A stretch of DNA of 64,000 bases, taken from assembly GCF_025869345.1 (NCBI RefSeq), contig NZ_JAOZVW010000138.1:62001-126000 (forward strand), given 5' to 3'. The position numbers were made by a program, and so were the translations under genes. Positions 1 through 64,000 of this stretch are shown here, one piece after another (the first letter of the stretch is position 1; each line of letters opens with the position of its first letter). Under the pieces are notes generated by a model, which made no database searches, was not told the DNA's origin, and saw only the letters and a program-made list of their open reading frames with translations. Source of the DNA: Sphingopyxis sp. (GTDB lineage Bacteria > Pseudomonadota > Alphaproteobacteria > Sphingomonadales > Sphingomonadaceae).

Positions 1-1
1 C

Positions 2-88
2 GGGTTCAATGAACATTCGCATTTCAGTAAATGCTTCAAGGAGATGTTCGGCCTGTCGCCGAAGGACTACCGCCTCGGCCTTCATTAA
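2..88 (+). CDS. AraC-family transcriptional regulator, C-terminal end only
   Basis: The first 28 codons of the window read in frame to a TAA stop and give the last helix of an AraC/XylS DNA-binding domain, with the family hallmark GFNEHSHFSKCFKEMFG followed by SPKDYR. Only this tail is present; the sensor domain and start lie outside the window. It converges on tldD, and the two stop codons overlap within four bases. AraC activators commonly sit beside TonB-receptor uptake loci, so it may regulate the import operon next to it, but that is inference. Confidence 0.85.
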   Translation, partial: GFNEHSHFSKCFKEMFGLSPKDYRLGLH

Positions 89-1539
89 GCCGTCCCGCCC
101 ACCGTCATCCCGTCGATCCGGACCGTAGGCTGCCCGACACCGACCGGCACATTCTGTCCCGCCTTGCCGCACATGCCGCTTCCGCCATCGATCGCCAGGT
201 CGTTGCCGATCATCGCGATATGCTTCAGCGTTTCGGGACCGCTGCCGACCAGCGTCGCGCCCTTCACCGGTGCGGTCAGGCGGCCATTCTCGATGAGGTA
301 GGCGTCGGTCGCCTGAAACACGAAGCGTCCGTTGGTGATGTCGACCTGGCCGCCCCCGACCCCGGCGACATAAAGGCCCGAGGCGACCGATCCGATGATC
401 TCCGCAGGATCGTGCGAACCGCCGAGCATGAAGGTGTTGGTCATCCGCGGGATCGGCATCGCCGCATAGGATTCGCGGCGTCCGTTGCCGGTGGACCGCG
501 TTCCTAGCAGATGCGCATTGTGCAGGTCGTGGAGGAATCCGGTTAATATGCCATCCTCGATCAGCGGCGTGCGCTCGGTCGGCTGGCCTTCGTCATCGAT
601 CGTCAGCGAGCCGTGGCTTCCCGCGATCATGCCGTCATCCACCACAGTAACGCCTTTCGCCGCGACGCGTTGACCGACGAGGCCGGCAAAGGCCGAGCTT
701 CCCTTGCGCAGAAAATCGCCTTCGAGGCCGTGGCCGACCGCCTCATGAAGCAGGATTCCGGTCTCGCGCGGGCCGAGCACGACGGTCATCGGTCCCGAAG
801 GGGCGGCGCGCGCATCGAGCTGTCGCAAGGCCCGGTCGACCGCCTTGCGGACTTGCGCTTGCACGCGTTCCCGGGTCAATTCCTCGAACGCCATCCGCCC
901 GCCGTCGCCGACATGGGCTCGCGCCTTGCGGCCGTTCTGCTCGGCGAAGACGGTGATGTCGAGGCGGACGAGCGGGCGGGCGTCGGCATTGCGCGCGCCG
1001 TCGCTGCGCGCGATGAAGACGTGGTTCTGCTCGATCTGCAGCATGACCGTGACCTGGCTGACGCGGGGATCGGCCGCGCGCGCCAGCGCATCGACCCGTT
1101 TCAGCAGATTGACGCGTTCGTCGGCGGTGCTTTGCCCCAACGGATCGGCCATTGGATAGAGCGCGATCTGTCCATCGGACGCCTCGCTTCTCCCGGTGTT
1201 TCCCAGCGCGATGCGTGCGCTCCGGCCAGCGTGCCCGACCGCCCGCGTAGTGTCGGCGGCGCTCGCGAGGGCGGCGAGCGAAATATCGTCGGAATAGGAA
1301 AGTGCCGCATGTTCGCCGGCGATCGCGCGCAGACCGACGCCCTGACGGAAGCTGTGGCTGCCCGTGTTGATCTGACCTTCGTTCAGGCGCCACACTTCAC
1401 GGCGCCTGGCCTGGAAATAAAGGTCGGCATAGTCGATCGACCGCGTCATCACGCCGCCCAGGATCGTGTCGAGATGGGACCGGTCGAGATTGTTGGCGGT
1501 CAGAAGGCCGGTTTCGACCTGGCTGTTACTGGGTGTCAT
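85..1539 (-). CDS. tldD: TldD, zinc metalloprotease subunit of TldD/TldE
   Basis: About 484 residues, the usual length for TldD. The zinc motif HEAVGH followed by GLEGDFLRKGSS lies near residue 265, and a late cysteine in SGMCGKAGQ near residue 457 matches the third zinc ligand of E. coli TldD. TldD forms a heterodimer with TldE/PmbA, takes unfolded peptides into a cavity and degrades them; in E. coli it processes microcin B17 and CcdA. It follows pmbA after 16 bases in the same operon. ATG at 1539 is chosen because GGAG lies six bases upstream; an in-frame ATG at 1545 directly abuts GGAG. Here it ends an operon that starts with an outer-membrane receptor and an ABC importer, so it probably digests an imported peptide (inference). 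Confidence 0.93.
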   Translation of the reverse strand: MTPSNSQVETGLLTANNLDRSHLDTILGGVMTRSIDYADLYFQARRREVWRLNEGQINTGSHSFRQGVGLRAIAGEHAALSYSDDISLAALASAADTTRAVGHAGRSARIALGNTGRSEASDGQIALYPMADPLGQSTADERVNLLKRVDALARAADPRVSQVTVMLQIEQNHVFIARSDGARNADARPLVRLDITVFAEQNGRKARAHVGDGGRMAFEELTRERVQAQVRKAVDRALRQLDARAAPSGPMTVVLGPRETGILLHEAVGHGLEGDFLRKGSSAFAGLVGQRVAAKGVTVVDDGMIAGSHGSLTIDDEGQPTERTPLIEDGILTGFLHDLHNAHLLGTRSTGNGRRESYAAMPIPRMTNTFMLGGSHDPAEIIGSVASGLYVAGVGGGQVDITNGRFVFQATDAYLIENGRLTAPVKGATLVGSGPETLKHIAMIGNDLAIDGGSGMCGKAGQNVPVGVGQPTVRIDGMTVGGTA

Positions 1540-1555
1540 CGTCATCTCCGTCCGC

Positions 1556-2920
1556 TCAGCGCCCGGCGACGCGCATCGCGCCGACCAGGATGGAACCGCT
1601 CGTTATCGATTGTTCGACATGCTCGTCGGCGCCGATCGCCACGATCTCGCGCATAAGATCGGGCAGCGACCCGGCGATCGTGACGCCTTCGACGGCGTGA
1701 GCGATTTCGCCGTTCACCACGCGCTGACCCGTCACCGCGAAGGAGCAATCGCCCGTCGTCCGCTCGGTGCCGCCACCGGCGATGTCGGTGACGAGCAAGC
1801 CGTTGCCGAGCTTGCGGAGCATGGCTTCGCGGGTGTCCGAAGGCCGCGTGTTATGGCCGACCAATCGCAGATTGGACATTCCGCCGGCATGTCCAGTCAG
1901 TGGCAGCCCCAGCCGCTGTGCCGAATAGCGTGAGAGGGCATAGCTTTGCAGCACGCCGCGGTGTACGAGGTCGCGGTCGACCGTCGCGACGCCCTCGGCA
2001 TCGAACGCCCGGCTTGCGAGGCCGCGGGGGAGGAGCGGGCGCTCCTCGATCGAAACATGATCGGCGAAGATGCGCTCGCCAAGCTTGCCCGTGTAGAATC
2101 CATCGGACAGATATTGCGCCTCGCCGCTGATCGCGCCCATGACCGGATCGACGAGCGCCATCGCCAATATCCCCTCGAACAGGATCGGCATGTCGCCGGT
2201 CGGGATATCGCGCGCGTCGAGTTTGGCGAGCGCCCGCGCCCGCGCCGCCCGGCCGATGGTGTCCGGAGCGGGGAGGTCGTCGATGGCGCGCGCGGTGCGC
2301 GACCAGTTGGCGACCTGCATCCTGCCGTTCCGCTCTGCGATCACGCCGCAGTCGTAATAGTGGCTCGAACTCGGATAGCTCGCCATGAAGCCGCGCGACG
2401 TCGCAAAGCATAGCTGACGATGGAAGGCCGACGCGCGCGCGCCCTCGGCCTTGATCGCGGTCCCGGCCGGCAGGTCCTCGCCGTCGAGCGCCGCCGTCTC
2501 GATCCGGCGTGCGATTTCGAGTGCATCCTCGGCGGACGGCAGCCAGATATGGAACAGGTCAAGGTCGGGGATGTCGCGCGCCAGGAATGCGGCGTCCACC
2601 AGGCCGGCGCTCTCGTCGGGCGCCACATGCCGGGCGATCGCGCAGGCGGCTTCGATGGCGCTTTCGATCGCATCGGGCGTGAGTTCGCTGGTCATGCTCT
2701 CGGCGCGGCGGCCGTCGACGATCACCGAAATCCTGAGCTGCTTCGAGCGCCGGTGCTGCAATGTTTCAATCTCGCCGAGCCGGACGCCGACCGAAAGCTG
2801 GGTGCTCTCGATGACTTCGGCGGTCGCGTCGGCCGCGCCCGATATCTTGGCGCGATCGAGGGCGAGCGCTGCCGCATCCTCGAGTTGCGCGGGGGCGAGC
2901 AGGAAGGGGGTGTCGCTCAT
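1556..2920 (-). CDS. pmbA: TldE/PmbA, non-catalytic partner of TldD
   Basis: 454 residues with the TldD/PmbA fold throughout: an N-terminal part with GVRLGEIETLQHR, a middle ISVIVDGRRAES strand, and the C-terminal domain containing GLLVTDIAGGGT. It lacks the HExxxH zinc site, as expected of TldE, which pairs with TldD to make the protease chamber. The start ATG overlaps the stop of the upstream 293-residue gene by four bases (ATGA), so the two are translationally coupled. Having both subunits adjacent is uncommon in gamma-proteobacteria, where tldD and pmbA are separate, but is common when the pair serves one dedicated pathway. Confidence 0.92.
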   Translation of the reverse strand: MSDTPFLLAPAQLEDAAALALDRAKISGAADATAEVIESTQLSVGVRLGEIETLQHRRSKQLRISVIVDGRRAESMTSELTPDAIESAIEAACAIARHVAPDESAGLVDAAFLARDIPDLDLFHIWLPSAEDALEIARRIETAALDGEDLPAGTAIKAEGARASAFHRQLCFATSRGFMASYPSSSHYYDCGVIAERNGRMQVANWSRTARAIDDLPAPDTIGRAARARALAKLDARDIPTGDMPILFEGILAMALVDPVMGAISGEAQYLSDGFYTGKLGERIFADHVSIEERPLLPRGLASRAFDAEGVATVDRDLVHRGVLQSYALSRYSAQRLGLPLTGHAGGMSNLRLVGHNTRPSDTREAMLRKLGNGLLVTDIAGGGTERTTGDCSFAVTGQRVVNGEIAHAVEGVTIAGSLPDLMREIVAIGADEHVEQSITSGSILVGAMRVAGR

Positions 2921-3798
2921 CGAACCGCACTCGATCCCGCGAGGTTCGCTGCGGCAATTTCCAGCATCAGCGCATCGTGCCGCGCCGCTTGATGGACGGG
3001 CAGGGCGTCGGAGACGGCCTGGTTGCGCATCTTCGCGCGCTCTTCGAGCGGATGGCTTTGCTGTGCGAACAGGCGGCGTCGCGCCTCGTCGTAACGCGCC
3101 CGCTCATCGCCTTTCACATCGGTCAGCGTCGGTGCCAGTTCCTCGGCGCGCCGATTGAGGTCGCGGACATGGTCGCGCAACTGCCGGCTATCTTCTTGCG
3201 TCCAGCCGACCTGCGCGTCGGCGCGGACCATGATCGCCTCGAACCAGCTTTGCGCCACATCGCTGACGACCCCTGGCGAGGTGTCGACGTCCCACGCGGC
3301 CGCCGAGATCGTCTCGAAAGCGGCGGCGGCGATGCGGTCGGCGGGGCGTGCCTTGCGCAGCATCGCCCGCATCTGCGGCCAGACCGCAAGGTCGACGTGT
3401 TCACCCGCGGCCAGTCGCCGGTGCAGCGCGATCAGCGCCTCGCAGGCGGTGATCGCCGCCGGCTCGTTCACCCAGCCTTGCAACGGGTCCGCATTACCGT
3501 CCCACGCCCGCACGACCCATCCGTGGACCGCGCGCCGCGCCGGCGCGCCCGGGGCGAGCGCCGCCAGCGGCGTTAGCAGATGAGCCTCCGCCGCTTCGAA
3601 CGTCGCGCCCTGGCTGGGCAGGATCGCCACGACCAGGCGGACGAAAGCCTCGTCGAGGCCATGGTCGCTGGCGAAGATGTCCAGCCCCTCCCCGAAACGG
3701 AAGAGCGGATGGTCGCGATCCTTTTGCGTGATCGCCCGCGACAGTGCCGCGATCAGCTTTGATTTGCGGACGGCATCGCCGCCGAAGGCGCCGCTCAT
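2917..3798 (-). CDS. Unrecognised 293-residue protein of the TldDE import operon
   Basis: I do not recognise this family. It has no signal peptide and no membrane segment, so it is probably cytoplasmic and largely helical. The N-terminal half is rich in Ala/Leu helices (near residues 55-75 and 115-160); the C-terminal third is strongly charged, with a heptad-like stretch from about residue 205 (RQLRDHVRDLNRRAEEL). It is coupled by ATGA overlaps on both sides, to thioredoxin upstream and pmbA downstream. That placement suggests a dedicated partner of the proteases, for example a substrate adaptor or chaperone, but nothing in the sequence proves it. Confidence 0.75.
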   Translation of the reverse strand: MSGAFGGDAVRKSKLIAALSRAITQKDRDHPLFRFGEGLDIFASDHGLDEAFVRLVVAILPSQGATFEAAEAHLLTPLAALAPGAPARRAVHGWVVRAWDGNADPLQGWVNEPAAITACEALIALHRRLAAGEHVDLAVWPQMRAMLRKARPADRIAAAAFETISAAAWDVDTSPGVVSDVAQSWFEAIMVRADAQVGWTQEDSRQLRDHVRDLNRRAEELAPTLTDVKGDERARYDEARRRLFAQQSHPLEERAKMRNQAVSDALPVHQAARHDALMLEIAAANLAGSSAVR

Positions 3799-4127
3799 GC
3801 ATCACCCAGCATATCTTCGATCGCGTCGGCGATCCGGCTGCGGGTCGGCGCACCGTTCACGGTCGCACGCTGTTCGCCGTCCTTGAACAAGAGCAGCGTG
3901 GGGATGGCGCGAATGCCGAAGCGGTCGCGGGTCTCCGGGCTGTTGTCGACATTGAGCTTTACGATCCGGACCTTCCCGTCATATTCGCGGGAAATGTCCT
4001 CAAGTGTCGGCAACAAGGCGCGGCATGGCCCGCACCAGTCGGCGTAGAAATCGAGAAGAACCGGAAGGTCGGAACCGAGAACTTCCTGCTCGAAATTGCT
4101 GTCATCGGCTTCGCTGAAATTCGCCAT
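3795..4127 (-). CDS. Thioredoxin
   Basis: 110 residues, a single thioredoxin domain with the redox centre WCGPC at residues 31-35 and the conserved cis-proline in IRAIPTLLLF. No signal peptide is visible, so it acts in the cytoplasm. It would reduce disulfides using thioredoxin reductase encoded elsewhere. It opens a block coupled by ATGA overlaps with the unknown protein and pmbA. The 163 bases upstream (4128-4290) separate it from the ABC transporter. They contain an AT-rich patch (tataaaaaatgg on the minus strand) that could hold an internal promoter, but no convincing terminator, so transcription from the receptor gene may continue through. In this context it could unfold a disulfide-bonded imported peptide for TldD/TldE. 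Confidence 0.93.
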   Translation of the reverse strand: MANFSEADDSNFEQEVLGSDLPVLLDFYADWCGPCRALLPTLEDISREYDGKVRIVKLNVDNSPETRDRFGIRAIPTLLLFKDGEQRATVNGAPTRSRIADAIEDMLGDA

Positions 4128-4290
4128 ATTCTGGTTCCTTACGTCAACTGCTGTCGGTTCGTTGTTATTTGTGACGGTATTAGAGAGGGATTGCGGCGCT
4201 GTCTGGCAGCCCCGGAGCCCATTTTTTATACTTGAGTGTAATTGCGGTTCGAGCGACCCCGCCTGTTACGAGGCGGCCGTCCGGCCGGCG

Positions 4291-6066
4291 TCAGTCGTTG
4301 GCGAGCAGGGGAGACCTGAATGCCTGACCGTCGGCGAGGCGGACGACCTGATCGTGAAACTCGGCGATGGCGGGACGGTGCGCGACTGAAATCCAGGCGG
4401 CGCCGGGCATCGCTGCCGCAAGTGCACGGTAGAGTTCGGTTTCGAGATGAGCGTCGAGCGCGCTCGTCGCCTCGTCGAGAAAGAGAAAATCGGGCCGCAT
4501 GAGGAGGACGCGCGCCGCGGCGATCCGCTGCTGTTCGCCCGGCGAGAGCACCTTGCCCCAGGCCATGTGCGTGTCCAGCATGTTGAGCAGGCGATCGAGC
4601 GAGAGGCGCTTCAGCACCGCCCGGTAGCTGCCGTCGTCATAGGCGGCGGCATCGGCGGGATAGCTCAACAGGGCGGCGAGGGTTCCTTCGGGCATATAGC
4701 TGCGCTGAGGGAGGAAGGCCATGCGGGCGCTGCGCGGAAGCGCAATCGTTCCGCTGCCGTGCGGCCACAGCCCGGCCATCGCGCGCAGCATCGTGCTTTT
4801 TCCGGCCCCGGATGCGCCCTGGACGAGAATGCGGTCGCCGCGCCGCACCGACAGGCTGCCGATATCGGTCATCAGATGACCATCGGGATAATGGATGCGA
4901 AGGTCGGCGATCACCAGTTCCTGGCCGCCATCGACGAGATGGATCTGCGAGGCTCGAGGTTCCGACAGCTCGGTTTCGAGAAGCTGGATGCGATTGCCGG
5001 CCGAGCGGACGCGCGCGATATCCTGATAGCCCGAAAAAAGAGAGGTGAGACCGGTCTGGAGACCGAGTTGGGCCGCGACAAAAAACTGCATCTCGCCGAC
5101 GGTCATCTTCCCGGCCGCGACCAGCGGCACCACGAAGAGGATCGGGAAGACGCTGGACCAGAAGGCGGGAATGATCGTCACCAGCCCGACGAGCAGGCGG
5201 GCGATCGTATAGTGCCGCCAGTTCTCGCGGATCAGCCCGTACGAGCCCGTCATCCGGCCGAGTTCGCGGCGGCCGCCATTCTCGAACGCGATCGCTTCGC
5301 TGTTTTCACGGACGCGGGCGAGATCGTGACGGAAGCCGGCCTCGACACGCTGACGGACCAGCTCGGCGCGGGTCAGCCGGTTGCCCGTCTTGTGGATCGT
5401 GACGTTGAAGAAGATCGCAAACAGGATGGTGACGAAGAAAAGATAGCTCGGGATCGTCACGTCGAGCCCGATGCCCGTCAGCGGCAGCGAGGGCGACATT
5501 TCCCAGACCTTGGCGGTGAAGAGAATGATATAGGTGACCATATAGGTCAGCGACGGCAGGATATTGTCGACGATTTCCTGCGGGAAATTATAGCCGTCTT
5601 CCTGGATGCGCTGTTCGGGGTGATCGACCCGGCCCTCGGCTTCGAGATGATAGAAGCTGTTGTTCGACAGCCACTTTCCGAGAAACAGGAGAGTGAAGAA
5701 ATTTCGCCAGCGGATCCGCAAGATCAGGCCGCTGAGCGCGTTGATCATATTCTGGACGATGTTGAGGACATAAAGGATCAGAAGCCAGGTCACGATCCCC
5801 CAGATCGCCGCGGCCTGCCGAGCGATCAGCGCGTCGGTCAGGTCCGCGCTTTTCGCGGCGATCTCGACCGAGATATAGCCGCCCACGATCCCGACGCCGA
5901 CCTTGAGCGCGACGAAGATCGTCGCCATGACGGGGTCGGCGCGCAGATATCGCCCGAGCAGCCCTCCGATATATTTCAGGTCGTTCCAGAAGCGGTCCGA
6001 ACGAAATTCGGGTGGCCGGTCGGTTTTGACGACCTGGGCGTCCTCGGGCGATACGGCATCCGTCAT
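4291..6066 (-). CDS. SbmA/YddA-type ABC transporter, fused permease and ATPase
   Basis: 591 residues. The N-terminal half carries about six membrane segments of the SbmA/BacA-like ABC_membrane_2 type (from about residue 45 to 330, including GGYISVEIAAKSADLTDALI). The C-terminal half is an ATPase with Walker A GASGAGKSTM, signature LSPGEQQRIAAARVLL and Walker B FLFLDEATSALD. This is the architecture of E. coli YddA and Pectobacterium FusD; SbmA/BacA relatives import peptides into the cytoplasm. It starts seven bases after the TonB receptor stop, so receptor and inner-membrane transporter are one transcript. Family relatives also include long-chain fatty acid and vitamin B12 transporters, so the peptide substrate is inferred from the neighbouring proteases. 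Confidence 0.88.
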   Translation of the reverse strand: MTDAVSPEDAQVVKTDRPPEFRSDRFWNDLKYIGGLLGRYLRADPVMATIFVALKVGVGIVGGYISVEIAAKSADLTDALIARQAAAIWGIVTWLLILYVLNIVQNMINALSGLILRIRWRNFFTLLFLGKWLSNNSFYHLEAEGRVDHPEQRIQEDGYNFPQEIVDNILPSLTYMVTYIILFTAKVWEMSPSLPLTGIGLDVTIPSYLFFVTILFAIFFNVTIHKTGNRLTRAELVRQRVEAGFRHDLARVRENSEAIAFENGGRRELGRMTGSYGLIRENWRHYTIARLLVGLVTIIPAFWSSVFPILFVVPLVAAGKMTVGEMQFFVAAQLGLQTGLTSLFSGYQDIARVRSAGNRIQLLETELSEPRASQIHLVDGGQELVIADLRIHYPDGHLMTDIGSLSVRRGDRILVQGASGAGKSTMLRAMAGLWPHGSGTIALPRSARMAFLPQRSYMPEGTLAALLSYPADAAAYDDGSYRAVLKRLSLDRLLNMLDTHMAWGKVLSPGEQQRIAAARVLLMRPDFLFLDEATSALDAHLETELYRALAAAMPGAAWISVAHRPAIAEFHDQVVRLADGQAFRSPLLAND

Positions 6067-6073
6067 AATCTGC

Positions 6074-8404
6074 TCAGAAGGTGTGAGAGAGAACGATCTT
6101 GATGGTGCGCGGCGCCGCTCTCACGATGGTCCAGGCCGCGAGCGGTTCCGAAAAATTGAGTCGATCGAAGAGATTGTCGACCGTCAGGTTGATCCGTGTC
6201 TTGTCGATCTCATAGCCGATCATGGCGCTGACGCTGCGATAATCTTTCGGGAATGTTTCCACGCCGTCTAGACTCCCCGACAGAATATTGGTCTTGCTGC
6301 GATACTCCCCGCCAAGACCCAATTCGATCTGCTGGCCCGGCGCGATCCGGAATGCTTTGGTTACCCACAGATTGCCGACGAAATCGGTGCTGCCGGTGAT
6401 CGGGTCGCCCATTTCATCGCGCGCGTGGGTATATGTCAGCCCGCCGATCAGGCTGAGGGTCGGCGTGATCTGCCCCGAAATCGACAGCTCGACGCCGCGG
6501 GCCCGCTCGCCCGGCGCCGGGATGACGAAGCCCGGATGGTCGGGGTCGGCGAGCGCGGTGTTCGAGGTTTTGTATTTGAACAGAGAGATGTTGACCGAAA
6601 GCCGGTCGTTGAAAAAGGCCGTCTTCACGCCGACTTCATATTGGGTGCGCATTTGCGACGGGATCAGATCGCCATTGAACTGGATCAGCGAAGGATCGGT
6701 CGGCGTGAAGGCTTGCTGATAGCTCGCATAGGTCGAAAGCCAGGGCGCGGCATCGAACACGATACCCCCGCTCGGGACCCATTTCGACTGCTTGACCGGT
6801 CGCTTGACGCCGGTGCGGACTGAAGTCGTGAAGGCATCGGACCAGGTGTTGCGAAGCGCTCCGACGAGATGGAGCGGCCCCCATTCCATCTGATCCTGGA
6901 TCACGAGACCATATTGATCGGTGCCGCGGTCGGTCCGGTTCATCAGCGAGTTGGTCGGATCATAGTCATCGAAGCTCGGCAATGGCACGAGCGGCGCGAT
7001 GGGCCCGCCGACGAAATAGAATGGCATGAAAGGCGAGTTCACGGAGAAGGTCTTGCCGCGCAGCCAGAGATAATCGAGCGCGACGATCGCCTGATGTTCG
7101 ATCGGCCCCGTGTTGAACTTCGCATAGAGGTCGGCGAAGGTGCTGAACTGCTCGTCCGTCTGCACGATCGCGCTGCGGTTGATGCGGCCCGGCCCGCCGA
7201 AGCCCGGCGTCAGGCTGGCGATCTGCGCCGATCCCCTGTCCCACATATATTGTCCGCGGTCGCGGAACCGAAGGACGAAGCCATCGCTCGAGATGATGTC
7301 CTTCTCGATGCTGTAGGTGAGCTTCCTGACCGTCGCCTGGACGAACGTGTCGGGGCTGACGCCGAGCGCCGGCAGGACGCCCAGGTTGGCGGGGTTCCCC
7401 TGCGGATCGAGATCCCGATAATAATAGCGGTCGCGAAAGGCGGTGCGGACATTGCTGTAGGAAGCGGTGGCGTCGACCTTCCACCCATGGTCCCGATACC
7501 CCAGAATTCCGGTGATCTGGTAGACGTGCGGCGAATTGCCGCCGCCGGGGCGATGGTCGGCATAGTCGGCCAGTCCCACGGCGCGCCAGTAGATGCGATC
7601 GGACGCCGAAAGCTCGCCGCCGGTATCGAAGGAGCCGCGGATCTGGTCGCCGCTTCCGACCCCGAGGTCGATCCGCGTCGGACTGTTGCCGAGTGCGCGT
7701 TTGGGAACATAGTTGATGAGGCCGCCGCCGACTTCGGTTCCGGTCAGAATCGAGGCGGGCCCCTTCAGCACCTCGATCGCTTCGACGTCGATTGTCGATG
7801 TGCCGCCGCCGAAGGGACTGTTGCGAAGACCGTTGGTAAAGCTGACGCCCTGCGTATTCCCGCCGCGCATACGTGCATTGACGCCGAGGAAGCCCGAGTT
7901 GCCGTCGACGCTGAGCCCGGGAATGTTGCGCAGCGCGTCCTCCAGGCTGGTCGAGTTACGGCTGAGCAACACGTCTTCGGTAACCGAGTCGATCGTCGCC
8001 GGCGTCTCGCGTACTGACGTATCCGACCGTGTCAGCAGCTCGGAATCGGTGCGCTTATAGGCGGTCATCTGCGCGATGACGATAATTTCGGACTGATTGC
8101 CCTCGGCCTTCGCGATGCGGATTTCGCCAGCGCCGTTGTCGACGACGCGAAGGTCGGTGCCGATCAAAACCCTATCGAGCGCTTCGCGCAGCGTCAGATA
8201 GCCATTGACGCCATCGACGGGCCTGCGTTCGTTCGGGATATCGGAGAATGTTGCGCCACCGTGCGCCTGCGCGACAATTTGGCGTACGACCTGGCCGAGC
8301 GACCCGGCTGGCACGTCAAAATTATAACGAGCGGTCGACTGGGCGTAGGCCGATGGGGCGGCTAACGCCGAAACGATGGGCAGAAGAAATAGTCCGCGAT
8401 GCAT
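6074..8404 (-). CDS. TonB-dependent outer-membrane receptor with N-terminal STN domain
   Basis: 776 residues: a signal peptide (cleavage near AYAQS), an STN domain (about residues 27-98), a plug starting near residue 125 and a 22-strand barrel ending in the outer-membrane signature IKIVLSHTF. STN-domain receptors of the FecA/FhuA group usually import siderophores and can signal to an anti-sigma factor; no sigma/anti-sigma pair is visible here, while an AraC regulator is. GGGG lies about eight bases before the ATG. It is the first gene of the import operon. The cargo is unknown; a metal-binding or disulfide-bonded peptide would fit the downstream ABC transporter, thioredoxin and TldDE proteases. 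Confidence 0.92.
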   Translation of the reverse strand: MHRGLFLLPIVSALAAPSAYAQSTARYNFDVPAGSLGQVVRQIVAQAHGGATFSDIPNERRPVDGVNGYLTLREALDRVLIGTDLRVVDNGAGEIRIAKAEGNQSEIIVIAQMTAYKRTDSELLTRSDTSVRETPATIDSVTEDVLLSRNSTSLEDALRNIPGLSVDGNSGFLGVNARMRGGNTQGVSFTNGLRNSPFGGGTSTIDVEAIEVLKGPASILTGTEVGGGLINYVPKRALGNSPTRIDLGVGSGDQIRGSFDTGGELSASDRIYWRAVGLADYADHRPGGGNSPHVYQITGILGYRDHGWKVDATASYSNVRTAFRDRYYYRDLDPQGNPANLGVLPALGVSPDTFVQATVRKLTYSIEKDIISSDGFVLRFRDRGQYMWDRGSAQIASLTPGFGGPGRINRSAIVQTDEQFSTFADLYAKFNTGPIEHQAIVALDYLWLRGKTFSVNSPFMPFYFVGGPIAPLVPLPSFDDYDPTNSLMNRTDRGTDQYGLVIQDQMEWGPLHLVGALRNTWSDAFTTSVRTGVKRPVKQSKWVPSGGIVFDAAPWLSTYASYQQAFTPTDPSLIQFNGDLIPSQMRTQYEVGVKTAFFNDRLSVNISLFKYKTSNTALADPDHPGFVIPAPGERARGVELSISGQITPTLSLIGGLTYTHARDEMGDPITGSTDFVGNLWVTKAFRIAPGQQIELGLGGEYRSKTNILSGSLDGVETFPKDYRSVSAMIGYEIDKTRINLTVDNLFDRLNFSEPLAAWTIVRAAPRTIKIVLSHTF

Positions 8405-8435
8405 ATAAATCCCCCAAGGATTGTCATCACATCTA

Positions 8436-8453
8436 GCTATCTATATAGATAGC
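8436..8453. promoter_or_regulatory. Perfect 18-bp palindrome upstream of the import operon
   Basis: gctatctatatagatagc is a perfect inverted repeat 31 bases upstream of the TonB receptor start codon, in an AT-rich patch of an otherwise GC-rich sequence. It is placed where an operator over the core promoter would lie. It does not resemble a Fur box. AraC proteins usually bind direct repeats, so a dimeric repressor not encoded in the window is possible. Confidence 0.5.
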
Positions 8454-8906
8454 AATGATTTTTTCGTGCAATAGCTTTGGCGATACCGCAACGGTGATGG
8501 GATTGTTTCCGAGGGTAAGCTAGGTGGATTTCAGAATGCCGTCTTGCTGGCTTGTGTAGTAATTCTTTAATCACAGTGTAATTTGTAACTCTTCGCAATC
8601 GCTCGCGAGGCGAGGCGGCGCGACGAGGCATGGACGCCGCCGCCTGTCTGTTTCGTGCACGAGGCGTCGCCTGCGGCGGACGTGCCGATCTTTCGCCGCC
8701 TGTTCCGCCGCCAGCCCGAATTCAACTGCGAGTTCCGCGGCCTGGTCATCGCCGCGAGCGATCTCGACCGGCCCAATCTGCGCGCCGATCCAGCATGTCG
8801 CGGCGTCGTTGGGGTTGGCGGTGTGCGCAAGCGGATGCTCGATGCCGACGGCACTAGCTTCAGCGAACGGCTCAATCGTGCCGGGTTGAGCGTCTTGTCG
8901 GAGGCT
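8454..8906. other. Intergenic stretch without a confident gene; possible decayed coding remnant
   Basis: The part nearest the receptor (8454-8600) is AT-rich leader. From about 8630 to 8900 the plus strand has one frame with high G/C in third positions and a protein-like composition (for example DVPIFRRLFRRQPEFNCEFR). It has no good start or ribosome site, runs on into the antisense of the acetyltransferase gene, and I do not recognise it. A minus-strand frame over the same bases is also open but arginine-rich like a shadow. It may be a remnant of a lost gene. Confidence 0.35.
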
Positions 8907-9527
8907 TCACTTATGGTCCGGCAGCAAAGCCCGCCACTCGTCGCGGGTGAGCTCCCAATAGTTCGAGATGCGGACCGATCCATCGGGCCGGATGCTCTGC
9001 CGCTCGCCTTTCGCCTTGAAGCCGGCAGCTTCGATCACGCGCGCGGACCGCACATTGTCCTGTGCCGCGGTGAGACCGATCAGCCGAACGCCGAGATGCT
9101 CGAACATCCATCCGAAGCTGCGCGCGGCACCCGCCTTGCCCCGGCCCCGGCCCTGCACGTCGGCCCGGCTTGCTCCGGCGAGTTCGGCGGCCGACCGTTC
9201 GGGCCAGATCGTGAAATAGGAATAACCCGAGACCTCGCCCTGTTCGTCGAGCGTTACCGCCAATATCGCTTCGCCACGCGCCTGCCGCTCGCGCGCCTTC
9301 GAAATCCAGTTTGCGATCACGTCGGGAGTGAAGGGCCGGGGAAGATCGTAGATCGGGTCGGAGATGGCGGGATCGGCCAGCAGGGCAATCAATCCGCCGA
9401 CATGAGCGAGGCTCGCGAAGCGATGCGCGGGGCTGAGGAGCGAGAGATCGGCATTGCGAACGGCGATGCGGATCGCCTCCACTTCCTGAGCCGTTACCTC
9501 CAGCTTCGTCGTGGGCGGCGCGCTCAT
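8907..9527 (-). CDS. GNAT-family N-acetyltransferase
   Basis: 206 residues from the ATG at 9527, which overlaps the stop of the thioesterase gene (ATGA). The second half has the RimJ/RimL-type acetyl-CoA core: a GRGRGKAGAARSF pyrophosphate loop, then LGVRLIGLTAAQDNVRSARV and IEAAGFKAKGERQ, the typical motif B of alanine/serine acetyltransferases. It would transfer an acetyl or acyl group to an amine; the substrate is unknown. It is the last gene of a four-gene operon with thioesterase, alpha/beta hydrolase and Rieske oxygenase. An upstream extension of the frame is antisense-like and was left out. Confidence 0.85.
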   Translation of the reverse strand: MSAPPTTKLEVTAQEVEAIRIAVRNADLSLLSPAHRFASLAHVGGLIALLADPAISDPIYDLPRPFTPDVIANWISKARERQARGEAILAVTLDEQGEVSGYSYFTIWPERSAAELAGASRADVQGRGRGKAGAARSFGWMFEHLGVRLIGLTAAQDNVRSARVIEAAGFKAKGERQSIRPDGSVRISNYWELTRDEWRALLPDHK

Positions 9528-10393
9528 CCTATTGACGCGCTTTCTTCCACTATGGGCGCCGGCGGTGATGGCGGGCGCTCGCGCAGCACCAGGGTCTGGG
9601 TGGCGAGTCCGATCGGGCCCCTTTCGTCGTAAAGCCGTGACAATGCGGTGCCGATTCCGCCGGCATGGACCTGCGTTTCGGATGCCAGTCCGATCCATTC
9701 ACCCTCCGCCGGACGGTGCAGGTGCAGGCTGAGATCGGCGTTGGCGAACAGATACTGTTCCGCCGACAATACCCAACTCACGCCGCTGCCGAAGTCGGCG
9801 GCCGCTGCCGCGCGCATGGCCGGCGATGTCGGCTGATCCTGGACCAGCGGAACGGTCAGGCGGAACCAGGTTGCGGCCGGCCCAGGCTGCGTTGAATCGC
9901 CCTGCGCCATGCGATGTTCCATCGCGCTATGGTAGAAGGAAATGCTGGTCGGCATCCCCGGAATGGTGAGGGGGTCATGGCATTCGGCCGGCGGGGGAAG
10001 CAGCCGTGCGGGCTGCCACCCGGGCGCGTCCGGCGGCAGGCGGAGCGTCTGGCCGCGGATGAGGAGGGCATGCGCGCGGGCCACCAGGCTCTCGCCCGCG
10101 AACAGGTCGATGGTTACGCGCGCGGTGGAGCGGCCGGGATATATGTCCCGATGCGTGGTCAGCGGCGCGACGGGCACCGGCTTGATCAATTCGATGCTGA
10201 GGCGTGACAATTGCCATTCGGGGTCGGGCAAGGCGTCCTCGGCAAGATAGGCGAACAAGGCGCCGGGGGCTCCGCCATGCTGCGCGCGTGCGTCCCATGG
10301 GCCGCGCGACAGGATGCTCGGATGCCAGATATCGCCTTGCCGGGCGAAGACCACGGGTTGATCGGGCGCTGCGGGAGGCGGGTTGTCAGGCAT
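9524..10393 (-). CDS. Acyl-CoA thioesterase-like protein (double hotdog, TesB type)
   Basis: About 289 residues from the ATG at 10393 (AAGGAAC lies just upstream). Two hotdog-like halves are visible: the first with GPWDARAQHGGAPGALFAYL and RLSIELIKPVPVAPL, the second ending in the TesB-like GTALSRLYDERGPIGLATQTL. Family members hydrolyse acyl-CoA thioesters. It overlaps the preceding hydrolase by eight bases and the following acetyltransferase by four. In this operon it may release a free acid from a CoA ester produced by ring or side-chain degradation (inference). Confidence 0.82.
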   Translation of the reverse strand: MPDNPPPAAPDQPVVFARQGDIWHPSILSRGPWDARAQHGGAPGALFAYLAEDALPDPEWQLSRLSIELIKPVPVAPLTTHRDIYPGRSTARVTIDLFAGESLVARAHALLIRGQTLRLPPDAPGWQPARLLPPPAECHDPLTIPGMPTSISFYHSAMEHRMAQGDSTQPGPAATWFRLTVPLVQDQPTSPAMRAAAAADFGSGVSWVLSAEQYLFANADLSLHLHRPAEGEWIGLASETQVHAGGIGTALSRLYDERGPIGLATQTLVLRERPPSPPAPIVEESASIG

Positions 10394-11261
10394 GATGTTC
10401 CTTGGGCAGGGCTCGTCTGGAAAAGGCGACGATGGCGTCGTTGAAGATATCGTTGCGGTCGCCCGCGACCATGTGGCCCGCGCCCGCGATATCGGCGACC
10501 TCGAGCCGGGGGAGCCGCCGACGGAAGGCTGCGATGCTGGCATCGCTCACGACATCGCTCGACAGGCCGCGGACGAGCAGAACGGGAAGGTCGGGGAGGG
10601 TGGTCAGCGTTTCGGCGGCTTCCGGCATCGTGCCGAGTGTGCTCGACCGATTCCTGTCCAGCATCCGCGGATCCCAGTGCCAGTAGAGCCGCCCGTCGTC
10701 GCGGTGGCGGAGATTCTTCATCAGGCCGCCCGTATCGCGCGTCCGGGCCCGGTGCGGATTATAGGCATCGACGGCGGCGGCCGCCTCTTCGATCGAAGCG
10801 AAGCCGCCGCGGTGGCCGTGCATGAAGGAGAGGACGCGTTCGATGCCGCGGGACTCGGGTTCGGGGACGATATCGACCAGCACCAGCCCCACGGGCCGCA
10901 AGCCTTCGTGGATCGCCTGGATGGCGGTCGCACCGCCGAGCGAGGCGCCGACAAGGATGAACGGGGTTCGCAGGAGGCTGGCCACGGCCTTCAGGTCGCT
11001 GGCCCGGTCAGCAAGGGAATAGGCGCCACCGGGCGACCAGTCGCTGTCGCCGTGCCCGCGCGCGTCGAAGTTCAGCGTCTGCAATCCCTCGGCGCGCAGG
11101 CGCGTCACCGCCCGGCTCCAGCTATGCCGCGTCTGGCCCCCGCCATGGAGCAGGATCACCGCCGGGGCGTCTGCTGGACCGCCATGGTCGGCGACGAGAT
11201 CGAGGCCATCGGGCGAACGGATGATGCGCTGCTGTTGCGCCCTGTCCCGAGCGCCGGTCAT
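10386..11261 (-). CDS. Alpha/beta hydrolase
   Basis: 291 residues from the ATG at 11261, which overlaps the Rieske oxygenase stop (ATGA). The fold shows the oxyanion HGGGQTRHSW, FDARGHGDSDW, the nucleophile elbow VGASLGGATA and the late histidine in AGAGHMVAGDRN, so the Ser-Asp-His triad is intact. It looks like esterases and C-C bond hydrolases used after ring oxidation. The substrate is unknown; the coupling to an oxygenase suggests it acts on the oxygenase product or removes an ester before oxidation. Confidence 0.88.
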   Translation of the reverse strand: MTGARDRAQQQRIIRSPDGLDLVADHGGPADAPAVILLHGGGQTRHSWSRAVTRLRAEGLQTLNFDARGHGDSDWSPGGAYSLADRASDLKAVASLLRTPFILVGASLGGATAIQAIHEGLRPVGLVLVDIVPEPESRGIERVLSFMHGHRGGFASIEEAAAAVDAYNPHRARTRDTGGLMKNLRHRDDGRLYWHWDPRMLDRNRSSTLGTMPEAAETLTTLPDLPVLLVRGLSSDVVSDASIAAFRRRLPRLEVADIAGAGHMVAGDRNDIFNDAIVAFSRRALPKEHHA

Positions 11262-12424
11262 TCCGGCTTCCGCGTGGGGGCGGGGTCGAGATACTCCGCA
11301 ACCGTTCGATTGAATCGGTCGAGCGCCCCCTCGAACCGCCCGAACAGGACATGATCGTTGGCGCCTGAGGCCAGCCCGGCGTGAACGCCTTCGCCGATCT
11401 TCATGTCCTCCTCGAGCGTCTTGATGGTGATAGCGTGGTTGCGCTGCCAATGATCACGGCTCTTCCCCCCGGCCGGCTCGCTGCCGGTCGGGGCGAGTGT
11501 CGCCAGACGAAGTCCGGTGCGGCCGGGCGCGAGCGGTTCCTGCCGGATCCAGACAACATGGTCCTGCTGAACGAGGAACTGGGTCGTGGGGAACAGCGTG
11601 TAGACGAGATTGGCATGGTCGCGGATCCGCCAGCCGTCCCGCGCAGCCTCGGGAAGCAGCGCCATGCTCGTGCGCGGCAGGACCGACCGCAGATGCGGCC
11701 CGAATGCGCGATAGCTGGAGAGGTTGTCCTCGAAATAGGGGCCGATGGTATCGCGATGCGCGACGCGGAAGTGATAGGATTCGATCCCGCCTTCGATCAG
11801 GATCTTCCAGTTGGCGTCGCACGTTCGGCGGTCTTCGGCCGCGATCGTCATTGCGGTCATTCCCAGCGCATCGAGCTCGCCCGCAAGCGGCGCGAAATAG
11901 TCGTCGAAGTCAAAGACGCCGCCGGGATCGCCGACCACCCAGATGAAACCGAACGCTTCCTTTACGGGGAGGGGCTTCAGGCCCAGCGCTGCCTTGTCGA
12001 TCCCGCCGAACCCGTTCTCGAAATGAGGCGCTCCGACAAGCGGACCCGAATTGGCGTAGGTCCAGCCATGATAGGGACAGGTGAAGCGATTGGCGCAGCC
12101 CGCCGCTGCCTCGACCAGCCGCGCGCCGCGGTGGCGGCAGACGTTGTGAAAGCCGTGCGCCACGCCATGCTTGTCGCGCGTCAGCAGGACGGGCAGGCCG
12201 TAGACGTCGCAGCGCAGAAAGGCCCCGGCGCCCGCGAGTTCGCTGATATGCGCGGCGGCGTGGGGCAGGCGGTGCATGATCGTGTCGCGCTCGTGGGCAA
12301 ACCCGGCTTCGCTGAGATAGTGCTCGACCGGGTTCCGCGTGACGGCTTCGTCGACGAAGAATGTTTTGGACGCGGCGAGCGCCCGCAATTCGTCGATGAG
12401 CTCAAGTTCGACCTTGCGGTCCAT
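11258..12424 (-). CDS. Rieske aromatic-ring-hydroxylating oxygenase, alpha subunit
   Basis: 388 residues. The Rieske 2Fe-2S motif is CRHRGARLVE then CPYHGWTY, with ligands Cys-His and Cys-His, near residues 85-110. The mononuclear iron site is NWKILIEGGIESYHFRVAH, giving His-x4-His. These enzymes add oxygen to aromatic or N-methyl substrates using electrons from a separate reductase. No beta subunit, ferredoxin or reductase is adjacent, which is typical of homotrimeric alpha-only oxygenases. It is the first gene of its operon and faces a TetR regulator with two operator dyads in between, so it is probably induced by its substrate. Confidence 0.9.
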   Translation of the reverse strand: MDRKVELELIDELRALAASKTFFVDEAVTRNPVEHYLSEAGFAHERDTIMHRLPHAAAHISELAGAGAFLRCDVYGLPVLLTRDKHGVAHGFHNVCRHRGARLVEAAAGCANRFTCPYHGWTYANSGPLVGAPHFENGFGGIDKAALGLKPLPVKEAFGFIWVVGDPGGVFDFDDYFAPLAGELDALGMTAMTIAAEDRRTCDANWKILIEGGIESYHFRVAHRDTIGPYFEDNLSSYRAFGPHLRSVLPRTSMALLPEAARDGWRIRDHANLVYTLFPTTQFLVQQDHVVWIRQEPLAPGRTGLRLATLAPTGSEPAGGKSRDHWQRNHAITIKTLEEDMKIGEGVHAGLASGANDHVLFGRFEGALDRFNRTVAEYLDPAPTRKPE

Positions 12425-12435
12425 ACGAATCCCCT

Positions 12436-12471
12436 TACCGGTTGGTAGGGACGTTGACTTACCGATCGGTA
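12436..12471. promoter_or_regulatory. Two TetR operator dyads between the Rieske operon and tetR
   Basis: taccggttggta (12436-12447, one mismatch) and taccgatcggta (12460-12471, perfect) share the pattern ttaccgnnnggtagg and are centred 24 bp apart. They occupy most of the 65-base gap between two divergent genes. This is the classic layout of a self-regulating TetR repressor. Confidence 0.75.
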
Positions 12472-12489
12472 GGCGTCAAGCCATGACGC

Positions 12490-13110
12490 ATGGCCACGGC
12501 TTTCAGAACCTCCGCCTCGACCCGCGACCGCATGATCGCGGAGGCGCGCGCTTTATTTGCGGCACGGGGCTTCTACGGGGTCAGCATCGCCCAGATCGCT
12601 GCGGAGCTCGGCCTGACGAAGCAGGCGTTGCTCCATCATTTCGGAACCAAGGAGCGGCTCTATGGACTGGTGCTGGAACAGATTGCGGAGGAACTGGCCG
12701 ATCTGAAAGGGGCCCTGGAACCGGGTGTCGATCCGGCGCGTCGGCTACAGGATTGGGTCGTCGCCATGATCTCCGACACGCCGCCCCGTATCGAACGGTC
12801 GCGGTTGCTGATGCGTGAAATTCTCGACAACCCGGTCCGGGCTGAGAGCGCGGGTTCCTGGTATCTCAAGCCATTTCTCGACGAACTCGTGATGATGCTT
12901 CGCAGCGTGCCGGGTTGGTCGGAGGCGTCGGACGCTCAATTACGCGCCACGGTCGTTCAACTCCTTGGCGCCGTCAACTATCATGCTGTCTCCGGCCCGA
13001 CCTTCCGGGGCATCTTTGGGGCAGAAGCGGCGCAGGCCATGAACGGGATATTCGCGGCGCAGTTGCAGCATATGCTGCGCGCCGTGCTGACGGCAGGGCC
13101 GGGGGCGTGA
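12490..13110 (+). CDS. TetR-family transcriptional regulator
   Basis: 206 residues. The N-terminal helix-turn-helix reads FAARGFYGVSIAQIAAELGLTKQALLHHFGTKERL (shown in pieces: GFYGVSIAQIAAELGLT, then QALLHHFGTKERLYG), a textbook TetR domain at about residues 12-58. The C-terminal ligand domain is unassigned. The start is weakly supplied with a ribosome site, and the nearer operator ends 18 bases before it, so repression would block its own transcription. It is divergent from the Rieske operon, which it most likely represses until an aromatic effector binds. Confidence 0.92.
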   Translation: MATAFRTSASTRDRMIAEARALFAARGFYGVSIAQIAAELGLTKQALLHHFGTKERLYGLVLEQIAEELADLKGALEPGVDPARRLQDWVVAMISDTPPRIERSRLLMREILDNPVRAESAGSWYLKPFLDELVMMLRSVPGWSEASDAQLRATVVQLLGAVNYHAVSGPTFRGIFGAEAAQAMNGIFAAQLQHMLRAVLTAGPGA

Positions 13111-13432
13111 AAGCAACAAGTTATTCGCGGGTTTGATCGCCACCGGTCTTTTCCAAGGGGCGTGGGTTTTGAGATCACGCGCTTTCCCTTAGTGGGCTCG
13201 ATCTTGATCATGCGCCTCAGTGCATCGAACGTGTAGCGCGCGGAATGCCCGGGCCATTGGAATTTGCCCCCGATCACGCGGCGGCGCCGGTCGCGCGCCA
13301 GGCCAGATCGTCGTGTCGGCAGCGCCGGCCAGCGGCCCATCGAGAGCGGCCCATCGAGATTGTGTGCGGCAAGTCCTGCAAATAGCAGCATAGCCTGCCG
13401 CTGTGAAACTGGCGCGCCGACTTCTGGCAGCC
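13111..13432. other. Convergent intergenic region, unassigned
   Basis: This lies between the ends of tetR and the LuxR gene. It holds no complete gene I can support. A minus-strand frame reads plausibly for about 45 residues (for example KFQWPGHSARYTFDALRRMI) but has no recognisable family and overruns the LuxR end, so it may be a fragment. It contains the 14-bp tandem duplication listed separately. No clear terminator hairpin with a T-run was seen. Confidence 0.4.
13332..13359. repeat. 14-bp perfect tandem duplication
   Basis: gcggcccatcgaga occurs twice in a row (13332-13345 and 13346-13359). Fourteen bases would shift a frame, so if this region was once coding the duplication could have inactivated it. 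Confidence 0.8.
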
Positions 13433-14533
13433 TCAAGCACCCGAGTTTCCGCCATGGGGCGCGGCCGGGAAGGTGGCCAGCAGCCTGACCAGCGAAATCT
13501 GGCGCGTGACGCCGGTTTTGTGAAACAGCGATTTCAGTTGGGTGCGGAGCGTCTCGCGCGTGACCCCGCGCTGGCCGGCGATCTCCTCCAGCGAATGGTC
13601 CGCATGCAGTCGCGACGCAAGGTCGGCCTCCATGGCCGACAAGCCATAGGCCTCTCGCAGCGCGACTTGCCAATCGGGGCCGGGAGCGGCGTCCGGGTCG
13701 TCGACCCGCAACAGCACTCCGGCGTCGCCATCGAAACCCGCCGGCAAGAGGCGCAGGCGATAGGGACGGCGCCCGGACGGACGCGGGCAAAGCAGTGCGG
13801 TGCGGGCCCCGGCGATCCGGTCGATGATGGCGCCCGCCGCAGCGCGCAGTTTCGTCTCGATGCCGATCGGCAGGACAAGCCGCCGGTCGCGCAGGAAAAT
13901 GCCGTCGCGTTTATCCAGCAGGCGCTCGGCGGCGGCGGAGATCGCAACGACCCGCAGGTTGCGGTCGAGGTGCAGGATCGCCTCGCCGCTCTGATCGACG
14001 AGGTTTTGAAGCCTTGCCCCCCGGGCCCGCTCGACCGCGAGCGTGCGTCGCAGCGCAACGACGCGGCGGACATGATCGTAAACCTCATCGAGCCGCCGCT
14101 CGTCCCCCGCGGTGAAGGCGGCGTCGCCGGCGGCGCGGTGAACTCCCAGCATCAGCCCTTCGCGTCCGGGTAGCGGGGCGACGCTCAGGCAGCGTCCCGT
14201 ATCGTCGCCGGCCTGGCGTATCAAATCATTGTAGAAGGCAGTCCGCTGGAACCTCTTCGGTGACATGGCCTTGTCCAGAGCGGCGGCGCGGCCGAAGCGG
14301 CCGAGGTTCAGCGACAATGTCATCCAGGGATCGTCGTGCACGAAGTGCTCGGCGTAGGTGGTCAGTGACCCCTGGTCCCACCAGTTCGCTTTGACCGCCG
14401 TCGCGACCCTGTTCTCCAGAAAGATCAGGAGTGCGGAACGGGTGCCGCACGCCTCCGCGACCCGGTCTGCGAGATCGTCGAAGGCGCAATCGTCTTCGAC
14501 CGCGGCGTAAATCCCATCGAGATCGATTCTCAT
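13433..14533 (-). CDS. LuxR-family transcriptional regulator
   Basis: 366 residues. The C-terminal 60 residues form a LuxR-type helix-turn-helix (LSAMEADLASRLHADHSLEE, then RGVTRETLRTQLKSLFHKTG). The first 300 residues are a sensor region with no receiver or autoinducer signature that I recognise; a PAS-like segment (LVDQSGEAILHLDRNLRVV) starts near residue 185. This architecture is frequent in sphingomonads and other alpha-proteobacteria. It is divergent from the secreted MORN-like protein, with 147 bases between the starts, and could control it. Confidence 0.88.
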   Translation of the reverse strand: MRIDLDGIYAAVEDDCAFDDLADRVAEACGTRSALLIFLENRVATAVKANWWDQGSLTTYAEHFVHDDPWMTLSLNLGRFGRAAALDKAMSPKRFQRTAFYNDLIRQAGDDTGRCLSVAPLPGREGLMLGVHRAAGDAAFTAGDERRLDEVYDHVRRVVALRRTLAVERARGARLQNLVDQSGEAILHLDRNLRVVAISAAAERLLDKRDGIFLRDRRLVLPIGIETKLRAAAGAIIDRIAGARTALLCPRPSGRRPYRLRLLPAGFDGDAGVLLRVDDPDAAPGPDWQVALREAYGLSAMEADLASRLHADHSLEEIAGQRGVTRETLRTQLKSLFHKTGVTRQISLVRLLATFPAAPHGGNSGA

Positions 14534-14680
14534 CCGCGCCCCTCAATCCGCTCCCGGCCCTGATTATCCCGTCGCTGATTTCGCAACAAGCCGCATCCTT
14601 CACCCGAACGGGGGAAGCGCGTCCCGACGGGCGAGATTATGAACGCGGAGCAGATGACATGGAAACGGAAGGAACGGCGG

Positions 14681-15715
14681 ATGGTCGATGGCGTTGTCGG
14701 CATGAGAGGCGAGCCGCCGGCGGCGGGGCGCATGGCACTTGTCGCCATGCTTTGCGCCATGGCTTTGCTCGCGATGGCGCTGGCTTTTCCGAGCGCTGTC
14801 TCGGCGCAAACCCACAGCGGCGGCCGTGCCGACTATGACACCCCGGAACTCGTGGATCTCAATATCGCGAAGGTCACTTTTCGAGGCGGCTGCTTCAGTT
14901 ATGAATTTGGCGGAAACGGGGGGTTTATCGATTCCGAAGAGGATGATTTCATCTGGACGGGGGAATGCGTAGCCGGACAACCAATAAACGGACCGGGCAT
15001 TTTCAGAAGAATCACGTTGAGCGGAAGCCTCAAGGGCGATTGGACCGAGACGTCTTCCTTCTATGAAAATGGTGTTCAAAGCGGGAAATATAGCTGGAAA
15101 TCCTATGTGGCCTGGAACCCTCCGGGTGAGCGGGACTTCAATGGTTCGGGCAGCATCACGCGCGGCTGTGACGACGCCGAGAATGACGAATATTGCGCCG
15201 AAGACTTCTCGACCCTTGCGAAAAGGCTGAGCACGAGCGGGGTCGGTATGCGAGCCGCCGCCAGCGCGACCGGCGGCGCGGTGGGACAAAATCGCGGCAA
15301 GGGGGGCAACCCCGACTGGATGTACGACGATGCCGATCACGGCAAATGCGTGTCGGTCGAAGGGGTGCCGGCAACCGGCGGTGGCGGATTGGCCTATGGT
15401 CATTACAAGCTGATCAACAGCTGCGCCTACCCGCTCGAGATGCGGCTCTGTATCACCCCCGACCGGCTCGACGGCAGCGACAGCAATTACGACCTTCATC
15501 AGGACGGCGCGAAATGTCCGGGCATGGGCTGGGGCGCTGGTACGATCGATGCCAACGAGGTGCAGAACGCGCGCGAGTGGTTCGAATATAATCGGCTGAA
15601 ATGGGACATTCAGGTTTGCCGCAAGGGATGGGACTTCGTCGGCGAGGACGACCATTATCCCTCGGATATTCTGGGCCTGCCCTACGGCTGTCGAACACGG
15701 CGGCCCAGCAAATAG
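14681..15715 (+). CDS. Secreted cysteine-rich protein with MORN-like N-terminus
   Basis: About 344 residues from ATG 14681 (GGAAGGA seven bases upstream; an in-frame ATG at 14639 is possible). A long hydrophobic signal peptide ends at VSAQ. The N-terminal part has MORN-like repeats (FIWTGECVAGQPINGPGIF and ENGVQSGKYSW). The C-terminal part, from GKCVSVEG through INSCAYPLEMRLCIT to YGCRTRR, looks like a small disulfide-stabilised domain. Ten cysteines are spread over the mature chain, enough for five disulfides, so it is likely periplasmic or exported. Function unknown. A terminator follows at 15816. Confidence 0.75.
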   Translation: MVDGVVGMRGEPPAAGRMALVAMLCAMALLAMALAFPSAVSAQTHSGGRADYDTPELVDLNIAKVTFRGGCFSYEFGGNGGFIDSEEDDFIWTGECVAGQPINGPGIFRRITLSGSLKGDWTETSSFYENGVQSGKYSWKSYVAWNPPGERDFNGSGSITRGCDDAENDEYCAEDFSTLAKRLSTSGVGMRAAASATGGAVGQNRGKGGNPDWMYDDADHGKCVSVEGVPATGGGGLAYGHYKLINSCAYPLEMRLCITPDRLDGSDSNYDLHQDGAKCPGMGWGAGTIDANEVQNAREWFEYNRLKWDIQVCRKGWDFVGEDDHYPSDILGLPYGCRTRRPSK

Positions 15716-15726
15716 AATGGTTCCAA

Positions 15727-15794
15727 GGTCAGGCCGCACAGCGCTCAAGCCCTCGTCCGCTTTCTGAGGTTCGGCACCTAGAAGCGGCCTGACC
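15727..15794. repeat. 11-bp inverted repeat with 46-bp spacer
   Basis: ggtcaggccgc (15727-15737) is matched by gcggcctgacc (15784-15794). It lies just after the secreted-protein stop codon. It could fold the 3' end of the mRNA or be an old insertion scar; there is no adjacent transposase. Confidence 0.5.
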
Positions 15795-15815
15795 GCAACC
15801 GGCCATCACCAACGT

Positions 15816-15850
15816 CGATGTCCCCGAGTTCCCCGGGACATCGTTATTAT
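15816..15850 (+). terminator. Rho-independent terminator after the secreted protein gene
   Basis: A 9-bp perfect stem, cgatgtccc paired with gggacatcg, has a 10-base loop and is followed by the T-rich ttattatt. The T-run is on the plus-strand side, so it terminates the secreted-protein transcript. Confidence 0.7.
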
Positions 15851-15879
15851 TGCTCGCCGAAAGTCGCTATTTGACATCA

Positions 15880-17160
15880 TTACATAGCGGATAGAATCAA
15901 TCTCTTACACGCCTGCACGACCGGCCCGATTAGCCGGGCGTCCACGCAGCGCGCGTCATCCTCGGCAATATGATGGAAGCGGTGGGCGCCGAAGATGCCA
16001 GCGATCGAGAGGTAGCCGGCCGCTGCGATGGTAGCGAGCTCTCCGGCAGCGCCCGGCCCGACCGGATAAGCCATTTCGAGCCCCGCGAGACCGGCAAAAG
16101 CGGCACGCGCTTCGCCGACCAACGCCTCGCTTGCAAGCAGGAAGCGCTGCGGGTCGGCACTGGGCAATGGCGACAGGCGTCCGCCGCCGAGTTCATGCCA
16201 CTCGCGCGCCGCGACATTGGCGCCGAGGTGCAGCCAAAATGCGGTGGCGTCGGGGGCGGGGGCGTTGGCGGAGAGTGTGTGCGCGGCGCCGAGATTCTCG
16301 TATTCGTGGCCGCTGTTGCACAGGAAGAGCAGGTCGTGATCGGGCAGCGCGGTGGGCGCCCAACGCGCGAGCGCGAGCCAGCTTGCGATGCCCGGACCGC
16401 GTTCGCCGGCACACGCGGTCCATCCCGATCGCGGGGTTGAAACGACCAGCCATCGGCCCTTGCCGCGATCGATCCGCCCGGCGAGGTTGAAGGCGGCTCG
16501 GGTTTTCGCCTCGCCATCGATCACCAGCGTCGCCTCTGCGCCAGTGAGGGCGCGCAAGGGAGCGGTCCGGTCGGGCGCAATGGTCGCCACCGGGCGCCCG
16601 AAACCCGACGCGCGGGCGTCGCAATTTAGCGCGGCGGCCTTGCCCGTCGGGCCGTGCGTGACGAAGAGCACGGCCCGCGCATCTGCAGCAAACAGCTGAG
16701 GCAGGAGCGTGCGGATCGCCCCGTCGTTCATGCTCGACCAGCGGGCGTGGGGAAGATCGACCAGCGCGATCGTGCCCGCAAGATCGCTGGGCATCTCCTG
16801 CCCGGCGCTCATCGGTGCGAGTGGAGCCGTCACGCCGGCGGGGCCGGTCGAAACGACGATTCCCGCCGGGATGACGGGGATGATGTCTGCGCCGACGGCC
16901 AGCCGCGCATCGTGAAGGTCGAACCCCGGCACCGGGAAATCCTGCCGCGTCGTAGCGAAGCCGGCAGCGCGCAACTCCTGCTCCAACCACCGGCCACAAT
17001 CCCGATCGCCCGGACCGCCCGAGAGCTTGACGCCGAATGCAATATAGCGGTCGAGGTCTGCGGCAAGCGTTTCGGCCGCCCTGGCCTCGCCCCCCTTTTC
17101 GCGCAAGGCTCCGGCGATCACCGTGCCGCCGGTTCCCTGCAATAGCTGACGTCGCATCAT
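15880..17160 (-). CDS. M28-like secreted protein with degenerate zinc site
   Basis: 426 residues from the ATG at 17160, with a Tat-like signal (MMRRQLLQGTGG). The overall order follows M28 aminopeptidases: a PA-like insert (about residues 110-220), then CNSGHEYENLGA where M28 enzymes have the catalytic Glu-Glu, and HRFHHIAEDD where they have the final His ligand. The first zinc motif (normally HxDS followed by GANDNGSG) reads STPRSGW and GERGPGIASW, so two usual ligands are missing. It may be a non-peptidase or a binding protein. It lies 17 bases after the sulfatase in the same operon. The frame extends upstream into antisense of the sulfatase, which was excluded. Confidence 0.75.
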   Translation of the reverse strand: MMRRQLLQGTGGTVIAGALREKGGEARAAETLAADLDRYIAFGVKLSGGPGDRDCGRWLEQELRAAGFATTRQDFPVPGFDLHDARLAVGADIIPVIPAGIVVSTGPAGVTAPLAPMSAGQEMPSDLAGTIALVDLPHARWSSMNDGAIRTLLPQLFAADARAVLFVTHGPTGKAAALNCDARASGFGRPVATIAPDRTAPLRALTGAEATLVIDGEAKTRAAFNLAGRIDRGKGRWLVVSTPRSGWTACAGERGPGIASWLALARWAPTALPDHDLLFLCNSGHEYENLGAAHTLSANAPAPDATAFWLHLGANVAAREWHELGGGRLSPLPSADPQRFLLASEALVGEARAAFAGLAGLEMAYPVGPGAAGELATIAAAGYLSIAGIFGAHRFHHIAEDDARCVDARLIGPVVQACKRLILSAM

Positions 17161-17177
17161 ATGTGCACTCGATCGGG

Positions 17178-18713
17178 TCAGAACAGCAACTGAACCTTCT
17201 TGCCGTCGATCTCGGTTCGAAATTCGCGGCGGCTGGTGAAGGCCGGGGGAATATTCTTTTCGTCCCAGCGATCGAAGCGGCGCTCCATATCCGTGACGGC
17301 TTTGGGGTGCTGCGGCGAAAGGTCGTTCGCTTCGCCGCGATCGCGGCCGAGGTCGAAGAGCATCTGCCATTGTCCGAGCGGCGATAGGCCGATCTGCGTG
17401 CCGTCGGGCAGGGGTTTCCCCATTACATCGGCGAGCGTCTGGACATCGGCCGCTTTGTTGATCGTAATCAGCTTCCAGGGGCCGCGCCGCGTCCAGTGAT
17501 TGGGACCCATGCGCCAGAACAATATCCGGTCCGCCGACAGGGCGGAGGGGGCGAGCAGATTCTGCCCCTCGCTCTGCGGCGGCGCGGGCCGGTGCATCGC
17601 GGCCGCCATCGTCGGCATGATGTCGAGCGTCGAGATCGGGAGCGCCTCGACCTGGCCGCCCTTCACCCGTCCGGGGGCGCTGAGGATGAACGGCACGCGC
17701 ACCCCGCCTTCGAGCGGAAAGGCTTTCCACCCCGCGAAAGGCGCGTTGGAGCAGGCGCCTTCGGCATAGTTGGGGCAACCATTATCGCTGATGAAAAAGA
17801 CGATCGTGCGGCGGTCGAGTCCGTCCGCTTTCAAGGCGTCCATCAGGCGCCCGACATTCTGGTCGAGCTTTGTCATCATCGCCTTGTAGATTCGGGATTG
17901 CGGCGACGGGTCCTTCGCAAATGGCTGCACATCTTCCGTCGTCGCCGCATATGGCGAATGCGGTGCGTTATAGGCCAGATAGAGGAAGAAGGGACGATCA
18001 TGTCTCGACCCGACGAATTTTACGGCCCGGTCGGTGAACACATCGGTGATGTTGCCGGGCGGATTGACGGTTTCGCGCCCCTCCATGATCGGAAAGCGCT
18101 TGCGCGTGATAAGCTTGCCTTCGCCGCTGTCGGTGGTCACCAGTCCCTTGGTGCCGTCGGGATAATAGCTGGTCGCGCCGCCGAGGAAGCCGAAGAAGCT
18201 GTCGAAGCCCTGGTCGAGCGGGTGGCGCCCGGCCCCGTCGCCGACGTGCCATTTGCCGATCATCGCGGTCTGGTAGTTCGCCTGCTTCGCGACCTCGGCG
18301 ATCGTCGTCTCTTCGGCCGGCATTCCAACGTCGCGGCCGACGAGATTGTAATAGAAGCCGAAGCGCCCCTGAAACCGGCCGGAGAGTAGCCCGGCGCGCG
18401 ACGGGGAACAGATCGGCGCGGTCGAATAGGCGGTGTCGTAGCGGATTCCCGACCGGGCCAGCGCGTCGATATTCGGGGTGCGAATGGCGCCGCCATAGGC
18501 ACTGAGGTCGCCGTGACCGAGGTCGTCGGCGACGATCAGGATGATGTTCGGCTGGTCGGTGGCCGCGGCGGGCGGGGGCGCTGCCGCCCGTTCGCGCGGG
18601 GCCGCGCAGGCGCCGAGCGCAAGAGCAGCCAGGACGGTAGCCGCCGTCGTCAAGGAGCGCCGTGCCGCCGCCCCGCGGCCGGTGGGGCGCTGTGCCCTTT
18701 TTGCATGGGTCAT
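17178..18713 (-). CDS. Arylsulfatase-type sulfatase, lipoprotein
   Basis: 511 residues. A lipobox (LALGAC near residue 35) suggests a periplasmic lipoprotein. The sulfatase signature CSPSRAGLLSGR carries the cysteine that becomes formylglycine; the metal-binding start is IILIVADDLGHGDLSAYGG, and FFISDNGCPNY gives the late Asp-Asn. It hydrolyses sulfate esters; the substrate cannot be told from sequence. It needs a formylglycine-generating enzyme, which is not in the window. Its start overlaps the GntR stop (ATGA), so regulator and sulfatase are co-translated. Confidence 0.92.
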   Translation of the reverse strand: MTHAKRAQRPTGRGAAARRSLTTAATVLAALALGACAAPRERAAAPPPAAATDQPNIILIVADDLGHGDLSAYGGAIRTPNIDALARSGIRYDTAYSTAPICSPSRAGLLSGRFQGRFGFYYNLVGRDVGMPAEETTIAEVAKQANYQTAMIGKWHVGDGAGRHPLDQGFDSFFGFLGGATSYYPDGTKGLVTTDSGEGKLITRKRFPIMEGRETVNPPGNITDVFTDRAVKFVGSRHDRPFFLYLAYNAPHSPYAATTEDVQPFAKDPSPQSRIYKAMMTKLDQNVGRLMDALKADGLDRRTIVFFISDNGCPNYAEGACSNAPFAGWKAFPLEGGVRVPFILSAPGRVKGGQVEALPISTLDIMPTMAAAMHRPAPPQSEGQNLLAPSALSADRILFWRMGPNHWTRRGPWKLITINKAADVQTLADVMGKPLPDGTQIGLSPLGQWQMLFDLGRDRGEANDLSPQHPKAVTDMERRFDRWDEKNIPPAFTSRREFRTEIDGKKVQLLF

Positions 18714-19483
18714 TCGCGATCCTCCCTTGATGTGCCGCCGGCCGATACGGGCCGGATCGATTGGCCGATCGATTCCAGACTCGCGAGCGTCGAGCGGTCG
18801 GATTCGCGGACCGGCGCCGGATGCAGCGACCGGCGGGTGATCAGCACGATGGCGCGTGCGGCGCTCGCGGCGACATCGCGCTGCCGCGACTTGATCGCCG
18901 CCGCCATGAGCCGATGGGCGTGCAGCGATTCAACTTCGGTTTCGACGGTGCCGGGCAAATGCAGGCGCTGCTGCCAAAGGACGAGCCGGCCGATGTGCAG
19001 CAGCATCCGTTCGGCGATCGGGCTGCCCGAATGCCTGCCGATGAAGGCGCCGATCGAGAAGGACAGGCGGTATAGCTGCCCCTTGTCTGCCGTATCGGGC
19101 AGGTGCGCCGCGTCGGCGGGAATATGACGATCGAGTTCGGCGAAGGCGGATTCGGGCATATGCTCGCTCGCCAGCGCCGCGCAGCGCGCATAAATATCCT
19201 CCAATATGCCGAGCGCATCGATGAACTGGTCGATATCGATGTTCGCGACGCGGGCGCCGCGCCACGGCAGAATCTCGACGAAGCCCGCCTGCGCGGCGAG
19301 CCGCAACGCCTCGCGCGCCGACGGCCGGCTGACTTCGTAGCGCTCGGCGATCTCATTTTCGCGGAGCGGCATTCCGGGCTGGTGCCGCTGGACGATGATC
19401 TCGCGGATGATCGCTTCCGAAAGCCAGGCGTCGGTGGTGCGATTATCGTCGCTGTTCCTGCTTCTGCCGCTGCTCTTTGCCAT
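18710..19483 (-). CDS. GntR-family regulator (FCD type), first copy
   Basis: 257 residues from the ATG at 19483 (AGGTAAG upstream). The N-terminal winged helix has EIAERYEVSRPSAREALRLA, and the rest is an all-helical FCD-like ligand domain. It is roughly three-quarters identical to the regulator at 26802, including EILPWRGARV and LITRRSLHP, so the two are recent paralogues flanking one divergent locus. Operator matches of the FadR-type pattern TNGTNNNACNA sit between the two arms at 22327-22502. FCD regulators are usually repressors released by a small acid. Confidence 0.9.
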   Translation of the reverse strand: MAKSSGRSRNSDDNRTTDAWLSEAIIREIIVQRHQPGMPLRENEIAERYEVSRPSAREALRLAAQAGFVEILPWRGARVANIDIDQFIDALGILEDIYARCAALASEHMPESAFAELDRHIPADAAHLPDTADKGQLYRLSFSIGAFIGRHSGSPIAERMLLHIGRLVLWQQRLHLPGTVETEVESLHAHRLMAAAIKSRQRDVAASAARAIVLITRRSLHPAPVRESDRSTLASLESIGQSIRPVSAGGTSREDRE

Positions 19484-19611
19484 TTTTCTTACCTCGTGCG
19501 CGAAGCAGGGGAGCGCCTTGCGCCCCGGCTCGCGCCGCATGATTTGCGCCAATCGACGGCGGGATTCCGTCCTTTGCGGCAGTATAGGCAGCGCCTCTTT
19601 CCAACAAGCCG

Positions 19612-20961
19612 TCATGGTTCTTCCCCGGTCGCAGGCCCGGCGAGCGCCGCTTTCGCATCGAACAGGCCTTTGCGAAGCCAGCCGTTCTCGTTCGCGTTTC
19701 GCGAGGCCGCGAGCAGCGCCTCGATCGCCGCGATCCGCGCCTTGAGGGCCGCTTTGCTGACCGGGTCGGCCGCCAGAGCGGCGCTGGTCAGGCGCAGCGC
19801 GGTCGCCGCCCGATGGTCCGCGATCAGTGCCTGCGCGCGCGCGGCGACAGGGTCCGCCCCGCCCGCCAGGCGCGTGAGTTCCGCATAGGCCTCGTCGGGC
19901 GACACCGGATACATCGAGGCGGGGTCGCCGTCGAACCAGCCGATATAGGCATCGTAGATACCGCGAACCGACCACACGATCTTGCCATAATCCTCACCGA
20001 CGTCGAGCGATGGCGGCAGCTTGACGTCGCGCATCAGCGTGTAGACGTCCTTGCCCTCGTTCATCCCCTTCACCGTGGCGTCGTGGACATAGAGGATCGC
20101 ATCGCGATAGCGGGTCAGCACCCGCTGCACCGTGTCGGCGCCCTCGATCGGGACGCCGTGGCTCGGCAGAACGATGGTGGGTTTCAGCGCCAGAACCTTG
20201 TCGATGGAGGCGACATAGTCGAGCGCCGGCCGGGGTTCGGTGCCGCGCAGCGTGTAGAGATTGGGGAAGGACTGGTAATAATTGTCGCCGATGAAGAGCG
20301 CCCTGAGTTCGGGAATCCAGACATTGAGCATGTCGGGTGTCTCGCCCGGCGCGGCGAAACAGACGAAGGTCAGTCCGCCGAGCCGGAAGCGATACTCCTT
20401 GTCGAACACAATATCGGCGAGCGGCCGCGCGGCGTGATTGCCGGGATTGGCGTGGCTCACCACGGTCCTGCCCGTTTTGGTATATTGCGCGCTCGCGCGG
20501 GTTGCCAACAGGCCGCTCAGCCGCGCGCGATAGTCGAGAAACTCGCCCTCTTTCTCCTGCGCGATCACATGCGTGCCGGGCCCGCGCCACAGTGGAAGTC
20601 CGCCGCTATGGTCGGTGTGGGCGTGAGTCAGGATGACATAGCGGACGGGCGCGCCGGAAACCTTGGTGAGCCATGCATGGTGCCGTTCGGCGGCGCGCGC
20701 GTTCGACGTGTCGATGATGACATTGCCGCCCGGCGTCGGCACCATGAAGCTGTTGCCGAACGCCGTCGCCTGATAGATGCGCCCGCCGAGATAGGGATGG
20801 GCTTCACTCTCGCCCTGTCCGGTGCTGAGCGCGGGGTTCGATGCGGGGCCGGCGTCCTGCGCCGCGGCGCCCGCGGCCGCGAGGCAGGAAAGGAAGAAAG
20901 CCAGTCCCGTCGCAGCGGCTGTCGATCGCGCGATGGGTCTGGCTTGTCTGTTCGAAGCCAT
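19612..20961 (-). CDS. Metallo-beta-lactamase-fold hydrolase, alkylsulfatase-like
   Basis: 449 residues with a signal peptide (cleavage near GAAAQ). The metal motif HAHTDHSGG gives four ligands; later SHGVPIEG supplies a further histidine. The C-terminal half (EDYGKIVWSVRGIYDAYIGWFDGDP) is the dimerisation region typical of SdsA1/BDS1-type alkylsulfatases, although the chain is shorter because the final sterol-carrier domain is absent. It probably removes sulfate from alkyl sulfates in the periplasm. It follows the DUF1254 gene after only three bases. Other MBL activities cannot be excluded. Confidence 0.85.
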   Translation of the reverse strand: MASNRQARPIARSTAAATGLAFFLSCLAAAGAAAQDAGPASNPALSTGQGESEAHPYLGGRIYQATAFGNSFMVPTPGGNVIIDTSNARAAERHHAWLTKVSGAPVRYVILTHAHTDHSGGLPLWRGPGTHVIAQEKEGEFLDYRARLSGLLATRASAQYTKTGRTVVSHANPGNHAARPLADIVFDKEYRFRLGGLTFVCFAAPGETPDMLNVWIPELRALFIGDNYYQSFPNLYTLRGTEPRPALDYVASIDKVLALKPTIVLPSHGVPIEGADTVQRVLTRYRDAILYVHDATVKGMNEGKDVYTLMRDVKLPPSLDVGEDYGKIVWSVRGIYDAYIGWFDGDPASMYPVSPDEAYAELTRLAGGADPVAARAQALIADHRAATALRLTSAALAADPVSKAALKARIAAIEALLAASRNANENGWLRKGLFDAKAALAGPATGEEP

Positions 20962-20964
20962 GAT

Positions 20965-22284
20965 TCAGGAAAATCGGCCGAGCGGCGGGAAATGATAAAC
21001 CCCGTTCAATAGCGGCGCCTGCGGCACATAGGCGCGCATCGAAAGCACGAAGGGCTTGGCCTCCGGTGCGGGAAGCCAGTTGGCCCGGCGCGCGGGGCCG
21101 GGATCCCGGCGGGCGATCCAGATATCGATCGAGCCGTCGCGATTGCGGACAAGCCCCTCGGTGCGGTCGCCGATCGCATAGCGCTCGATCGGGTTGGGCG
21201 TGAAGAAAAATTGTCCGTCGCCGGTCGCCTCGTAAAGCGTCATCGACCAGAAGCCGTCGACCGGCGGCAGCGCGCCGGGCGCGAAATGCAGGTGATAGCG
21301 GTCGCCGTGGAACAGGCCGTCGGGGGCATCGCCGGTCGAGCGGGTATAGAAGGCTTCCTCGAGCGGCAAGGCGAACAGGCCGCTCACCGCGATCTGGGCG
21401 CGAAATTCATAATCCTGTTCGAAGCGGCCGAGATCCCAGGGCGGATACGCCCAGCCGTCCTTCGTCAACTTGCCGAGCTGCGACTGGGCGGCGATCGCGC
21501 GGGCATCGGCGATCCCCGCTTCGATCTCGCGGATCGCCTCCGCCGTAAAATCGGGCGGCCGAAAGCCGGAGCGCGTGAGGCCGAGCGGGGCGATCCGGTC
21601 GAACAGCGCGTCGTCGGTCACCGGCGGCGGCGATTCGGCGATCAACGCCGCCGCCCCGGCGAAATAGTCCCGCCACGGCGCATCGCGCGCCGGCACCGCG
21701 ATCGCCGGGATCGGGCCGGCCGTCCCCTTGATCGCCAGCCCGTCCTGCACGGCGCGAACCGCGGCGACGTCCGCCGGGCCGTCGACCAGCGCCCGCGCGA
21801 GGACGAAGGCCCAGTCGGACGGCGCCCGGATCGCGTTGGCGGGCGCGTTGCCGCCCGGTCCCGCGACCACGAACTGCCCGCCGTCGCCCCCCGTGGTACG
21901 CGTGCCCAGCACCGCGATCGTATTGGTGTACATGTCGACCAGTTGCACCGAGAAATAGCGCTTCCCAGTCGCGGGCAGGGTCAGTTCGACCGGCCCGGCC
22001 GCAAGATCGAGCATGGCGTGCGAATACATGGTGTCGTTGTTCGGCGACGTCACCCGCTGCGTCTGGATGTTGGTCAGGTTGCGGTTGGGAACGAAGGCGT
22101 TCGCCGGCCCTTTGGCGAGAATGCGCCGCCGCACATTCGCCACTTCGATCAAGGCGACCGAATAGAGCCAGGCTTCGCGTGCCGCGGCGCGAAGCGACGG
22201 CTGTGCCGCAAAAGCCCGCCCCGCGAAAACGGCTCCGCCGATCGCCGCAGCGCCCGCTGCCAGCAAATGCCTGCGATCCAGCAT
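20965..22284 (-). CDS. DUF1254/DUF1214 secreted protein
   Basis: 439 residues from the ATG at 22284 (GGGAGAGG six bases upstream). A Tat-type signal (MLDRRHLLAAGAAAIGG) is followed by DUF1254 (YSVALIEVANVRRR, TSPNNDTMYSHAMLDL) and a C-terminal DUF1214 (FWSMTLYEATGDGQFF, NPIERYAIGDRT). The family is widespread in catabolic and stress regions and its biochemical role is not established. It is the first gene of the left arm and faces the TonB receptor over a 247-base promoter region. Confidence 0.88.
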   Translation of the reverse strand: MLDRRHLLAAGAAAIGGAVFAGRAFAAQPSLRAAAREAWLYSVALIEVANVRRRILAKGPANAFVPNRNLTNIQTQRVTSPNNDTMYSHAMLDLAAGPVELTLPATGKRYFSVQLVDMYTNTIAVLGTRTTGGDGGQFVVAGPGGNAPANAIRAPSDWAFVLARALVDGPADVAAVRAVQDGLAIKGTAGPIPAIAVPARDAPWRDYFAGAAALIAESPPPVTDDALFDRIAPLGLTRSGFRPPDFTAEAIREIEAGIADARAIAAQSQLGKLTKDGWAYPPWDLGRFEQDYEFRAQIAVSGLFALPLEEAFYTRSTGDAPDGLFHGDRYHLHFAPGALPPVDGFWSMTLYEATGDGQFFFTPNPIERYAIGDRTEGLVRNRDGSIDIWIARRDPGPARRANWLPAPEAKPFVLSMRAYVPQAPLLNGVYHFPPLGRFS

Positions 22285-22326
22285 CTCGACCTCTCCCTGT
22301 GTTGCCCATCGTTTGCCGATGTAATT

Positions 22327-22502
22327 TTGTCTAACAATAATCATATGCGTTGGTCAATAGCCTCACCCCGGCCATCGTCGGTATTTATAGAAATACAGAG
22401 CAATTTTGACGAAAAATATTAAAATCCGGGCTGGGCTTTGGCCGAGGGGCTTTGCCGAGGCCTCTCCATATCGTTTGACAATAATGAAAGATTGTCGGAC
22501 AA
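22327..22502. promoter_or_regulatory. Three GntR-type operator matches in the divergent promoter
   Basis: ttgtctaacaa (22327-22337), tcgtttgacaa (22471-22481) and ttgtcggacaa (22492-22502) all fit TNGTNNNACNA, the general operator of FadR-subfamily GntR proteins. The last is nearly palindromic (ttgtc-g-gacaa). The two right-hand sites start 21 bp apart, about two helical turns, just before the TonB receptor; the left one is 43 bases before the DUF1254 gene. The two GntR paralogues of this locus are the obvious candidates to bind here. Confidence 0.6.
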
Positions 22503-22531
22503 GGGCGCAAACAAACCGATGGGAGGGTGAT

Positions 22532-24763
22532 ATGAGCAAGAGAAGGCTGATCGGAGTCAGCGCTGGGGCGATTGCCTTGGCGATTGCGTCGCCGGCATTT
22601 GCGCAAACGGCGTCCGGGGCGGCGGGGCAAGCCGATGCGTCTTCCGGCGCGGCGTCGAATGATCGGGACATCGTCGTCACGGCGCGCCGTGTCGCGGAAA
22701 CCGCACACGACGTGCCGGCCGCGATTACCGCGATCGGCGGCGAGCAGCTTTCCGACCTCCTCGTGGACGATGCCGCGAGCATGATCCGCCAGATCCCCGG
22801 CGCCACCCTCGTCACCAGCGGCCCCGCCTTCATCGGCGACGTCTCGATTCGCGGCCAGGGCGGCGGGCGGATCAGTTCGTCGGAAAGCGCCACCGGCATC
22901 TATCGCGACGGTCACTATGCCGCGGGCGGCAAGTTCGGCGGCCGCACGCTCACGCGACTCGACCTGTTCGACCTCCAGCGGCTCGAGGTCCTGCGCGGTC
23001 CGCAAGGCGCGCTCTATGGCCGCAACGCGGTCGGCGGGTCGCTCAACGCGATCGCCAACAAGCCCGGGTTGCACGACGCGAACGGATGGGTGAGCGCCGG
23101 GTACGACAGCGTCGAAGCGCTCGACCTGGAAGGCGTGGTCAACGTCCCGCTGGTCGAAGGCAAGCTGGCCGCCCGCGTGGGTGGATTCGTGATCGACCAG
23201 AACGATGGCCACATCACCAACATCACCACCGGTCATATAGTCGACCAGAGCAGCAGCACCGGGCTGCGCGCGGCGCTGGCGTGGAAACCGTCGGACAGCG
23301 TCGATACCCGGCTGACGTTCGAGAATTATTACAGCCGGACGCCGGGATTCGGCAGCCTCGGCTACCGCGCGACGCTATACAACGGCCAGCCGCTCGATCC
23401 CGGCATTTTCGAGCGGGTGCTGAGCACCGAGGCCTATGCTCATATCAAGCAGCGCGCGCTTTACTGGGATACGACGGTCGCCACCGGCTATGGCGACTGG
23501 CATTTCAACGTCGATTACAAGCACCGGACGGGCGGCCGCTTCGACGAGGATTATGACCATTTCCTCGGCTACAAGGGCGTTGTTCTGGGCGGCAAGCCGG
23601 TGACGCTGCGCAACAACGAGAAGGAAAGCTTCGAGAACGGCGGCGCGCAAATCTATCTCAGCTCGCCGCAATCGGGCGGGCGCTGGTCGTGGGTCGTCGG
23701 GGTCGACGGGCTGATCAACAAATCCAACGACGTCGTCATCGTCGACGGGTCGGCGACGCCCGCCGCATTGCGGCGCCTGTTCCGCAGCGACCTCAGCATC
23801 GAAAAGCTGCGCTCGTTCGCGGCCTATGCCACCCTGGGCTATGACATCACGCCGAAGCTGAACCTCAACCTTGAATTGCGCGTGCAGAATGACCGCAAGC
23901 GTATCGATTTCGATCGTTCGGCCAGCAACGCCGCGTCGCTGACCGCCCCGATATCGTTCGAAATGAGTCGCAGCTGGACCAAGCTTCTGCCGACGGCAAC
24001 GCTGCGGTACAAGTTCAACGACGCGCAGATGATCTACGCGCGCTTTGCCACCGGATATCGTCCTGGCGGCTTCAACACGAACATCCCCGGTGACGCTCCC
24101 GATGCGGAGAAGCTGATCCCTTACGATCCCGAATATGTTTATGGCGGCGAGTTCGGCTGGAAGGCGGAATTCTTTGATCGCGCATGGACGGTCAACCTGG
24201 CGGCCTATTACACCGAAACCAAGAATGTGCAGTCGCTGACGGCGGCAAGCATCACCAATCCGCAGTTCATCCTGCAGAATGTCGGCAGCAATCATATTTA
24301 CGGTGTCGAACTGGAGACAAGAGGGCGGATCGACCTCGGCTTCGGCCGACTCGACCTCAATGCCGGGCTGTCGACCAGCCACGGCCGCTTCAACAAAGGA
24401 GCGGAGACGCTCGATAATACCGGCGTCATCGTCGACCTTTCCGGTAATCGCGTCAACAGAACGCGCGACCTCCAGTTGAATCTGGGCGGTGTGTTGCGGG
24501 TGCCGATGGGCGGGGGCGTGGTCGGCAGCATCGGCGCCAATATGCGAACCGAGCATGGCGGCTATTTCGAGCCGACCAACGATGACAAATTGCCCAACTA
24601 CACGACGGTAGATCTTACTGCCGGAGTGACGATCGATCGTGTGCAATTGCGATTTTATATCAAGAATATAAGCGATCACGTCTACTTGCTGCAAGATATC
24701 AGCCAGAACAATTTCTATAGTTCGCCGCGTGAATATGGCGGCAGCATCAAGGTCGCCTTCTGA
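22532..24763 (+). CDS. TonB-dependent outer-membrane receptor
   Basis: 743 residues from the ATG at 22532 (GGGAGGGTGAT upstream), with signal peptide ending in PAFAQ. It has the plug start DIVVTARRVAETAHDVPAAI, the LEVLRGPQGALYGRNAVGG plug motif and a barrel ending in the terminal aromatic signature YGGSIKVAF. This is the sphingomonad catabolic-type receptor without an STN domain. It starts the right arm of the divergent locus, so it should bring in the ester or sulfate-ester compound handled by the neighbouring secreted hydrolases. Confidence 0.93.
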   Translation: MSKRRLIGVSAGAIALAIASPAFAQTASGAAGQADASSGAASNDRDIVVTARRVAETAHDVPAAITAIGGEQLSDLLVDDAASMIRQIPGATLVTSGPAFIGDVSIRGQGGGRISSSESATGIYRDGHYAAGGKFGGRTLTRLDLFDLQRLEVLRGPQGALYGRNAVGGSLNAIANKPGLHDANGWVSAGYDSVEALDLEGVVNVPLVEGKLAARVGGFVIDQNDGHITNITTGHIVDQSSSTGLRAALAWKPSDSVDTRLTFENYYSRTPGFGSLGYRATLYNGQPLDPGIFERVLSTEAYAHIKQRALYWDTTVATGYGDWHFNVDYKHRTGGRFDEDYDHFLGYKGVVLGGKPVTLRNNEKESFENGGAQIYLSSPQSGGRWSWVVGVDGLINKSNDVVIVDGSATPAALRRLFRSDLSIEKLRSFAAYATLGYDITPKLNLNLELRVQNDRKRIDFDRSASNAASLTAPISFEMSRSWTKLLPTATLRYKFNDAQMIYARFATGYRPGGFNTNIPGDAPDAEKLIPYDPEYVYGGEFGWKAEFFDRAWTVNLAAYYTETKNVQSLTAASITNPQFILQNVGSNHIYGVELETRGRIDLGFGRLDLNAGLSTSHGRFNKGAETLDNTGVIVDLSGNRVNRTRDLQLNLGGVLRVPMGGGVVGSIGANMRTEHGGYFEPTNDDKLPNYTTVDLTAGVTIDRVQLRFYIKNISDHVYLLQDISQNNFYSSPREYGGSIKVAF

Positions 24764-24764
24764 G

Positions 24765-25826
24765 ATGCGATGGAACGGGCGGTGGCGGGGGAGGGCCGCG
24801 CTGGCGGCGGGCGCGATGCTATGCGCCGCGGTCTCGAACGGCGCCCCGGCCCCGGCAAGCGGGGCGGAGCCAGAGGCTTCGGTTCCGGTGTCGCCCGAAG
24901 CGCGGGCGCGGCTGCTCGATTATGTGCGGGGCCAGAATAGCACCGGGTTCCTCGTCATCCGCGACGGGCGGGTTCTGGTCGAGGCCAATTGGCCCGCGCC
25001 TGCTGCGGACCGGGCGTTCGCCGCTTTCGTCCACGGGCGCGCCCGCGACGGTGCCCTGCTGGTCGATGTGGCGTCCGCGCAGAAGAGTTTCGTCTCCGTC
25101 CTCGTGACGATGGCCGCCGACAAGCGGCTCGTCGACCTTGATGCCCCCGTTTCCCGTTATATCGGGCAGGGCTGGTCCAGGGCTTCCCCAGCCGAGGAAG
25201 CCCGAATCCGCGTCGTCGATGTGCTGACGATGAGCTCGGGCCTCGACAAGAGCTTCGGATATGCGGCGCCCGCCGGGACGGTCTTTTCCTATAACACCCC
25301 GGTCTATGCCGTGGCCAAGCGCATCCTTGTGGCGTCGGCGAAACGGCCGCTGGACGCCATCACCCGCGACTGGCTCACCGCGCCGCTGGGGATGCGCGAT
25401 ACCGCGTGGCGCAAGCGCCCGGCCGCATTCGCCGAGGTGGGAAACGACAGCGGTCTGGTGACCTCGCCGCGCGATATGGCGCGGTTCGGAGGCATGATCC
25501 TGAACCGCGGCGTAGCCGAAAACGGCAAGCGTATCGTTTCGGAAAAGGGCTTCGCGGCGATGTTCGCGCGCTCGGCGGTCAACCCGGCCTATGGGCGGCT
25601 GTGGTGGCTCAACGGCAGCGCCTATGTGATCGGTCCGCGCGGGCGACGGGACGGCCCGCTGGTGCCGGCCGCACCCGCCGATATGGTGGCCGCGCTCGGG
25701 GCGTTCGACAACCAGCTCTATGTGGTTCCCAGCCGCGGGCTCGTCGTCGTCAGGACCGGCGCCGCCGCACCGGACAAGAATTTCGATCAGCAGCTCTGGC
25801 AGCATCTGATGGACATGGTCCGCTGA
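24765..25826 (+). CDS. Serine hydrolase, beta-lactamase/NylB-like (S12)
   Basis: 353 residues from the ATG at 24765, one base after the receptor stop (tgagatg). A signal region ends near PASGAEP. The S12 nucleophile motif SxxK is SAQK in DVASAQKSFVS, and the conserved tyrosine lies in FSYNTPVY. The sequence order resembles 6-aminohexanoate-dimer hydrolases and esterases more than true class C beta-lactamases. It probably hydrolyses an ester or amide in the periplasm. The close coupling to the receptor suggests a shared substrate. Confidence 0.88.
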   Translation: MRWNGRWRGRAALAAGAMLCAAVSNGAPAPASGAEPEASVPVSPEARARLLDYVRGQNSTGFLVIRDGRVLVEANWPAPAADRAFAAFVHGRARDGALLVDVASAQKSFVSVLVTMAADKRLVDLDAPVSRYIGQGWSRASPAEEARIRVVDVLTMSSGLDKSFGYAAPAGTVFSYNTPVYAVAKRILVASAKRPLDAITRDWLTAPLGMRDTAWRKRPAAFAEVGNDSGLVTSPRDMARFGGMILNRGVAENGKRIVSEKGFAAMFARSAVNPAYGRLWWLNGSAYVIGPRGRRDGPLVPAAPADMVAALGAFDNQLYVVPSRGLVVVRTGAAAPDKNFDQQLWQHLMDMVR

Positions 25827-25868
25827 GCCATCGCGGCGCGATGGGCGCGACATCGATAGGAGTCGACA

Positions 25869-26783
25869 ATGACGGCAACGACCAAATTTCTTCTCGCCGG
25901 CGCCCTGGCGGCGTGCGCGGTGATCGGCGCGGGTGCGGCGGCCCAGCAACGCGGCTTCGCGCGGGCAGGGGCGGGGGCGTGGGCGGACGACGCGCCGATG
26001 AAGCATGTCCCGCCGCCCGCCGGAACCCGGATCGAACGCGATATCGCTTATGGCGGCGATCCTGCGCAGCGCCTCGATGTCTATCGACCCGCGAAAGCCG
26101 ACCGCGCGCCCATGATCGTGATGGTGCACGGAGGCGGCTGGTGGCGCGGCGACAAGGCGCGTCCCCCCGTCATCGACAACAAGGTGAATCACTGGCTTCC
26201 TAAAGGCTATATCATGGTGTCGGTGAACTATCGGATGGTGCCGAACGCCAACCCGCTGGTTCAGGCGGGCGATGTCGCCGCCGCGCTGGCCTATATCCAG
26301 GGCCACGCCGCGAAATGGGGCGGCGATCCGGCGCGTGTCGTGCTGATGGGCCATTCGGCGGGAGCGCATCTGGTGTCGCTGCTCGCGGCGGCGCCCGAGA
26401 TTGCCCGCGACGCCGGCGCCAGGCCCTGGCTCGGCACGATCGCGCTCGACAGCGCAGCCTATGATGTCGTCGCGATCATGGAGCGGCGGCATTTCGACCT
26501 CTATGACCGGGCGTTCGGAACCGACCGGGCCTTGTGGAGCGCGGCATCGCCGGCCCTGCGGCTCAAGGTCGCGCCGGCGCCGATGCTGCTGGTCTGTTCG
26601 TCGAAGCGCGCCGATGCCTGTCCCCCGGCGGAGGCTTTCGCCAAGCAGGCGCAGGCGCTGGGTGCGCGGGTCACGACCTTCCCGGTCGATATGACGCATG
26701 GCGAGATCAACGCGCTGCTCGGAACCGGCGGCGCCTATACCGATGCGGCTGACGCATTCCTCCGGTCGATCGGGCTGAACTAG
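25869..26783 (+). CDS. Secreted alpha/beta hydrolase, carboxylesterase type
   Basis: 304 residues with an N-terminal signal region (FLLAGALAACAVIGAGAAAQ). The oxyanion motif HGGGWWRGDK, the nucleophile GHSAGAHLVS and the late histidine in MTHGEIN are intact, matching the hormone-sensitive-lipase / BD-FAE esterase group. AGGAG lies six bases before the start. It would cleave short acyl esters outside the cytoplasm. Third gene of the right arm. Confidence 0.88.
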   Translation: MTATTKFLLAGALAACAVIGAGAAAQQRGFARAGAGAWADDAPMKHVPPPAGTRIERDIAYGGDPAQRLDVYRPAKADRAPMIVMVHGGGWWRGDKARPPVIDNKVNHWLPKGYIMVSVNYRMVPNANPLVQAGDVAAALAYIQGHAAKWGGDPARVVLMGHSAGAHLVSLLAAAPEIARDAGARPWLGTIALDSAAYDVVAIMERRHFDLYDRAFGTDRALWSAASPALRLKVAPAPMLLVCSSKRADACPPAEAFAKQAQALGARVTTFPVDMTHGEINALLGTGGAYTDAADAFLRSIGLN

Positions 26784-26801
26784 GGCCGCGGTTCGAGGGC
26801 G

Positions 26802-27500
26802 ATGGTGAAGAAGATGATCAGGCCCAGGGGCGCGAGCGACAACCGGACCACCGATGCGTGGCTGTCGGAAGCGCTGATCCGCGAGATCATCGTTCAGCGG
26901 CTCCAGCCCGGAATGCCGCTGCGCGAGCAGGAGATCGCCGATCGCTATCAGGTCAGCCGGCCGTCGGCGCGCGAGGCGCTCCGCCTGGCCGCGCAGGTCG
27001 GCTTCGTCGAGATCCTGCCGTGGCGCGGCGCGCGCGTCACCAATATCGACATCGACCAGTTCCTCGACATTCTGGGCATCCTCGAGGATGTCTATGCCCG
27101 CTGCGCCGCGCTGGCCGCCGAGCGTATGCCCGAGGCGGCCTTCGCCGAGCTCGACCGCCTCGTCCCCGGCGACGCCGCGCTGTTGCCCGACACCGCCGAC
27201 AAGGGGAAGATGTATCAGATATCCTTCACCATCGGTGCTTTCGTCGGCAAGCATTCGGGAAGCCCGATCGCGCGGCGCATGCTGATCCATGTCGGCCGAT
27301 TGGCGCTGTGGCAGCAGCGGCTGCATCGGCCCGGTTCGGTCGAGTCCGAGATCGAATCGCTCTACGCGCATCAACTGATGGCGGCGGCGATCAAGTCGCG
27401 CCAGCGCGACGTCGCCGCCGGCGCGGCCCGCGCCACCGTGCTCATCACGCGCCGCTCGCTCCACCCGGAACCGGGCCGTGCGTTCGGAGGGAATCGATGA
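26802..27500 (+). CDS. GntR-family regulator (FCD type), second copy
   Basis: 232 residues with winged helix EIADRYQVSRPSAREALRLA and an all-helical effector domain. It is a close paralogue of the regulator at 18710 (same EILPWRGARV, GAFVGKHSGSPIA and LITRRSLHP segments). Its stop overlaps the PQQ dehydrogenase start (ATGA). Having one copy in each arm of a divergent locus suggests duplication of the regulator, with both binding the TNGTNNNACNA sites at 22327-22502. Confidence 0.9.
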   Translation: MVKKMIRPRGASDNRTTDAWLSEALIREIIVQRLQPGMPLREQEIADRYQVSRPSAREALRLAAQVGFVEILPWRGARVTNIDIDQFLDILGILEDVYARCAALAAERMPEAAFAELDRLVPGDAALLPDTADKGKMYQISFTIGAFVGKHSGSPIARRMLIHVGRLALWQQRLHRPGSVESEIESLYAHQLMAAAIKSRQRDVAAGAARATVLITRRSLHPEPGRAFGGNR

Positions 27501-29470
27501 CCAAGGCTCCGTCGCGCCGCACCTTCCTGCTCGCCGGGGCGAGCGGTCTCGCCATGCCCGGCGCCGTCTTCGCGCGCGCGAAGGCGGGCAAGCCGCGCGA
27601 GCGCGCCGCTGCCGCCGATGCCCTTCGCACCGACTGGCCCACCTATGGCGGGCTCAACAATTCGGCCAAATATTCGCCGTTGGCGCAGATCGATCGCACC
27701 AACGCTGCGCAGTTGCAGGTCGTCTGGGAATGGGAATCGCCCGACCGCGACATCATCGCCGCGCACCCCGACCTTCGGCCCGGCGAGTTCCAGGTCACGC
27801 CGATCATGGTCGATGGCGTTCTGTATGTCGCCACCGCGATGAGCCAGGCGGCGGCGATCGACGCGCGCACCGGCCGGACGATCTGGGTCTATAATCCCGA
27901 AGCCTGGACCAACGGCAAGCCGAGCACGAAGGGCTTTCAGCATCGCGGCGTCGCCTATTGGGCCGATGGCGACGACCGCCGGATATTCCTCGCCACCTGC
28001 GATGCCCGGCTGATCGCGCTCGATGCCGCGACCGGGACGCCCATTGCCGATTTCGGCACCAATGGGGAGATCGATCTGCGCCGGGTCGGGCTGCAACGGC
28101 CCGTTCCGATGAAGCCGAGCGTGCTTTACGGCGGCTTCGGCCCGCCGCTGATTGCGCGGAACATGGTGGTGGTCGGCGGCTATATCGACGATCAGCCCGT
28201 GCTGCCGATCATGCCGCCCGGCGACGTGCGCGGGTTCGACGCGCGCACGGGGGCGCTTCGCTGGACCTTCCACACGGTGCCGGTGAAGGGCGAGTTCGGA
28301 TATGATAGCTGGCGCGACGGGAGCGCCGAACGGAACGGCAACGCGAACATCTGGGCGCCGATGAGCGCCGATGAAGAGCTTGGGCTCGTCTATCTGCCCG
28401 GCACCTGCGCGACTGACAATGTCTATGGCGGGCGCCGCCCGGGCGACAATCTGTTCTCCAACAGCCTGATCGCGCTCGACATCGAGACGGGCAAGCGCCG
28501 CTGGCATTACCAATGCGTCCATCACGACCTTTGGGACTATGACCTGCCGTGCGCGCCCAACCTCGTCGACATCATTGTCGACGGCAAACCGATCAAGGCG
28601 GTCGCGCAGGCGAGCAAGCAGGGGTTTCTGTTCGTCTTCGACCGGACCAACGGCAAGCCGGTCTGGCCGATCGAGGAGCGGCCGGTCCCGCAAAGCGAGC
28701 TCGCGACCGAGCATAGCGCCCCGACCCAGCCGCATCCGACGTGGCCGCTGCCGTTCGAATCGCAGGGCATGAGCGAAGATCTGCTCGTCGACTTCACGCC
28801 GGAGATCAAGGAAGAGGCGAAGCGGATCTTGTCGCGCTATCGCTACGGTCCGCTCTATACGCCGGTCGGCAGGACGCCGACCCTGATCCATCCCACCTGG
28901 ACCGGCGGCGCCAATTGGCAGGGGGCGGCGGTCGATCCCGAAACCGGGATTCTCTATGTCACCTCGCACTCCTCGGTCTCGCAGCTCGCGCTCGACGACA
29001 ATGGCAAGCTCGCGACCGCCGGACCCGTGAATACCGAGATCGCCGGCGCGGCGGGGGTGGTGAACGGCCCGGCCGGGCTGCCACTGATCAAGCCGCCCTA
29101 CAGCCGGATCACCGCGATCGATCTCAACACGGGCCAGCATCTCTGGATGCGGGCCAACGGGCCGGGCGCAACCGACGATCCGCGGTTCGCGCCCTTCAGG
29201 CTCGGATGGATCGGGTCGGAGCAGCGCACCGCGCCGCTGGCGACCAAGACCTTGCTTTTCGTCGGCGAGGGCCCGCACGATCCGCGCCACGCGAAGAAGG
29301 TGCTGCGCGCCTATGACAAGCTGACCGGTGAGCTAGTGGCGGAAACACCGCTCCCCGGCCATGTGCTCGGCGCGCCGATGACCTATTCGATCGATGGGCA
29401 GCAGCGGATCGTTTACGCGATGGGATTCCGCGTGTGGCCGCACAAGCTCGTCGCTTTGGGCCTGGCATGA
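27497..29470 (+). CDS. PQQ-dependent dehydrogenase, quinoprotein glucose/alcohol dehydrogenase type
   Basis: 657 residues from the ATG at 27497 (GGAGGGAA upstream). A Tat-type signal (SRRTFLLAGASGLAM) leads to an eight-bladed propeller starting DWPTYGGLNNSAKYSPL. Typical family segments are HHDLWDYDLPCAPNLVDI and the repeated W-motifs. It has neither the N-terminal membrane anchor of glucose dehydrogenase nor a C-terminal cytochrome c, so electrons must go to a separate acceptor. It oxidises an alcohol or sugar in the periplasm with PQQ. No pqq synthesis genes are in the window. It may oxidise the alcohol freed by the sulfatases or esterases (inference). Confidence 0.9.
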   Translation: MTKAPSRRTFLLAGASGLAMPGAVFARAKAGKPRERAAAADALRTDWPTYGGLNNSAKYSPLAQIDRTNAAQLQVVWEWESPDRDIIAAHPDLRPGEFQVTPIMVDGVLYVATAMSQAAAIDARTGRTIWVYNPEAWTNGKPSTKGFQHRGVAYWADGDDRRIFLATCDARLIALDAATGTPIADFGTNGEIDLRRVGLQRPVPMKPSVLYGGFGPPLIARNMVVVGGYIDDQPVLPIMPPGDVRGFDARTGALRWTFHTVPVKGEFGYDSWRDGSAERNGNANIWAPMSADEELGLVYLPGTCATDNVYGGRRPGDNLFSNSLIALDIETGKRRWHYQCVHHDLWDYDLPCAPNLVDIIVDGKPIKAVAQASKQGFLFVFDRTNGKPVWPIEERPVPQSELATEHSAPTQPHPTWPLPFESQGMSEDLLVDFTPEIKEEAKRILSRYRYGPLYTPVGRTPTLIHPTWTGGANWQGAAVDPETGILYVTSHSSVSQLALDDNGKLATAGPVNTEIAGAAGVVNGPAGLPLIKPPYSRITAIDLNTGQHLWMRANGPGATDDPRFAPFRLGWIGSEQRTAPLATKTLLFVGEGPHDPRHAKKVLRAYDKLTGELVAETPLPGHVLGAPMTYSIDGQQRIVYAMGFRVWPHKLVALGLA

Positions 29471-29483
29471 AGGAGACGCGGCG

Positions 29484-30332
29484 ATGCGGACATGGGTGAC
29501 CGGATTATGCCTGTTCCTTGCAACAGCGCTCGCGGCCGGGGTTCCGGCGAGGGCGGACACGGCGGACCCGAAAGCCGTCAAGATTTACATCATGATCGAC
29601 GTTCCCGACCTGACTAACCTGGGCGCGCTCGATCGCTGGTACATGACCTATCATTCGCAGCAAATGCACCGCGCCATGCGCGCCTGGCAGAAGAATTATC
29701 TGTCCTATCGCAGTTACATCGTGCCCAACGACGTCGCCCGGCGCTATCATGTGTGGCGCGGGCGGATGACCGAAATCTATTACGACAGTCTCGGCGATTT
29801 CGCCGAGGGCCGACGGAATAATCCGCTCGTCGACATGCTCGATCCGCCGCCGGGCGGCTGGGCGGACCGCTCCTTCGCGCGGTCGCAGCCGGTGATCGTC
29901 CCGGTCAATCCCCAGCAGGTCTATCTTCAGGGGCGGGTTCCGCCCAAGGAGACTCCCTATTTCCGCTGGGTGATCTATCTCCGCTATCCCGCGGGGGTCA
30001 GCGAGGCAGAGGGCGACAAATGGCTGCTCGGCACGCACGTCCCGGAAATGGCGAAGGTGCCGGGCTTGCGGCGATATTTCGGTTATCGCACTCTCGAGGA
30101 CCCGGCCACGGCGGCGGAGAAGCTCGCCCCGGACAACCGGCCGCGCTACGGCCGCGTCGAGGAACTGTGGTTCGACGACTATCGGGCGTGGCGCAAGGCC
30201 TTCGTCGACACCCCGCCCGCGTTCACGAAGCCGGCTTGGGGCGGCGAGTTTCCCTATGTGGATTATATATCGACCTTCATCGGAGAAAATCCCGATGTCG
30301 ACTTCCTCAATGACAAGAGGGTCATTCCTTGA
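29484..30332 (+). CDS. Secreted EthD-like protein
   Basis: 282 residues from the ATG at 29484 (AAGGAGA upstream), with signal peptide ending VPARADT. The mature chain has two dimeric alpha-beta-barrel-like halves: KIYIMIDVPDLTNLGALDRWYMTYHSQQMH (in part) and the later FRWVIYLRYPAGVSEAEGDKW with HVPEMAKVPGLRRY, the EthD-type pattern. EthD proteins accompany oxidations in several catabolic operons; a catalytic role is not established. Last gene of the right arm. A 33-bp piece of it (30099-30131) reappears inverted downstream. Confidence 0.78.
   Translation: MRTWVTGLCLFLATALAAGVPARADTADPKAVKIYIMIDVPDLTNLGALDRWYMTYHSQQMHRAMRAWQKNYLSYRSYIVPNDVARRYHVWRGRMTEIYYDSLGDFAEGRRNNPLVDMLDPPPGGWADRSFARSQPVIVPVNPQQVYLQGRVPPKETPYFRWVIYLRYPAGVSEAEGDKWLLGTHVPEMAKVPGLRRYFGYRTLEDPATAAEKLAPDNRPRYGRVEELWFDDYRAWRKAFVDTPPAFTKPAWGGEFPYVDYISTFIGENPDVDFLNDKRVIP
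30099..30131 (+). repeat. 33-bp inverted repeat, left copy inside the EthD-like gene
   Basis: These 33 bases, coding DPATAAEKLAP within the EthD-like protein, are perfectly repeated in inverse orientation at 30391-30423, 259 bases away. This length of identity cannot be chance. The transcript could fold into a long stem. Confidence 0.9.
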
Positions 30333-30387
30333 AGGCCGGGCTCCATGTCCGGGCGCGTCGGCGGCTCCCTTGAAGGGAAGGCCGTAA

Positions 30388-30477
30388 TCACGGGGCGAGC
30401 TTCTCCGCCGCCGTGGCCGGGTCGGCCGGGTCCTCGTCGAGCGCGTCGAACCGGCCATCGCCATTAGGAAAAATCAT
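30388..30477 (-). pseudogene. Inverted fragment of the EthD-like gene, 29 codons
   Basis: The minus strand reads MIFPNGDGRFDALDE then DPADPATAAEKLAP and a TGA stop. The last 11 residues copy the EthD-like protein in the same reading frame, through the 33-bp inverted repeat (30391-30423). Just before it, gacccggcc is doubled. It is too short to be a working gene and lies in the gap before the amidohydrolase. Best read as debris of an inverted duplication; the PNGDG stretch resembles a calcium loop but is probably coincidence. Confidence 0.55.
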
Positions 30478-30571
30478 GCGTTCCGGGGTCATCCGAATGA
30501 TAGCGGTCAAACGGCATCTCTTTGGCTTTACCCGCCAAACCGGGACGTCAACGCAAACGAGAGGGGAATCG

Positions 30572-31927
30572 ATGATTCGGCGGAATTTGGCTCTGCTAAC
30601 GGCAATGAGCTCGGCATTGTTGACTTTTTCAGCCCTGGCGGCGGACGCTTCGCCATCGGCAACAATCAAGCCGAGCAGCGCGGCGCCGGTCGCCTCGGAC
30701 GCCGTGACGGCCGCAACGATCATCCATGCGGGCCTTTTGATCGCGGTCCCTGGCAGTCCGCCGCTGAAAGACCAGACGATCGTCGTTCGCGCCGGCAAGG
30801 TCGAGGCGATCCGGCCCGGGTTTCTGAGCGCGGCCGACATTGGGGAACCTGTCGCGGCGGTGATCGACCTGTCCCGGTCTGCCGTGCTGCCTGGGCTGAT
30901 CGACGCGCATGTGCATCTGACGATCGGCTGGCCGCCGAAGCTGAATCAGAGCGATGCCGACGCGGCGCTGGTCGCGCTGGAAAATGCCCGCAAGACGCTG
31001 GCGGCCGGTTTCACGACAGTTCGCGACGTCGGAGCCTTTTCCGATGCGATCTTTTCCGTTCGTGATGCCATCAACAAGGGCCGTTTCGACGGCCCGCGCA
31101 TTCTGGCGGCAGGCGATATCATTTCGGTGACCAATGGTCATGGGCATGGCGACATTGCCGTTCCCGAAAGCGGGGGCTTCGCAGGATTTCACGCTTCGGG
31201 AATCTGCGATGGCCCTTTCGAGTGCCGCAAGGCAGTCCGCACGCAGATCATGCACGGAGCGGACGTCATCAAGATTGCGACGACCAAGGGCGGGAACGAT
31301 CCGCGCCTGGGCGCCGCGCCGTCCGAGATGATGGATGATGAGATCGTCGCCGCGGTGACCACCGCCCATGCGGCCGGGCGCAAGGTGGCCGCTCATGCGC
31401 ACAGTACTGCCGGGATCGATGCGGCGCTGGCCGGCGGGGTGGATTCGATCGAGCACGGAGGGTTTCTCGACAAGGGTTCGATTGCCCTGTTCAAGAAGAG
31501 CGGAGCCTTCCTTGTGCCGACGATGGTCGTGCTGAACAGCCTGCAGGCCGGGTATGACAGGGCCGACCCCCAGACGCGGGCGATCACTCGGGGGTTTCTC
31601 GACAATATGCCCAACAATATCGGGGCGGCCTATCGGGCGGGTGTTCCGATCGCCTTCGGCACCGACGCGGGCATCACGCCCCACGGCAAGCAGGCTCTGG
31701 AATTTCTGTGGTATCGGAAGATCGGCATGACTCCGGGCGATGTCCTGCGCACCGCGACGACCAATGCCGCAAAACTTCTGGGTCTGGACGCGGAAATCGG
31801 CACGATCGAAGCGGGGAAACGCGCCGATATCATCGCCACGGGCGCCAACCCCCTCGACGATGTCGCAACCCTGCAGCATGTCACTTTCGTCATGGCGGCG
31901 GGCCGGGTGGTCAAGGACGAAGAATAA
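30572..31927 (+). CDS. Amidohydrolase, secreted imidazolonepropionase/prolidase-like
   Basis: 451 residues from the ATG at 30572 (GAGGGGAA upstream), with signal peptide ending SALAAD. Metal ligands: HxH in DAHVHL, a lysine in ADVIKIATTKGG, histidines in VAAHAHS and IEHGGF, and the aspartate in FGTDAGITPHG. This is the amidohydrolase branch annotated as Xaa-Pro dipeptidase or imidazolonepropionase-like and includes secreted peptidases and N-acyl amino acid hydrolases. A homologue is encoded at 38479. It could cleave amino-acid conjugates before uptake; the exact substrate is unknown. Confidence 0.88.
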   Translation: MIRRNLALLTAMSSALLTFSALAADASPSATIKPSSAAPVASDAVTAATIIHAGLLIAVPGSPPLKDQTIVVRAGKVEAIRPGFLSAADIGEPVAAVIDLSRSAVLPGLIDAHVHLTIGWPPKLNQSDADAALVALENARKTLAAGFTTVRDVGAFSDAIFSVRDAINKGRFDGPRILAAGDIISVTNGHGHGDIAVPESGGFAGFHASGICDGPFECRKAVRTQIMHGADVIKIATTKGGNDPRLGAAPSEMMDDEIVAAVTTAHAAGRKVAAHAHSTAGIDAALAGGVDSIEHGGFLDKGSIALFKKSGAFLVPTMVVLNSLQAGYDRADPQTRAITRGFLDNMPNNIGAAYRAGVPIAFGTDAGITPHGKQALEFLWYRKIGMTPGDVLRTATTNAAKLLGLDAEIGTIEAGKRADIIATGANPLDDVATLQHVTFVMAAGRVVKDEE

Positions 31928-32017
31928 CGGCTTTGCCCCGCTGCCGTCATCGCGTTCCTCCATTGCCGGCCCGCGCAGCGCTGCCTGGGTCGGCAATGTC
32001 GTTTTGAGGCCGATGGT

Positions 32018-32145
32018 CTAGGGATTGTGGGGATTCAGCCACGTGTGGACTGATATGAGGATAGTATCGTGTTCCCCCGCCTTCGCGGGGGAACACGGTT
32101 TTTCCATAATCGGACAACTGAAAGCCGAAGCCCCACAATCCCTGG
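32018..32145. repeat. REP/MITE-like palindromic element
   Basis: A central perfect 13-bp hairpin (cgtgttcccccgc / gcgggggaacacg, 32068-32097, loop cttc, then gttttt) is framed by a 13-bp inverted repeat (agggattgtgggg at 32020-32032 and ccccacaatccct at 32131-32143), with further partial matches outside. The nested design in an intergenic gap resembles REP or small MITE-like elements of alpha-proteobacteria. The hairpin plus T-run may also end the amidohydrolase transcript. No transposase is nearby. Confidence 0.6.
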
Positions 32146-32181
32146 GAAAAAAGGCGCGACGTTGCCGGCGCCCCCCGTGAT

Positions 32182-32814
32182 TCAGGCAATGCGGGCGGAT
32201 GTCGATGCCCGCACGCCCGCTTCGGTCTCGCCGGGGGCCAGTTCGATGATCTCGAACCGCGCTTCGGGCGCAGAGCGCGCGAAGACCGCGCGGTCGGTGA
32301 TGATCATATCGACGACATTCTGCCCCGTAAGCGGAAGCGTGCATTGCGGCACGAACTTGGGACGGCCGTCCTTCGCGCAATGATCCATGACGGCGATGAT
32401 CCGCCGCACGCCGGCGACCAGATCCATCGCCCCGCCGATCCCTTTCAGCATCTTGCCCGGAACCGTCCAGTTCGCGATGTCGCCGTCCTCGCTGACCTCC
32501 ATCGCGCCGAGAATCGCGACATCGATATGGCCGCCGCGTATCATCGCGAAACTCGCGGCGCTGTCGAAATAGGAACTGTGGGGAAGCTCGCTGATGGTCT
32601 GCTTGCCGGCGTTGACCAGATCGGCATCGACGTCGTCCTCATAGGGAAAGGGGCCGATGCCGAGCATGCCGTTTTCGGATTGCAGCGTCACCTGGACGCC
32701 GTCCGGAATATGGTTGGCGACCAGCGTCGGGATGCCGATGCCAAGATTGACGTAATAGCCGTCGCGCAGTTCGCGCGCGGCGCGGGCCGCCATTTCGTCG
32801 CGGGTCCAGGGCAT
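32182..32814 (-). CDS. catJ: 3-oxoadipate/3-oxoacid CoA-transferase subunit B
   Basis: 210 residues. The catalytic glutamate lies in QSENGMLGIGP, and the start has the family GYYVNLGIGIPTLVANHIP. With subunit A it transfers CoA from succinyl-CoA to 3-oxoadipate. Its partner is not adjacent; subunit A is at 48480 in the cat operon, 16 kb away on the other strand. It is the last gene of the iac operon, 10 bases after iacE, where other iac clusters have iacF. A general acetoacetate transferase is the alternative role. Confidence 0.88.
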   Translation of the reverse strand: MPWTRDEMAARAARELRDGYYVNLGIGIPTLVANHIPDGVQVTLQSENGMLGIGPFPYEDDVDADLVNAGKQTISELPHSSYFDSAASFAMIRGGHIDVAILGAMEVSEDGDIANWTVPGKMLKGIGGAMDLVAGVRRIIAVMDHCAKDGRPKFVPQCTLPLTGQNVVDMIITDRAVFARSAPEARFEIIELAPGETEAGVRASTSARIA

Positions 32815-32824
32815 TGTTCGATCC

Positions 32825-33571
32825 TTATCGCAGATAGAGCCCGCCGTTGACGTCGAACGTCGCGCCGACCGCCGAAACGGCTTGCGGCGACGCGAGGAGC
32901 GACACGAGACGGGCGATATAGTCGGGGTCGCCGAGGGTGCCGGCGGGAATGGTGCCAACCACCGCGGCGAGCCGATCGGGCGGGAGGAGATCGCGGACCG
33001 AGTCGAGGTCGAGCGGCCCCGGCGAGATGGCGTTGACCGTGACGCCATCGGCGGCGAGGTCGCGCGCGAAGACCTTGGTCAGCGTCATGATGCCCCCCTT
33101 GGCCGCCGCATAATGGGCGCCGGTCGCGGCGCCGCCATTCTGTCCGGCCAGCGAGGCGATGTTGACGATCCGGCCATAGCGCTGCGCGCGCATATGGCGT
33201 CCGGCAGTCTGACACCCGAGGAAGCATCCCTTCAGCGCCACCGCGGTCACGGCGTCGAACTCTTCGGGAGAAATCTCGAACAAGGGCGTCGTGCGGGTGA
33301 GCGCGGCGTTGTTGACCAGCACCCCGACGCCGCCCCAGCGCGCGGTTGCCGCGGCGAAGGCGGCTTCGAACTGCGCCGGGTCGCGCACGTCGATCGCCAG
33401 CGGTGCGACATCGCCCGCCATCGTTCCGGCGGCGCGTGCGACAGCCTCCCCATCGATATCGGTCAGCAGAACGCGAAAGCCGTCGGCGGCCAGGCGGCGC
33501 GCGATGACCTGGCCGAGCCCTCCGGCGGCGCCGGTGACGATCGCGACATTATGGCAGGCGGGTGGGGTCAC
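32825..33571 (-). CDS. iacE: Short-chain dehydrogenase/reductase, IacE-like
   Basis: 248 residues, classical SDR: nucleotide motif TGAAGGLG, NNAA, and active site YAAAK, with PGPLDLDSV after it. In indole-3-acetate degraders IacE acts early on the oxidised indole intermediate. The assignment rests on its place after iacH-A-B-I-C-D, the conserved order in Acinetobacter. Its start overlaps the iacD stop by four bases. Confidence 0.8.
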   Translation of the reverse strand: MTPPACHNVAIVTGAAGGLGQVIARRLAADGFRVLLTDIDGEAVARAAGTMAGDVAPLAIDVRDPAQFEAAFAAATARWGGVGVLVNNAALTRTTPLFEISPEEFDAVTAVALKGCFLGCQTAGRHMRAQRYGRIVNIASLAGQNGGAATGAHYAAAKGGIMTLTKVFARDLAADGVTVNAISPGPLDLDSVRDLLPPDRLAAVVGTIPAGTLGDPDYIARLVSLLASPQAVSAVGATFDVNGGLYLR

Positions 33572-34059
33572 AGCAGGAAGCTCATGCCCGCAAGCGCGTC
33601 GGTCGAGTTGATGAGGCGCACGACCTTTTCGGCGAGGCGGATGCCGCCATCCTCGACGCGCAGCCGGTAGGTGACGTTGGCGGCATAGGTGCGATAGGCG
33701 CCGCGCCGGTAGTCGACCAGATGCTGCGCGCAGCGGATTCGGACGTCCGATGCCGGTTCGTCATCGAGCATCCGGAAACGCGACAGGCTGCGCAGCGTGT
33801 TCGACGCATCGCGCGCCGACATCGATTCGCCGCTCGTCAGGCGGGATACCCGCATCCGGCGCATCGCCGCATCGTCATAGGCATAGTTCAGCCGGTCGGC
33901 GAAATCCTCTGCATCCGGGTCGATGGGAATGGCATAAATGCCGTCCTTCGCCCACAGTCCGAGCCAGGTGGCATAATCGCGGTGGTCGAGGCAATCGGCC
34001 TCGAGCGAGATGAATCGTACCGCATCTTCGAAGGTGATGGTCTCGATCGTTCGGGTCAT
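33568..34059 (-). CDS. iacD: Ring-hydroxylating dioxygenase beta subunit, IacD-like
   Basis: 163 residues from the ATG at 34059, overlapping the alpha-subunit stop (ATGA). It has the small cystatin-like fold of dioxygenase beta subunits: ISLEADCLDHRDYATWLGLW at the start and the family RRGAYRTYAANVTYRLR later. It has no cofactor and stabilises the alpha hexamer. Pairs with iacC to make catechol from the oxidised indole-3-acetate intermediate. Confidence 0.87.
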   Translation of the reverse strand: MTRTIETITFEDAVRFISLEADCLDHRDYATWLGLWAKDGIYAIPIDPDAEDFADRLNYAYDDAAMRRMRVSRLTSGESMSARDASNTLRSLSRFRMLDDEPASDVRIRCAQHLVDYRRGAYRTYAANVTYRLRVEDGGIRLAEKVVRLINSTDALAGMSFLL

Positions 34060-35291
34060 GCCGACATCATCCTTTTCCACATCTGATAGGCAGCGCGCAT
34101 ACCGGTTTCGGCGGTCACGTCGCCCGCATTGGCGGCGGTCTTGTCTTCGCCGCGATTGACCATGATCCACGCGGGGTCGGCGGATCCCGCCGAACCTCGC
34201 TGCACCCGCTCCCAGGCTTCGGCGTCGTCGGGCGTGCCGAACCCCATCGGGCCCTGAAAATGTTCGTGCAGGCGCAGCCGCGCGCGGTTGGCGATGTCGG
34301 GACCGCCGTCCATGCCGATCGCGATGTGCCTGATCTCGGTCTCGTCGACCGCGAGCGGGCGCAGGACGCGGAAGAAAGCCATCGAGCAGGCGAGGTTGGG
34401 AAAGAGGTTGAGGTTGAAACCCGACCCGCCGATCGCACGCACGATTTTCCGGACCTGTTCTTCCGGATAATCCCTGCGCAATTCCTCGGCGATGTCGGCG
34501 AAGCGATCGGGGATGTCGGCGTCCAGATTGTCGTCGAGGTCGACGAGTTCGGGGATCATCACCATCACGCTATGCCCGTTGCCGAGATCCTCGACATAGC
34601 CGCCGGCGTCCATGAAGGAGAAGAGATCCTCGGTCGCATTGTCGAGCGAGGTCAGAAAGCTCTTGTGGACGATCGGGAAATGATAGGCGTCGGTCGTGTT
34701 CTCGAGCTGGATCTTCCAGTTGCCCGGGAAGGTGAAGCGATGCTCGCCCATGGTCTTTACCGGGAAGCCGCCGCCCTGTTTCATGAACAGGTCGATCCAC
34801 GGCTTCGCGCGGCCGAGGAAGGTATCGAGCGGCTCGATGTCGTGATTGAAGGTCGCGAAGACCAGCCCGGCATAGGTTTCGACGCGAAGCTGGACCAGGC
34901 CATATTCGGCCTTGTCGAAATCCTTGTATCCCTTGGGCAGCGGCACGCCGCGCAGGCTGCCGTCCTGCGAATAGGTCCAGGCGTGATAGGGGCAGACGAA
35001 ACCCGCCGCATTGCCGCGCCGCGCTTCGCACACCGTTGCGCCGCGGTGGCGGCAGCGGTTGACCATGACCCGGATATCGCCCTTGCGGTCGCGGTTCACG
35101 ATGACCGGCTGGCGCCCGACATGCGTGGTCAGGAAATCGCCGGCCTTCGGAATATCGCTTTCATGCGCGACCCACACCCAGCTGCGGTTGAAGATGCGAT
35201 CCATTTCCTCTTCGAAGATCGCGGGGTCGCGATAGAGCGAGCTGTGGACGCGGTCGGGAAGGACGAGCGCGTCGAAATCTCTGCTTGTCAT
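34056..35291 (-). CDS. iacC: Rieske dioxygenase alpha subunit, IacC-like
   Basis: 411 residues from the ATG at 35291, overlapping the iacI stop. Rieske centre CRHRGATVCEARRG then CPYHAWTY; mononuclear iron site NWKIQLENTTDAYHFPIVH with His-x4-His. It needs electrons from a reductase; the iacF-type reductase found in other iac clusters is absent here. By position it is the oxygenase that opens the oxindole intermediate to catechol in indole-3-acetate breakdown. An anthranilate-type dioxygenase is the main alternative. Confidence 0.88.
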   Translation of the reverse strand: MTSRDFDALVLPDRVHSSLYRDPAIFEEEMDRIFNRSWVWVAHESDIPKAGDFLTTHVGRQPVIVNRDRKGDIRVMVNRCRHRGATVCEARRGNAAGFVCPYHAWTYSQDGSLRGVPLPKGYKDFDKAEYGLVQLRVETYAGLVFATFNHDIEPLDTFLGRAKPWIDLFMKQGGGFPVKTMGEHRFTFPGNWKIQLENTTDAYHFPIVHKSFLTSLDNATEDLFSFMDAGGYVEDLGNGHSVMVMIPELVDLDDNLDADIPDRFADIAEELRRDYPEEQVRKIVRAIGGSGFNLNLFPNLACSMAFFRVLRPLAVDETEIRHIAIGMDGGPDIANRARLRLHEHFQGPMGFGTPDDAEAWERVQRGSAGSADPAWIMVNRGEDKTAANAGDVTAETGMRAAYQMWKRMMSA

Positions 35292-35815
35292 TGGTCGGCT
35301 CCGATATTGGCCGTGCCGGGCACGGGGATGTCGGCCGTGTCGGTCCAGTGATCGACGCGGCGGGAAAACAGGTTTCGGGTGCGGAACGCGGCGATCCGCC
35401 ATCGGCCCTCTTCGCGAGCGAAATCGAGCGCGAGCGCGGCGCTGCGCAGGTCGGCGCGGTTGTCCGAGTAGGTCGAGGTCTGGAGCATCATCCATTGGCC
35501 GCTCGCCCGGTCGCCGGTCACGACGATCGTTTCGGACGAAAGGAAATGCGCCGTCATCGCGAAATGCGGCGTGGGCAGGCAATAGCCGCGGATCATTGCG
35601 ACGATCGCGTCGCGGCCGTCATAGCCGCCGAAGGCCTGCCGGTAGCGGCCCTTGCCTTCCCAGCGGGCGTCGCGGGTGAACAAGTCGCCGAGTTCGCCGA
35701 AAGGCGTGTCGGGGCCGAGGTCGTCGCAAATTTGGAAATAGCGCGCGACGACCCGGCGGATGGCGCTTTCCGCCTCCAGCCGGTCGAGCCGTGCGAGGAT
35801 CGCGCCATCGGTCAT
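35288..35815 (-). CDS. iacI: SnoaL/NTF2-like protein, IacI-like
   Basis: 175 residues with an NTF2-like fold: IRRVVARYFQICDDLGPDTP, FTRDARWEGKGR and HFLSSETIVVTGDRASG. SnoaL-type proteins are small hydrolases, isomerases or dehydratases. Its position between iacB and iacC is exactly that of iacI in the Acinetobacter iacHABICDEFG cluster. It overlaps both neighbours by four bases. Its reaction in this organism is not determined from sequence. Confidence 0.78.
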   Translation of the reverse strand: MTDGAILARLDRLEAESAIRRVVARYFQICDDLGPDTPFGELGDLFTRDARWEGKGRYRQAFGGYDGRDAIVAMIRGYCLPTPHFAMTAHFLSSETIVVTGDRASGQWMMLQTSTYSDNRADLRSAALALDFAREEGRWRIAAFRTRNLFSRRVDHWTDTADIPVPGTANIGADQ

Positions 35816-36171
35816 TCGGGCATCACCAGTTCACGGCCGAGGCGGGCTTCGACGCGCATATATTTCCACAGCCTGTGCTCGCCGACCTCGATCGTGCGAA
35901 ACAGGCCGCAGATCGCGACAGCCGTATCGCGGTCGGGCACGTCGGCCATGATGTAGAAGGTCCAGGGCCAGCCGGTCGGCGACGTGCCGACCATCGTTTC
36001 ATCGTCGTCGAAGGTGCCGAGCACCTCGACGCCGGGCATTTCGCGAATCTGCCGCAGCAGTCCGCCGGTCGCCTTGAGGACGGTGGGGATGTCCTTGCCG
36101 GGCAGGTCGAAAAAGCCCTGCAGCACGGCGCCGCAGAACAGGGCGCGGATTTTCCTGGGTTGGTCGGTCAT
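35812..36171 (-). CDS. iacB: IacB-like small dimeric alpha-beta-barrel protein
   Basis: 119 residues from the ATG at 36171 (GGAAAGATC upstream). Short beta-alpha-beta segments such as KIRALFCGAVLQGFFDL and VLGTFDDDETMVGTSPTGWP suggest a small alpha-beta barrel of the EthD/ABM kind. The order iacA-iacB-iacI matches the known indole-3-acetate cluster, where IacB is a small protein of uncertain reaction. It ends overlapping the iacI start. Confidence 0.75.
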   Translation of the reverse strand: MTDQPRKIRALFCGAVLQGFFDLPGKDIPTVLKATGGLLRQIREMPGVEVLGTFDDDETMVGTSPTGWPWTFYIMADVPDRDTAVAICGLFRTIEVGEHRLWKYMRVEARLGRELVMPE

Positions 36172-36206
36172 GATCTTTCCTCGTAATCGGTCGGGGCATT
36201 TCGCGT

Positions 36207-37349
36207 TCAGGGATAACCGGGCGGCGGCGACTTCCCGAGCAGCACCGCGCCACCCGATTGCCATGTTCCGTCGTTCATGAAGGCGTGCTGCGCGACGACC
36301 AGCGCGTCGAGCAGCAGGCGCGACAGCGGGTGGCTGTTGAAGATGCCGGTCGTGCCCGCCATTTCGAAGGCGCGGCGCGTGACATCGGCGCCGGTCCTGG
36401 CGATGTGCGTCGATGCGATCCGCAGCGCCGCGACCTCTTCGACCGCCACCGCGTCGCCGCGCGAAACCCGGTCCCACATCGCCTCGGTCTCTTCATAGAA
36501 CCAGGCCCGGGCGGAACGAAGCTGCGCCTCCATCTGCGCGAGCGCGGTCTGGAAGGCGGGGCGGTCGGCCATCGAGGGCGCGCCGGTGATCGAATTTTTC
36601 CGCGTCGCGAGCTTCACGGCCTCGTCGATCGCTTCGCGCGCGACGCCCGCCGCGACGATCGCGAGCACCTGGGCGGCCATCGCCATCGTCGGATAGCGAT
36701 AGGCGGCGGTATCGATCGAAGGCGCCGCACCGCGGATCAGCGTCCATTCCTCGGGCACCAGCACATCCTCGACGACCAGATCGTGGCTGCCGGTCGCGAA
36801 CATGCCGATCGTGTCCCAATTCTCCTCGATCCGGACCTGTTCGCGCGGCATGACCGCCATGCGCGGCAGGCCGCCGCTTTCGCCCTCGATCCGCACGCCG
36901 ACGCCGATCAGCGAGGCGCCCATGCAGCCCGAGCCGAAGCCCCAGCGGCCGCGAACCCGATAGCCTTTGCCCTCGGGCGTGACCGGCTGCGGCGGAAAGA
37001 CCGCGCCCGCGAAGACGACGTCGGGCGTTTCGCGATACAGGGTGGCGAGCGTCGAGGCGGGAAGCGACGACAGATATTTGCTCGCGAAGCCGAAGCTCGC
37101 GACCCAGCCGGCGGACCCGTCGGCGGCCGAGATGGTTTCGATAAGGCGCAGAAATTCCATCGGCGTCATCGCACCGCCACCGAACTGTTCGGGCACGAAC
37201 GCGCGATAGAGGCCGATCTTCTGGAATTGTTCGACGATATCCTGCGGAATATGTCCCAGCCGGTGCAGATCGGCCCGCCTGGCGCGGATATCGTCGAGCA
37301 GGGGCTGGAGATGCGGGCTGGCAAGTCCGAGGGCCGGGGTCGCCGTCAT
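36207..37349 (-). CDS. iacA: Acyl-CoA dehydrogenase-like flavin monooxygenase, IacA-like
   Basis: 380 residues of the acyl-CoA dehydrogenase / HpaB-type hydroxylase fold: VPEQFGGGAMTPMEFLRLIE, GSAGWVASFG, RWGFGSGCMGAS and the C-terminal helix with GTTGIFNSHPLSRLLLDA. It lacks a clear catalytic glutamate for CoA substrates, as in the flavin-dependent hydroxylases. In IAA degraders IacA starts the pathway by hydroxylating the indole ring, using reduced flavin supplied by IacG (here at 49969). Overlaps the amidase by four bases. Confidence 0.83.
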   Translation of the reverse strand: MTATPALGLASPHLQPLLDDIRARRADLHRLGHIPQDIVEQFQKIGLYRAFVPEQFGGGAMTPMEFLRLIETISAADGSAGWVASFGFASKYLSSLPASTLATLYRETPDVVFAGAVFPPQPVTPEGKGYRVRGRWGFGSGCMGASLIGVGVRIEGESGGLPRMAVMPREQVRIEENWDTIGMFATGSHDLVVEDVLVPEEWTLIRGAAPSIDTAAYRYPTMAMAAQVLAIVAAGVAREAIDEAVKLATRKNSITGAPSMADRPAFQTALAQMEAQLRSARAWFYEETEAMWDRVSRGDAVAVEEVAALRIASTHIARTGADVTRRAFEMAGTTGIFNSHPLSRLLLDALVVAQHAFMNDGTWQSGGAVLLGKSPPPGYP

Positions 37350-38482
37350 GCGGTTTCTCCTTTCATGAACAGGGGGATGGTGCGGGCGAGCGCGCAGAGC
37401 GCTTCATCGCCGCCCTTGCGGCCGACGAGCTGGAGCGACACGGGCGCGCCGCCGGCCTCGCCGACGGGCAAGGCGATCGCGGGATGCCCGGACAGATTGA
37501 ACGGGCGGCAATTGGCCGTCATCGGGAGCGCCGCCGCCGGGTCCGTTGCCGCGAGCAGGCTCGGCGGCGCGGCGGGCAGCGTCGGCAGGGCGACGGCGTC
37601 GAAGTCCGCGAGCAGGGCCTCGACTTCAGCTCCGAACCTTTGGCGAACCGCCTCCGCTTCGGTCAGATCGGCATCGGTGACCCGCGAGGCGGCGAGCAGG
37701 CGGTCGTGGACGTCGCGTCCGACGAGTCCGCCGTCGATCAGCGGCGCGAAGGCATCCCAGCATTCGCGGCCGATGATGCGGAGCCCGGCTTGCTGAGCGG
37801 CGGCCAGGCCGGGCAGCGTCATGGGGGTGATCGCAGCGGCCGCCGCGGCGGCGGCGCGGGCGATGGTCAGGATCGCCTCGTCACCGGCATCGGCCATGAA
37901 GGCGACCCGCGGCGCGCGGGGCGTCGGCGTATCGCGCCAGTCGGGGACCAGCATCGCCATGATCCGCTCGATAGCGGCGACCGACCGCGCGAAAGGGCCC
38001 GCGCAGTCGAGGCTGCTCGACGCGGGGGTCAGGCCGTCCCGGCTGACGCGCCCGAAGGTCGGTTTGAATCCGACGATGCCGCAGCAGGCGGCGGGGACGC
38101 GGATCGATCCGCCGGTGTCGGTCCCGATCGCCGCATCGACGAGTCCCGCGGCGACCGCCGCCGCCGACCCGCTCGACGATCCGCCCGGGACGAGGTGCGG
38201 GTAGGCGGGGTTGATCGGGGTTCCGGTCCAGCCGTTGACGCCCGTCACGCCATAGGCGAGTTCGTGCATGGTGACGCGGCCGGCGATGGTGCAGCCGGCG
38301 CCGCGCAGGCGTGCGACCACCGCCGCGTCGCGCGCCGCCGGCGGGCGCGCGGCGAGCGCGCGGCTGCCGGCGGCGGTGGTTTCGCCGGCGACATCGATGC
38401 AATCCTTGATCGCGACGCGCATTCCGTCGCCGGAAAAGGGGCCGGTCAGGAAGATCGAACGATGGGCCGGCGAAAGGGTCAT
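37346..38482 (-). CDS. iacH: Amidase-signature enzyme, IacH-like
   Basis: 378 residues from the ATG at 38482. The Ser-cisSer-Lys triad is visible: lysine in [11 protein letters not shown], cis-serine in [15 protein letters not shown] and nucleophile in [12 protein letters not shown]. Amidase-signature enzymes hydrolyse amides. It stands directly upstream of iacA, as iacH does in Acinetobacter. A role in releasing free indole-3-acetate from an amide or conjugate, or in a later step, is possible. It overlaps the upstream amidohydrolase by four bases. Confidence 0.83.
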
Positions 38483-39840
38483 GGCCGCTTCGCCGCCTGG
38501 TCGTCGCGGAACACCCGGCCGTCCTTCATGACGAAATCGACGTGTTGCAGCGCGGTGATGTCGGCGAGCGGATCGGCGCTTACCGCGATGATGTCGGCGA
38601 TCTTGCCTTTCTCGATCGTGCCGAGATCCTGTTCGCGGCCGATCAGGCTGGCGGCGTTGACCGTCGCCGTCTTGATCGCATCCGCCGCGGGCATGCCTTC
38701 GCGCACATAATATTCCAGTTCGCGGGCATTTTCGCCGTGAACCGAAACGCCGGCGTCGGTGCCGGCCGCGATCTTCACCCCCGCGCGCCAGGCGGCCATC
38801 ATCCGCGGGCCGTGCTTGTCGAGGAAATTCTGCATGACCGCCCGCATCGGGCCGGTCGCCGTCTTGATGTCCTTTTCGATATTGGCGTGAACCGACATCG
38901 TCGGAACCAGGAAGGCGCCGTTCTTCTTGAAAGTCTCGAAACTGTCGGCGGGGGTGTAGGACCCATGCTCGACCGAATTGACCCCGGCGCGCAGCACGGC
39001 GCGGATGCCTTCCTCGCCATGCGCGTGGGCGGCGACCCGCAACTGGCGCGAATGGGCGGTTTCGACGATCGCCTTCAATTCGTCGTCGAGAAAGACCGGC
39101 GGTGCATATTGTAGCCCGCACGGCAGGCTGCCGCTGCAGGTCGCATAGATTTTGATAAGGTCGGCGCCCATGTCGATCTGCTGGCGGGTCACGCGGCGGC
39201 AGCCTTCGACGCCCGAGCAGGCGCCGGGTCCGGTGCCTGCCCCGGGGCGGACGATCGATACCGCGGTCAGGATGCGGGGGCCTTCGAGCTTGCCGGCGGC
39301 GACCGCATCACGCAGCGCGACGATGTTCCAGCCGGCGCTGCCGAGGTCGCGGACGGTCGTGAATCCGGCCATCAGCGTCTTGCGCGCATTTCCGATCGCA
39401 TCGACGAGATGGGTGACGTCGTCGCGCTCCTCGACGCTGGCGCCGGGCAGGTCGTCCGCCGCATATTTGATCTTGAAGGGCGCATCGCCGCGCGAATTCG
39501 ACGACAGGTGGACGTGCATGTCCATCATGCCGGGCAGGACGAAACGATCGCGCAGATCGATCAGTTCAACGTCGGCGTCCACGATGGTTTCGGGGGCGGT
39601 ATAGCCGCTGTCGATCCGCTCGATCCGGTCGTTGCGGACGACGATCGTCCGCTCGCGCTGCGGTTGCTGGCCGGGCACGCCGAGCAGCCAGCCGGCCTGA
39701 ATCAGCTTGACCTTGTCGCGCGCCGGGGTGGCGGGCGCGGCCGCCGCGGCCGGAGCCTCCGCGCGCTCTTCATGGGCGAGCGCCGGGGTGCAGATCGCGG
39801 CGCAGGCGGCAAGCCAGAGTGTCAGTCTCTTCACTATCAT
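38479..39840 (-). CDS. Secreted amidohydrolase, imidazolonepropionase/prolidase-like
   Basis: 453 residues with signal peptide (ICTPALAHEE). Metal ligands: MHVHL, lysine in ADLIKIYATCSG, RVAAHAHGEEG, VEHGSY and AAGTDAGVSVHG. It is related to the amidohydrolase at 30572 (same NARKTLMAGFTTVRDLG segment). It is translationally coupled (ATGA) both to the tricorn-like protease upstream and the amidase downstream. A secreted peptidase or N-acyl amino acid hydrolase at the head of an indole-3-acetate operon hints at conjugate use, such as indole-3-acetyl amino acids (inference). Confidence 0.87.
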   Translation of the reverse strand: MIVKRLTLWLAACAAICTPALAHEERAEAPAAAAAPATPARDKVKLIQAGWLLGVPGQQPQRERTIVVRNDRIERIDSGYTAPETIVDADVELIDLRDRFVLPGMMDMHVHLSSNSRGDAPFKIKYAADDLPGASVEERDDVTHLVDAIGNARKTLMAGFTTVRDLGSAGWNIVALRDAVAAGKLEGPRILTAVSIVRPGAGTGPGACSGVEGCRRVTRQQIDMGADLIKIYATCSGSLPCGLQYAPPVFLDDELKAIVETAHSRQLRVAAHAHGEEGIRAVLRAGVNSVEHGSYTPADSFETFKKNGAFLVPTMSVHANIEKDIKTATGPMRAVMQNFLDKHGPRMMAAWRAGVKIAAGTDAGVSVHGENARELEYYVREGMPAADAIKTATVNAASLIGREQDLGTIEKGKIADIIAVSADPLADITALQHVDFVMKDGRVFRDDQAAKRP

Positions 39841-42800
39841 TTCTCCTTTCTCAAGGCGGGATTCCAGTCGTTCGGACCTTGGAAGGAGGGGATGGGGACG
39901 GGCTTTGCGTCTTTCACCTGATCGAGCAGCAGCTTGATCGCGGCATCGAGTTGCTGATCGATGCCGCGGGCAAGCAGCCCCGGGTCGTTGTCGACTTCGA
40001 TATTGGGCTTCACGCCTTCATTGCCTTCGGCCCAGCGCCCGTCGACGGTGTAGACGCGCTGGGGGGCGGGCGAGATGAAGCCGCCGTTGATGAGCGGCAG
40101 CGACAGGCCCGGGCCGATCAGTCCGCCCCACGTTCGCGTTCCGATCAGCGGCCCGACCTTCGCCGTCTTGAACAGCAGCGGAAAGCCGTCGCCGCCTGAA
40201 TAGCTCCAGCCATTGGTGATCATGGCCTTGGGGCCGCGATGTGCGAGTTCGGGAAGCGGATAGTCGCTGCTGTTGCGGGCCCGGAAATAGACGAGCGGCG
40301 GGCGATGGAGCAGTTCGACCATGCGGTCGCCGAGGGCGCCGCCGGTATTGAAGCGTTCGTCGACGATCAGCGCGTCCTTGTCGAACTGCGACCGATACTG
40401 GATCATCAGTTCGGTCTGCCCCTCGGCGCTCGTATTGGGGACATAGATATAGCCGATGCGTCCCGCGGATGCGGCATCGACCTTTTTCCGATTCTCTTCG
40501 ACCCAGGCGAGTTCGCGCAGCTTGCGCTCGCTGGTCAGCGTCTTGACCCGGATGGTGCGCTCCGCCCCGTCGCCGCGTGCGATCCTCAGGTCGACCTCCT
40601 TGCCGGCAAGGCCGGTGAGAGCCTCCCATGGGTCGGTGCTGCCCGATAGCGGCTTGCCGTTCACGGCGAGCAGTTCGTCGCCTTCGCGGACGTCGAGCGC
40701 GGCATCGTCGAGGGGCGAGCGGACCTCATAGGCGCGCGCGCCTGTCCGATAGATTTTCGAGATGCGATACCGGCCGTTATCGGGTGCAAAATCGACACCT
40801 AGCAGGCCGACATTGGTCGCATCGCCGCGCGGCCGCGGGGCGGTTGCCGAAGCATAGACATGGCCGCCGTTGAGCTCGCCCATCATCTCGCGCACGATGA
40901 AGGTCAGGTCGTCGTCGTTGGTCACATAGGGGACGAGCGGCGCCATGCGCGCGCGGACGGCATTCCAGTTGATTCCGTGCAGGCCGGGATCGTAATAAAA
41001 GTCGCGGCCATAGCGCCAGGCGTCGTTGAACATCTGCTGGGCTTCGGCCGCATGATCGACGGTGGCGACCAGCCGGGTTCCGTCGATCTTCGCGGGCTGC
41101 CCCTTCGCGGCATCGACGCGATAGAGCTGCGTGTCGATGCGCGTCAGTATCTCGCCGGCGTTCGCGTCGGCGAGGGTCAGTCCCTTGCCGGATTGCAGGA
41201 TGCGCGCGGCATCCTTGCCATAATCATAGCGCTCCAACTGGCTGTCGCCGTCGCCGTCGCCCTGGCGGATCAGCACATATCCGCCGTCGACGGGCCGGAT
41301 CGCGGCGAGTAGCCCGGACTTGGGCGGCAACGGCTTCAGTCGCCGTTCGGCCCCCGCGATGTCGATGACGACCGCCGCCTGCCTTGCCGGCGCGACCCAG
41401 CCCAGATCGCCGGGCGCGGCGACATTCGCCCGCAGCGGCAGAATGGTCGCGACGGTGCCGTTGGTATAGGTCCAGGTCGCGTCGAAACCGGCATCGCCGA
41501 AGGTCGGGGCGAACCGGCGGCGCGACAGCATCAGCAGATAATTGCCGCTTGCCTCGAACATCGGCGCGAAGTCGTCGAACGCGCCCGAGGTCAGTTGGTG
41601 CCGCTCACCGCTTTGCGTATCGAAGAGGAAGAGGGCGTTGTTGCGGTTGTCGAGCCCGCGCGCGTAGGCGAGCCAGCGGCTGTCGGGCGACCAGGAGGCG
41701 GTCGCTTCGACCATTTCGGGGTGGTAGCCCCATTTTCCCTGGTCGACGCGCGTCTTGGCGCCGCTCGCGACATCGACGATCCACAGCGTCTGCTCCTGGT
41801 CATAGATGGCGATGCGGGTGCCGTCGGGCGACCAGAAAGGGGAATAGCGAAATCCGGGTCCGAAATCGGCGATCTTGCGGGACGTCGAGCCATCGGCGGG
41901 CCTCACATAAAGTGCATATTCGCCGTCGGCGTCGCTCACATAGGCGATGTCGCCGCGTCCATTGGCGCGCGGGAAGCGTTCGGCGAAGCCCGAGGTCGCG
42001 CTGATGTTGCGAACGGCCCGGCCGTTCCGGTCATAGGTGAAGATATCGCCGCGCGCCTCGATCGTCACGCCGCCGGGGGACAGCGCCGCGCTGGTGATCC
42101 GGTCGCCCACCGGCATTTTTTCAGGGGCTTTCACGACGGATGCCGGATCGATGCGAACGGTCACCGCCGTCGTGCCGCCCGTTGCCGGGTCGAAGATCGC
42201 AAGGCCGCCGCCGACCTCGAAGATGATGCGCGATCCGTCGGTCGCCGGGCGCCGGACGTCGGTGTCGATATAGGCGGTTACGGCGCTGTCCGCCGCGCCC
42301 TGCTCGCCGAGGCGCCAGATGTTGGATCGCCCGGCGGCGTCGCGTTCGGACAGGAAATAGGTGCGCCCGGCAATCTGCATCGGCATCGAATCCGACGACG
42401 GATGATCGGTCAGCTTTTGCGTCGCGCCGGTGGCGAAGTCGAAACGCCAGATGTCGGGCGCGCGGCCGCCGTAATAGCGCTTCCAGGCCTCTTCCTGAAA
42501 ATCGCGCTGATAAGTAAAGAGCAGTGCCTTGCCGTCGGACGTATAGGCCGCGGTTTCGCCATAGGGCAGCGGCAGGCGTTGCGGCAGGCCGCCTGCGACG
42601 TCGATGGTGTGGAGCTGGTCATAAGTGGCGCGCGGGCTCGCCATGGTCGATGCGAACAGCACCGCTTTGCCATCGGGGCGCCAGTCGACCACCAGATCCG
42701 CGGCCGGGTGATGCGTCAGCCGCCGTGCCGGCGCGCTGCCGTCGGCGGGCACGATATAGACGTCGGCGTTGCCGTCGACCTTGGCCGTCAGCGCGATCCA

Positions 42801-43040
42801 CTGGCCGTCGGGCGAAAAGCGGACGCGGTTGAGTTCGCTGCCGGGGACGGCGATCGGCCGGGCATTGCCGCCATTCGCGTCGGCAACCCACAGGCGATCG
42901 GCATAGATAAAGCCAATCCGCTGGCCACTGATGTCGGGATAGCGCATCAGGCGGGCTTCGCCGGTCGTCGCTCCAGCGGCGGAGGCCGTTCCCAGCGCGA
43001 TCGTCGCAAGTCCGATCAGCAGCCTGTTCCGATATGTCAT
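39837..43040 (-). CDS. Tricorn-type S41 protease
   Basis: 1067 residues from the ATG at 43040, with signal peptide (LATIALGTASAAGAT). The order is that of tricorn proteases: two beta-propellers of TolB-like repeats (about residues 30-640), a C1 helical part, a PDZ domain (VREGDELLAVNGKPL), and the S41 core with the likely nucleophile in SYSGGDGFPLLF. It degrades peptides, here probably in the periplasm. It is the first gene of the ten-gene iac operon. Such proteases are common in sphingomonads next to amidohydrolases, so its link to indole use may be only positional. Confidence 0.88.
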   Translation of the reverse strand: MTYRNRLLIGLATIALGTASAAGATTGEARLMRYPDISGQRIGFIYADRLWVADANGGNARPIAVPGSELNRVRFSPDGQWIALTAKVDGNADVYIVPADGSAPARRLTHHPAADLVVDWRPDGKAVLFASTMASPRATYDQLHTIDVAGGLPQRLPLPYGETAAYTSDGKALLFTYQRDFQEEAWKRYYGGRAPDIWRFDFATGATQKLTDHPSSDSMPMQIAGRTYFLSERDAAGRSNIWRLGEQGAADSAVTAYIDTDVRRPATDGSRIIFEVGGGLAIFDPATGGTTAVTVRIDPASVVKAPEKMPVGDRITSAALSPGGVTIEARGDIFTYDRNGRAVRNISATSGFAERFPRANGRGDIAYVSDADGEYALYVRPADGSTSRKIADFGPGFRYSPFWSPDGTRIAIYDQEQTLWIVDVASGAKTRVDQGKWGYHPEMVEATASWSPDSRWLAYARGLDNRNNALFLFDTQSGERHQLTSGAFDDFAPMFEASGNYLLMLSRRRFAPTFGDAGFDATWTYTNGTVATILPLRANVAAPGDLGWVAPARQAAVVIDIAGAERRLKPLPPKSGLLAAIRPVDGGYVLIRQGDGDGDSQLERYDYGKDAARILQSGKGLTLADANAGEILTRIDTQLYRVDAAKGQPAKIDGTRLVATVDHAAEAQQMFNDAWRYGRDFYYDPGLHGINWNAVRARMAPLVPYVTNDDDLTFIVREMMGELNGGHVYASATAPRPRGDATNVGLLGVDFAPDNGRYRISKIYRTGARAYEVRSPLDDAALDVREGDELLAVNGKPLSGSTDPWEALTGLAGKEVDLRIARGDGAERTIRVKTLTSERKLRELAWVEENRKKVDAASAGRIGYIYVPNTSAEGQTELMIQYRSQFDKDALIVDERFNTGGALGDRMVELLHRPPLVYFRARNSSDYPLPELAHRGPKAMITNGWSYSGGDGFPLLFKTAKVGPLIGTRTWGGLIGPGLSLPLINGGFISPAPQRVYTVDGRWAEGNEGVKPNIEVDNDPGLLARGIDQQLDAAIKLLLDQVKDAKPVPIPSFQGPNDWNPALRKEK

Positions 43041-43381
43041 TGCAGCCCTCCCTGAGGGCGCCGACGATAGTTTCGTCTTCCTGACAGCACCCGTAAGCCG
43101 GAAGACTAAGCGGGGGCGGCAGGTGGACAATCAAATGCTGCTCACAGGGGCCATGACCTGACCTAATCCGGCGAGCGCCTTCCATGAGCCGGGCTCATGT
43201 TTCCCGCAAATTTATCTCGTTTGTGAGGGTGAGCGGGGTTCCCATAACTCCAATGCCTCCAGAGCGGGGCCGGATTTGGACCAGTTTCCTGGCCGGAATG
43301 CGCAACAAAATTGCGTGATCGGGCGGTGGGGCCTGAGACCTCTACAGGGTCGCTCGACTGGACTTTGGGAGGAGATTTCAG
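43041..43381. promoter_or_regulatory. Divergent promoter region between the iac operon and a TonB receptor
   Basis: No gene is present. It should drive both the tricorn/iac operon (minus) and the receptor (plus). It holds a 17-bp palindrome catgagcc-g-ggctcatg (43183-43199) and a CTAAT motif (43163-43167) like those found in other promoters of this region. A short dyad cgcaa-caaaa-ttgcg lies at 43301-43315. The GGAGGAG of the receptor is at the right edge. Confidence 0.6.
43183..43199. promoter_or_regulatory. 17-bp palindrome, probable operator
   Basis: catgagcc, one central g, then ggctcatg: a perfect dyad 143 bases before the tricorn start and 183 before the receptor start. It lacks a T-run, so an operator is more likely than a terminator. 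No MarR-type iacR is present in the window to assign to it. Confidence 0.5.
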
Positions 43382-45943
43382 ATGGCAGACATTTATAGGC
43401 GGCACATGATTCAGTCCCGTCAATGGAAACGGGCCGGCGTCATCGGCGCATCGGTCATGGCGCTCGCGCTCGCTGCGCCGGCGGCCGCGCAGTCCGACAC
43501 GCAATCCGGCGATCAGGAACAGGTGAACGACGGCACGATCGTCGTCACCGCGCAGCGCAAGCTGCAGACGATCCTCGACGTGCCGGTCAGCGCCACCGTC
43601 TTTTCGTCGGAGACGCTGGAAGACCGCAACTACAGCGATGCGAAGGACTATCTGCTCCAGACGCCGAACGTCTCCTTTCAGCAGGGCGGCCGTAACGGCG
43701 CGCGCGAGATCGTCATTTCGATCCGCGGCATCGCCGACCTCAAGGGCGGCGAGAAGGTTCTGACGCAGAGCGCCTTCGCGACCTATGTCGATGAATTTTC
43801 GGCGGGCACGCTCGCTTCGGGGCAGGCCAACCCCAATATCTACGACGTCGAATCGGTCGAAATCCTGCGCGGGCCGCAGGGCGTGTTCTTTGGCCGCAAC
43901 TCGGAAGGCGGCGCGATCAACATCCGCACCAAGAAGCCGACCGAGGATTTCTATGGGCGGATCGATGCGGGCTTCGGCCGTTTCAGCACCTATAGCCTGG
44001 CAGGCGTCATCAACGGCAAGGTGGCCGACGGCCTGTTCGCGCGCCTGTCGGTCCAGGGCGAAACCACCAAGGGGCCGCTGCGCAACCGTCACCCGATCGG
44101 CGGCGGAACCGACGCCGATTATCTCAACATTCGCGGCCAGCTCCGCTGGCAGCCCGACGATGCGACTACGGTCGACCTCCAGGTCAACCACACGATCGAC
44201 AATTCGGGGATGCAGGCCAAGATCGGCAGCTGCATCAATCAGGGCGCCTTCGGTCTGCCCTATAATCTCGCGACGCCCGAATTGCTCGGCGGGATCGGCT
44301 GCTACGACGCAAAAGGCGAGTTCCGCAAATGGGTGGCCTCCGGGCCGGGTGGAACCCAGCCGCAACTCGGCGGTCTCGATGTCGATAGCATCCGTAACAA
44401 CAAGGATTCGCTCTACCAGGACACGCGCGATTTCACGAACAACGAAACGACGCTGGTTATCGGCAAGGCCTATCATGAATTCAGCGACAAGGTGGGGCTG
44501 ACTCTCGTCGCGGGCTATGCCGAGTCTGACCAGGATCAGTTCCTCGATCTCGACGGATCGGGCATTCGCGCGATCAATCGGCTCGGTAAATTCTACACCA
44601 AATCCTATAGTGTCGAAGGGCGGCTTTCGTCGGTCGGCGAAGATAACAAGATCGACTGGACGATCGGCGGCATCGCCTATCGCGAAAAGTTCACCGCGGT
44701 GAACCAGATCCTGATCGAACAGGTGCTCGGTCCCTGGGCGCCGGGCGACAAGGCCAATGAAAACCGCATCTTTAACAGCCTGCGCGGCTGGGCGGCCTTC
44801 GCCAACGCCGAATGGCATATGACGGATGCCCTGTCGCTCATCGTCGGTGGCCGCTATTCCTATGACCGCGGCACCAACCGCTGGAGCGATGTCTATGCGG
44901 CCTGCTCGCGTCGCCCCGTCGGCACACCGCTCGATACGTCGACTGCCGTTGACGGCAATGGGCCCTGCGAGCTGACACCCGAACAGGCGCTGATGGACGC
45001 GCAGGGTCAGCTTCCCGTCTATGACGGTTTCGTGACCGGCGGACGATATGAGCAGCGCACCGGCCGTTTCGCGACCGGCGCAGCCCATGATTTCTCGCCC
45101 CGCCTTGCCATCAACTGGAAGCCGAACGACGACGCATCGATCTATGCGAGCGTGTCGAAGGGCTACAAGCCGGCGGGCGGTCAGGCCAACCCCGATGGCG
45201 GGCTCGGCGGATCGTCGACTTTCGGGCGCGAAAAGCTCTGGAACTACGAGATTGGCGGCAACGCCTATCTGATGAACCGACGCTTGCTGTTGCAGGGTGC
45301 GCTCTTCTACATGGATTGGAAGGATTTCCAGTTCACCTCGCGCCAGACGCTCTGCGTCCTCGCATCGACCGGCGCCATCGTCATCGTGACGCCCGGCCTC
45401 GATCTCAGCACCTGTTCGCGCCAGCTTCAGGCTGACTCGGTCACCAACCTGCCCAAGGCGCGATCGAAGGGCTTCGAACTGTCGGCGACCGCGCGGGTTA
45501 CGGATGGGCTGACGATCGGCGGCTCGGTCGGCTATCTCGATGCCAAATATATACGAGGCGAAGGTCTCGTGGGCGGGGCCCTCCAGCCGCTCGACGGCAT
45601 CCGTATCGGCAACTCGCCGCGCTGGACGGCCTCGGCGAACGTCGAGCAGCGTTTCCCGCTGGCGGGCGGCGACGCGGCGGTCGCGCTCAACTGGAGCTAT
45701 CGTGGCCGGACGGCGCTTGGCGTGGTTGAACAGGCATCGCTGACCTTCCCGACGCAGGTCGATCCGGTCAGTCTCTTCAACCTGCGCTTCACGCAGGATT
45801 GGGGACAGAACAAGCTGTCGATCAACATCGATAACCTCTTCGCCAGCGAATATTACACCGCGAACGAGGGTTTCAGCTTCATCGGTCCGCGGCTCAGCTA
45901 TAATCCGCGCACCTGGTCGGTGAAGTGGACGACCGAGTTCTAA
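43382..45943 (+). CDS. TonB-dependent outer-membrane receptor of the aromatic block
   Basis: 853 residues starting after GGAGGAGATTTCAG. Signal peptide ends AAPAAAQ. Plug start GTIVVTAQRKLQTILDVPVS with VEILRGPQGVFFGRNSEGG; the barrel ends in YNPRTWSVKWTTEF. It is the catabolic sphingomonad type with no STN domain. It is divergent from the iac operon and upstream of the cat operon, but a terminator at 45981 separates it from catB. It probably imports an aromatic or indolic compound or conjugate. Confidence 0.92.
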   Translation: MADIYRRHMIQSRQWKRAGVIGASVMALALAAPAAAQSDTQSGDQEQVNDGTIVVTAQRKLQTILDVPVSATVFSSETLEDRNYSDAKDYLLQTPNVSFQQGGRNGAREIVISIRGIADLKGGEKVLTQSAFATYVDEFSAGTLASGQANPNIYDVESVEILRGPQGVFFGRNSEGGAINIRTKKPTEDFYGRIDAGFGRFSTYSLAGVINGKVADGLFARLSVQGETTKGPLRNRHPIGGGTDADYLNIRGQLRWQPDDATTVDLQVNHTIDNSGMQAKIGSCINQGAFGLPYNLATPELLGGIGCYDAKGEFRKWVASGPGGTQPQLGGLDVDSIRNNKDSLYQDTRDFTNNETTLVIGKAYHEFSDKVGLTLVAGYAESDQDQFLDLDGSGIRAINRLGKFYTKSYSVEGRLSSVGEDNKIDWTIGGIAYREKFTAVNQILIEQVLGPWAPGDKANENRIFNSLRGWAAFANAEWHMTDALSLIVGGRYSYDRGTNRWSDVYAACSRRPVGTPLDTSTAVDGNGPCELTPEQALMDAQGQLPVYDGFVTGGRYEQRTGRFATGAAHDFSPRLAINWKPNDDASIYASVSKGYKPAGGQANPDGGLGGSSTFGREKLWNYEIGGNAYLMNRRLLLQGALFYMDWKDFQFTSRQTLCVLASTGAIVIVTPGLDLSTCSRQLQADSVTNLPKARSKGFELSATARVTDGLTIGGSVGYLDAKYIRGEGLVGGALQPLDGIRIGNSPRWTASANVEQRFPLAGGDAAVALNWSYRGRTALGVVEQASLTFPTQVDPVSLFNLRFTQDWGQNKLSINIDNLFASEYYTANEGFSFIGPRLSYNPRTWSVKWTTEF

Positions 45944-45980
45944 GTTCAGGGCTCGGGTTTTCCCGAACTCTCCTCGACTG

Positions 45981-46014
45981 GCCCGCCTCTGAAAAGGGGC
46001 GGGCTTGTTTTTTT
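45981..46014 (+). terminator. Rho-independent terminator after the TonB receptor
   Basis: Stem gcccgcc / ggcgggc with a 10-base loop followed by ttgttttttt. It ends the receptor transcript, so the cat genes need their own promoter in the remaining 120 bases, where attag occurs at 46047-46051. Confidence 0.85.
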
Positions 46015-46135
46015 GAGGAGGGCTGCGCGCTCCCGCACAATGTTCGATTAGCGCCGCGAATGGGCCGCATGAAATCTTCTCTCGGCAGGGCGGGGCGCCC
46101 TTTGCGTTAGACGTCGTTCCAACAAGAGAGGGCCG

Positions 46136-47251
46136 ATGGCGCGTATCGACAAAATCGAAGTGGTGATCGCGGACGTGCCGACCATCCGGCAGCATGTCCT
46201 GGCGATGGCGACGATGACCACCCAGGCGATCGTTCTCGTCTTCGTCCGTCGCGACGACGGGATCGTCGGCGTCGGCGAGGCGACGACCATCGGCGGACTC
46301 GCTTATGGCGAGGAAAGCCCCGAGGGCGTCAAGCTCGCGATCGAAACCTATTTTGCGCCGCTTCTCCTCGGAACCAACGCCGATCGGCCCGCGGCGGCGA
46401 TGGCGTTGCTCGACCGGCTCATCGTTGGCAACCGCTTCGCCAAATGCGCGGTCGAGACGGCGCTGTTCGATGCGCTGGGCCAGCGGACAGAGCTGCCGCT
46501 TTCGGAATTGCTGGGCGGCCGCCGCTGCGATGCGCTGCCGGTCGCCTGGACTCTCGCGAGCGGCGAGACGGCGCGTGACATCGAGGAAGGAGAGGCGATG
46601 CTCGCCGCGCGCCGCCACAATATGTTCAAGATCAAGATCGGCAAGCGAGGCGTGGCGGAAGACTGCGCTCATGTCGCGGCGATCGCCCGTGCCTTTGAAG
46701 GGCGCGCGTCGGTGCGGGTCGATGTCAACCAGCATTGGACGCGGACGCAGGCGGTCGACGGCATCGCACGGCTTCAGGAGGCGGGAGTGGCGCTGATCGA
46801 GCAGCCGATCGGCGGACAGGATGTCGCCGGGATGCGCGCGCTCTGCGAGCGGTTCGACTGCGCGATCATGGCCGACGAAGCGCTGACCGGCCCGGCGAGC
46901 GCGTGGCGCTTTGCGACGGCGGGCGCCGCCGACGTCTTTTCGATCAAGATCGCCCAATCGGGCGGACTTGCGGCGGCCGCCAAGGTCTGCGCGATCGCCG
47001 AAGCCGCGCACGTCGCGCTCTATGGCGGGACGATGCTCGAGGGTGGCATCGGAACGGCGGCGTCGGCACATCTCTTCGCGGCAGGGCCGCCGATGGAATG
47101 GGGCACCGAATTGTTCGGCCCGCTCCTGCTCGCCGAGGAACTGCTCGAAGAGCCGCTGCACTATCGCGATTTCATGCTTCAGCTTCCGGCCGGGCCGGGG
47201 CTGGGCGTGCGTATCGATCGTGCGCGGCTCGGCCGCTTTGCACGAAATTGA
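46136..47251 (+). CDS. catB: Muconate cycloisomerase
   Basis: 371 residues, enolase superfamily. The catalytic KxK is in FKIKIGKRG; metal ligands are in RVDVNQHW, IEQP and MADEAL, and the second catalytic lysine in FSIKIAQSGG. It converts cis,cis-muconate to muconolactone in the catechol branch of the beta-ketoadipate pathway. GAGAGGG lies before the ATG. It opens the cat operon catB-catC-catA-catI-catD-iacG. Confidence 0.93.
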   Translation: MARIDKIEVVIADVPTIRQHVLAMATMTTQAIVLVFVRRDDGIVGVGEATTIGGLAYGEESPEGVKLAIETYFAPLLLGTNADRPAAAMALLDRLIVGNRFAKCAVETALFDALGQRTELPLSELLGGRRCDALPVAWTLASGETARDIEEGEAMLAARRHNMFKIKIGKRGVAEDCAHVAAIARAFEGRASVRVDVNQHWTRTQAVDGIARLQEAGVALIEQPIGGQDVAGMRALCERFDCAIMADEALTGPASAWRFATAGAADVFSIKIAQSGGLAAAAKVCAIAEAAHVALYGGTMLEGGIGTAASAHLFAAGPPMEWGTELFGPLLLAEELLEEPLHYRDFMLQLPAGPGLGVRIDRARLGRFARN

Positions 47252-47267
47252 AGGAAGGAAAGCCGCC

Positions 47268-47552
47268 ATGCTGTTCATGGTCGAAATGACGGTCAACGTG
47301 CCGCACGACATCGATAAGGAGACCTTCGACGCGTTGAAGGCCACCGAGAAGGCGCGGGCCGAGACTCTGCAGCGCGCCGGAAAGTGGCGGCACCTTTGGC
47401 GGGTTGCCGGGCGTTACGCCAATGTCAGTATCTTCGACGTCGCCGATGCCGGCGAACTTCACGACATCATGACGAGCCTGCCGCTCTATCCGTTCATGGA
47501 TGTGCGGGTGACGGCGCTGTGCCGTCATCCCTCGGCGATCGACGCCGATTGA
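47268..47552 (+). CDS. catC: Muconolactone delta-isomerase
   Basis: 94 residues, typical length. MLFMVEMTVNVPHDIDKETF at the start and LPLYPFMDVRVTAL near the end are the CatC pattern; RAETLQRAGKWRHLWRVAGR lies between. It isomerises muconolactone to 3-oxoadipate enol-lactone and forms a decamer in known species. It is 16 bases after catB with AGGAAGG upstream. Confidence 0.95.
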   Translation: MLFMVEMTVNVPHDIDKETFDALKATEKARAETLQRAGKWRHLWRVAGRYANVSIFDVADAGELHDIMTSLPLYPFMDVRVTALCRHPSAIDAD

Positions 47553-47577
47553 GCCGGCAGCAAATGGGAGCAAGACT

Positions 47578-48483
47578 ATGACCGACATCATTCGATCCGA
47601 CGCCGTGCAGCAACTTCTCGACCGCGCCGCCGGGCTCGGCGAGGCGGGCGGGGACCCACGCCTGAAGGCGATCCTCCGCGATCTGCTCGAGGCGCTGATG
47701 AGCGTCGTCGAACGGCATGACATTTCCGAAAGCGAATTCTGGCGCGGCGTCGATTTCCTGGGTCGCGGCGCGGGTGAGTTCGGCCTGATCGTCCCCGGCC
47801 TCGGGATCGAGCATTTTCTCGATCTTCATATGGACGCGAAGGATGCAGCGGCAGGACGCAGCGGCGGAACGCCGCGCACGATCGAGGGGCCGCTCTATGT
47901 CGCGGGCGCGCCGCTCGTCGACGGCGACCTGACGACCACCAACGACGTCAATCTGACCACCGACCCCGACGATACCGAGGAATTGACGATGTCGGGCCGC
48001 ATCACCGGTCCCGATGGCGAGCCGGTGAAGAATGCAATTCTTCATGTCTGGCACGCCAATTCGAAGGGCTTCTATTCGCACTTCGATCCGACGGGCGAGC
48101 AGTCGCCCTTCAACAACCGGCGGCGCATCCGCCTCGGCGCCGATGGGCGCTATGCCTTTCATTCGAAAATGCCGCGCGGCTACAGCGTGCCGCCCGAAGG
48201 TTCCGCAGAGCAGTTGATGAAGCTGCTCGGACGCCATGGCGATCGGCCGGCCCATGTCCATTTCTTTATCGAGGCGCCGGGGTACCGAACGCTGACGACG
48301 CAGATCAATTTCGGCGACGACCCGCACGCGCACGACGATTTCGCCTTCGGCACCCGCGACGGCCTGCTGCCAGTTCCGGATCGCAGCGGCGGCAACCCGG
48401 CGGTGCTGTTCGACTTCGTTCTTCAGCGGTCGGAATCAGCCAACGACGAAGGCTTTTCGTCGCGCTCGCGCGCGTCGGCATGA
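47578..48483 (+). CDS. catA: Catechol 1,2-dioxygenase
   Basis: 301 residues, intradiol family. The non-heme Fe(III) ligands are visible: tyrosine in GPLYVAGAP, tyrosine in the GFYSHF/GRYAF region, and two histidines in PAHVHFFIEAPGY. The N-terminal helical dimer domain (residues 1-100) is present, as in catechol rather than protocatechuate dioxygenases. It ring-opens catechol to cis,cis-muconate. Catechol is the expected product of the iac operon on the opposite strand. Its stop overlaps the CoA-transferase start. Confidence 0.94.
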   Translation: MTDIIRSDAVQQLLDRAAGLGEAGGDPRLKAILRDLLEALMSVVERHDISESEFWRGVDFLGRGAGEFGLIVPGLGIEHFLDLHMDAKDAAAGRSGGTPRTIEGPLYVAGAPLVDGDLTTTNDVNLTTDPDDTEELTMSGRITGPDGEPVKNAILHVWHANSKGFYSHFDPTGEQSPFNNRRRIRLGADGRYAFHSKMPRGYSVPPEGSAEQLMKLLGRHGDRPAHVHFFIEAPGYRTLTTQINFGDDPHAHDDFAFGTRDGLLPVPDRSGGNPAVLFDFVLQRSESANDEGFSSRSRASA

Positions 48484-49184
48484 ACAAGCTCTATCCGACG
48501 GCGACGGCGGCGCTTGAGGGGCTGCTGTTCGACGGCATGACGGTCATGTCGGGCGGCTTCGGACTGGTCGGCAATCCCGAAAACCTGATCGCCGCGATGA
48601 GGGAGGATGGGGTTCGCGATCTGACCGTCGTGTCGAACAATTGCGGCGCCGAAGGCTTCGGCCTCTACGCGCTGCTTGCCAATGGCCAGATCCGCAAGAT
48701 GATCTCTTCCTACATCGGCGAGAACAAGCTGTTCGAGACGCTCTACCTCGAAGGCAAGCTGGAACTGGAGCTCAATCCCCAAGGAACGCTCGCCGAGCGC
48801 ATTCGTGCGGGCGGGGCGGGGATTCCCGCCTTCTATACCGCGACGGGGGTCGGCACCGTCGTCGCGGAGGGCAAGCCGGTCGAGGAGTTCGACGGCAAGC
48901 GCTATATCCGCGAACGCTGGCTGCGCGCCGACCTGGCGATCGTCCGCGCGTGGAAGGGCGATACACACGGCAACCTCGTGTTCCGCAAGACCGCGCGCAA
49001 CTTCAACCCGCCGATGGCGACTGCGGCGGCGGTCACGGTGGCGGAGGTCGAGGAACTGGTCGAACCCGGCATGCTCGACCCCGACATGATCCATACGCCG
49101 GGGATTTTCGTGAACCGCATCGTCCAGGGCGTGCATTATGAGCGGAAGATCGAAAAGCTCACGGTGCGAAAGCGCGGCGCATGA
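48480..49184 (+). CDS. catI: 3-oxoadipate CoA-transferase subunit A
   Basis: 234 residues with the subunit A nucleotide loop SGGFGLVGNPENLI and the RAGGAGIPAFYTATGVGT segment. It needs subunit B to form the active enzyme; the only candidate in the window is at 32182, at the end of the iac operon on the other strand. Overlaps catA (ATGA) and the enol-lactonase (ATGA). Confidence 0.92.
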   Translation: MNKLYPTATAALEGLLFDGMTVMSGGFGLVGNPENLIAAMREDGVRDLTVVSNNCGAEGFGLYALLANGQIRKMISSYIGENKLFETLYLEGKLELELNPQGTLAERIRAGGAGIPAFYTATGVGTVVAEGKPVEEFDGKRYIRERWLRADLAIVRAWKGDTHGNLVFRKTARNFNPPMATAAAVTVAEVEELVEPGMLDPDMIHTPGIFVNRIVQGVHYERKIEKLTVRKRGA

Positions 49185-49972
49185 CCGGCCGTTTTCTCGC
49201 CGACGATGGCTGCACCATCGCTTTCGACTATCGCCCGATCGAGGGGCGGCCCGTGCTGCTCCTTTCGCCGTCGCTCGGCACCGCGATGGCGCTGTTCGAA
49301 CCGCAGCTCGAAGCGTTCGAGGGGCGTTATTCGATTCTTCGCTACGATCCGCGCGGGCACGGCGCTTCGGACGTCGTGCCCGGCAGTTCTTCGATGGACC
49401 GGCTGGGCCGCGACGTCATCGGCCTGCTCGATCATCTGGGGATCGCGCGGGCGCATGTCCTGGGGGTGTCGCTGGGCGGCATGGTCGGGCAATGGCTCGG
49501 CTACCGCGCGCCCGAGCGGCTGCTGCGGCTCGTGCTCGCGAACACATCGGCCTATATGGGGCCGCCCGGCGGCTGGGCGGACCGGATCGCCGCAGTCACG
49601 GCGCAGGGGATGGAGGCCGTCACCGACGCGGTGATCGAACGCTGGTTCACGCCCGATTTCCGCCGCGATCATCCGGCGCGCGTCGATCATGCGCGCGCCA
49701 TGCTGCTCGCGACCGATCCGCGGGGCTATGCCGCCTGCAGCGCGGCCATCCGCGATATGGATATGCGCCCGACCGCGCGCCTCGTCGCCGCGCCGACGCT
49801 GGTCGTCGCGGGCCTCCGCGACCCCGCGACTCCGCCCGAACATGCCCGCTTCCTCGCCGAAACGATTCCCGGCGCCCGCCTTGCCGAATTCGACGCCGCC
49901 CACCTTGCCAATCTGGAGCAGTCTTTTGCGTTCAATACCACGGTGGGCGCGTTTCTGGAGCAGGAAGGATGA
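49181..49972 (+). CDS. catD: 3-oxoadipate enol-lactonase
   Basis: 263 residues, alpha/beta hydrolase with YDPRGHGASDV, nucleophile GVSLGGMVGQWLG, aspartate in VVAGLRDPATPP and histidine in DAAHLANLEQ. This is the PcaD/CatD pattern. It hydrolyses the enol-lactone to 3-oxoadipate. Coupled by four-base overlaps to both neighbours. The next step, the 3-oxoadipyl-CoA thiolase, is not in the window. Confidence 0.92.
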   Translation: MTGRFLADDGCTIAFDYRPIEGRPVLLLSPSLGTAMALFEPQLEAFEGRYSILRYDPRGHGASDVVPGSSSMDRLGRDVIGLLDHLGIARAHVLGVSLGGMVGQWLGYRAPERLLRLVLANTSAYMGPPGGWADRIAAVTAQGMEAVTDAVIERWFTPDFRRDHPARVDHARAMLLATDPRGYAACSAAIRDMDMRPTARLVAAPTLVVAGLRDPATPPEHARFLAETIPGARLAEFDAAHLANLEQSFAFNTTVGAFLEQEG

Positions 49973-50472
49973 CCGGTCTGCGCGCCGATTTCCTGGACGG
50001 GATGAGCCGTGCCGCGGCGACCGTGAACATCATCACCACCGGCGGAACGGCGGGCCGCGCCGGTCTGACGGTTTCGGCGATGACGTCGGTATCCGCGGAC
50101 ACGCCGAAGCCGACGCTGCTCATCTGCATCAACGCCAACAGCGCGGGCGCGGCGCCGATCATCGAAAACGGCGTCTTCGCGGTCAATGTGCTGTCCGAAA
50201 GCCAGGCGGATGTGTCCGATGTCTTCGCCGGACGCTCGGCGCATAGCGGCGATGCGCGGTTTGGCTGCGCGACCTGGCAGGAGGGCGCGACCGGGGCGCC
50301 GCTGCTCGACGGCGCGCTCGTTTGCTTCGACTGCCGCGTCGCGCAGCACCGCCGGATCGGAACGCATCACGTCCTGTTCGGCGAGGTCGAGGCGGTGCGT
50401 TTTTCGGGCGAGGGCAGGCCGCTGATCTATGCGCAGCGCAGCTATGCCGTGCCCGCAGAACTGCTGGGCTGA
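49969..50472 (+). CDS. iacG: Flavin reductase, IacG-like
   Basis: 167 residues from the ATG overlapping the enol-lactonase stop. A split-barrel flavin reductase: ATVNIITTGGTAGRAGLTVSAMTSVSADTP (in part) and GVFAVNVLSES, with HHVLFGEVEAVRF. It reduces FMN/FAD with NAD(P)H for a partner monooxygenase. No monooxygenase is in this operon; the obvious partner is the IacA-like enzyme at 36207. Its place at the end of the cat operon links the two operons. Confidence 0.87.
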   Translation: MTGLRADFLDGMSRAAATVNIITTGGTAGRAGLTVSAMTSVSADTPKPTLLICINANSAGAAPIIENGVFAVNVLSESQADVSDVFAGRSAHSGDARFGCATWQEGATGAPLLDGALVCFDCRVAQHRRIGTHHVLFGEVEAVRFSGEGRPLIYAQRSYAVPAELLG

Positions 50473-50482
50473 GGCCGTCCGA

Positions 50483-50497
50483 ATTAGGCGGGCTAAT
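50483..50497. promoter_or_regulatory. LysR-type dyad attag-N5-ctaat
   Basis: attaggcgggctaat is a 15-bp interrupted palindrome with arms attag/ctaat in the 157-base gap after the flavin reductase and before the ThDP enzyme. CTAAT is the half-site known for GcvA, and a GcvA-like LysR regulator is encoded at 54851. Confidence 0.55.
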
Positions 50498-50629
50498 CCG
50501 AAGGGGCAGTTTGTTTCAATTGTCCGCGCTCGCCCGAATGGCGAAAAAAACAACCGAAGAGGGAGGCCTTCCGCTGCCGGATAGTATCGGCTTGGGCGGC
50601 TCCGCAATCAAACTGGATTGACAGCGACC

Positions 50630-52261
50630 ATGACAAATATGACCGGCGCCGAAGCGCTTCTGACTCAGATACGCGCCAATGGCGTCGACACCATCTTCGG
50701 CCTTCCGGGCGGGCAGCTCGACTATTTCTTCGACGCCATGTTTCATGCCGGCGATCAGCTTCGCGTCTTTTGCACCCGGCACGAGCAGGGCGCCGCCTAT
50801 ATGGCGTTCGGCTATGCGCGATCGACGGGCAAGCCCGGTGTCTATACCGTGGTGCCGGGTCCCGGCGTCCTCAACAGCACCGCCGCGCTCTGCTCCGCCT
50901 ATGCGACCAACGCCCCGGTCATGTGCCTGACCGGTCAGATTCCGACCGCGGGGCTGGGCAAGGGCATCGGCTATCTCCACGAATTGCCCGATCAGCTCGC
51001 GACGATGCGGACGCTGACGAAATGGGCCGATCGCGCGATGACGCCGGAGGCGGCGCCCGAACTGGTCAACGAGGCCTTTCGCCAGATGCTGAGCGGACGC
51101 CAGCGCCCGGTCAGCCTGGAAATGCCGATGGACATCATGGCCGAAAGCCGCGACGTCGCCGCGCTGCCGGCCGCGGTCATTCCCGCCGCGCCCGCGCTCG
51201 ATCAGGATGCGGTCGACGCGGCCGCGAAGCTGCTTGCCGGCGCCAAGCGTCCGCTGATCATCGCCGGCGGCGGCGCGCTCGCGGCGGGCGCCGATGTCGA
51301 ACGGCTCGCCGCTTTCCTGCAAGCTCCCGTCGTCGCCTTTCGCAGCGGCCGCGGTATCGTCAGCGACCGCAGCCATCTGTCGCAGATGTTCCCCGCGGGT
51401 AATGACCTGTGGAAGGGCGCCGACGTCATCATCGGGCTCGGCTCGCGGATGGAGCAGCAATATCTCTATTGGGGCATCGGCCCCGACATGAAGATCATCC
51501 GCATCGACATCGACGGCGATGAATTCGATCGGATCAAGTCGCCCGACGTGCGCATCCACGCCGACGCCGCCGATGCCGTCCCGGCACTGATTGCGGCACT
51601 GGAGCGCGTCGCCACCCCCGCGGCTTCGCGCGAAGAAGAATTGATGGGCGTGAAGCAGCGCGTCCGCGGCGAAATCGCGGCGCGGGTGCAGCCGCAGTTC
51701 GACTATCTCGATGCGATCCGCCGCGCGCTTCCCGACGACGGGCTGTTCGTCGACGAGATTACCCAGTGCGGCTATGCCTCGTGGTACACGCTGCCCGTCT
51801 ATGCGCCGCGCACGCTCATCAACTGCGGCTATCAGGGGACGCTCGGCTATGGCTATGCGACGGCGCTCGGCGTTCAGGCGGCGCACCCGGACAAGGCGGT
51901 CGTCAATATCGCGGGCGACGGCGGCTTCATGTTCACCGCGAACGAGATGGCGACCGCTGCGCAATATAATCTGCCGCTCGTCACCGTCCTCTTCAACAAC
52001 AACAAGTTCCAGAACGTCCAGCGCCAGCAGAAGGAATGGTTCGGCGGCCGGCTGATCGCGTCGGATCTCACCAACCCCGACTTCGTCAAATATGCCGAGA
52101 GCTTCGGGGTGCGCGGCGAGCGGGTCCACAATCCGGCCGATCTGGAACGCGCGATCAAGGCGGCGATCGAGCGCCGCGCCCCGGCGCTGATCGAGGTGCC
52201 GACGCCCGACATGGCGTCGCCCTGGCCCTTCATCATCCGCCCGCCGGTTTTCGGACAGTGA
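50630..52261 (+). CDS. Thiamine-diphosphate-dependent 2-oxo acid decarboxylase-like enzyme
   Basis: 543 residues in three ThDP domains. The catalytic glutamate is in CTRHEQGAAYMAFGYAR; the ThDP/Mg site is IAGDGGFMFTANE followed by LFNNN. The family spans acetolactate synthase, benzoylformate decarboxylase, AruI and indolepyruvate decarboxylase. With an aminotransferase and an aldehyde dehydrogenase directly downstream, the three form a transamination, decarboxylation, oxidation series; next to iac genes, tryptophan to indole-3-acetate is an attractive reading. An AruI-like arginine pathway is the alternative. The start is uncertain (ATG 50630 or 50639). Confidence 0.85.
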   Translation: MTNMTGAEALLTQIRANGVDTIFGLPGGQLDYFFDAMFHAGDQLRVFCTRHEQGAAYMAFGYARSTGKPGVYTVVPGPGVLNSTAALCSAYATNAPVMCLTGQIPTAGLGKGIGYLHELPDQLATMRTLTKWADRAMTPEAAPELVNEAFRQMLSGRQRPVSLEMPMDIMAESRDVAALPAAVIPAAPALDQDAVDAAAKLLAGAKRPLIIAGGGALAAGADVERLAAFLQAPVVAFRSGRGIVSDRSHLSQMFPAGNDLWKGADVIIGLGSRMEQQYLYWGIGPDMKIIRIDIDGDEFDRIKSPDVRIHADAADAVPALIAALERVATPAASREEELMGVKQRVRGEIAARVQPQFDYLDAIRRALPDDGLFVDEITQCGYASWYTLPVYAPRTLINCGYQGTLGYGYATALGVQAAHPDKAVVNIAGDGGFMFTANEMATAAQYNLPLVTVLFNNNKFQNVQRQQKEWFGGRLIASDLTNPDFVKYAESFGVRGERVHNPADLERAIKAAIERRAPALIEVPTPDMASPWPFIIRPPVFGQ

Positions 52262-52272
52262 GGCAGAACGAG

Positions 52273-53382
52273 ATGAGCGTGGATATTTCCGATCGGACCA
52301 AGCCCCAGCCGACCGCGGGTGTCGCGAGCCTTGCCCCCTATCAGCAGGGCAAGCAGGCGATCGCGGGCGTTGCCGATCCGCTGAAGCTGTCCTCGAATGA
52401 ATCGATGGTCGGGCCGAGTCCGGCGGCAGTCGATGCTTATCGTGCGGTCGGCGACCGGCTGGCGCTCTATCCCGACGGGGCGCAGCAGGCGCTGCGCGCG
52501 GCCCTGGCCGAGGTGCATTCGCTCGATGCCGACCGGATCGTGTGCGGCAATGGATCGGAAGAATTGATCCAGCTCGTCATCCGGGCTTTCGTCGAACCCG
52601 GCGATGAAGTGGTGCTCAGCCAATATAGCTTCGCAATGGCCTTCATCCACGCAACCGCTCAGGGGGCGAAGCTCGTCGTCGCCGACGAGCCGGTGCTGCG
52701 CCCCGACGCCGATCGCATTCTCGCGGCGGTGACGCCCCGGACGAAGCTGGTTGTCGTCGCCACTCCGAACAATCCCGTCGGACAATATCTGCCGAAGCGC
52801 GAACTCGACCGGCTCGTCGAAGGCCTGCCCGACGATGTGATCCTGCTCCTCGACGGCGCCTATGCCGATTATGTCGATGCGGACGATTTCGATGCCGGCG
52901 AGCGCCTGGTCGAAACGCGCGCCAATGTCGTCATGACGCGCACCTTCTCGAAACTATACGGCCTTGCCGGCCTGCGGATTGGCTGGATGTATGCGCCGCC
53001 CGGCATCATCGATGCGGTGCAGCGGATCAGGACGCCGTTCAACGCCAATGCGGCCGCGCTGGCGGCGGCCGAGGCGGCGGTGCGCGATACGGCGCATGCC
53101 GATTTCGTGCGGCGCGAGAATAATATCGAACTGTCGCGGATCGCCGCCGCCTTCGCGGGCAGCGGGATCGAGTTCATTCCGTCGGCCGCCAACTTCTATC
53201 TTCTGCGCTTCGCGGGCGCGGGACATGATGCCGCGGGCGCGGCGGCTTTTCTGGAAGCGAACGGGATTATCCCGCGCCCGGTCCATGCCGGCGGCCCCGC
53301 CGGTTGCCTGCGCATCACCGTCGGGCGGCCGCACCAGAACGACAGGGTGATTGCCTCGCTGCTCGCTTACATGCAGGATTGA
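52273..53382 (+). CDS. PLP-dependent aminotransferase, HisC/aromatic type
   Basis: 369 residues, fold type I. It shows SNESMVGPSP, GNGSEELIQ, TPNNPVGQYLP, DGAYADYV and the PLP lysine in TRTFSKLYGLAGLRIGW. The histidinol-phosphate / aromatic amino acid aminotransferase group fits. No his genes are nearby, so an aromatic amino acid role is more likely than histidine synthesis. It follows the ThDP enzyme by 11 bases and precedes the aldehyde dehydrogenase by six. Confidence 0.88.
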   Translation: MSVDISDRTKPQPTAGVASLAPYQQGKQAIAGVADPLKLSSNESMVGPSPAAVDAYRAVGDRLALYPDGAQQALRAALAEVHSLDADRIVCGNGSEELIQLVIRAFVEPGDEVVLSQYSFAMAFIHATAQGAKLVVADEPVLRPDADRILAAVTPRTKLVVVATPNNPVGQYLPKRELDRLVEGLPDDVILLLDGAYADYVDADDFDAGERLVETRANVVMTRTFSKLYGLAGLRIGWMYAPPGIIDAVQRIRTPFNANAAALAAAEAAVRDTAHADFVRRENNIELSRIAAAFAGSGIEFIPSAANFYLLRFAGAGHDAAGAAAFLEANGIIPRPVHAGGPAGCLRITVGRPHQNDRVIASLLAYMQD

Positions 53383-53388
53383 TCGCAT

Positions 53389-54867
53389 ATGCACCAACTG
53401 TCCGCGCCGGCCACCGAGTTTCTGGGTTCGACCCGCCCCTTCCTGGTGAACGGGCGATGGCAGGCCGGGCGGCAGGGCGGCCTGCTGCCCTGTTTCGATC
53501 CGGCGACCGGGGACCGGATGGGCGAGGTGCACATGGCGACCGCTGCCGATGTCGACGATGCAGTCGGCGCGGCGCGCGCGGCGTTCGACGACCGCCGCTG
53601 GCGCGGCAAGACCCCCGCCGAGCGGCAGGCGATCCTGCTGAAGATCGCCGACCTGATGATGCGCGACGCGCAGATTCTCGCCGAACTGGAAACCGCCAAC
53701 GGCGGCAAGCTCTATGGCGGAGCGCTGCACGGCGAGATCCCGCACGCCGCCGAAACCTTCCGCTATTATGCCGGCTGGGTGACCAAGATTGGCGGGCATC
53801 TGTTCGAACCGTCGGTGCCGGGGCGGCAGTATCACGGCTTTGTCCGCGATGATCCGGTCGGCGTCGCCGCGCTGATCACGCCGTGGAACGGCGCGCTGGT
53901 CTCGGCCGCGTGGAAGCTGGCGCCGGCGCTGGCGGCGGGCTGTTCGTGCATCCTTAAACCCGCCGAACTGACCCCGCTGTCGTCGCTCTATCTCGGCGCG
54001 CTGTTGCAGGAAGCAGGGGTGCCCGACGGGGTCGTGAATATCCTGCCCGGCGCGGGGCGCGATGCCGGCGCGGCGCTGGTTCGCCACCCGCGGGTCGCCA
54101 AGGTCTCGTTCACGGGATCGACGGCGGTCGGGCGCGGCCTGCTCGCTGATAGCGCCGAGAATGTGACGCGCCTGTCGCTCGAGCTCGGCGGCAAGTCGCC
54201 TTTCATCATCTTCGCCGATGCCGATCTCGACACGGCGTTGCCGGCGGCGGCCGAGGCGATCTTCGCCAACGCCGGACAAGTCTGCGTCGCGGGCTCGCGC
54301 ATCTATGCCGAGCGCGCGATATTCGACCGCGTCGTCGAGGCGCTTCGCGCCGCGGCGGACGGCTATCGGCTAGGGCCGGGCTTCGATCCTGCCAGCACGA
54401 TGGGGCCGCTCATCAGCGGAGCGCATCGTGGACGCGTTGATGCGATGGTCGCGCAGGCGCAGGCCGCGGGTGCCGATGTGGTGACCGGCGGGCGCCCGGT
54501 CGGCGAGCGCGGCTATTTCTATGCCCCGACCGTCATCGTCGGCGCGGCGCAGGATAGCGCGATCGTGCAGGAGGAGGTGTTCGGGCCGGTCGTCGTCGTG
54601 ACGCCGTTCGAAGGCGACGCCGAAGCAATCGCGCTCGCCAACGACAGCGGTTATGGCCTCGCCGCGAGCCTGTGGACGCACGACACCAGCCGCGCATTGC
54701 GCCTCGCGGGCGAGGTCGAGGCCGGGATCGTCTGGATCAACGACCATGGCATTCCCGAACTGGCGATGCCGATCGGCGGCGTCAAACGCTCGGGAATCGG
54801 CCGCGAGCACGGGCTCGAGGGATTGAAGGCGTTTACCGAGCCGCGCTCGGTCATGCTGCGGCTGTGA
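53389..54867 (+). CDS. Aldehyde dehydrogenase (NAD(P)+)
   Basis: 492 residues. Catalytic cysteine in NAGQVCVAGSR, general base glutamate in LELGGKSP, and NAD motif FTGSTAVGRGL. It would oxidise the aldehyde produced by the upstream decarboxylase to an acid, possibly indole-3-acetaldehyde to indole-3-acetate. Its 3' end overlaps the convergent LysR gene by 17 bases. Confidence 0.93.
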   Translation: MHQLSAPATEFLGSTRPFLVNGRWQAGRQGGLLPCFDPATGDRMGEVHMATAADVDDAVGAARAAFDDRRWRGKTPAERQAILLKIADLMMRDAQILAELETANGGKLYGGALHGEIPHAAETFRYYAGWVTKIGGHLFEPSVPGRQYHGFVRDDPVGVAALITPWNGALVSAAWKLAPALAAGCSCILKPAELTPLSSLYLGALLQEAGVPDGVVNILPGAGRDAGAALVRHPRVAKVSFTGSTAVGRGLLADSAENVTRLSLELGGKSPFIIFADADLDTALPAAAEAIFANAGQVCVAGSRIYAERAIFDRVVEALRAAADGYRLGPGFDPASTMGPLISGAHRGRVDAMVAQAQAAGADVVTGGRPVGERGYFYAPTVIVGAAQDSAIVQEEVFGPVVVVTPFEGDAEAIALANDSGYGLAASLWTHDTSRALRLAGEVEAGIVWINDHGIPELAMPIGGVKRSGIGREHGLEGLKAFTEPRSVMLRL

Positions 54868-55768
54868 CCGTCTTCATCCCCAGCGTTTCGACTTCGTCCA
54901 TCAGCCAATAGGAAAAAGCCTTCACCGCCGCCGTGTCGGCATCGTCGTGGCGGCAGACGATGTAATAGGATTGGTCGGACGGCATCGCTTCTGCGAAAGG
55001 CCGCACCAGTTCTCCGCGTTCGAGCGGCCCGGCGACGAGCGCCTCGCGGCCGAGCGCGAACCCGTTACCCGCGATGCAGGCCTGGATCACCAGATGCGAG
55101 TGGCTGAAACCGAAGCCGCGACGCACATTGATCGAGTTGACGCCGAAATTTGCCAGGAAATGCTGCCAATCGATCGCCATGACGTCGTGCAGCAGATCGA
55201 AGCGCGCGAGGTCGGCGAGGCCGAGTGGGGGGTCGCATCCTTCGAGCAGCGCGGGGCTGCACACCGGGAAAATATCTTCCTTTAGAAATTCATAGACATG
55301 CATCCCCGGCCAATGCCCCTGACCATAGCGAATCTCGACATCGGCATCCCCGGCGGCAAGCGCATCCTCCTCGATCGGTCGCGCAACGAAGCGCAGATCG
55401 ATGTCGGGGAAGCGCTGATGAAAATTGGCGAGCCGCGGCAAGATCCAGGCGCTGGCGAAACTGTCGAGAACGGCGACGTTCAACACCTGCCGGTCATCGC
55501 CCGCCGCCACATCGGCAGTGATGTCGGCCATCGAGTCAAAGGCACTGGTCAGCGGTCCGACCAGCCGCTCGCCGGCTTCGGTCAGCTTGAGCGCGCGGTT
55601 CAGGCGCCGAAAGAGCGGCTGGCCGAACCATTCCTCGAGCGCGCGGATCTGGTGGCTGACGGCTGCCTGCGTGACGCACAATTCTTCGGCCGCGCGGGTG
55701 AAGCTGAGGTGGCGGGCGGCGCATTCGAACACGCGGAGCGCCAACAGGGGAGGAAGCTTTCTGGACAC
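54851..55768 (-). CDS. LysR-family regulator, GcvA-like
   Basis: 305 residues. The N-terminal helix-turn-helix has FTRAAEELCVTQAAVSHQIR, and the effector domain follows from residue 90. The ALRVFECAARHLSFTRAAEE start and YYIVC near the end are the GcvA/AmpR subtype. It is divergent from mannonate dehydratase with the dyad taat-N7-atta at 55793 between them. Targets may include that gene and the upstream catabolic operons, given shared CTAAT motifs. Confidence 0.92.
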   Translation of the reverse strand: MSRKLPPLLALRVFECAARHLSFTRAAEELCVTQAAVSHQIRALEEWFGQPLFRRLNRALKLTEAGERLVGPLTSAFDSMADITADVAAGDDRQVLNVAVLDSFASAWILPRLANFHQRFPDIDLRFVARPIEEDALAAGDADVEIRYGQGHWPGMHVYEFLKEDIFPVCSPALLEGCDPPLGLADLARFDLLHDVMAIDWQHFLANFGVNSINVRRGFGFSHSHLVIQACIAGNGFALGREALVAGPLERGELVRPFAEAMPSDQSYYIVCRHDDADTAAVKAFSYWLMDEVETLGMKTVTAAA

Positions 55769-55792
55769 CGTTCAACCGTACATGAGGGGAGC

Positions 55793-55807
55793 TAATTGCC
55801 CCGATTA
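55793..55807. promoter_or_regulatory. LysR-type box taat-N7-atta
   Basis: taattgccccgatta, preceded by c to give CTAAT, fits the T-N11-A LysR box and lies in the 116-base gap between the LysR gene and mannonate dehydratase. Autoregulation is likely. Confidence 0.6.
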
Positions 55808-55884
55808 ATAACTGCCATTTGTCAGCATCACGGCCGCTTCATAGGCATGGGTGATCGTCATACACAAAGTGGTCGGAGCGTCCC

Positions 55885-57093
55885 ATGAAAATTACTCGTG
55901 CCAGCGTCATCGTCACCTGCCCCGGTCGCAATTTCGTCACCTTGAAGATCGAAACCGACCAGGGTGTTTACGGCATCGGCGATGCGACGGTGAACGGCCG
56001 CGAACTGGCCGTGGTGTCCTATCTGCAAGACCATGTCATCCCCTGCCTGATCGGACGCGACGCGCAGCGGATCGAGGACATCTGGCACTATCTCTATCGC
56101 GGGGCCTATTGGCGGCGCGGGCCGATCACCATGGCGGCGATCGCGGCGGTCGATACCGCCTTGTGGGACATCAAGGCGAAGGCGGCGGGCATGCCGCTTT
56201 ACCAGTTGCTCGGCGGCAAGAGCCGCGAGGCGGTCATGGTCTATGGCCATGCGAATGGCCGCGATATCGAGGAAACCTGTGACGAAGTCGCGAAATATAT
56301 CGACATGGGTTACAAGGCGATCCGCGCCCAGTCGGGCATTCCGGGCCTTGCGTCCACCTATGGCGTCGCCAAGGACAAGATGTATTACGAGCCCGCCGAT
56401 GCGGCGCTGCCGACCGAGAATATCTGGTCGACCGAGAAATATCTCGACCATACGCCCCAGTTGTTCGCGGCGTTGCGGGCGCGCTTCGGCTTCGAGCATC
56501 ATCTGCTGCACGATGTCCATCACCGCCTGACGCCGATCGAGGCGGGGCGTCTCGGCAAGGCGCTCGAACCCTATCGCCTCTTCTGGATGGAGGATTCGAC
56601 CCCGGCGGAAAATCAGGAAGCGTTCCGCCTGATCCGCCAGCACACGTTGACGCCGCTCGCGGTCGGTGAGATTTTTAACACGATCTGGGACTGCAAGGAC
56701 CTGATCCAGAACCAGCTCATCGACTATATCCGCGCGACGGTGGTTCATGCCGGCGGTATCACGCACTTGCGGCGGATCGCCGATCTTGCCGCGCTCTATC
56801 AGGTGCGCACCGGCTGCCACGGCGCGACAGACCTGTCGCCGGTGTGCATGGGGGGCGCGCTGCATTTCGACATCTGGGTGCCCAATTTCGGGGTCCAGGA
56901 ATATATGCGCCACACCGAAGAGACCGACGCCGTCTTCCCGCACGCCTATCGCTTCGACAAGGGGATGCTGTATCCCGGCGACGTGCCCGGCCATGGCGTC
57001 GATATCGACGAGGCGCTGGCCGCCAAATATCCGTATCAGCCGGCCTATCTGCCCGTGAACCGGCTTGAGGACGGGACGCTCTGGCATTGGTGA
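55885..57093 (+). CDS. manD: D-mannonate dehydratase
   Basis: 402 residues, the same length as the Novosphingobium aromaticivorans ManD and very similar in segments such as [39 protein letters not shown] and [15 protein letters not shown]. It is an enolase-superfamily enzyme; metal ligands fall near LHDVHH, WMEDSTP and AVGEIF. It dehydrates D-mannonate to 2-keto-3-deoxygluconate, which the kinase at 58389 could phosphorylate. Some ManD relatives have low or no mannonate activity, so the activity is probable rather than certain. Confidence 0.9.
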
Positions 57094-57124
57094 CGGTGCG
57101 CGGGACGGACGGTTTCGTCATCGC

Positions 57125-58399
57125 ATGAGCGGCCGCGCGCTTAGCGAGAACAGGCGGCTGCGGTTCGCGATCTTCGCGACGCTTTATGCCGCGCAGGGAA
57201 TCCCCGATGCGATGGTGCTCATCGTCTTCCCCGCCTTTCTGGCGGCGCATGGCGCGAGCGCGTCGGCGATCGGCGCCTTCCTGGCGACGGCGATGCTGCC
57301 CAACGCGGCGAAGCTGGTCGTCGGGCCGCTGGTCGACCGGCTCGCCTGGCTGCCGATGGGGCAGCGCAAGCCCTGGCTGATGATCGGGCAGGCCGGCATT
57401 GCGTCGAGCTTCGCGGCGCTCGCCTGTCTCGACGATCCGGCCCGCCAGCTTGGCTGGTTCACCGCCGGCGCTTTCGCCATCACGCTCTCGACGGTGTTTC
57501 AGGACGTTGCGACCGACGCGACCGCGATGGACCTGATCCCGCCCAGCGAGCAGGGCCGTGCCAACGGCATCATGTGGGGCGCAAAGACGCTCGGGACCGC
57601 GGGCGCGGCCAGCCTGGGGGCCGTCATCCTCGCGACATTCGGCTTCGCCGCGATGGCGGGAGCGGCCGCGACGGCCTTGCTGGTGGTCCTGTGCGTCGCC
57701 GCCGCCATTCGCGAACGGCCGGGCGAGCGGCTGCTGCCCTGGATGCGTGGCGCGGCGGCGCCGGGCGCGACGGCCTATCGCGCCGGGAGTGGGTTGCTGA
57801 TCCTGCGCGCGCTGATGGCGGCGCTCCGGCGACCGGCGGCGGCGCGCCTCGTTCTGCTGTCGCTTGCTATCGGGCTGATCGTCGGCATGACGGGCGCGCT
57901 GGCGCCGGTGCTGATGGTCGGCAAGCTCGACTGGACGCAGACCGACTATGCCCAGTTCCGCTCCTCGCTGAAGCTCGTGTCGGGCGTGGCCGGAATGCTC
58001 TTCGGCGGCATCGCGATCGACCGCCTGGGCTATCGTCCCGTGCTGATGGCGGCGCTTGCGGCGATCGCGCTCGCCAATCTGGCGCTTGCCGCGACTTTGG
58101 GCGAAGCGGGCGCCATCGCCTATCTGATCGCCTATGAGATGCTGCTGGTCTTTGCCTTCATCACTTTCTTCGCCGCGACGATGAGCCAGTGCGCGCGGGC
58201 GATCGCGGCGACGCAATTTTCCTTCACCATGGTGTGCGGCAACATCGCCATGTCGATCGGGGCCGCTCTGATGGGGCCGATCATCGACGCGGGCGGGGTT
58301 CGGGCGGTGCTGGCCGCCATCGCCGGGGTTGCGCTGGCCGGCGGGGCGGTGATGATGGGGTGGCGCGCGGAGGCGTCCCGGTTGTCGCCTACCGGGTGA
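57125..58399 (+). CDS. MFS transporter, AmpG-like
   Basis: 424 residues from the ATG at 57125, with about 12 membrane segments. FATLYAAQGIPDAMVLIVFP, LVDRLAWLPMGQRKPWLM and FQDVATDATAMDLIP are typical of the AmpG / acetyl-CoA transporter branch. It lies 31 bases after manD and probably carries the matching sugar acid or oligomer. Its end overlaps the convergent kinase gene by 11 bases. Confidence 0.87.
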   Translation: MSGRALSENRRLRFAIFATLYAAQGIPDAMVLIVFPAFLAAHGASASAIGAFLATAMLPNAAKLVVGPLVDRLAWLPMGQRKPWLMIGQAGIASSFAALACLDDPARQLGWFTAGAFAITLSTVFQDVATDATAMDLIPPSEQGRANGIMWGAKTLGTAGAASLGAVILATFGFAAMAGAAATALLVVLCVAAAIRERPGERLLPWMRGAAAPGATAYRAGSGLLILRALMAALRRPAAARLVLLSLAIGLIVGMTGALAPVLMVGKLDWTQTDYAQFRSSLKLVSGVAGMLFGGIAIDRLGYRPVLMAALAAIALANLALAATLGEAGAIAYLIAYEMLLVFAFITFFAATMSQCARAIAATQFSFTMVCGNIAMSIGAALMGPIIDAGGVRAVLAAIAGVALAGGAVMMGWRAEASRLSPTG

Positions 58400-59351
58400 G
58401 CGCGTCCGCGACCTCGGCTTCCGAAAAGATGCTGAAGTCGCCGGGGACGGCGTGCTTCATCAGGCACGCCCGGTGCGCGAAGCGCAGCGCGCGTGCCTCG
58501 TCCCAGCCGCTCGCCAGCGCGTGGAGCAGGCCGGCGGCGAAGGCATCGCCGGCGCCGACCCGGTCGACGAAGGGTGTGATCGGCGTCGGCGGGGCAATGA
58601 CGGCCGCGCCGGTGCGGCTGATCAGCGTGGCGCCCAGCTGCTCTTCCTCGCCGTCCGGCATCCGGCTCGTCGAGGCTATCCAGCGCAGATCCGGAAGCGA
58701 AGCGAGCAGGCGTGCCGCGCCTCCGTCTTGAGCCTCCTCGCCGAGCAGCAGCCCGGCATCCCAGTCGCTCGCGAACAGAAGGTGCGCCGCGCCGGCAAAT
58801 TCACGCAGCAGTCCTGCGGCCTCCGCCTCGCGGCCCTGCCAGAGCAGGGGGCGGAAATTGCAGTCGAAGGAGATCGAAAGGTCGCGCTGCCGGGCGCCCG
58901 CGACGGCGCGCCGCATCGCCGCCACCGCTTCGTCGCCGAGCGCTGCCGTCAGCCCCGACAGATGCAGCCAGCTTGCGCCCGTCAGGGCCGCGTCCCAGTC
59001 GATTGCCGCGGCTTCGCGGGCGAAGGCGGACCCGGTCCGGTCATAGAAGAAACCGCCTTCGCGCCCGGCGCGCGGCGATTCGATGTAGAAAAGCCCCATC
59101 CGCCCCGGCCGCCGGGCGCAAGCGGCGGTATCGACCCCGTGCCGGGTCAGCGTGCGCAGCGCCCGCGCGCCCAGTGCATTATCGGGCAGGATCGTCGTCA
59201 TCCGCGCCGCGGTGCCGAGCGACGCCAGCGAGATCGCGACATTCGCCTCGGCCCCCGCGACGTGGAGCGACAGGCCGTCGGCCGCGTCCAGCGCCGCGCC
59301 GTCCGCGGGGGCGAGGCGAAGCAGCATCTCGCCGAAGCAGACGATCGTCAT
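58389..59351 (-). CDS. kdgK: PfkB-family carbohydrate kinase, probable 2-keto-3-deoxygluconate kinase
   Basis: 320 residues from the ATG at 59351. It starts IVCFGEMLLRLAP, has GAEANVAISLASLG, and ends with the PfkB signature DRVGAGDAFAAGLLHAL carrying the catalytic aspartate. The KdgK group fits, and manD next door makes its substrate. It is convergent with the transporter. Other PfkB sugars are possible. Confidence 0.85.
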   Translation of the reverse strand: MTIVCFGEMLLRLAPADGAALDAADGLSLHVAGAEANVAISLASLGTAARMTTILPDNALGARALRTLTRHGVDTAACARRPGRMGLFYIESPRAGREGGFFYDRTGSAFAREAAAIDWDAALTGASWLHLSGLTAALGDEAVAAMRRAVAGARQRDLSISFDCNFRPLLWQGREAEAAGLLREFAGAAHLLFASDWDAGLLLGEEAQDGGAARLLASLPDLRWIASTSRMPDGEEEQLGATLISRTGAAVIAPPTPITPFVDRVGAGDAFAAGLLHALASGWDEARALRFAHRACLMKHAVPGDFSIFSEAEVADALTR

Positions 59352-59373
59352 GCCGCGGGGGCCGCTGTCCGGA

Positions 59374-59658
59374 TTACCACGGCTTGTTGAGACCCGTGCG
59401 GCGGCGTCTTTCCTGCCAGGCATCGTCCTGGTCGGGCGCGGCGCGGCGGGACGAGGCGAACGGCAATGTCACGAGGAAGCGCCAGACCGAGGGACTGGTC
59501 AGCAGCGCCCCGATCGAACGCCGGGCGTCGGCCGGGGTGACCGTGACCTTGGTCGCGATGGTGCTGTCCTCGCTGCTTTCGATGACCAGATCCCGCCCGG
59601 CGCGCGCGATGCGGCCGATGGCGAAATCGATGTCGGCGAGCGAACTGACGACGCGCAT
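59374..59658 (-). CDS. Small unrecognised protein
   Basis: 94 residues starting MRVVSSLADIDFAIGRIARA, with a short alpha/beta first half (LVIESSEDSTIATKVTV) and a basic, polar tail (RRAAPDQDDAWQERRRRTG). No signal peptide. It lies 19 bases after the nitrilase stop and 22 before the kinase start, all on the minus strand, so it is probably a real member of the nitrilase operon. Family unknown. Confidence 0.6.
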   Translation of the reverse strand: MRVVSSLADIDFAIGRIARAGRDLVIESSEDSTIATKVTVTPADARRSIGALLTSPSVWRFLVTLPFASSRRAAPDQDDAWQERRRRTGLNKPW

Positions 59659-59677
59659 GGTTGATCCTCCCTGGCCG

Positions 59678-60838
59678 TCAGTCGTCGCGCTTCAGCGTGC
59701 CGATGGCTTGCGCCGCCTTGACGCGCCGCTCGTGCTGATTCGCCATGTCGTCGACCGTCATGCCAGCGGGCGGGGTGAATTGGCCGCGGCCATAGAGGTC
59801 GCGGAACACTTCCTTTACCGGACCCATCTTGTCGGCCAGCGTCCGCGGCGGCCGGCCGCTGGGGAACTGGTTCGCGGGATAGATCGGCTTTTCGTAGATC
59901 TGGCGGAAGCCCTCGGTGCGGACATCGACCCAGGTGTTGTGGTTGCAGCGCGACCGATGCTCGCGCAGCCCCTCGATGTCGATGGTGACGCCCAGCACCT
60001 GTTCCTGCGGATAGGGCGCATGGCGCATCATCATGCCGGTATAGTCGATGCCGAAGCTGCCGCCGGGGCAAAAAGCACGCGGATAGAAGTCATAGTCGAC
60101 CGTGCCCCAGTTCGAGCCGAGGACATAGGCCATATTGTCGTGCGCCCGGGTGCGGCGGGTGAAGACCCAGAAATCCCACGGCTCCGATACGCCTTCGACT
60201 TCCTGCAATGCGACCGGGTGGCAGATGACCTCGGCACCGTTGTAGCCCAGCGCACGCGACACTTCGGGGGTGCAGCCGTCATGACAGGTCATCGTGCCGA
60301 GCTTGCCGATCTCGGTATCGATGACCGGGAACAGCGTCTTGATGTCGCCACCGAAGACTTCGCAATATTCGTCGAAAATGTCGTGCGGGCTGGTGCCGAG
60401 GCCGATCGAGGCGGGAATGTGCCACTTGTGATATTTGAGGACGACGTCGCCCGACGGACCGATGATGAAGGCGGTGTTGAACCAGCGATCGGGGAATTCG
60501 GGCACCTGCTCGATCACGCCGCCGCCCGCGATATACATGCCATATTCGCGCGCCTTGTCGCCGAGGCGCTGCATTTCGGGGCCGTCGAGGGTGATCGCCT
60601 TCTTCATGAAGCTGTCGATGCCGTGCTCGCCCTTGCCGGGGGTGGTGACGCCCTGCATGAAATATTCGGGGAAGACCGCGAGCTTCGCGGGCAGTTCCCA
60701 GAAATAGCCGACGCCGAAATCGATCATGTTCAGCGCGCGATCGAGGTTCTTCGTGATGCCGTCGCGATCCTCGGCCACGGTGACGTGCGGCTGCATGACC
60801 AGCGCGGTATATTTGTCGATCTTCTTGGAAGCGGTCAT
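59678..60838 (-). CDS. Nitrilase-superfamily carbon-nitrogen hydrolase
   Basis: 386 residues from the ATG at 60838 (GGAAAGGAAC upstream). The Glu-Lys-Cys triad is in VFPEYFMQG, LKYHKWH and MTCHDGCTP. The long C-terminal extension (NTWVDVRTEGFRQIYEKPIY) is not typical of short omega-amidases. It hydrolyses a nitrile or amide. It follows the FAD oxidoreductase by 22 bases. A role on indolic nitriles or amides would fit the neighbourhood but is speculation. Confidence 0.88.
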   Translation of the reverse strand: MTASKKIDKYTALVMQPHVTVAEDRDGITKNLDRALNMIDFGVGYFWELPAKLAVFPEYFMQGVTTPGKGEHGIDSFMKKAITLDGPEMQRLGDKAREYGMYIAGGGVIEQVPEFPDRWFNTAFIIGPSGDVVLKYHKWHIPASIGLGTSPHDIFDEYCEVFGGDIKTLFPVIDTEIGKLGTMTCHDGCTPEVSRALGYNGAEVICHPVALQEVEGVSEPWDFWVFTRRTRAHDNMAYVLGSNWGTVDYDFYPRAFCPGGSFGIDYTGMMMRHAPYPQEQVLGVTIDIEGLREHRSRCNHNTWVDVRTEGFRQIYEKPIYPANQFPSGRPPRTLADKMGPVKEVFRDLYGRGQFTPPAGMTVDDMANQHERRVKAAQAIGTLKRDD

Positions 60839-60860
60839 CGCTTGTTCCTTTCCTGAAAAA

Positions 60861-62474
60861 TTACCAGAAATCGGCGGGTTCGACGCCCATGTCATCGAGC
60901 ATCACGCGCGCCGTGATCGTGCCCGCCGCCGAAATGCCGCCACCGGGGTGGCAATGGGGGCCGGTCATGTAGAGGCCCTCGACCGGCGAACGATAATGGG
61001 CGTAGCCGGGGAAGGGGCGGAAGGCGCCGAGCTGCGCGGCGATGCGCTCGCCGCCGTTGGTCGTGCCGTCGACGAAGCTGGGGTTCGCATCCTCCAGCGT
61101 CTGGCGATGCTGGACGTATAGGCCCAGGATCGTCTGATCGTTGATGTTCGGCGCATATTGCTGGAGCTTGGGGATCAGCACATTGCGCGCATAATCCTCG
61201 CCGATCTCGTCCCAGGTCCGCCCGTCCGCCAGCCAGTTGGAAACATAGGTATCGACGATCAGCGTATGCTTGCCCTCCGGCGCGCGCGTCGGGTCGAGCT
61301 TCGTCCAGCACGCCGACCACAGGAAAGGATCGCTCGGCGGCTTGCCGGTCGCGATCTCGGCATAGAAGTTGATCATCTGTTCCATCGAATCGACGATCCG
61401 GTGGAAGGGACAGGCGCTCATGTCGGCGCCGTTCAGAAACTCGGGTGCCTCCGACAGCGCGAGCTGCGCGCGGCAGATGCTGATCTTGCCGAAGGAAAAG
61501 CTGCGGACCATCGCGGCAAAGCCGGGTTCCAGATGCTCCTCGCCGACGAACTTGAGAAAGGTCTGCTTGGGTTCGAGCGCGGACACCACCGCGCGGCGCG
61601 CGCGAATGATGCTGCCGTCTTCCAGCCGGACGCCCGCCGCGCGGCCATCTTCGATCAGGAAACCCGCGATCGGCGCTTCGCGGCGCACCGTGCCGCCCTT
61701 CGCTTCGACGAAGCGCGCCATCGCGTTCGGCAACTCCATGCTGCCGCCTTCGGGAATGGCCTGCCCGTAATAATGGATGGCCGGGATCATGATATAGAAG
61801 GACTGTCCCGCACCCTCCTGGTCGGGCAGGATCTGGGGTGCGAGCGCCCAGTTCAGCATCACCGCCTTGACGAAGTCATTCTCGAAATTCGTCTCGACCC
61901 AGGCGCGCGCCGACATCGAGAATTCGCGCAGCCGGCGCAGCCCGACCTCGCTCGTCTCGAGCGCGCTGGCGAGCGCCGAGGGGGCGGCGGGCGGCGAGAA
62001 AAAGGCCTTGATGAACCCTTCGCGCACCTGCTCGAAATCGGCATAGACCGCCCGGTAACGATCGGCGTCCTTCTGCGAATAGGCGGCGATCGAGGCGCAG
62101 GTCTTGTCGATCGACTTGTAGATGACGATGCCGGGGCCGCCGTTCTTGTCGGGGTGGCCGGTGATATGGTCGGTCGGCTCGATATATTTGAGCCCCATCT
62201 GCTCGAGCTCGGGCCGGATTTCCTTGAAATCGGGATTGCACTGGATCCAGACGTGCGACGAACCGTAAAGATCGTGCTTGAAGCCGGGCAGGGTCACTTC
62301 GCGGGTGACGGCGCCGCCGCCCACCCAGGGGTTGCGCTCGACGACGCAGACATGCAGTCCCTTGCGCGCGAGCGTCGCGGCGCAGGCCAGCCCGTTCACG
62401 CCGCCGCCCGCGATCACGACATCATATTCCGCTTCTGCCATCGTCTGTGCTGCCTCGTTCGTATCGCTGTTCAT
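60861..62474 (-). CDS. FAD-dependent oxidoreductase, phytoene desaturase/amine oxidase type
   Basis: 537 residues. The Rossmann dinucleotide motif VVIAGGGVNGLACAATLARK is near residue 20, with GGGAVTREVTLPGF next. The C-terminal FAD motif is in EGLYMTGPHCHPGGGISAAG. Related proteins are annotated as phytoene desaturase-family or NAD(P)/FAD oxidoreductases; no carotenoid genes are adjacent. It leads the nitrilase operon and is divergent from an SDR, with two ATTAG motifs in between. Confidence 0.87.
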   Translation of the reverse strand: MNSDTNEAAQTMAEAEYDVVIAGGGVNGLACAATLARKGLHVCVVERNPWVGGGAVTREVTLPGFKHDLYGSSHVWIQCNPDFKEIRPELEQMGLKYIEPTDHITGHPDKNGGPGIVIYKSIDKTCASIAAYSQKDADRYRAVYADFEQVREGFIKAFFSPPAAPSALASALETSEVGLRRLREFSMSARAWVETNFENDFVKAVMLNWALAPQILPDQEGAGQSFYIMIPAIHYYGQAIPEGGSMELPNAMARFVEAKGGTVRREAPIAGFLIEDGRAAGVRLEDGSIIRARRAVVSALEPKQTFLKFVGEEHLEPGFAAMVRSFSFGKISICRAQLALSEAPEFLNGADMSACPFHRIVDSMEQMINFYAEIATGKPPSDPFLWSACWTKLDPTRAPEGKHTLIVDTYVSNWLADGRTWDEIGEDYARNVLIPKLQQYAPNINDQTILGLYVQHRQTLEDANPSFVDGTTNGGERIAAQLGAFRPFPGYAHYRSPVEGLYMTGPHCHPGGGISAAGTITARVMLDDMGVEPADFW

Positions 62475-62518
62475 TCGGGGATCGGCGCAACGGTAGAGCG
62501 GCGGCGGCAGACTGAAAA

Positions 62519-62545
62519 ATTAGGCTCCCTCACGGGGGGGATTAG
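62519..62545. promoter_or_regulatory. Two ATTAG half-sites in a divergent promoter
   Basis: attag at 62519-62523 and 62541-62545, 22 bp apart and on the same helical face, between the FAD oxidoreductase and SDR genes. They match the CTAAT half-site (reverse complement) seen near other promoters of the window. Confidence 0.4.
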
Positions 62546-62628
62546 CAATTGTCATCCGACGTTTTGAGCGTACCGCCCTATGAAAGTGGCGGGTGCGGCC
62601 GCAGACCGCCCGCAGGGAAAGGGAATGG

Positions 62629-63348
62629 ATGTCGACGGTATTGATCAGCGGAGCGTCGCGTGGATTGGGGCAGGCGCTGGCCGGTGCCTTTCGGGACACC
62701 GGGGCTTCGGTGTTTTCGGGCGCGCGCGAGGCGACGGGCCCGAATGATATCGAACTGAACGTCCGTTCGATCCCTAGCTGCGAAGAGGCGGTCCGGCGGG
62801 TCGTTGCGGTGGATCGCGGCATCGATGTTCTGGTCAACAATGCCGGCGTCCATCTGGGCGGTCCGGTGACATCGCTCGATCAGGATGCGTTCAAGGAAAC
62901 GCTCGACGTCAATCTGCTCGGTGCCTGGCGCCTGACCAAGGCGGCGGTGCCGCACATGCGGCGCGGCGGAACGATCGCGATGATCTCCTCGCTCTCCGGT
63001 CTCGTCGGCCTGCCCGATGACGGCGCCTATGCCGCCAGCAAATTTGCGCTCGAAGGCCTGAGCCAGAGCCTCGCCGCCGAAGTGGCGCCGCTCGGTCTGC
63101 GCGTCCTGATTTTCGAGCCGGGCAGGGTCGCGACCGAATTCGCCGGCGTGACCGATGGGCTCGCGCCCGAGATCGCCGCGCGCGACATCGCCGATGCGAT
63201 CCGCCGCCGCGACACCCCGTTTCGCAACCCGATCGGCGCCGATGCGGCCCGCGTGTTCGAGGCGCTCGATGTCGATCGCGGCGAACGGTCGGAGGCTCTG
63301 GTCCGCGCGGTCACGGGATGCGGCTGGCAGCCGCGGCCGGGCGAATAG
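62629..63348 (+). CDS. Short-chain dehydrogenase/reductase
   Basis: 239 residues from the ATG at 62629 (AGGGAAAGGG upstream). Cofactor motif LISGASRGLGQ, NNAG and active site YAASK, with EPGRVATEF after. A classical SDR of unknown substrate. It is divergent from the FAD oxidoreductase and followed 30 bases later by the DUF819 gene. Confidence 0.9.
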   Translation: MSTVLISGASRGLGQALAGAFRDTGASVFSGAREATGPNDIELNVRSIPSCEEAVRRVVAVDRGIDVLVNNAGVHLGGPVTSLDQDAFKETLDVNLLGAWRLTKAAVPHMRRGGTIAMISSLSGLVGLPDDGAYAASKFALEGLSQSLAAEVAPLGLRVLIFEPGRVATEFAGVTDGLAPEIAARDIADAIRRRDTPFRNPIGADAARVFEALDVDRGERSEALVRAVTGCGWQPRPGE

Positions 63349-63378
63349 ACGGCCGGGAACAAGGATAGGGCAGGCGGT

Positions 63379-64000
63379 ATGTCGTTGATCGCATCGGATA
63401 ATCATGCAGCCTTGTTGACGGTGCTGCTGACGCTCGTTTTCGTCGGCCTCTGGAGCGAGCGGAATCGCATCGCTTCCAAAATCCCCGCCGTCGTCTGGGT
63501 TCTCGGCGGCGGCGTGCTGCTGTCCAACCTGGAACTGATTCCGCATCAGGCGCCGGCCTATGACTTCATCGGCGGGATCGTCATGCCGATCGCCATTCCG
63601 CTGTTGCTGTTCAAGGCGACCTTCACGCGCATTCTCGGTGAAAGCGGCCGCGTCCTGCCATTGTTCTTCATCGGCGCGGTCGGTGTTTGCATTGGTGCGA
63701 TCGTCGCCGACTTGCTGATCGACCTCGGCCAATATGGCCCGCACATCGCCGCCACATACGCCGCGGCCTGGATCGGCGGCATGACCGACATGGTGGCGAT
63801 GGCCGAGATCACCGACCTGCCGCCCGACGTTTTCGCCGTCGCGGTCAGCGCCAGCGCGCCGGTCAGCATCATCGGGCTGATGATCCTTGTATCGCTGCCC
63901 AATATCGGATTTGTCCGGCGCTTTCTTCCTTCACCGATCGTCGATGCCCAGGCCGAAGCGACGGCGGCGGTGGAGGACGCGCGGCCCGAACTCGATCTCG
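63379..64000 (+). CDS. DUF819 family integral membrane protein, truncated by window end
   Basis: The frame from ATG 63379 stays open to the end of the window, about 207 residues. At least five hydrophobic segments are visible (for example LLTVLLTLVFVGLW, VVWVLGGGVLLSN, LFFIGAVGVCIGAIV), and TYAAAWIGGMTDMVAMAEI fits the DUF819 (YjcL) family. Function is unknown; the fold suggests a transporter. It follows the SDR closely and may share its transcript. Confidence 0.8.
   Translation, partial: MSLIASDNHAALLTVLLTLVFVGLWSERNRIASKIPAVVWVLGGGVLLSNLELIPHQAPAYDFIGGIVMPIAIPLLLFKATFTRILGESGRVLPLFFIGAVGVCIGAIVADLLIDLGQYGPHIAATYAAAWIGGMTDMVAMAEITDLPPDVFAVAVSASAPVSIIGLMILVSLPNIGFVRRFLPSPIVDAQAEATAAVEDARPELDL

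Follow-up and report, generated by a model that had tools for sequence, protein, structure and literature searches.

A TldD/TldE-containing putative import gene set in Sphingopyxis sp. with a possible role in peptide scavenging

The DNA analysed in this study, here called the window, is a stretch of 64,000 nucleotides from Sphingopyxis sp. (contig NZ_JAOZVW010000138.1, positions 62,001 to 126,000). Open reading frame calls place six minus-strand genes at positions 85-8404 of the window, on one strand and exactly where the original prediction had put them. Protein families were assigned with the curated score cut-offs of Pfam and NCBIfam. The features of the locus are as follows.

6074..8404, minus strand: TonB-dependent receptor of 776 aa, similar to FhuA/FoxA and leading the set (Plug and beta-barrel domains)
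4291..6066, minus strand: fused permease-ATPase ABC transporter of the YddA / SbmA-BacA type, 591 aa (Pfam, YddA match)
3795..4127, minus strand: thioredoxin with the motif WCGPC, 110 aa (PF00085, TIGR01068)
2917..3798, minus strand: protein X, 293 aa, new all-helical family (sister-locus homologues, AlphaFold2)
1556..2920, minus strand: PmbA (TldE)-like subunit, 454 aa (three PmbA_TldD Pfam domains)
85..1545, minus strand: TldD-like catalytic subunit, 486 aa (PRK10735, motifs)
1..88, plus strand: 3' end of a regulator gene of the AraC family (HTH_18 and HTH_AraC matches exceed the cut-off)
8436..8453, no strand: perfect 18-bp palindrome, possible operator, starting 32 bases upstream of the receptor start codon

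The spacing of these genes is uneven. The 4-base overlaps and short gaps described earlier are found between PmbA and X and between X and thioredoxin (4 bases each) and in gaps of 7 and 10 bases, but 163 bases separate the ABC transporter and thioredoxin genes. The AraC tail seen at the window's edge proves to be the 3' end of a complete AraC-family gene (L005:8988-10088, plus strand), which converges on tldD and overlaps its stop by 4 bases. The six genes are also not the whole set, which runs on to the left of the window, where genes for an M3 oligopeptidase and an L-cysteine-desulfhydrase-like protein lie on the same strand.

The receptor contains Plug and beta-barrel domains (Pfam), scores 196.3 bits against the TonB siderophore receptor family TIGR01783, which is under the NCBIfam curated cut-off of 223.5, and has FhuA as its top PDB match, followed by FoxA/CntO. 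The STN domain first assigned to it reaches only 13.6 bits in Pfam against a cut-off of 28.4, although the N-terminal region does lie within the stretch aligned to FoxA/CntO. With E. coli YddB as the reference receptor, none of the locus receptors matched at E <= 1e-3. Judged by these matches, the receptor resembles siderophore receptors of the FhuA/FoxA kind and is unlike YddB. For the ABC protein, ABC_membrane_2, ABC_tran and SbmA_BacA are all over the Pfam cut-off, and its predicted YddA/SbmA type is borne out by a match to E. coli YddA (27% over 561 residues, 5e-59). The top PDB matches are ABCD-type transporters and 6tqe. The protein thus has the membrane domain of SbmA/BacA and ABCD-type transporters, which carry peptides or cobalamin, but differs from SbmA/BacA by its fused ATPase, as in YddA, and by its genetic tie to a receptor and proteases. 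We infer that it is likely an inner-membrane importer.

The window TldD scores 527.5 bits against PRK10735 (NCBIfam cut-off 513) and, in alignment with E. coli TldD (5nj5), has the HExxxH motif as HEAVGH and the third-ligand cysteine in CGKAGQ. PmbA scores 336.6 bits against PRK11040, under the cut-off of 438, has each of the three PmbA_TldD domains above its Pfam cut-off and lacks HExxxH. The pair shares with E. coli TldD/TldE a two-subunit metalloprotease with HExxxH and a cysteine ligand (PMC5810440), but it is a distinct, locus-linked copy that stands alongside the housekeeping pair. Among the locus TldDs, HExxxH is present in 21/21 and the Cys/Asp ligand pattern in 20/21 (19 distinct genes), and they form a clade separate from housekeeping TldD with support 100/100. 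All 17 TldDE-type carrier genomes that were checked retain a housekeeping TldD as well, and a single TldD is present in each of 8 further genomes. It had been argued beforehand that tldD and pmbA occurring routinely without the receptor and transporter would speak against their association. This holds for the housekeeping pair, found in 25 of 25 genomes examined, but not for the locus-type TldD: among the matches listed for 387 family genomes, with the best 4 candidates in each, locus-type scores came from 5 genomes and all lay in such loci, these 5 genomes being also in the search profile and divergent copies elsewhere being possible. For Gluconobacter TldD/E in PQQ supply, peptide processing has been speculated by its authors (PMC8602642); the window pair differs in being tied to import genes, and the Pfam/NCBIfam scan of the set and its neighbours gave no PQQ gene.

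The thioredoxin is over both cut-offs (TIGR01068, 113.5 bits against 96.8; PF00085), and no signal peptide is seen by eye. CxxC is intact in 33/33 thioredoxin ORFs of at least 60 bits, representing 30 distinct genes. Together with the adjoining cysteine-desulfhydrase-like gene, this motif fits the earlier idea that a disulfide-bonded peptide is reduced here. Protein X has no Pfam or NCBIfam match at E <= 0.001, and its best hit among PDB sequences reaches only E 0.84. Homologues are nevertheless present in the sister loci, hhalign of two disjoint subgroups gives a probability of 97.9 (E 3.5e-13), and the predicted structure is all-helical (AlphaFold2 pLDDT 92.6, pTM 0.87). X founds a new family of all-helical proteins whose genes go with that of the thioredoxin. 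Tentative fold matches link it to DUF416 proteins and to a toxin entry, 7jtu (chain B). The family is weak in L130 (21-22 bits) and L185 (36 bits). As a single query X gave 42 contig stretches that fit a pattern, none of them confirmed, and in 196 genomes of the order only the window's own copy and one weak match (G091, E 8e-4), which was dropped with its neighbourhood, L045, devoid of any cassette gene. G144 (E 8e-4) was likewise dropped as an X candidate. The X profile found only the window's own copy among the best 6 candidates per genome in 367 genomes of the class.

Of the two genes to the left, the desulfhydrase-like one overlaps the M3 gene in the window genome. Its product scores 554.8 against an NCBIfam curated cut-off of 600 (NF052478) and is for this reason named Cds1-like only; L-cysteine is its probable substrate from sequence. 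In other sphingomonads the M3-Cds1 pair lies beside serine dehydratase and 5-oxoprolinase genes at 18 loci, both of which encode amino-acid breakdown enzymes. The pair adjoins the cassette in the window genome but elsewhere stands without it: no cassette is in view at 60 of 80 sphingomonad loci with the pair or M3 alone (flanks up to 10 kb). Since it is so common without a cassette in view, the pair may be a general neighbour. Among 23 cassette-carrying genomes, three (G501, G504, G506) gave no Cds1 match at E <= 1e-100 and another three (G148, G494, G500) had it away from the cassette; in G406 no M3 gene is in view.

The search of sphingomonad genomes proposed with the original prediction shows that the set recurs. 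Related sets occur at 30 distinct places in sphingomonads and some other Alphaproteobacteria, in three orders and with varying gene order: 22 have TldDE, 6 have an M16 protease in a like setting and 2 (G436 and L129) have neither in view. TldDE-type sets include L147, of Novosphingobium capsulatum NBRC 12533, and L149, of Sphingomonas kyeonggiensis DSM 101806. The G436 genome is 71% complete; the L129 stretch stops inside its ABC gene, and its genome has no locus-type TldD. Duplicates, recognised by contigs of the same length (L143 = G186, L127 = G375), were removed from this count, and the L118 receptor is cut at the locus edge. Three candidates were left uncounted: L043 (G039), first taken as a TldDE member, whose TldD falls, on a long branch, with the housekeeping copies; L044 (G132), with receptor, M16, ABC, ExbB and ExbD genes; and L048 (G416), with a receptor and a broken ABC gene. 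With the ABC protein as query, 149 plasmid records match at E <= 1e-60. Four of them were examined: two carry the set and are among the 30, a Bradyrhizobium plasmid lacks it and one is unannotated. In the ABC tree the M16-type loci nest among the TldDE-type loci, and six M16 proteins from related or looser loci match PqqL. The prediction that TldD/TldE stand here in place of an M16 protease is thus upheld, because sister loci have M16 in the same setting. Such recurrence in other genomes also indicates that the arrangement is more than chance.

The Fus system of Pectobacterium and YddA-YddB-PqqL of E. coli likewise have a TonB receptor, a protease and an ABC gene in each locus, and TonB-dependent uptake of proteins or large peptides, coupled to a protease of its own, has been described around M16 proteases (PMC6793856). 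In contrast, the window set has no YddB-like receptor (judged against E. coli YddB) and no M16 protease of the FusC/PqqL kind, which 6 of the 30 sets do contain; it uses the presumably cytoplasmic TldD/TldE instead of a periplasmic M16 enzyme, and it adds thioredoxin, X, the M3 oligopeptidase and the Cds1-like enzyme. The label Fus/Ydd-like stands for the YddA-like transporter and the import-plus-protease design, but not for the receptor, nor for iron, to which a weak Fur-box test lends no support. Because its receptor is FhuA/FoxA-like and not YddB-like, the set would act in the manner of Fus/Ydd import but does not belong to those systems. Other proteases adjoin some FusA homologues, and TldD, thioredoxin and Sphingomonas are unmentioned in the main text of that study (PMC6793856). 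In line with the first description, no account of this gene combination was found, in our case in the main text of open-licence PMC papers.

Our preferred reading, held with moderate confidence, is a dedicated pathway for peptide scavenging. The receptor would bring a small, cysteine-containing, disulfide-folded peptide across the outer membrane and the YddA-type transporter would move it into the cytoplasm, where thioredoxin, with X as partner, may reduce and unfold it. TldD/TldE, as a shell protease, would trim the chain once it is unfolded, the M3 oligopeptidase encoded next to the set would cut the fragments smaller, and the Cds1-like enzyme would convert released L-cysteine to sulfide, pyruvate and ammonia. 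The E. coli enzyme degrades unfolded peptides and has been proposed to admit unfolded chains only (PMC5810440), so that a reduction step would be useful. The purpose is more likely to be a supply of sulfur, nitrogen or carbon than of iron.

Piracy of iron or another metal on the Fus model, in which an imported ferredoxin-like protein or peptide metallophore is digested to free the metal or Fe-S cluster, is the strongest alternative, and we regard it as unlikely. The receptor resembles siderophore receptors, the transporter is of the type in the E. coli ydd-pqqL locus, whose protease PqqL shows iron-dependent expression (PMC6793856), ECF-sigma and FecR genes lie beside one related locus (G436), and cysteine breakdown could equally follow from a cysteine-ligated Fe-S protein. 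On the other hand, the YddB-type receptor is absent, and metal release needs no thioredoxin, M3 peptidase or cysteine desulfhydrase. Nor did the iron purpose suggested at first gain support from a Fur-box test, a weak one with consensus motifs, one strand and single-base shuffles: no box stands out before the window receptor, where the two motifs scored reach p 0.43 and 0.47, and in 27 loci the 19-base motif gave p < 0.05, uncorrected, in 3 (L112, L042, L061) and the 15-base motif in 0, L130 having only 39 bases to score and M16-type loci being scored upstream of the receptor gene and not of the M16 gene.

A role in defence or competition, with a neighbour's toxic peptide such as a RiPP imported and destroyed, appears quite improbable. 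SbmA-type transporters and FhuA/FoxA-type receptors are entry routes for peptide antibiotics. TldD/E also processes microcin B17 by removing its leader (PMC5810440), two sets are plasmid-borne and one tentative fold match of X is to a toxin entry. However, to import a toxin actively would be a strange way of defending the cell, the genes for the oligopeptidase and for cysteine breakdown point to food use, and a family search of a few neighbours gave no biosynthesis gene, the right flank being read as ORFs. The same microcin B17 precedent (PMC5810440) could make TldDE the leader peptidase of a self-made peptide that is matured and exported; this we consider very improbable, since the cassette genes include no peptide-modifying enzyme, the receptor and YddA-type transporter favour import, and the M3 and Cds1-like genes suit breakdown rather than synthesis. 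That a receptor-transporter pair merely lies by chance beside unrelated duplicated peptidase genes, as the ubiquity of housekeeping TldD/PmbA and the differing gene order might suggest, is equally far-fetched given the 30 places in three orders and on plasmids, and given the third TldD of G496, noticed in the TldD search, which sits in a further receptor-ABC-PmbA-TldD-thioredoxin-X set.

Returning to peptide scavenging, we tentatively extend it to a modular, plasmid-borne pathway in sphingomonads and some other Alphaproteobacteria, in which X and thioredoxin would unfold disulfide-folded peptides and feed an interchangeable protease, either cytoplasmic TldDE or periplasmic M16, with cysteine breakdown at the end and TldDE serving also as a nutritional protease. 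If true, this parallel design of TldDE, thioredoxin and a new family would widen the class of protease-coupled import systems. It would also assign a nutritional function to TldD/TldE, a protease that is common but little understood, and the substrate could then be sought by experiment in harmless bacteria that live on plants and in water. Because nature has exchanged TldDE and M16 in operons that are otherwise alike, these provide a ready experiment on whether the cargo has to be cut in the periplasm or in the cytoplasm. As to regulation, the palindrome upstream of the receptor gene occurs nowhere else in the genome when as many as 2 mismatches are allowed and is a possible operator by its sequence.

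Open reading frames and Pfam/NCBIfam assignments confirm that six genes lie on one strand as originally predicted, in the families named. The predicted close packing holds throughout the set, with small gaps or overlaps, save for the 163 bases separating the ABC transporter from the thioredoxin gene. The window covers G000:C138:62001-126000, and the set carries on to its left into L005, the fetched flank (L005 coordinate = window coordinate + 10000).

Window 8404 down to 85, minus strand: TonB receptor, fused YddA-type ABC transporter, thioredoxin, protein X (293 residues), PmbA and TldD, in this order
L005:8988-10088, plus strand: AraC regulator, 3' end overlapping the tldD stop by 4 bases
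L005:6955-8976, minus strand: M3 peptidase, oligopeptidase-A-like (700.6 bits, cut-off 927)
L005:5894-6958, minus strand: Cds1-like cysteine-desulfhydrase gene (554.8 bits, cut-off 600)

The M3 and Cds1-like genes share a 4-base overlap. The latter is the sole Cds1 match at E <= 1e-100 in the window genome (G000) and thus may have a general role in the cell as well. The same genome holds a second tldD on contig C51 and a pmbA on C33, both unlinked to the set. A perfect 18-bp palindrome shortly upstream of the receptor gene (window 8436-8453), unique in the genome at <=2 mismatches, may be an operator for the local AraC regulator.

The co-occurrence expected in sphingomonad genomes was borne out by three search routes. 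The window ABC transporter, searched in 196 genomes of the order, gave five clear matches beyond its own (E 1.7e-78 to 1.7e-55; next 1.7e-27), three with the set (G186, G178, G148) and two (G039, G132) with a looser arrangement including ExbB/ExbD. A profile of X, which included G000, G178 and G148, gave nine matches over 397 family genomes, counting the window's own; G144 was dropped because its neighbourhood held no cassette gene. All eight kept, five of them newly found (G375, G224, G218, G436, G406), have thioredoxin, X, ABC transporter and receptor together, with PmbA-TldD in five, M16 in two and neither in view in one (G436, a 71% complete genome); the M16 gene of G224 is divided between two ORFs. 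M3 is nearby in six of the eight, as is a Cds1-like gene; both lie about 8 kb away on the same contig in G218, only a Cds1 remnant adjoins the set in G148, and no M3 is in view of the set in G406. In the third route, a named scan for the M3 peptidase, the best 80 of 173 relatives were used, and 20 of these 80 have receptor, ABC transporter, thioredoxin and X near M3 (as fetched, 15 with PmbA-TldD, three with M16, two with neither). One of the last two, L145, has a locus-type TldD-PmbA pair in opposite orientation elsewhere on the contig, at a distance of about 6 kb from the receptor; among the other 60, L132 is the region lying 8 kb away from the cassette of G218. Since M3 was the bait, its association here is not independent, and the X profile gives the fairer sample. 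With a further locus reached via a third TldD copy (L185) and two plasmid sets (Sphingomonas parapaucimobilis YK209, NZ_CP155749.1; Sphingomonas sp. NY01 p1, NZ_CP101723.1, typed mobilizable), and two duplicates removed, there are 30 distinct loci: 22 with TldDE (including L145), six with M16 and two with neither seen. The set also has named members outside Sphingomonadales: Niveispirillum irakense (L123), Caulobacter vibrioides OR37 (L130) and a Caulobacterales MAG (L145). L112 comes from an alphaproteobacterial MAG that is unplaced.

TldDE is part of the locus. Of 25 genomes picked for their loci, all 17 with a TldDE-type locus also have a full housekeeping TldD elsewhere, and the other eight (five M16-type, G436 with neither protease, two with the M3-Cds1 pair only) have a single full TldD. 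This says that the locus TldD is an additional copy; as a check on linkage, the copy count is not independent. In a tree of 48 TldDs, 22 of 23 rows labelled locus copies (19 distinct genes) cluster together with 100/100 support, separate from the 25 housekeeping copies; the window TldD sits on a long branch, its exact place unsure. The remaining row, L043 in G039, groups with housekeeping copies and was rejected as a locus copy; there a divergent housekeeping-type PmbA and TldD lie about 6 kb or less from a YddA-type ABC gene with ExbB/ExbD, and G039 has another TldD besides. A profile from six locus TldDs, run over 387 family genomes, scores 801-901 bits in five, all known carriers themselves in the profile, and at most 580 in the rest among the matches listed. 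Three further genomes (G452, G421, G039) have two TldD matches at 529-547 bits, the housekeeping level; those in G452 score equally and lie 6.5 kb apart, and G421 is 79% complete with 5% contamination. HExxxH is present in 21/21 locus TldDs and in 0/21 PmbAs, and the Cys/Asp ligand pattern in 20/21 TldDs, L124 being the one in which it was not found.

TldDE and M16 replace one another in related loci. In the ABC tree (33 rows), five M16-type transporters with X alongside form a group (99/94) nested in a group of seven that includes the TldDE-type L124 and L130 (100/100). L124 has a MocR regulator as in M16-type loci, yet its protease is TldDE; its thioredoxin and those of the five M16-type loci keep CxxC and have lost the preceding tryptophan. 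The five M16 proteins examined contain HxxEH and, by eye, N-termini resembling signal peptides, and therefore cleavage of the cargo may be periplasmic in the M16 variant and cytoplasmic in the TldDE variant.

Among known systems, protease-associated import (PMC6793856) comes closest, and the original prediction of a Fus/Ydd-like locus stands in part. The window set shares the YddA-type transporter and differs in receptor family and in lacking the M16 protease, so that it appears to work in the manner of these systems but is no member of the class. The combination was not found described in the open-licence PMC full texts searched, a collection without preprints or supplements. TldD/E degrades unfolded peptides and is proposed to admit unfolded chains only (PMC5810440); a disulfide-folded cargo would thus need reduction by thioredoxin before entering TldDE. 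The Cds1-like enzyme points to cysteine. In cassette-free sphingomonads, 18 loci combine the M3-Cds1 pair with a serine dehydratase and a 5-oxoprolinase; they are near-copies of each other, their proteins 93-100% identical to the queries. Two cassette loci, L133 and L185, likewise have a 5-oxoprolinase alongside, at 50-53%. Because this context is one of amino-acid breakdown, food is more likely than metal as the purpose of the set.

Several related loci are unusual. L085:8569-16627 and 17 similar loci, in Sphingomonas faeni-like genomes, run serine dehydratase, M3 peptidase, Cds1-like, 5-oxoprolinase, a compact peptide/amino-acid breakdown set with import genes not in view. In G406 (L064/L067) X and thioredoxin have multiplied to three genes each, with PmbA-TldD, AraC-like and Cds1-like genes, and one cassette, that of G218 (L062), carries a tandem pair of distinct YddA-type ABC genes. 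In the G436 cassette (L063/L069) an ECF sigma factor and FecR accompany an STN receptor, with no TldDE or M16 in view. The window receptor's sole strong relative in 397 family genomes (36%; L048, G416) adjoins a YddA-type ABC gene of broken appearance, close to an ORF that by eye is transposase-like. L108, titled Arthrobacter sp. TPD3018, carries a sphingomonad-type M3-Cds1 pair (66% M3 identity), and its name may be wrong.
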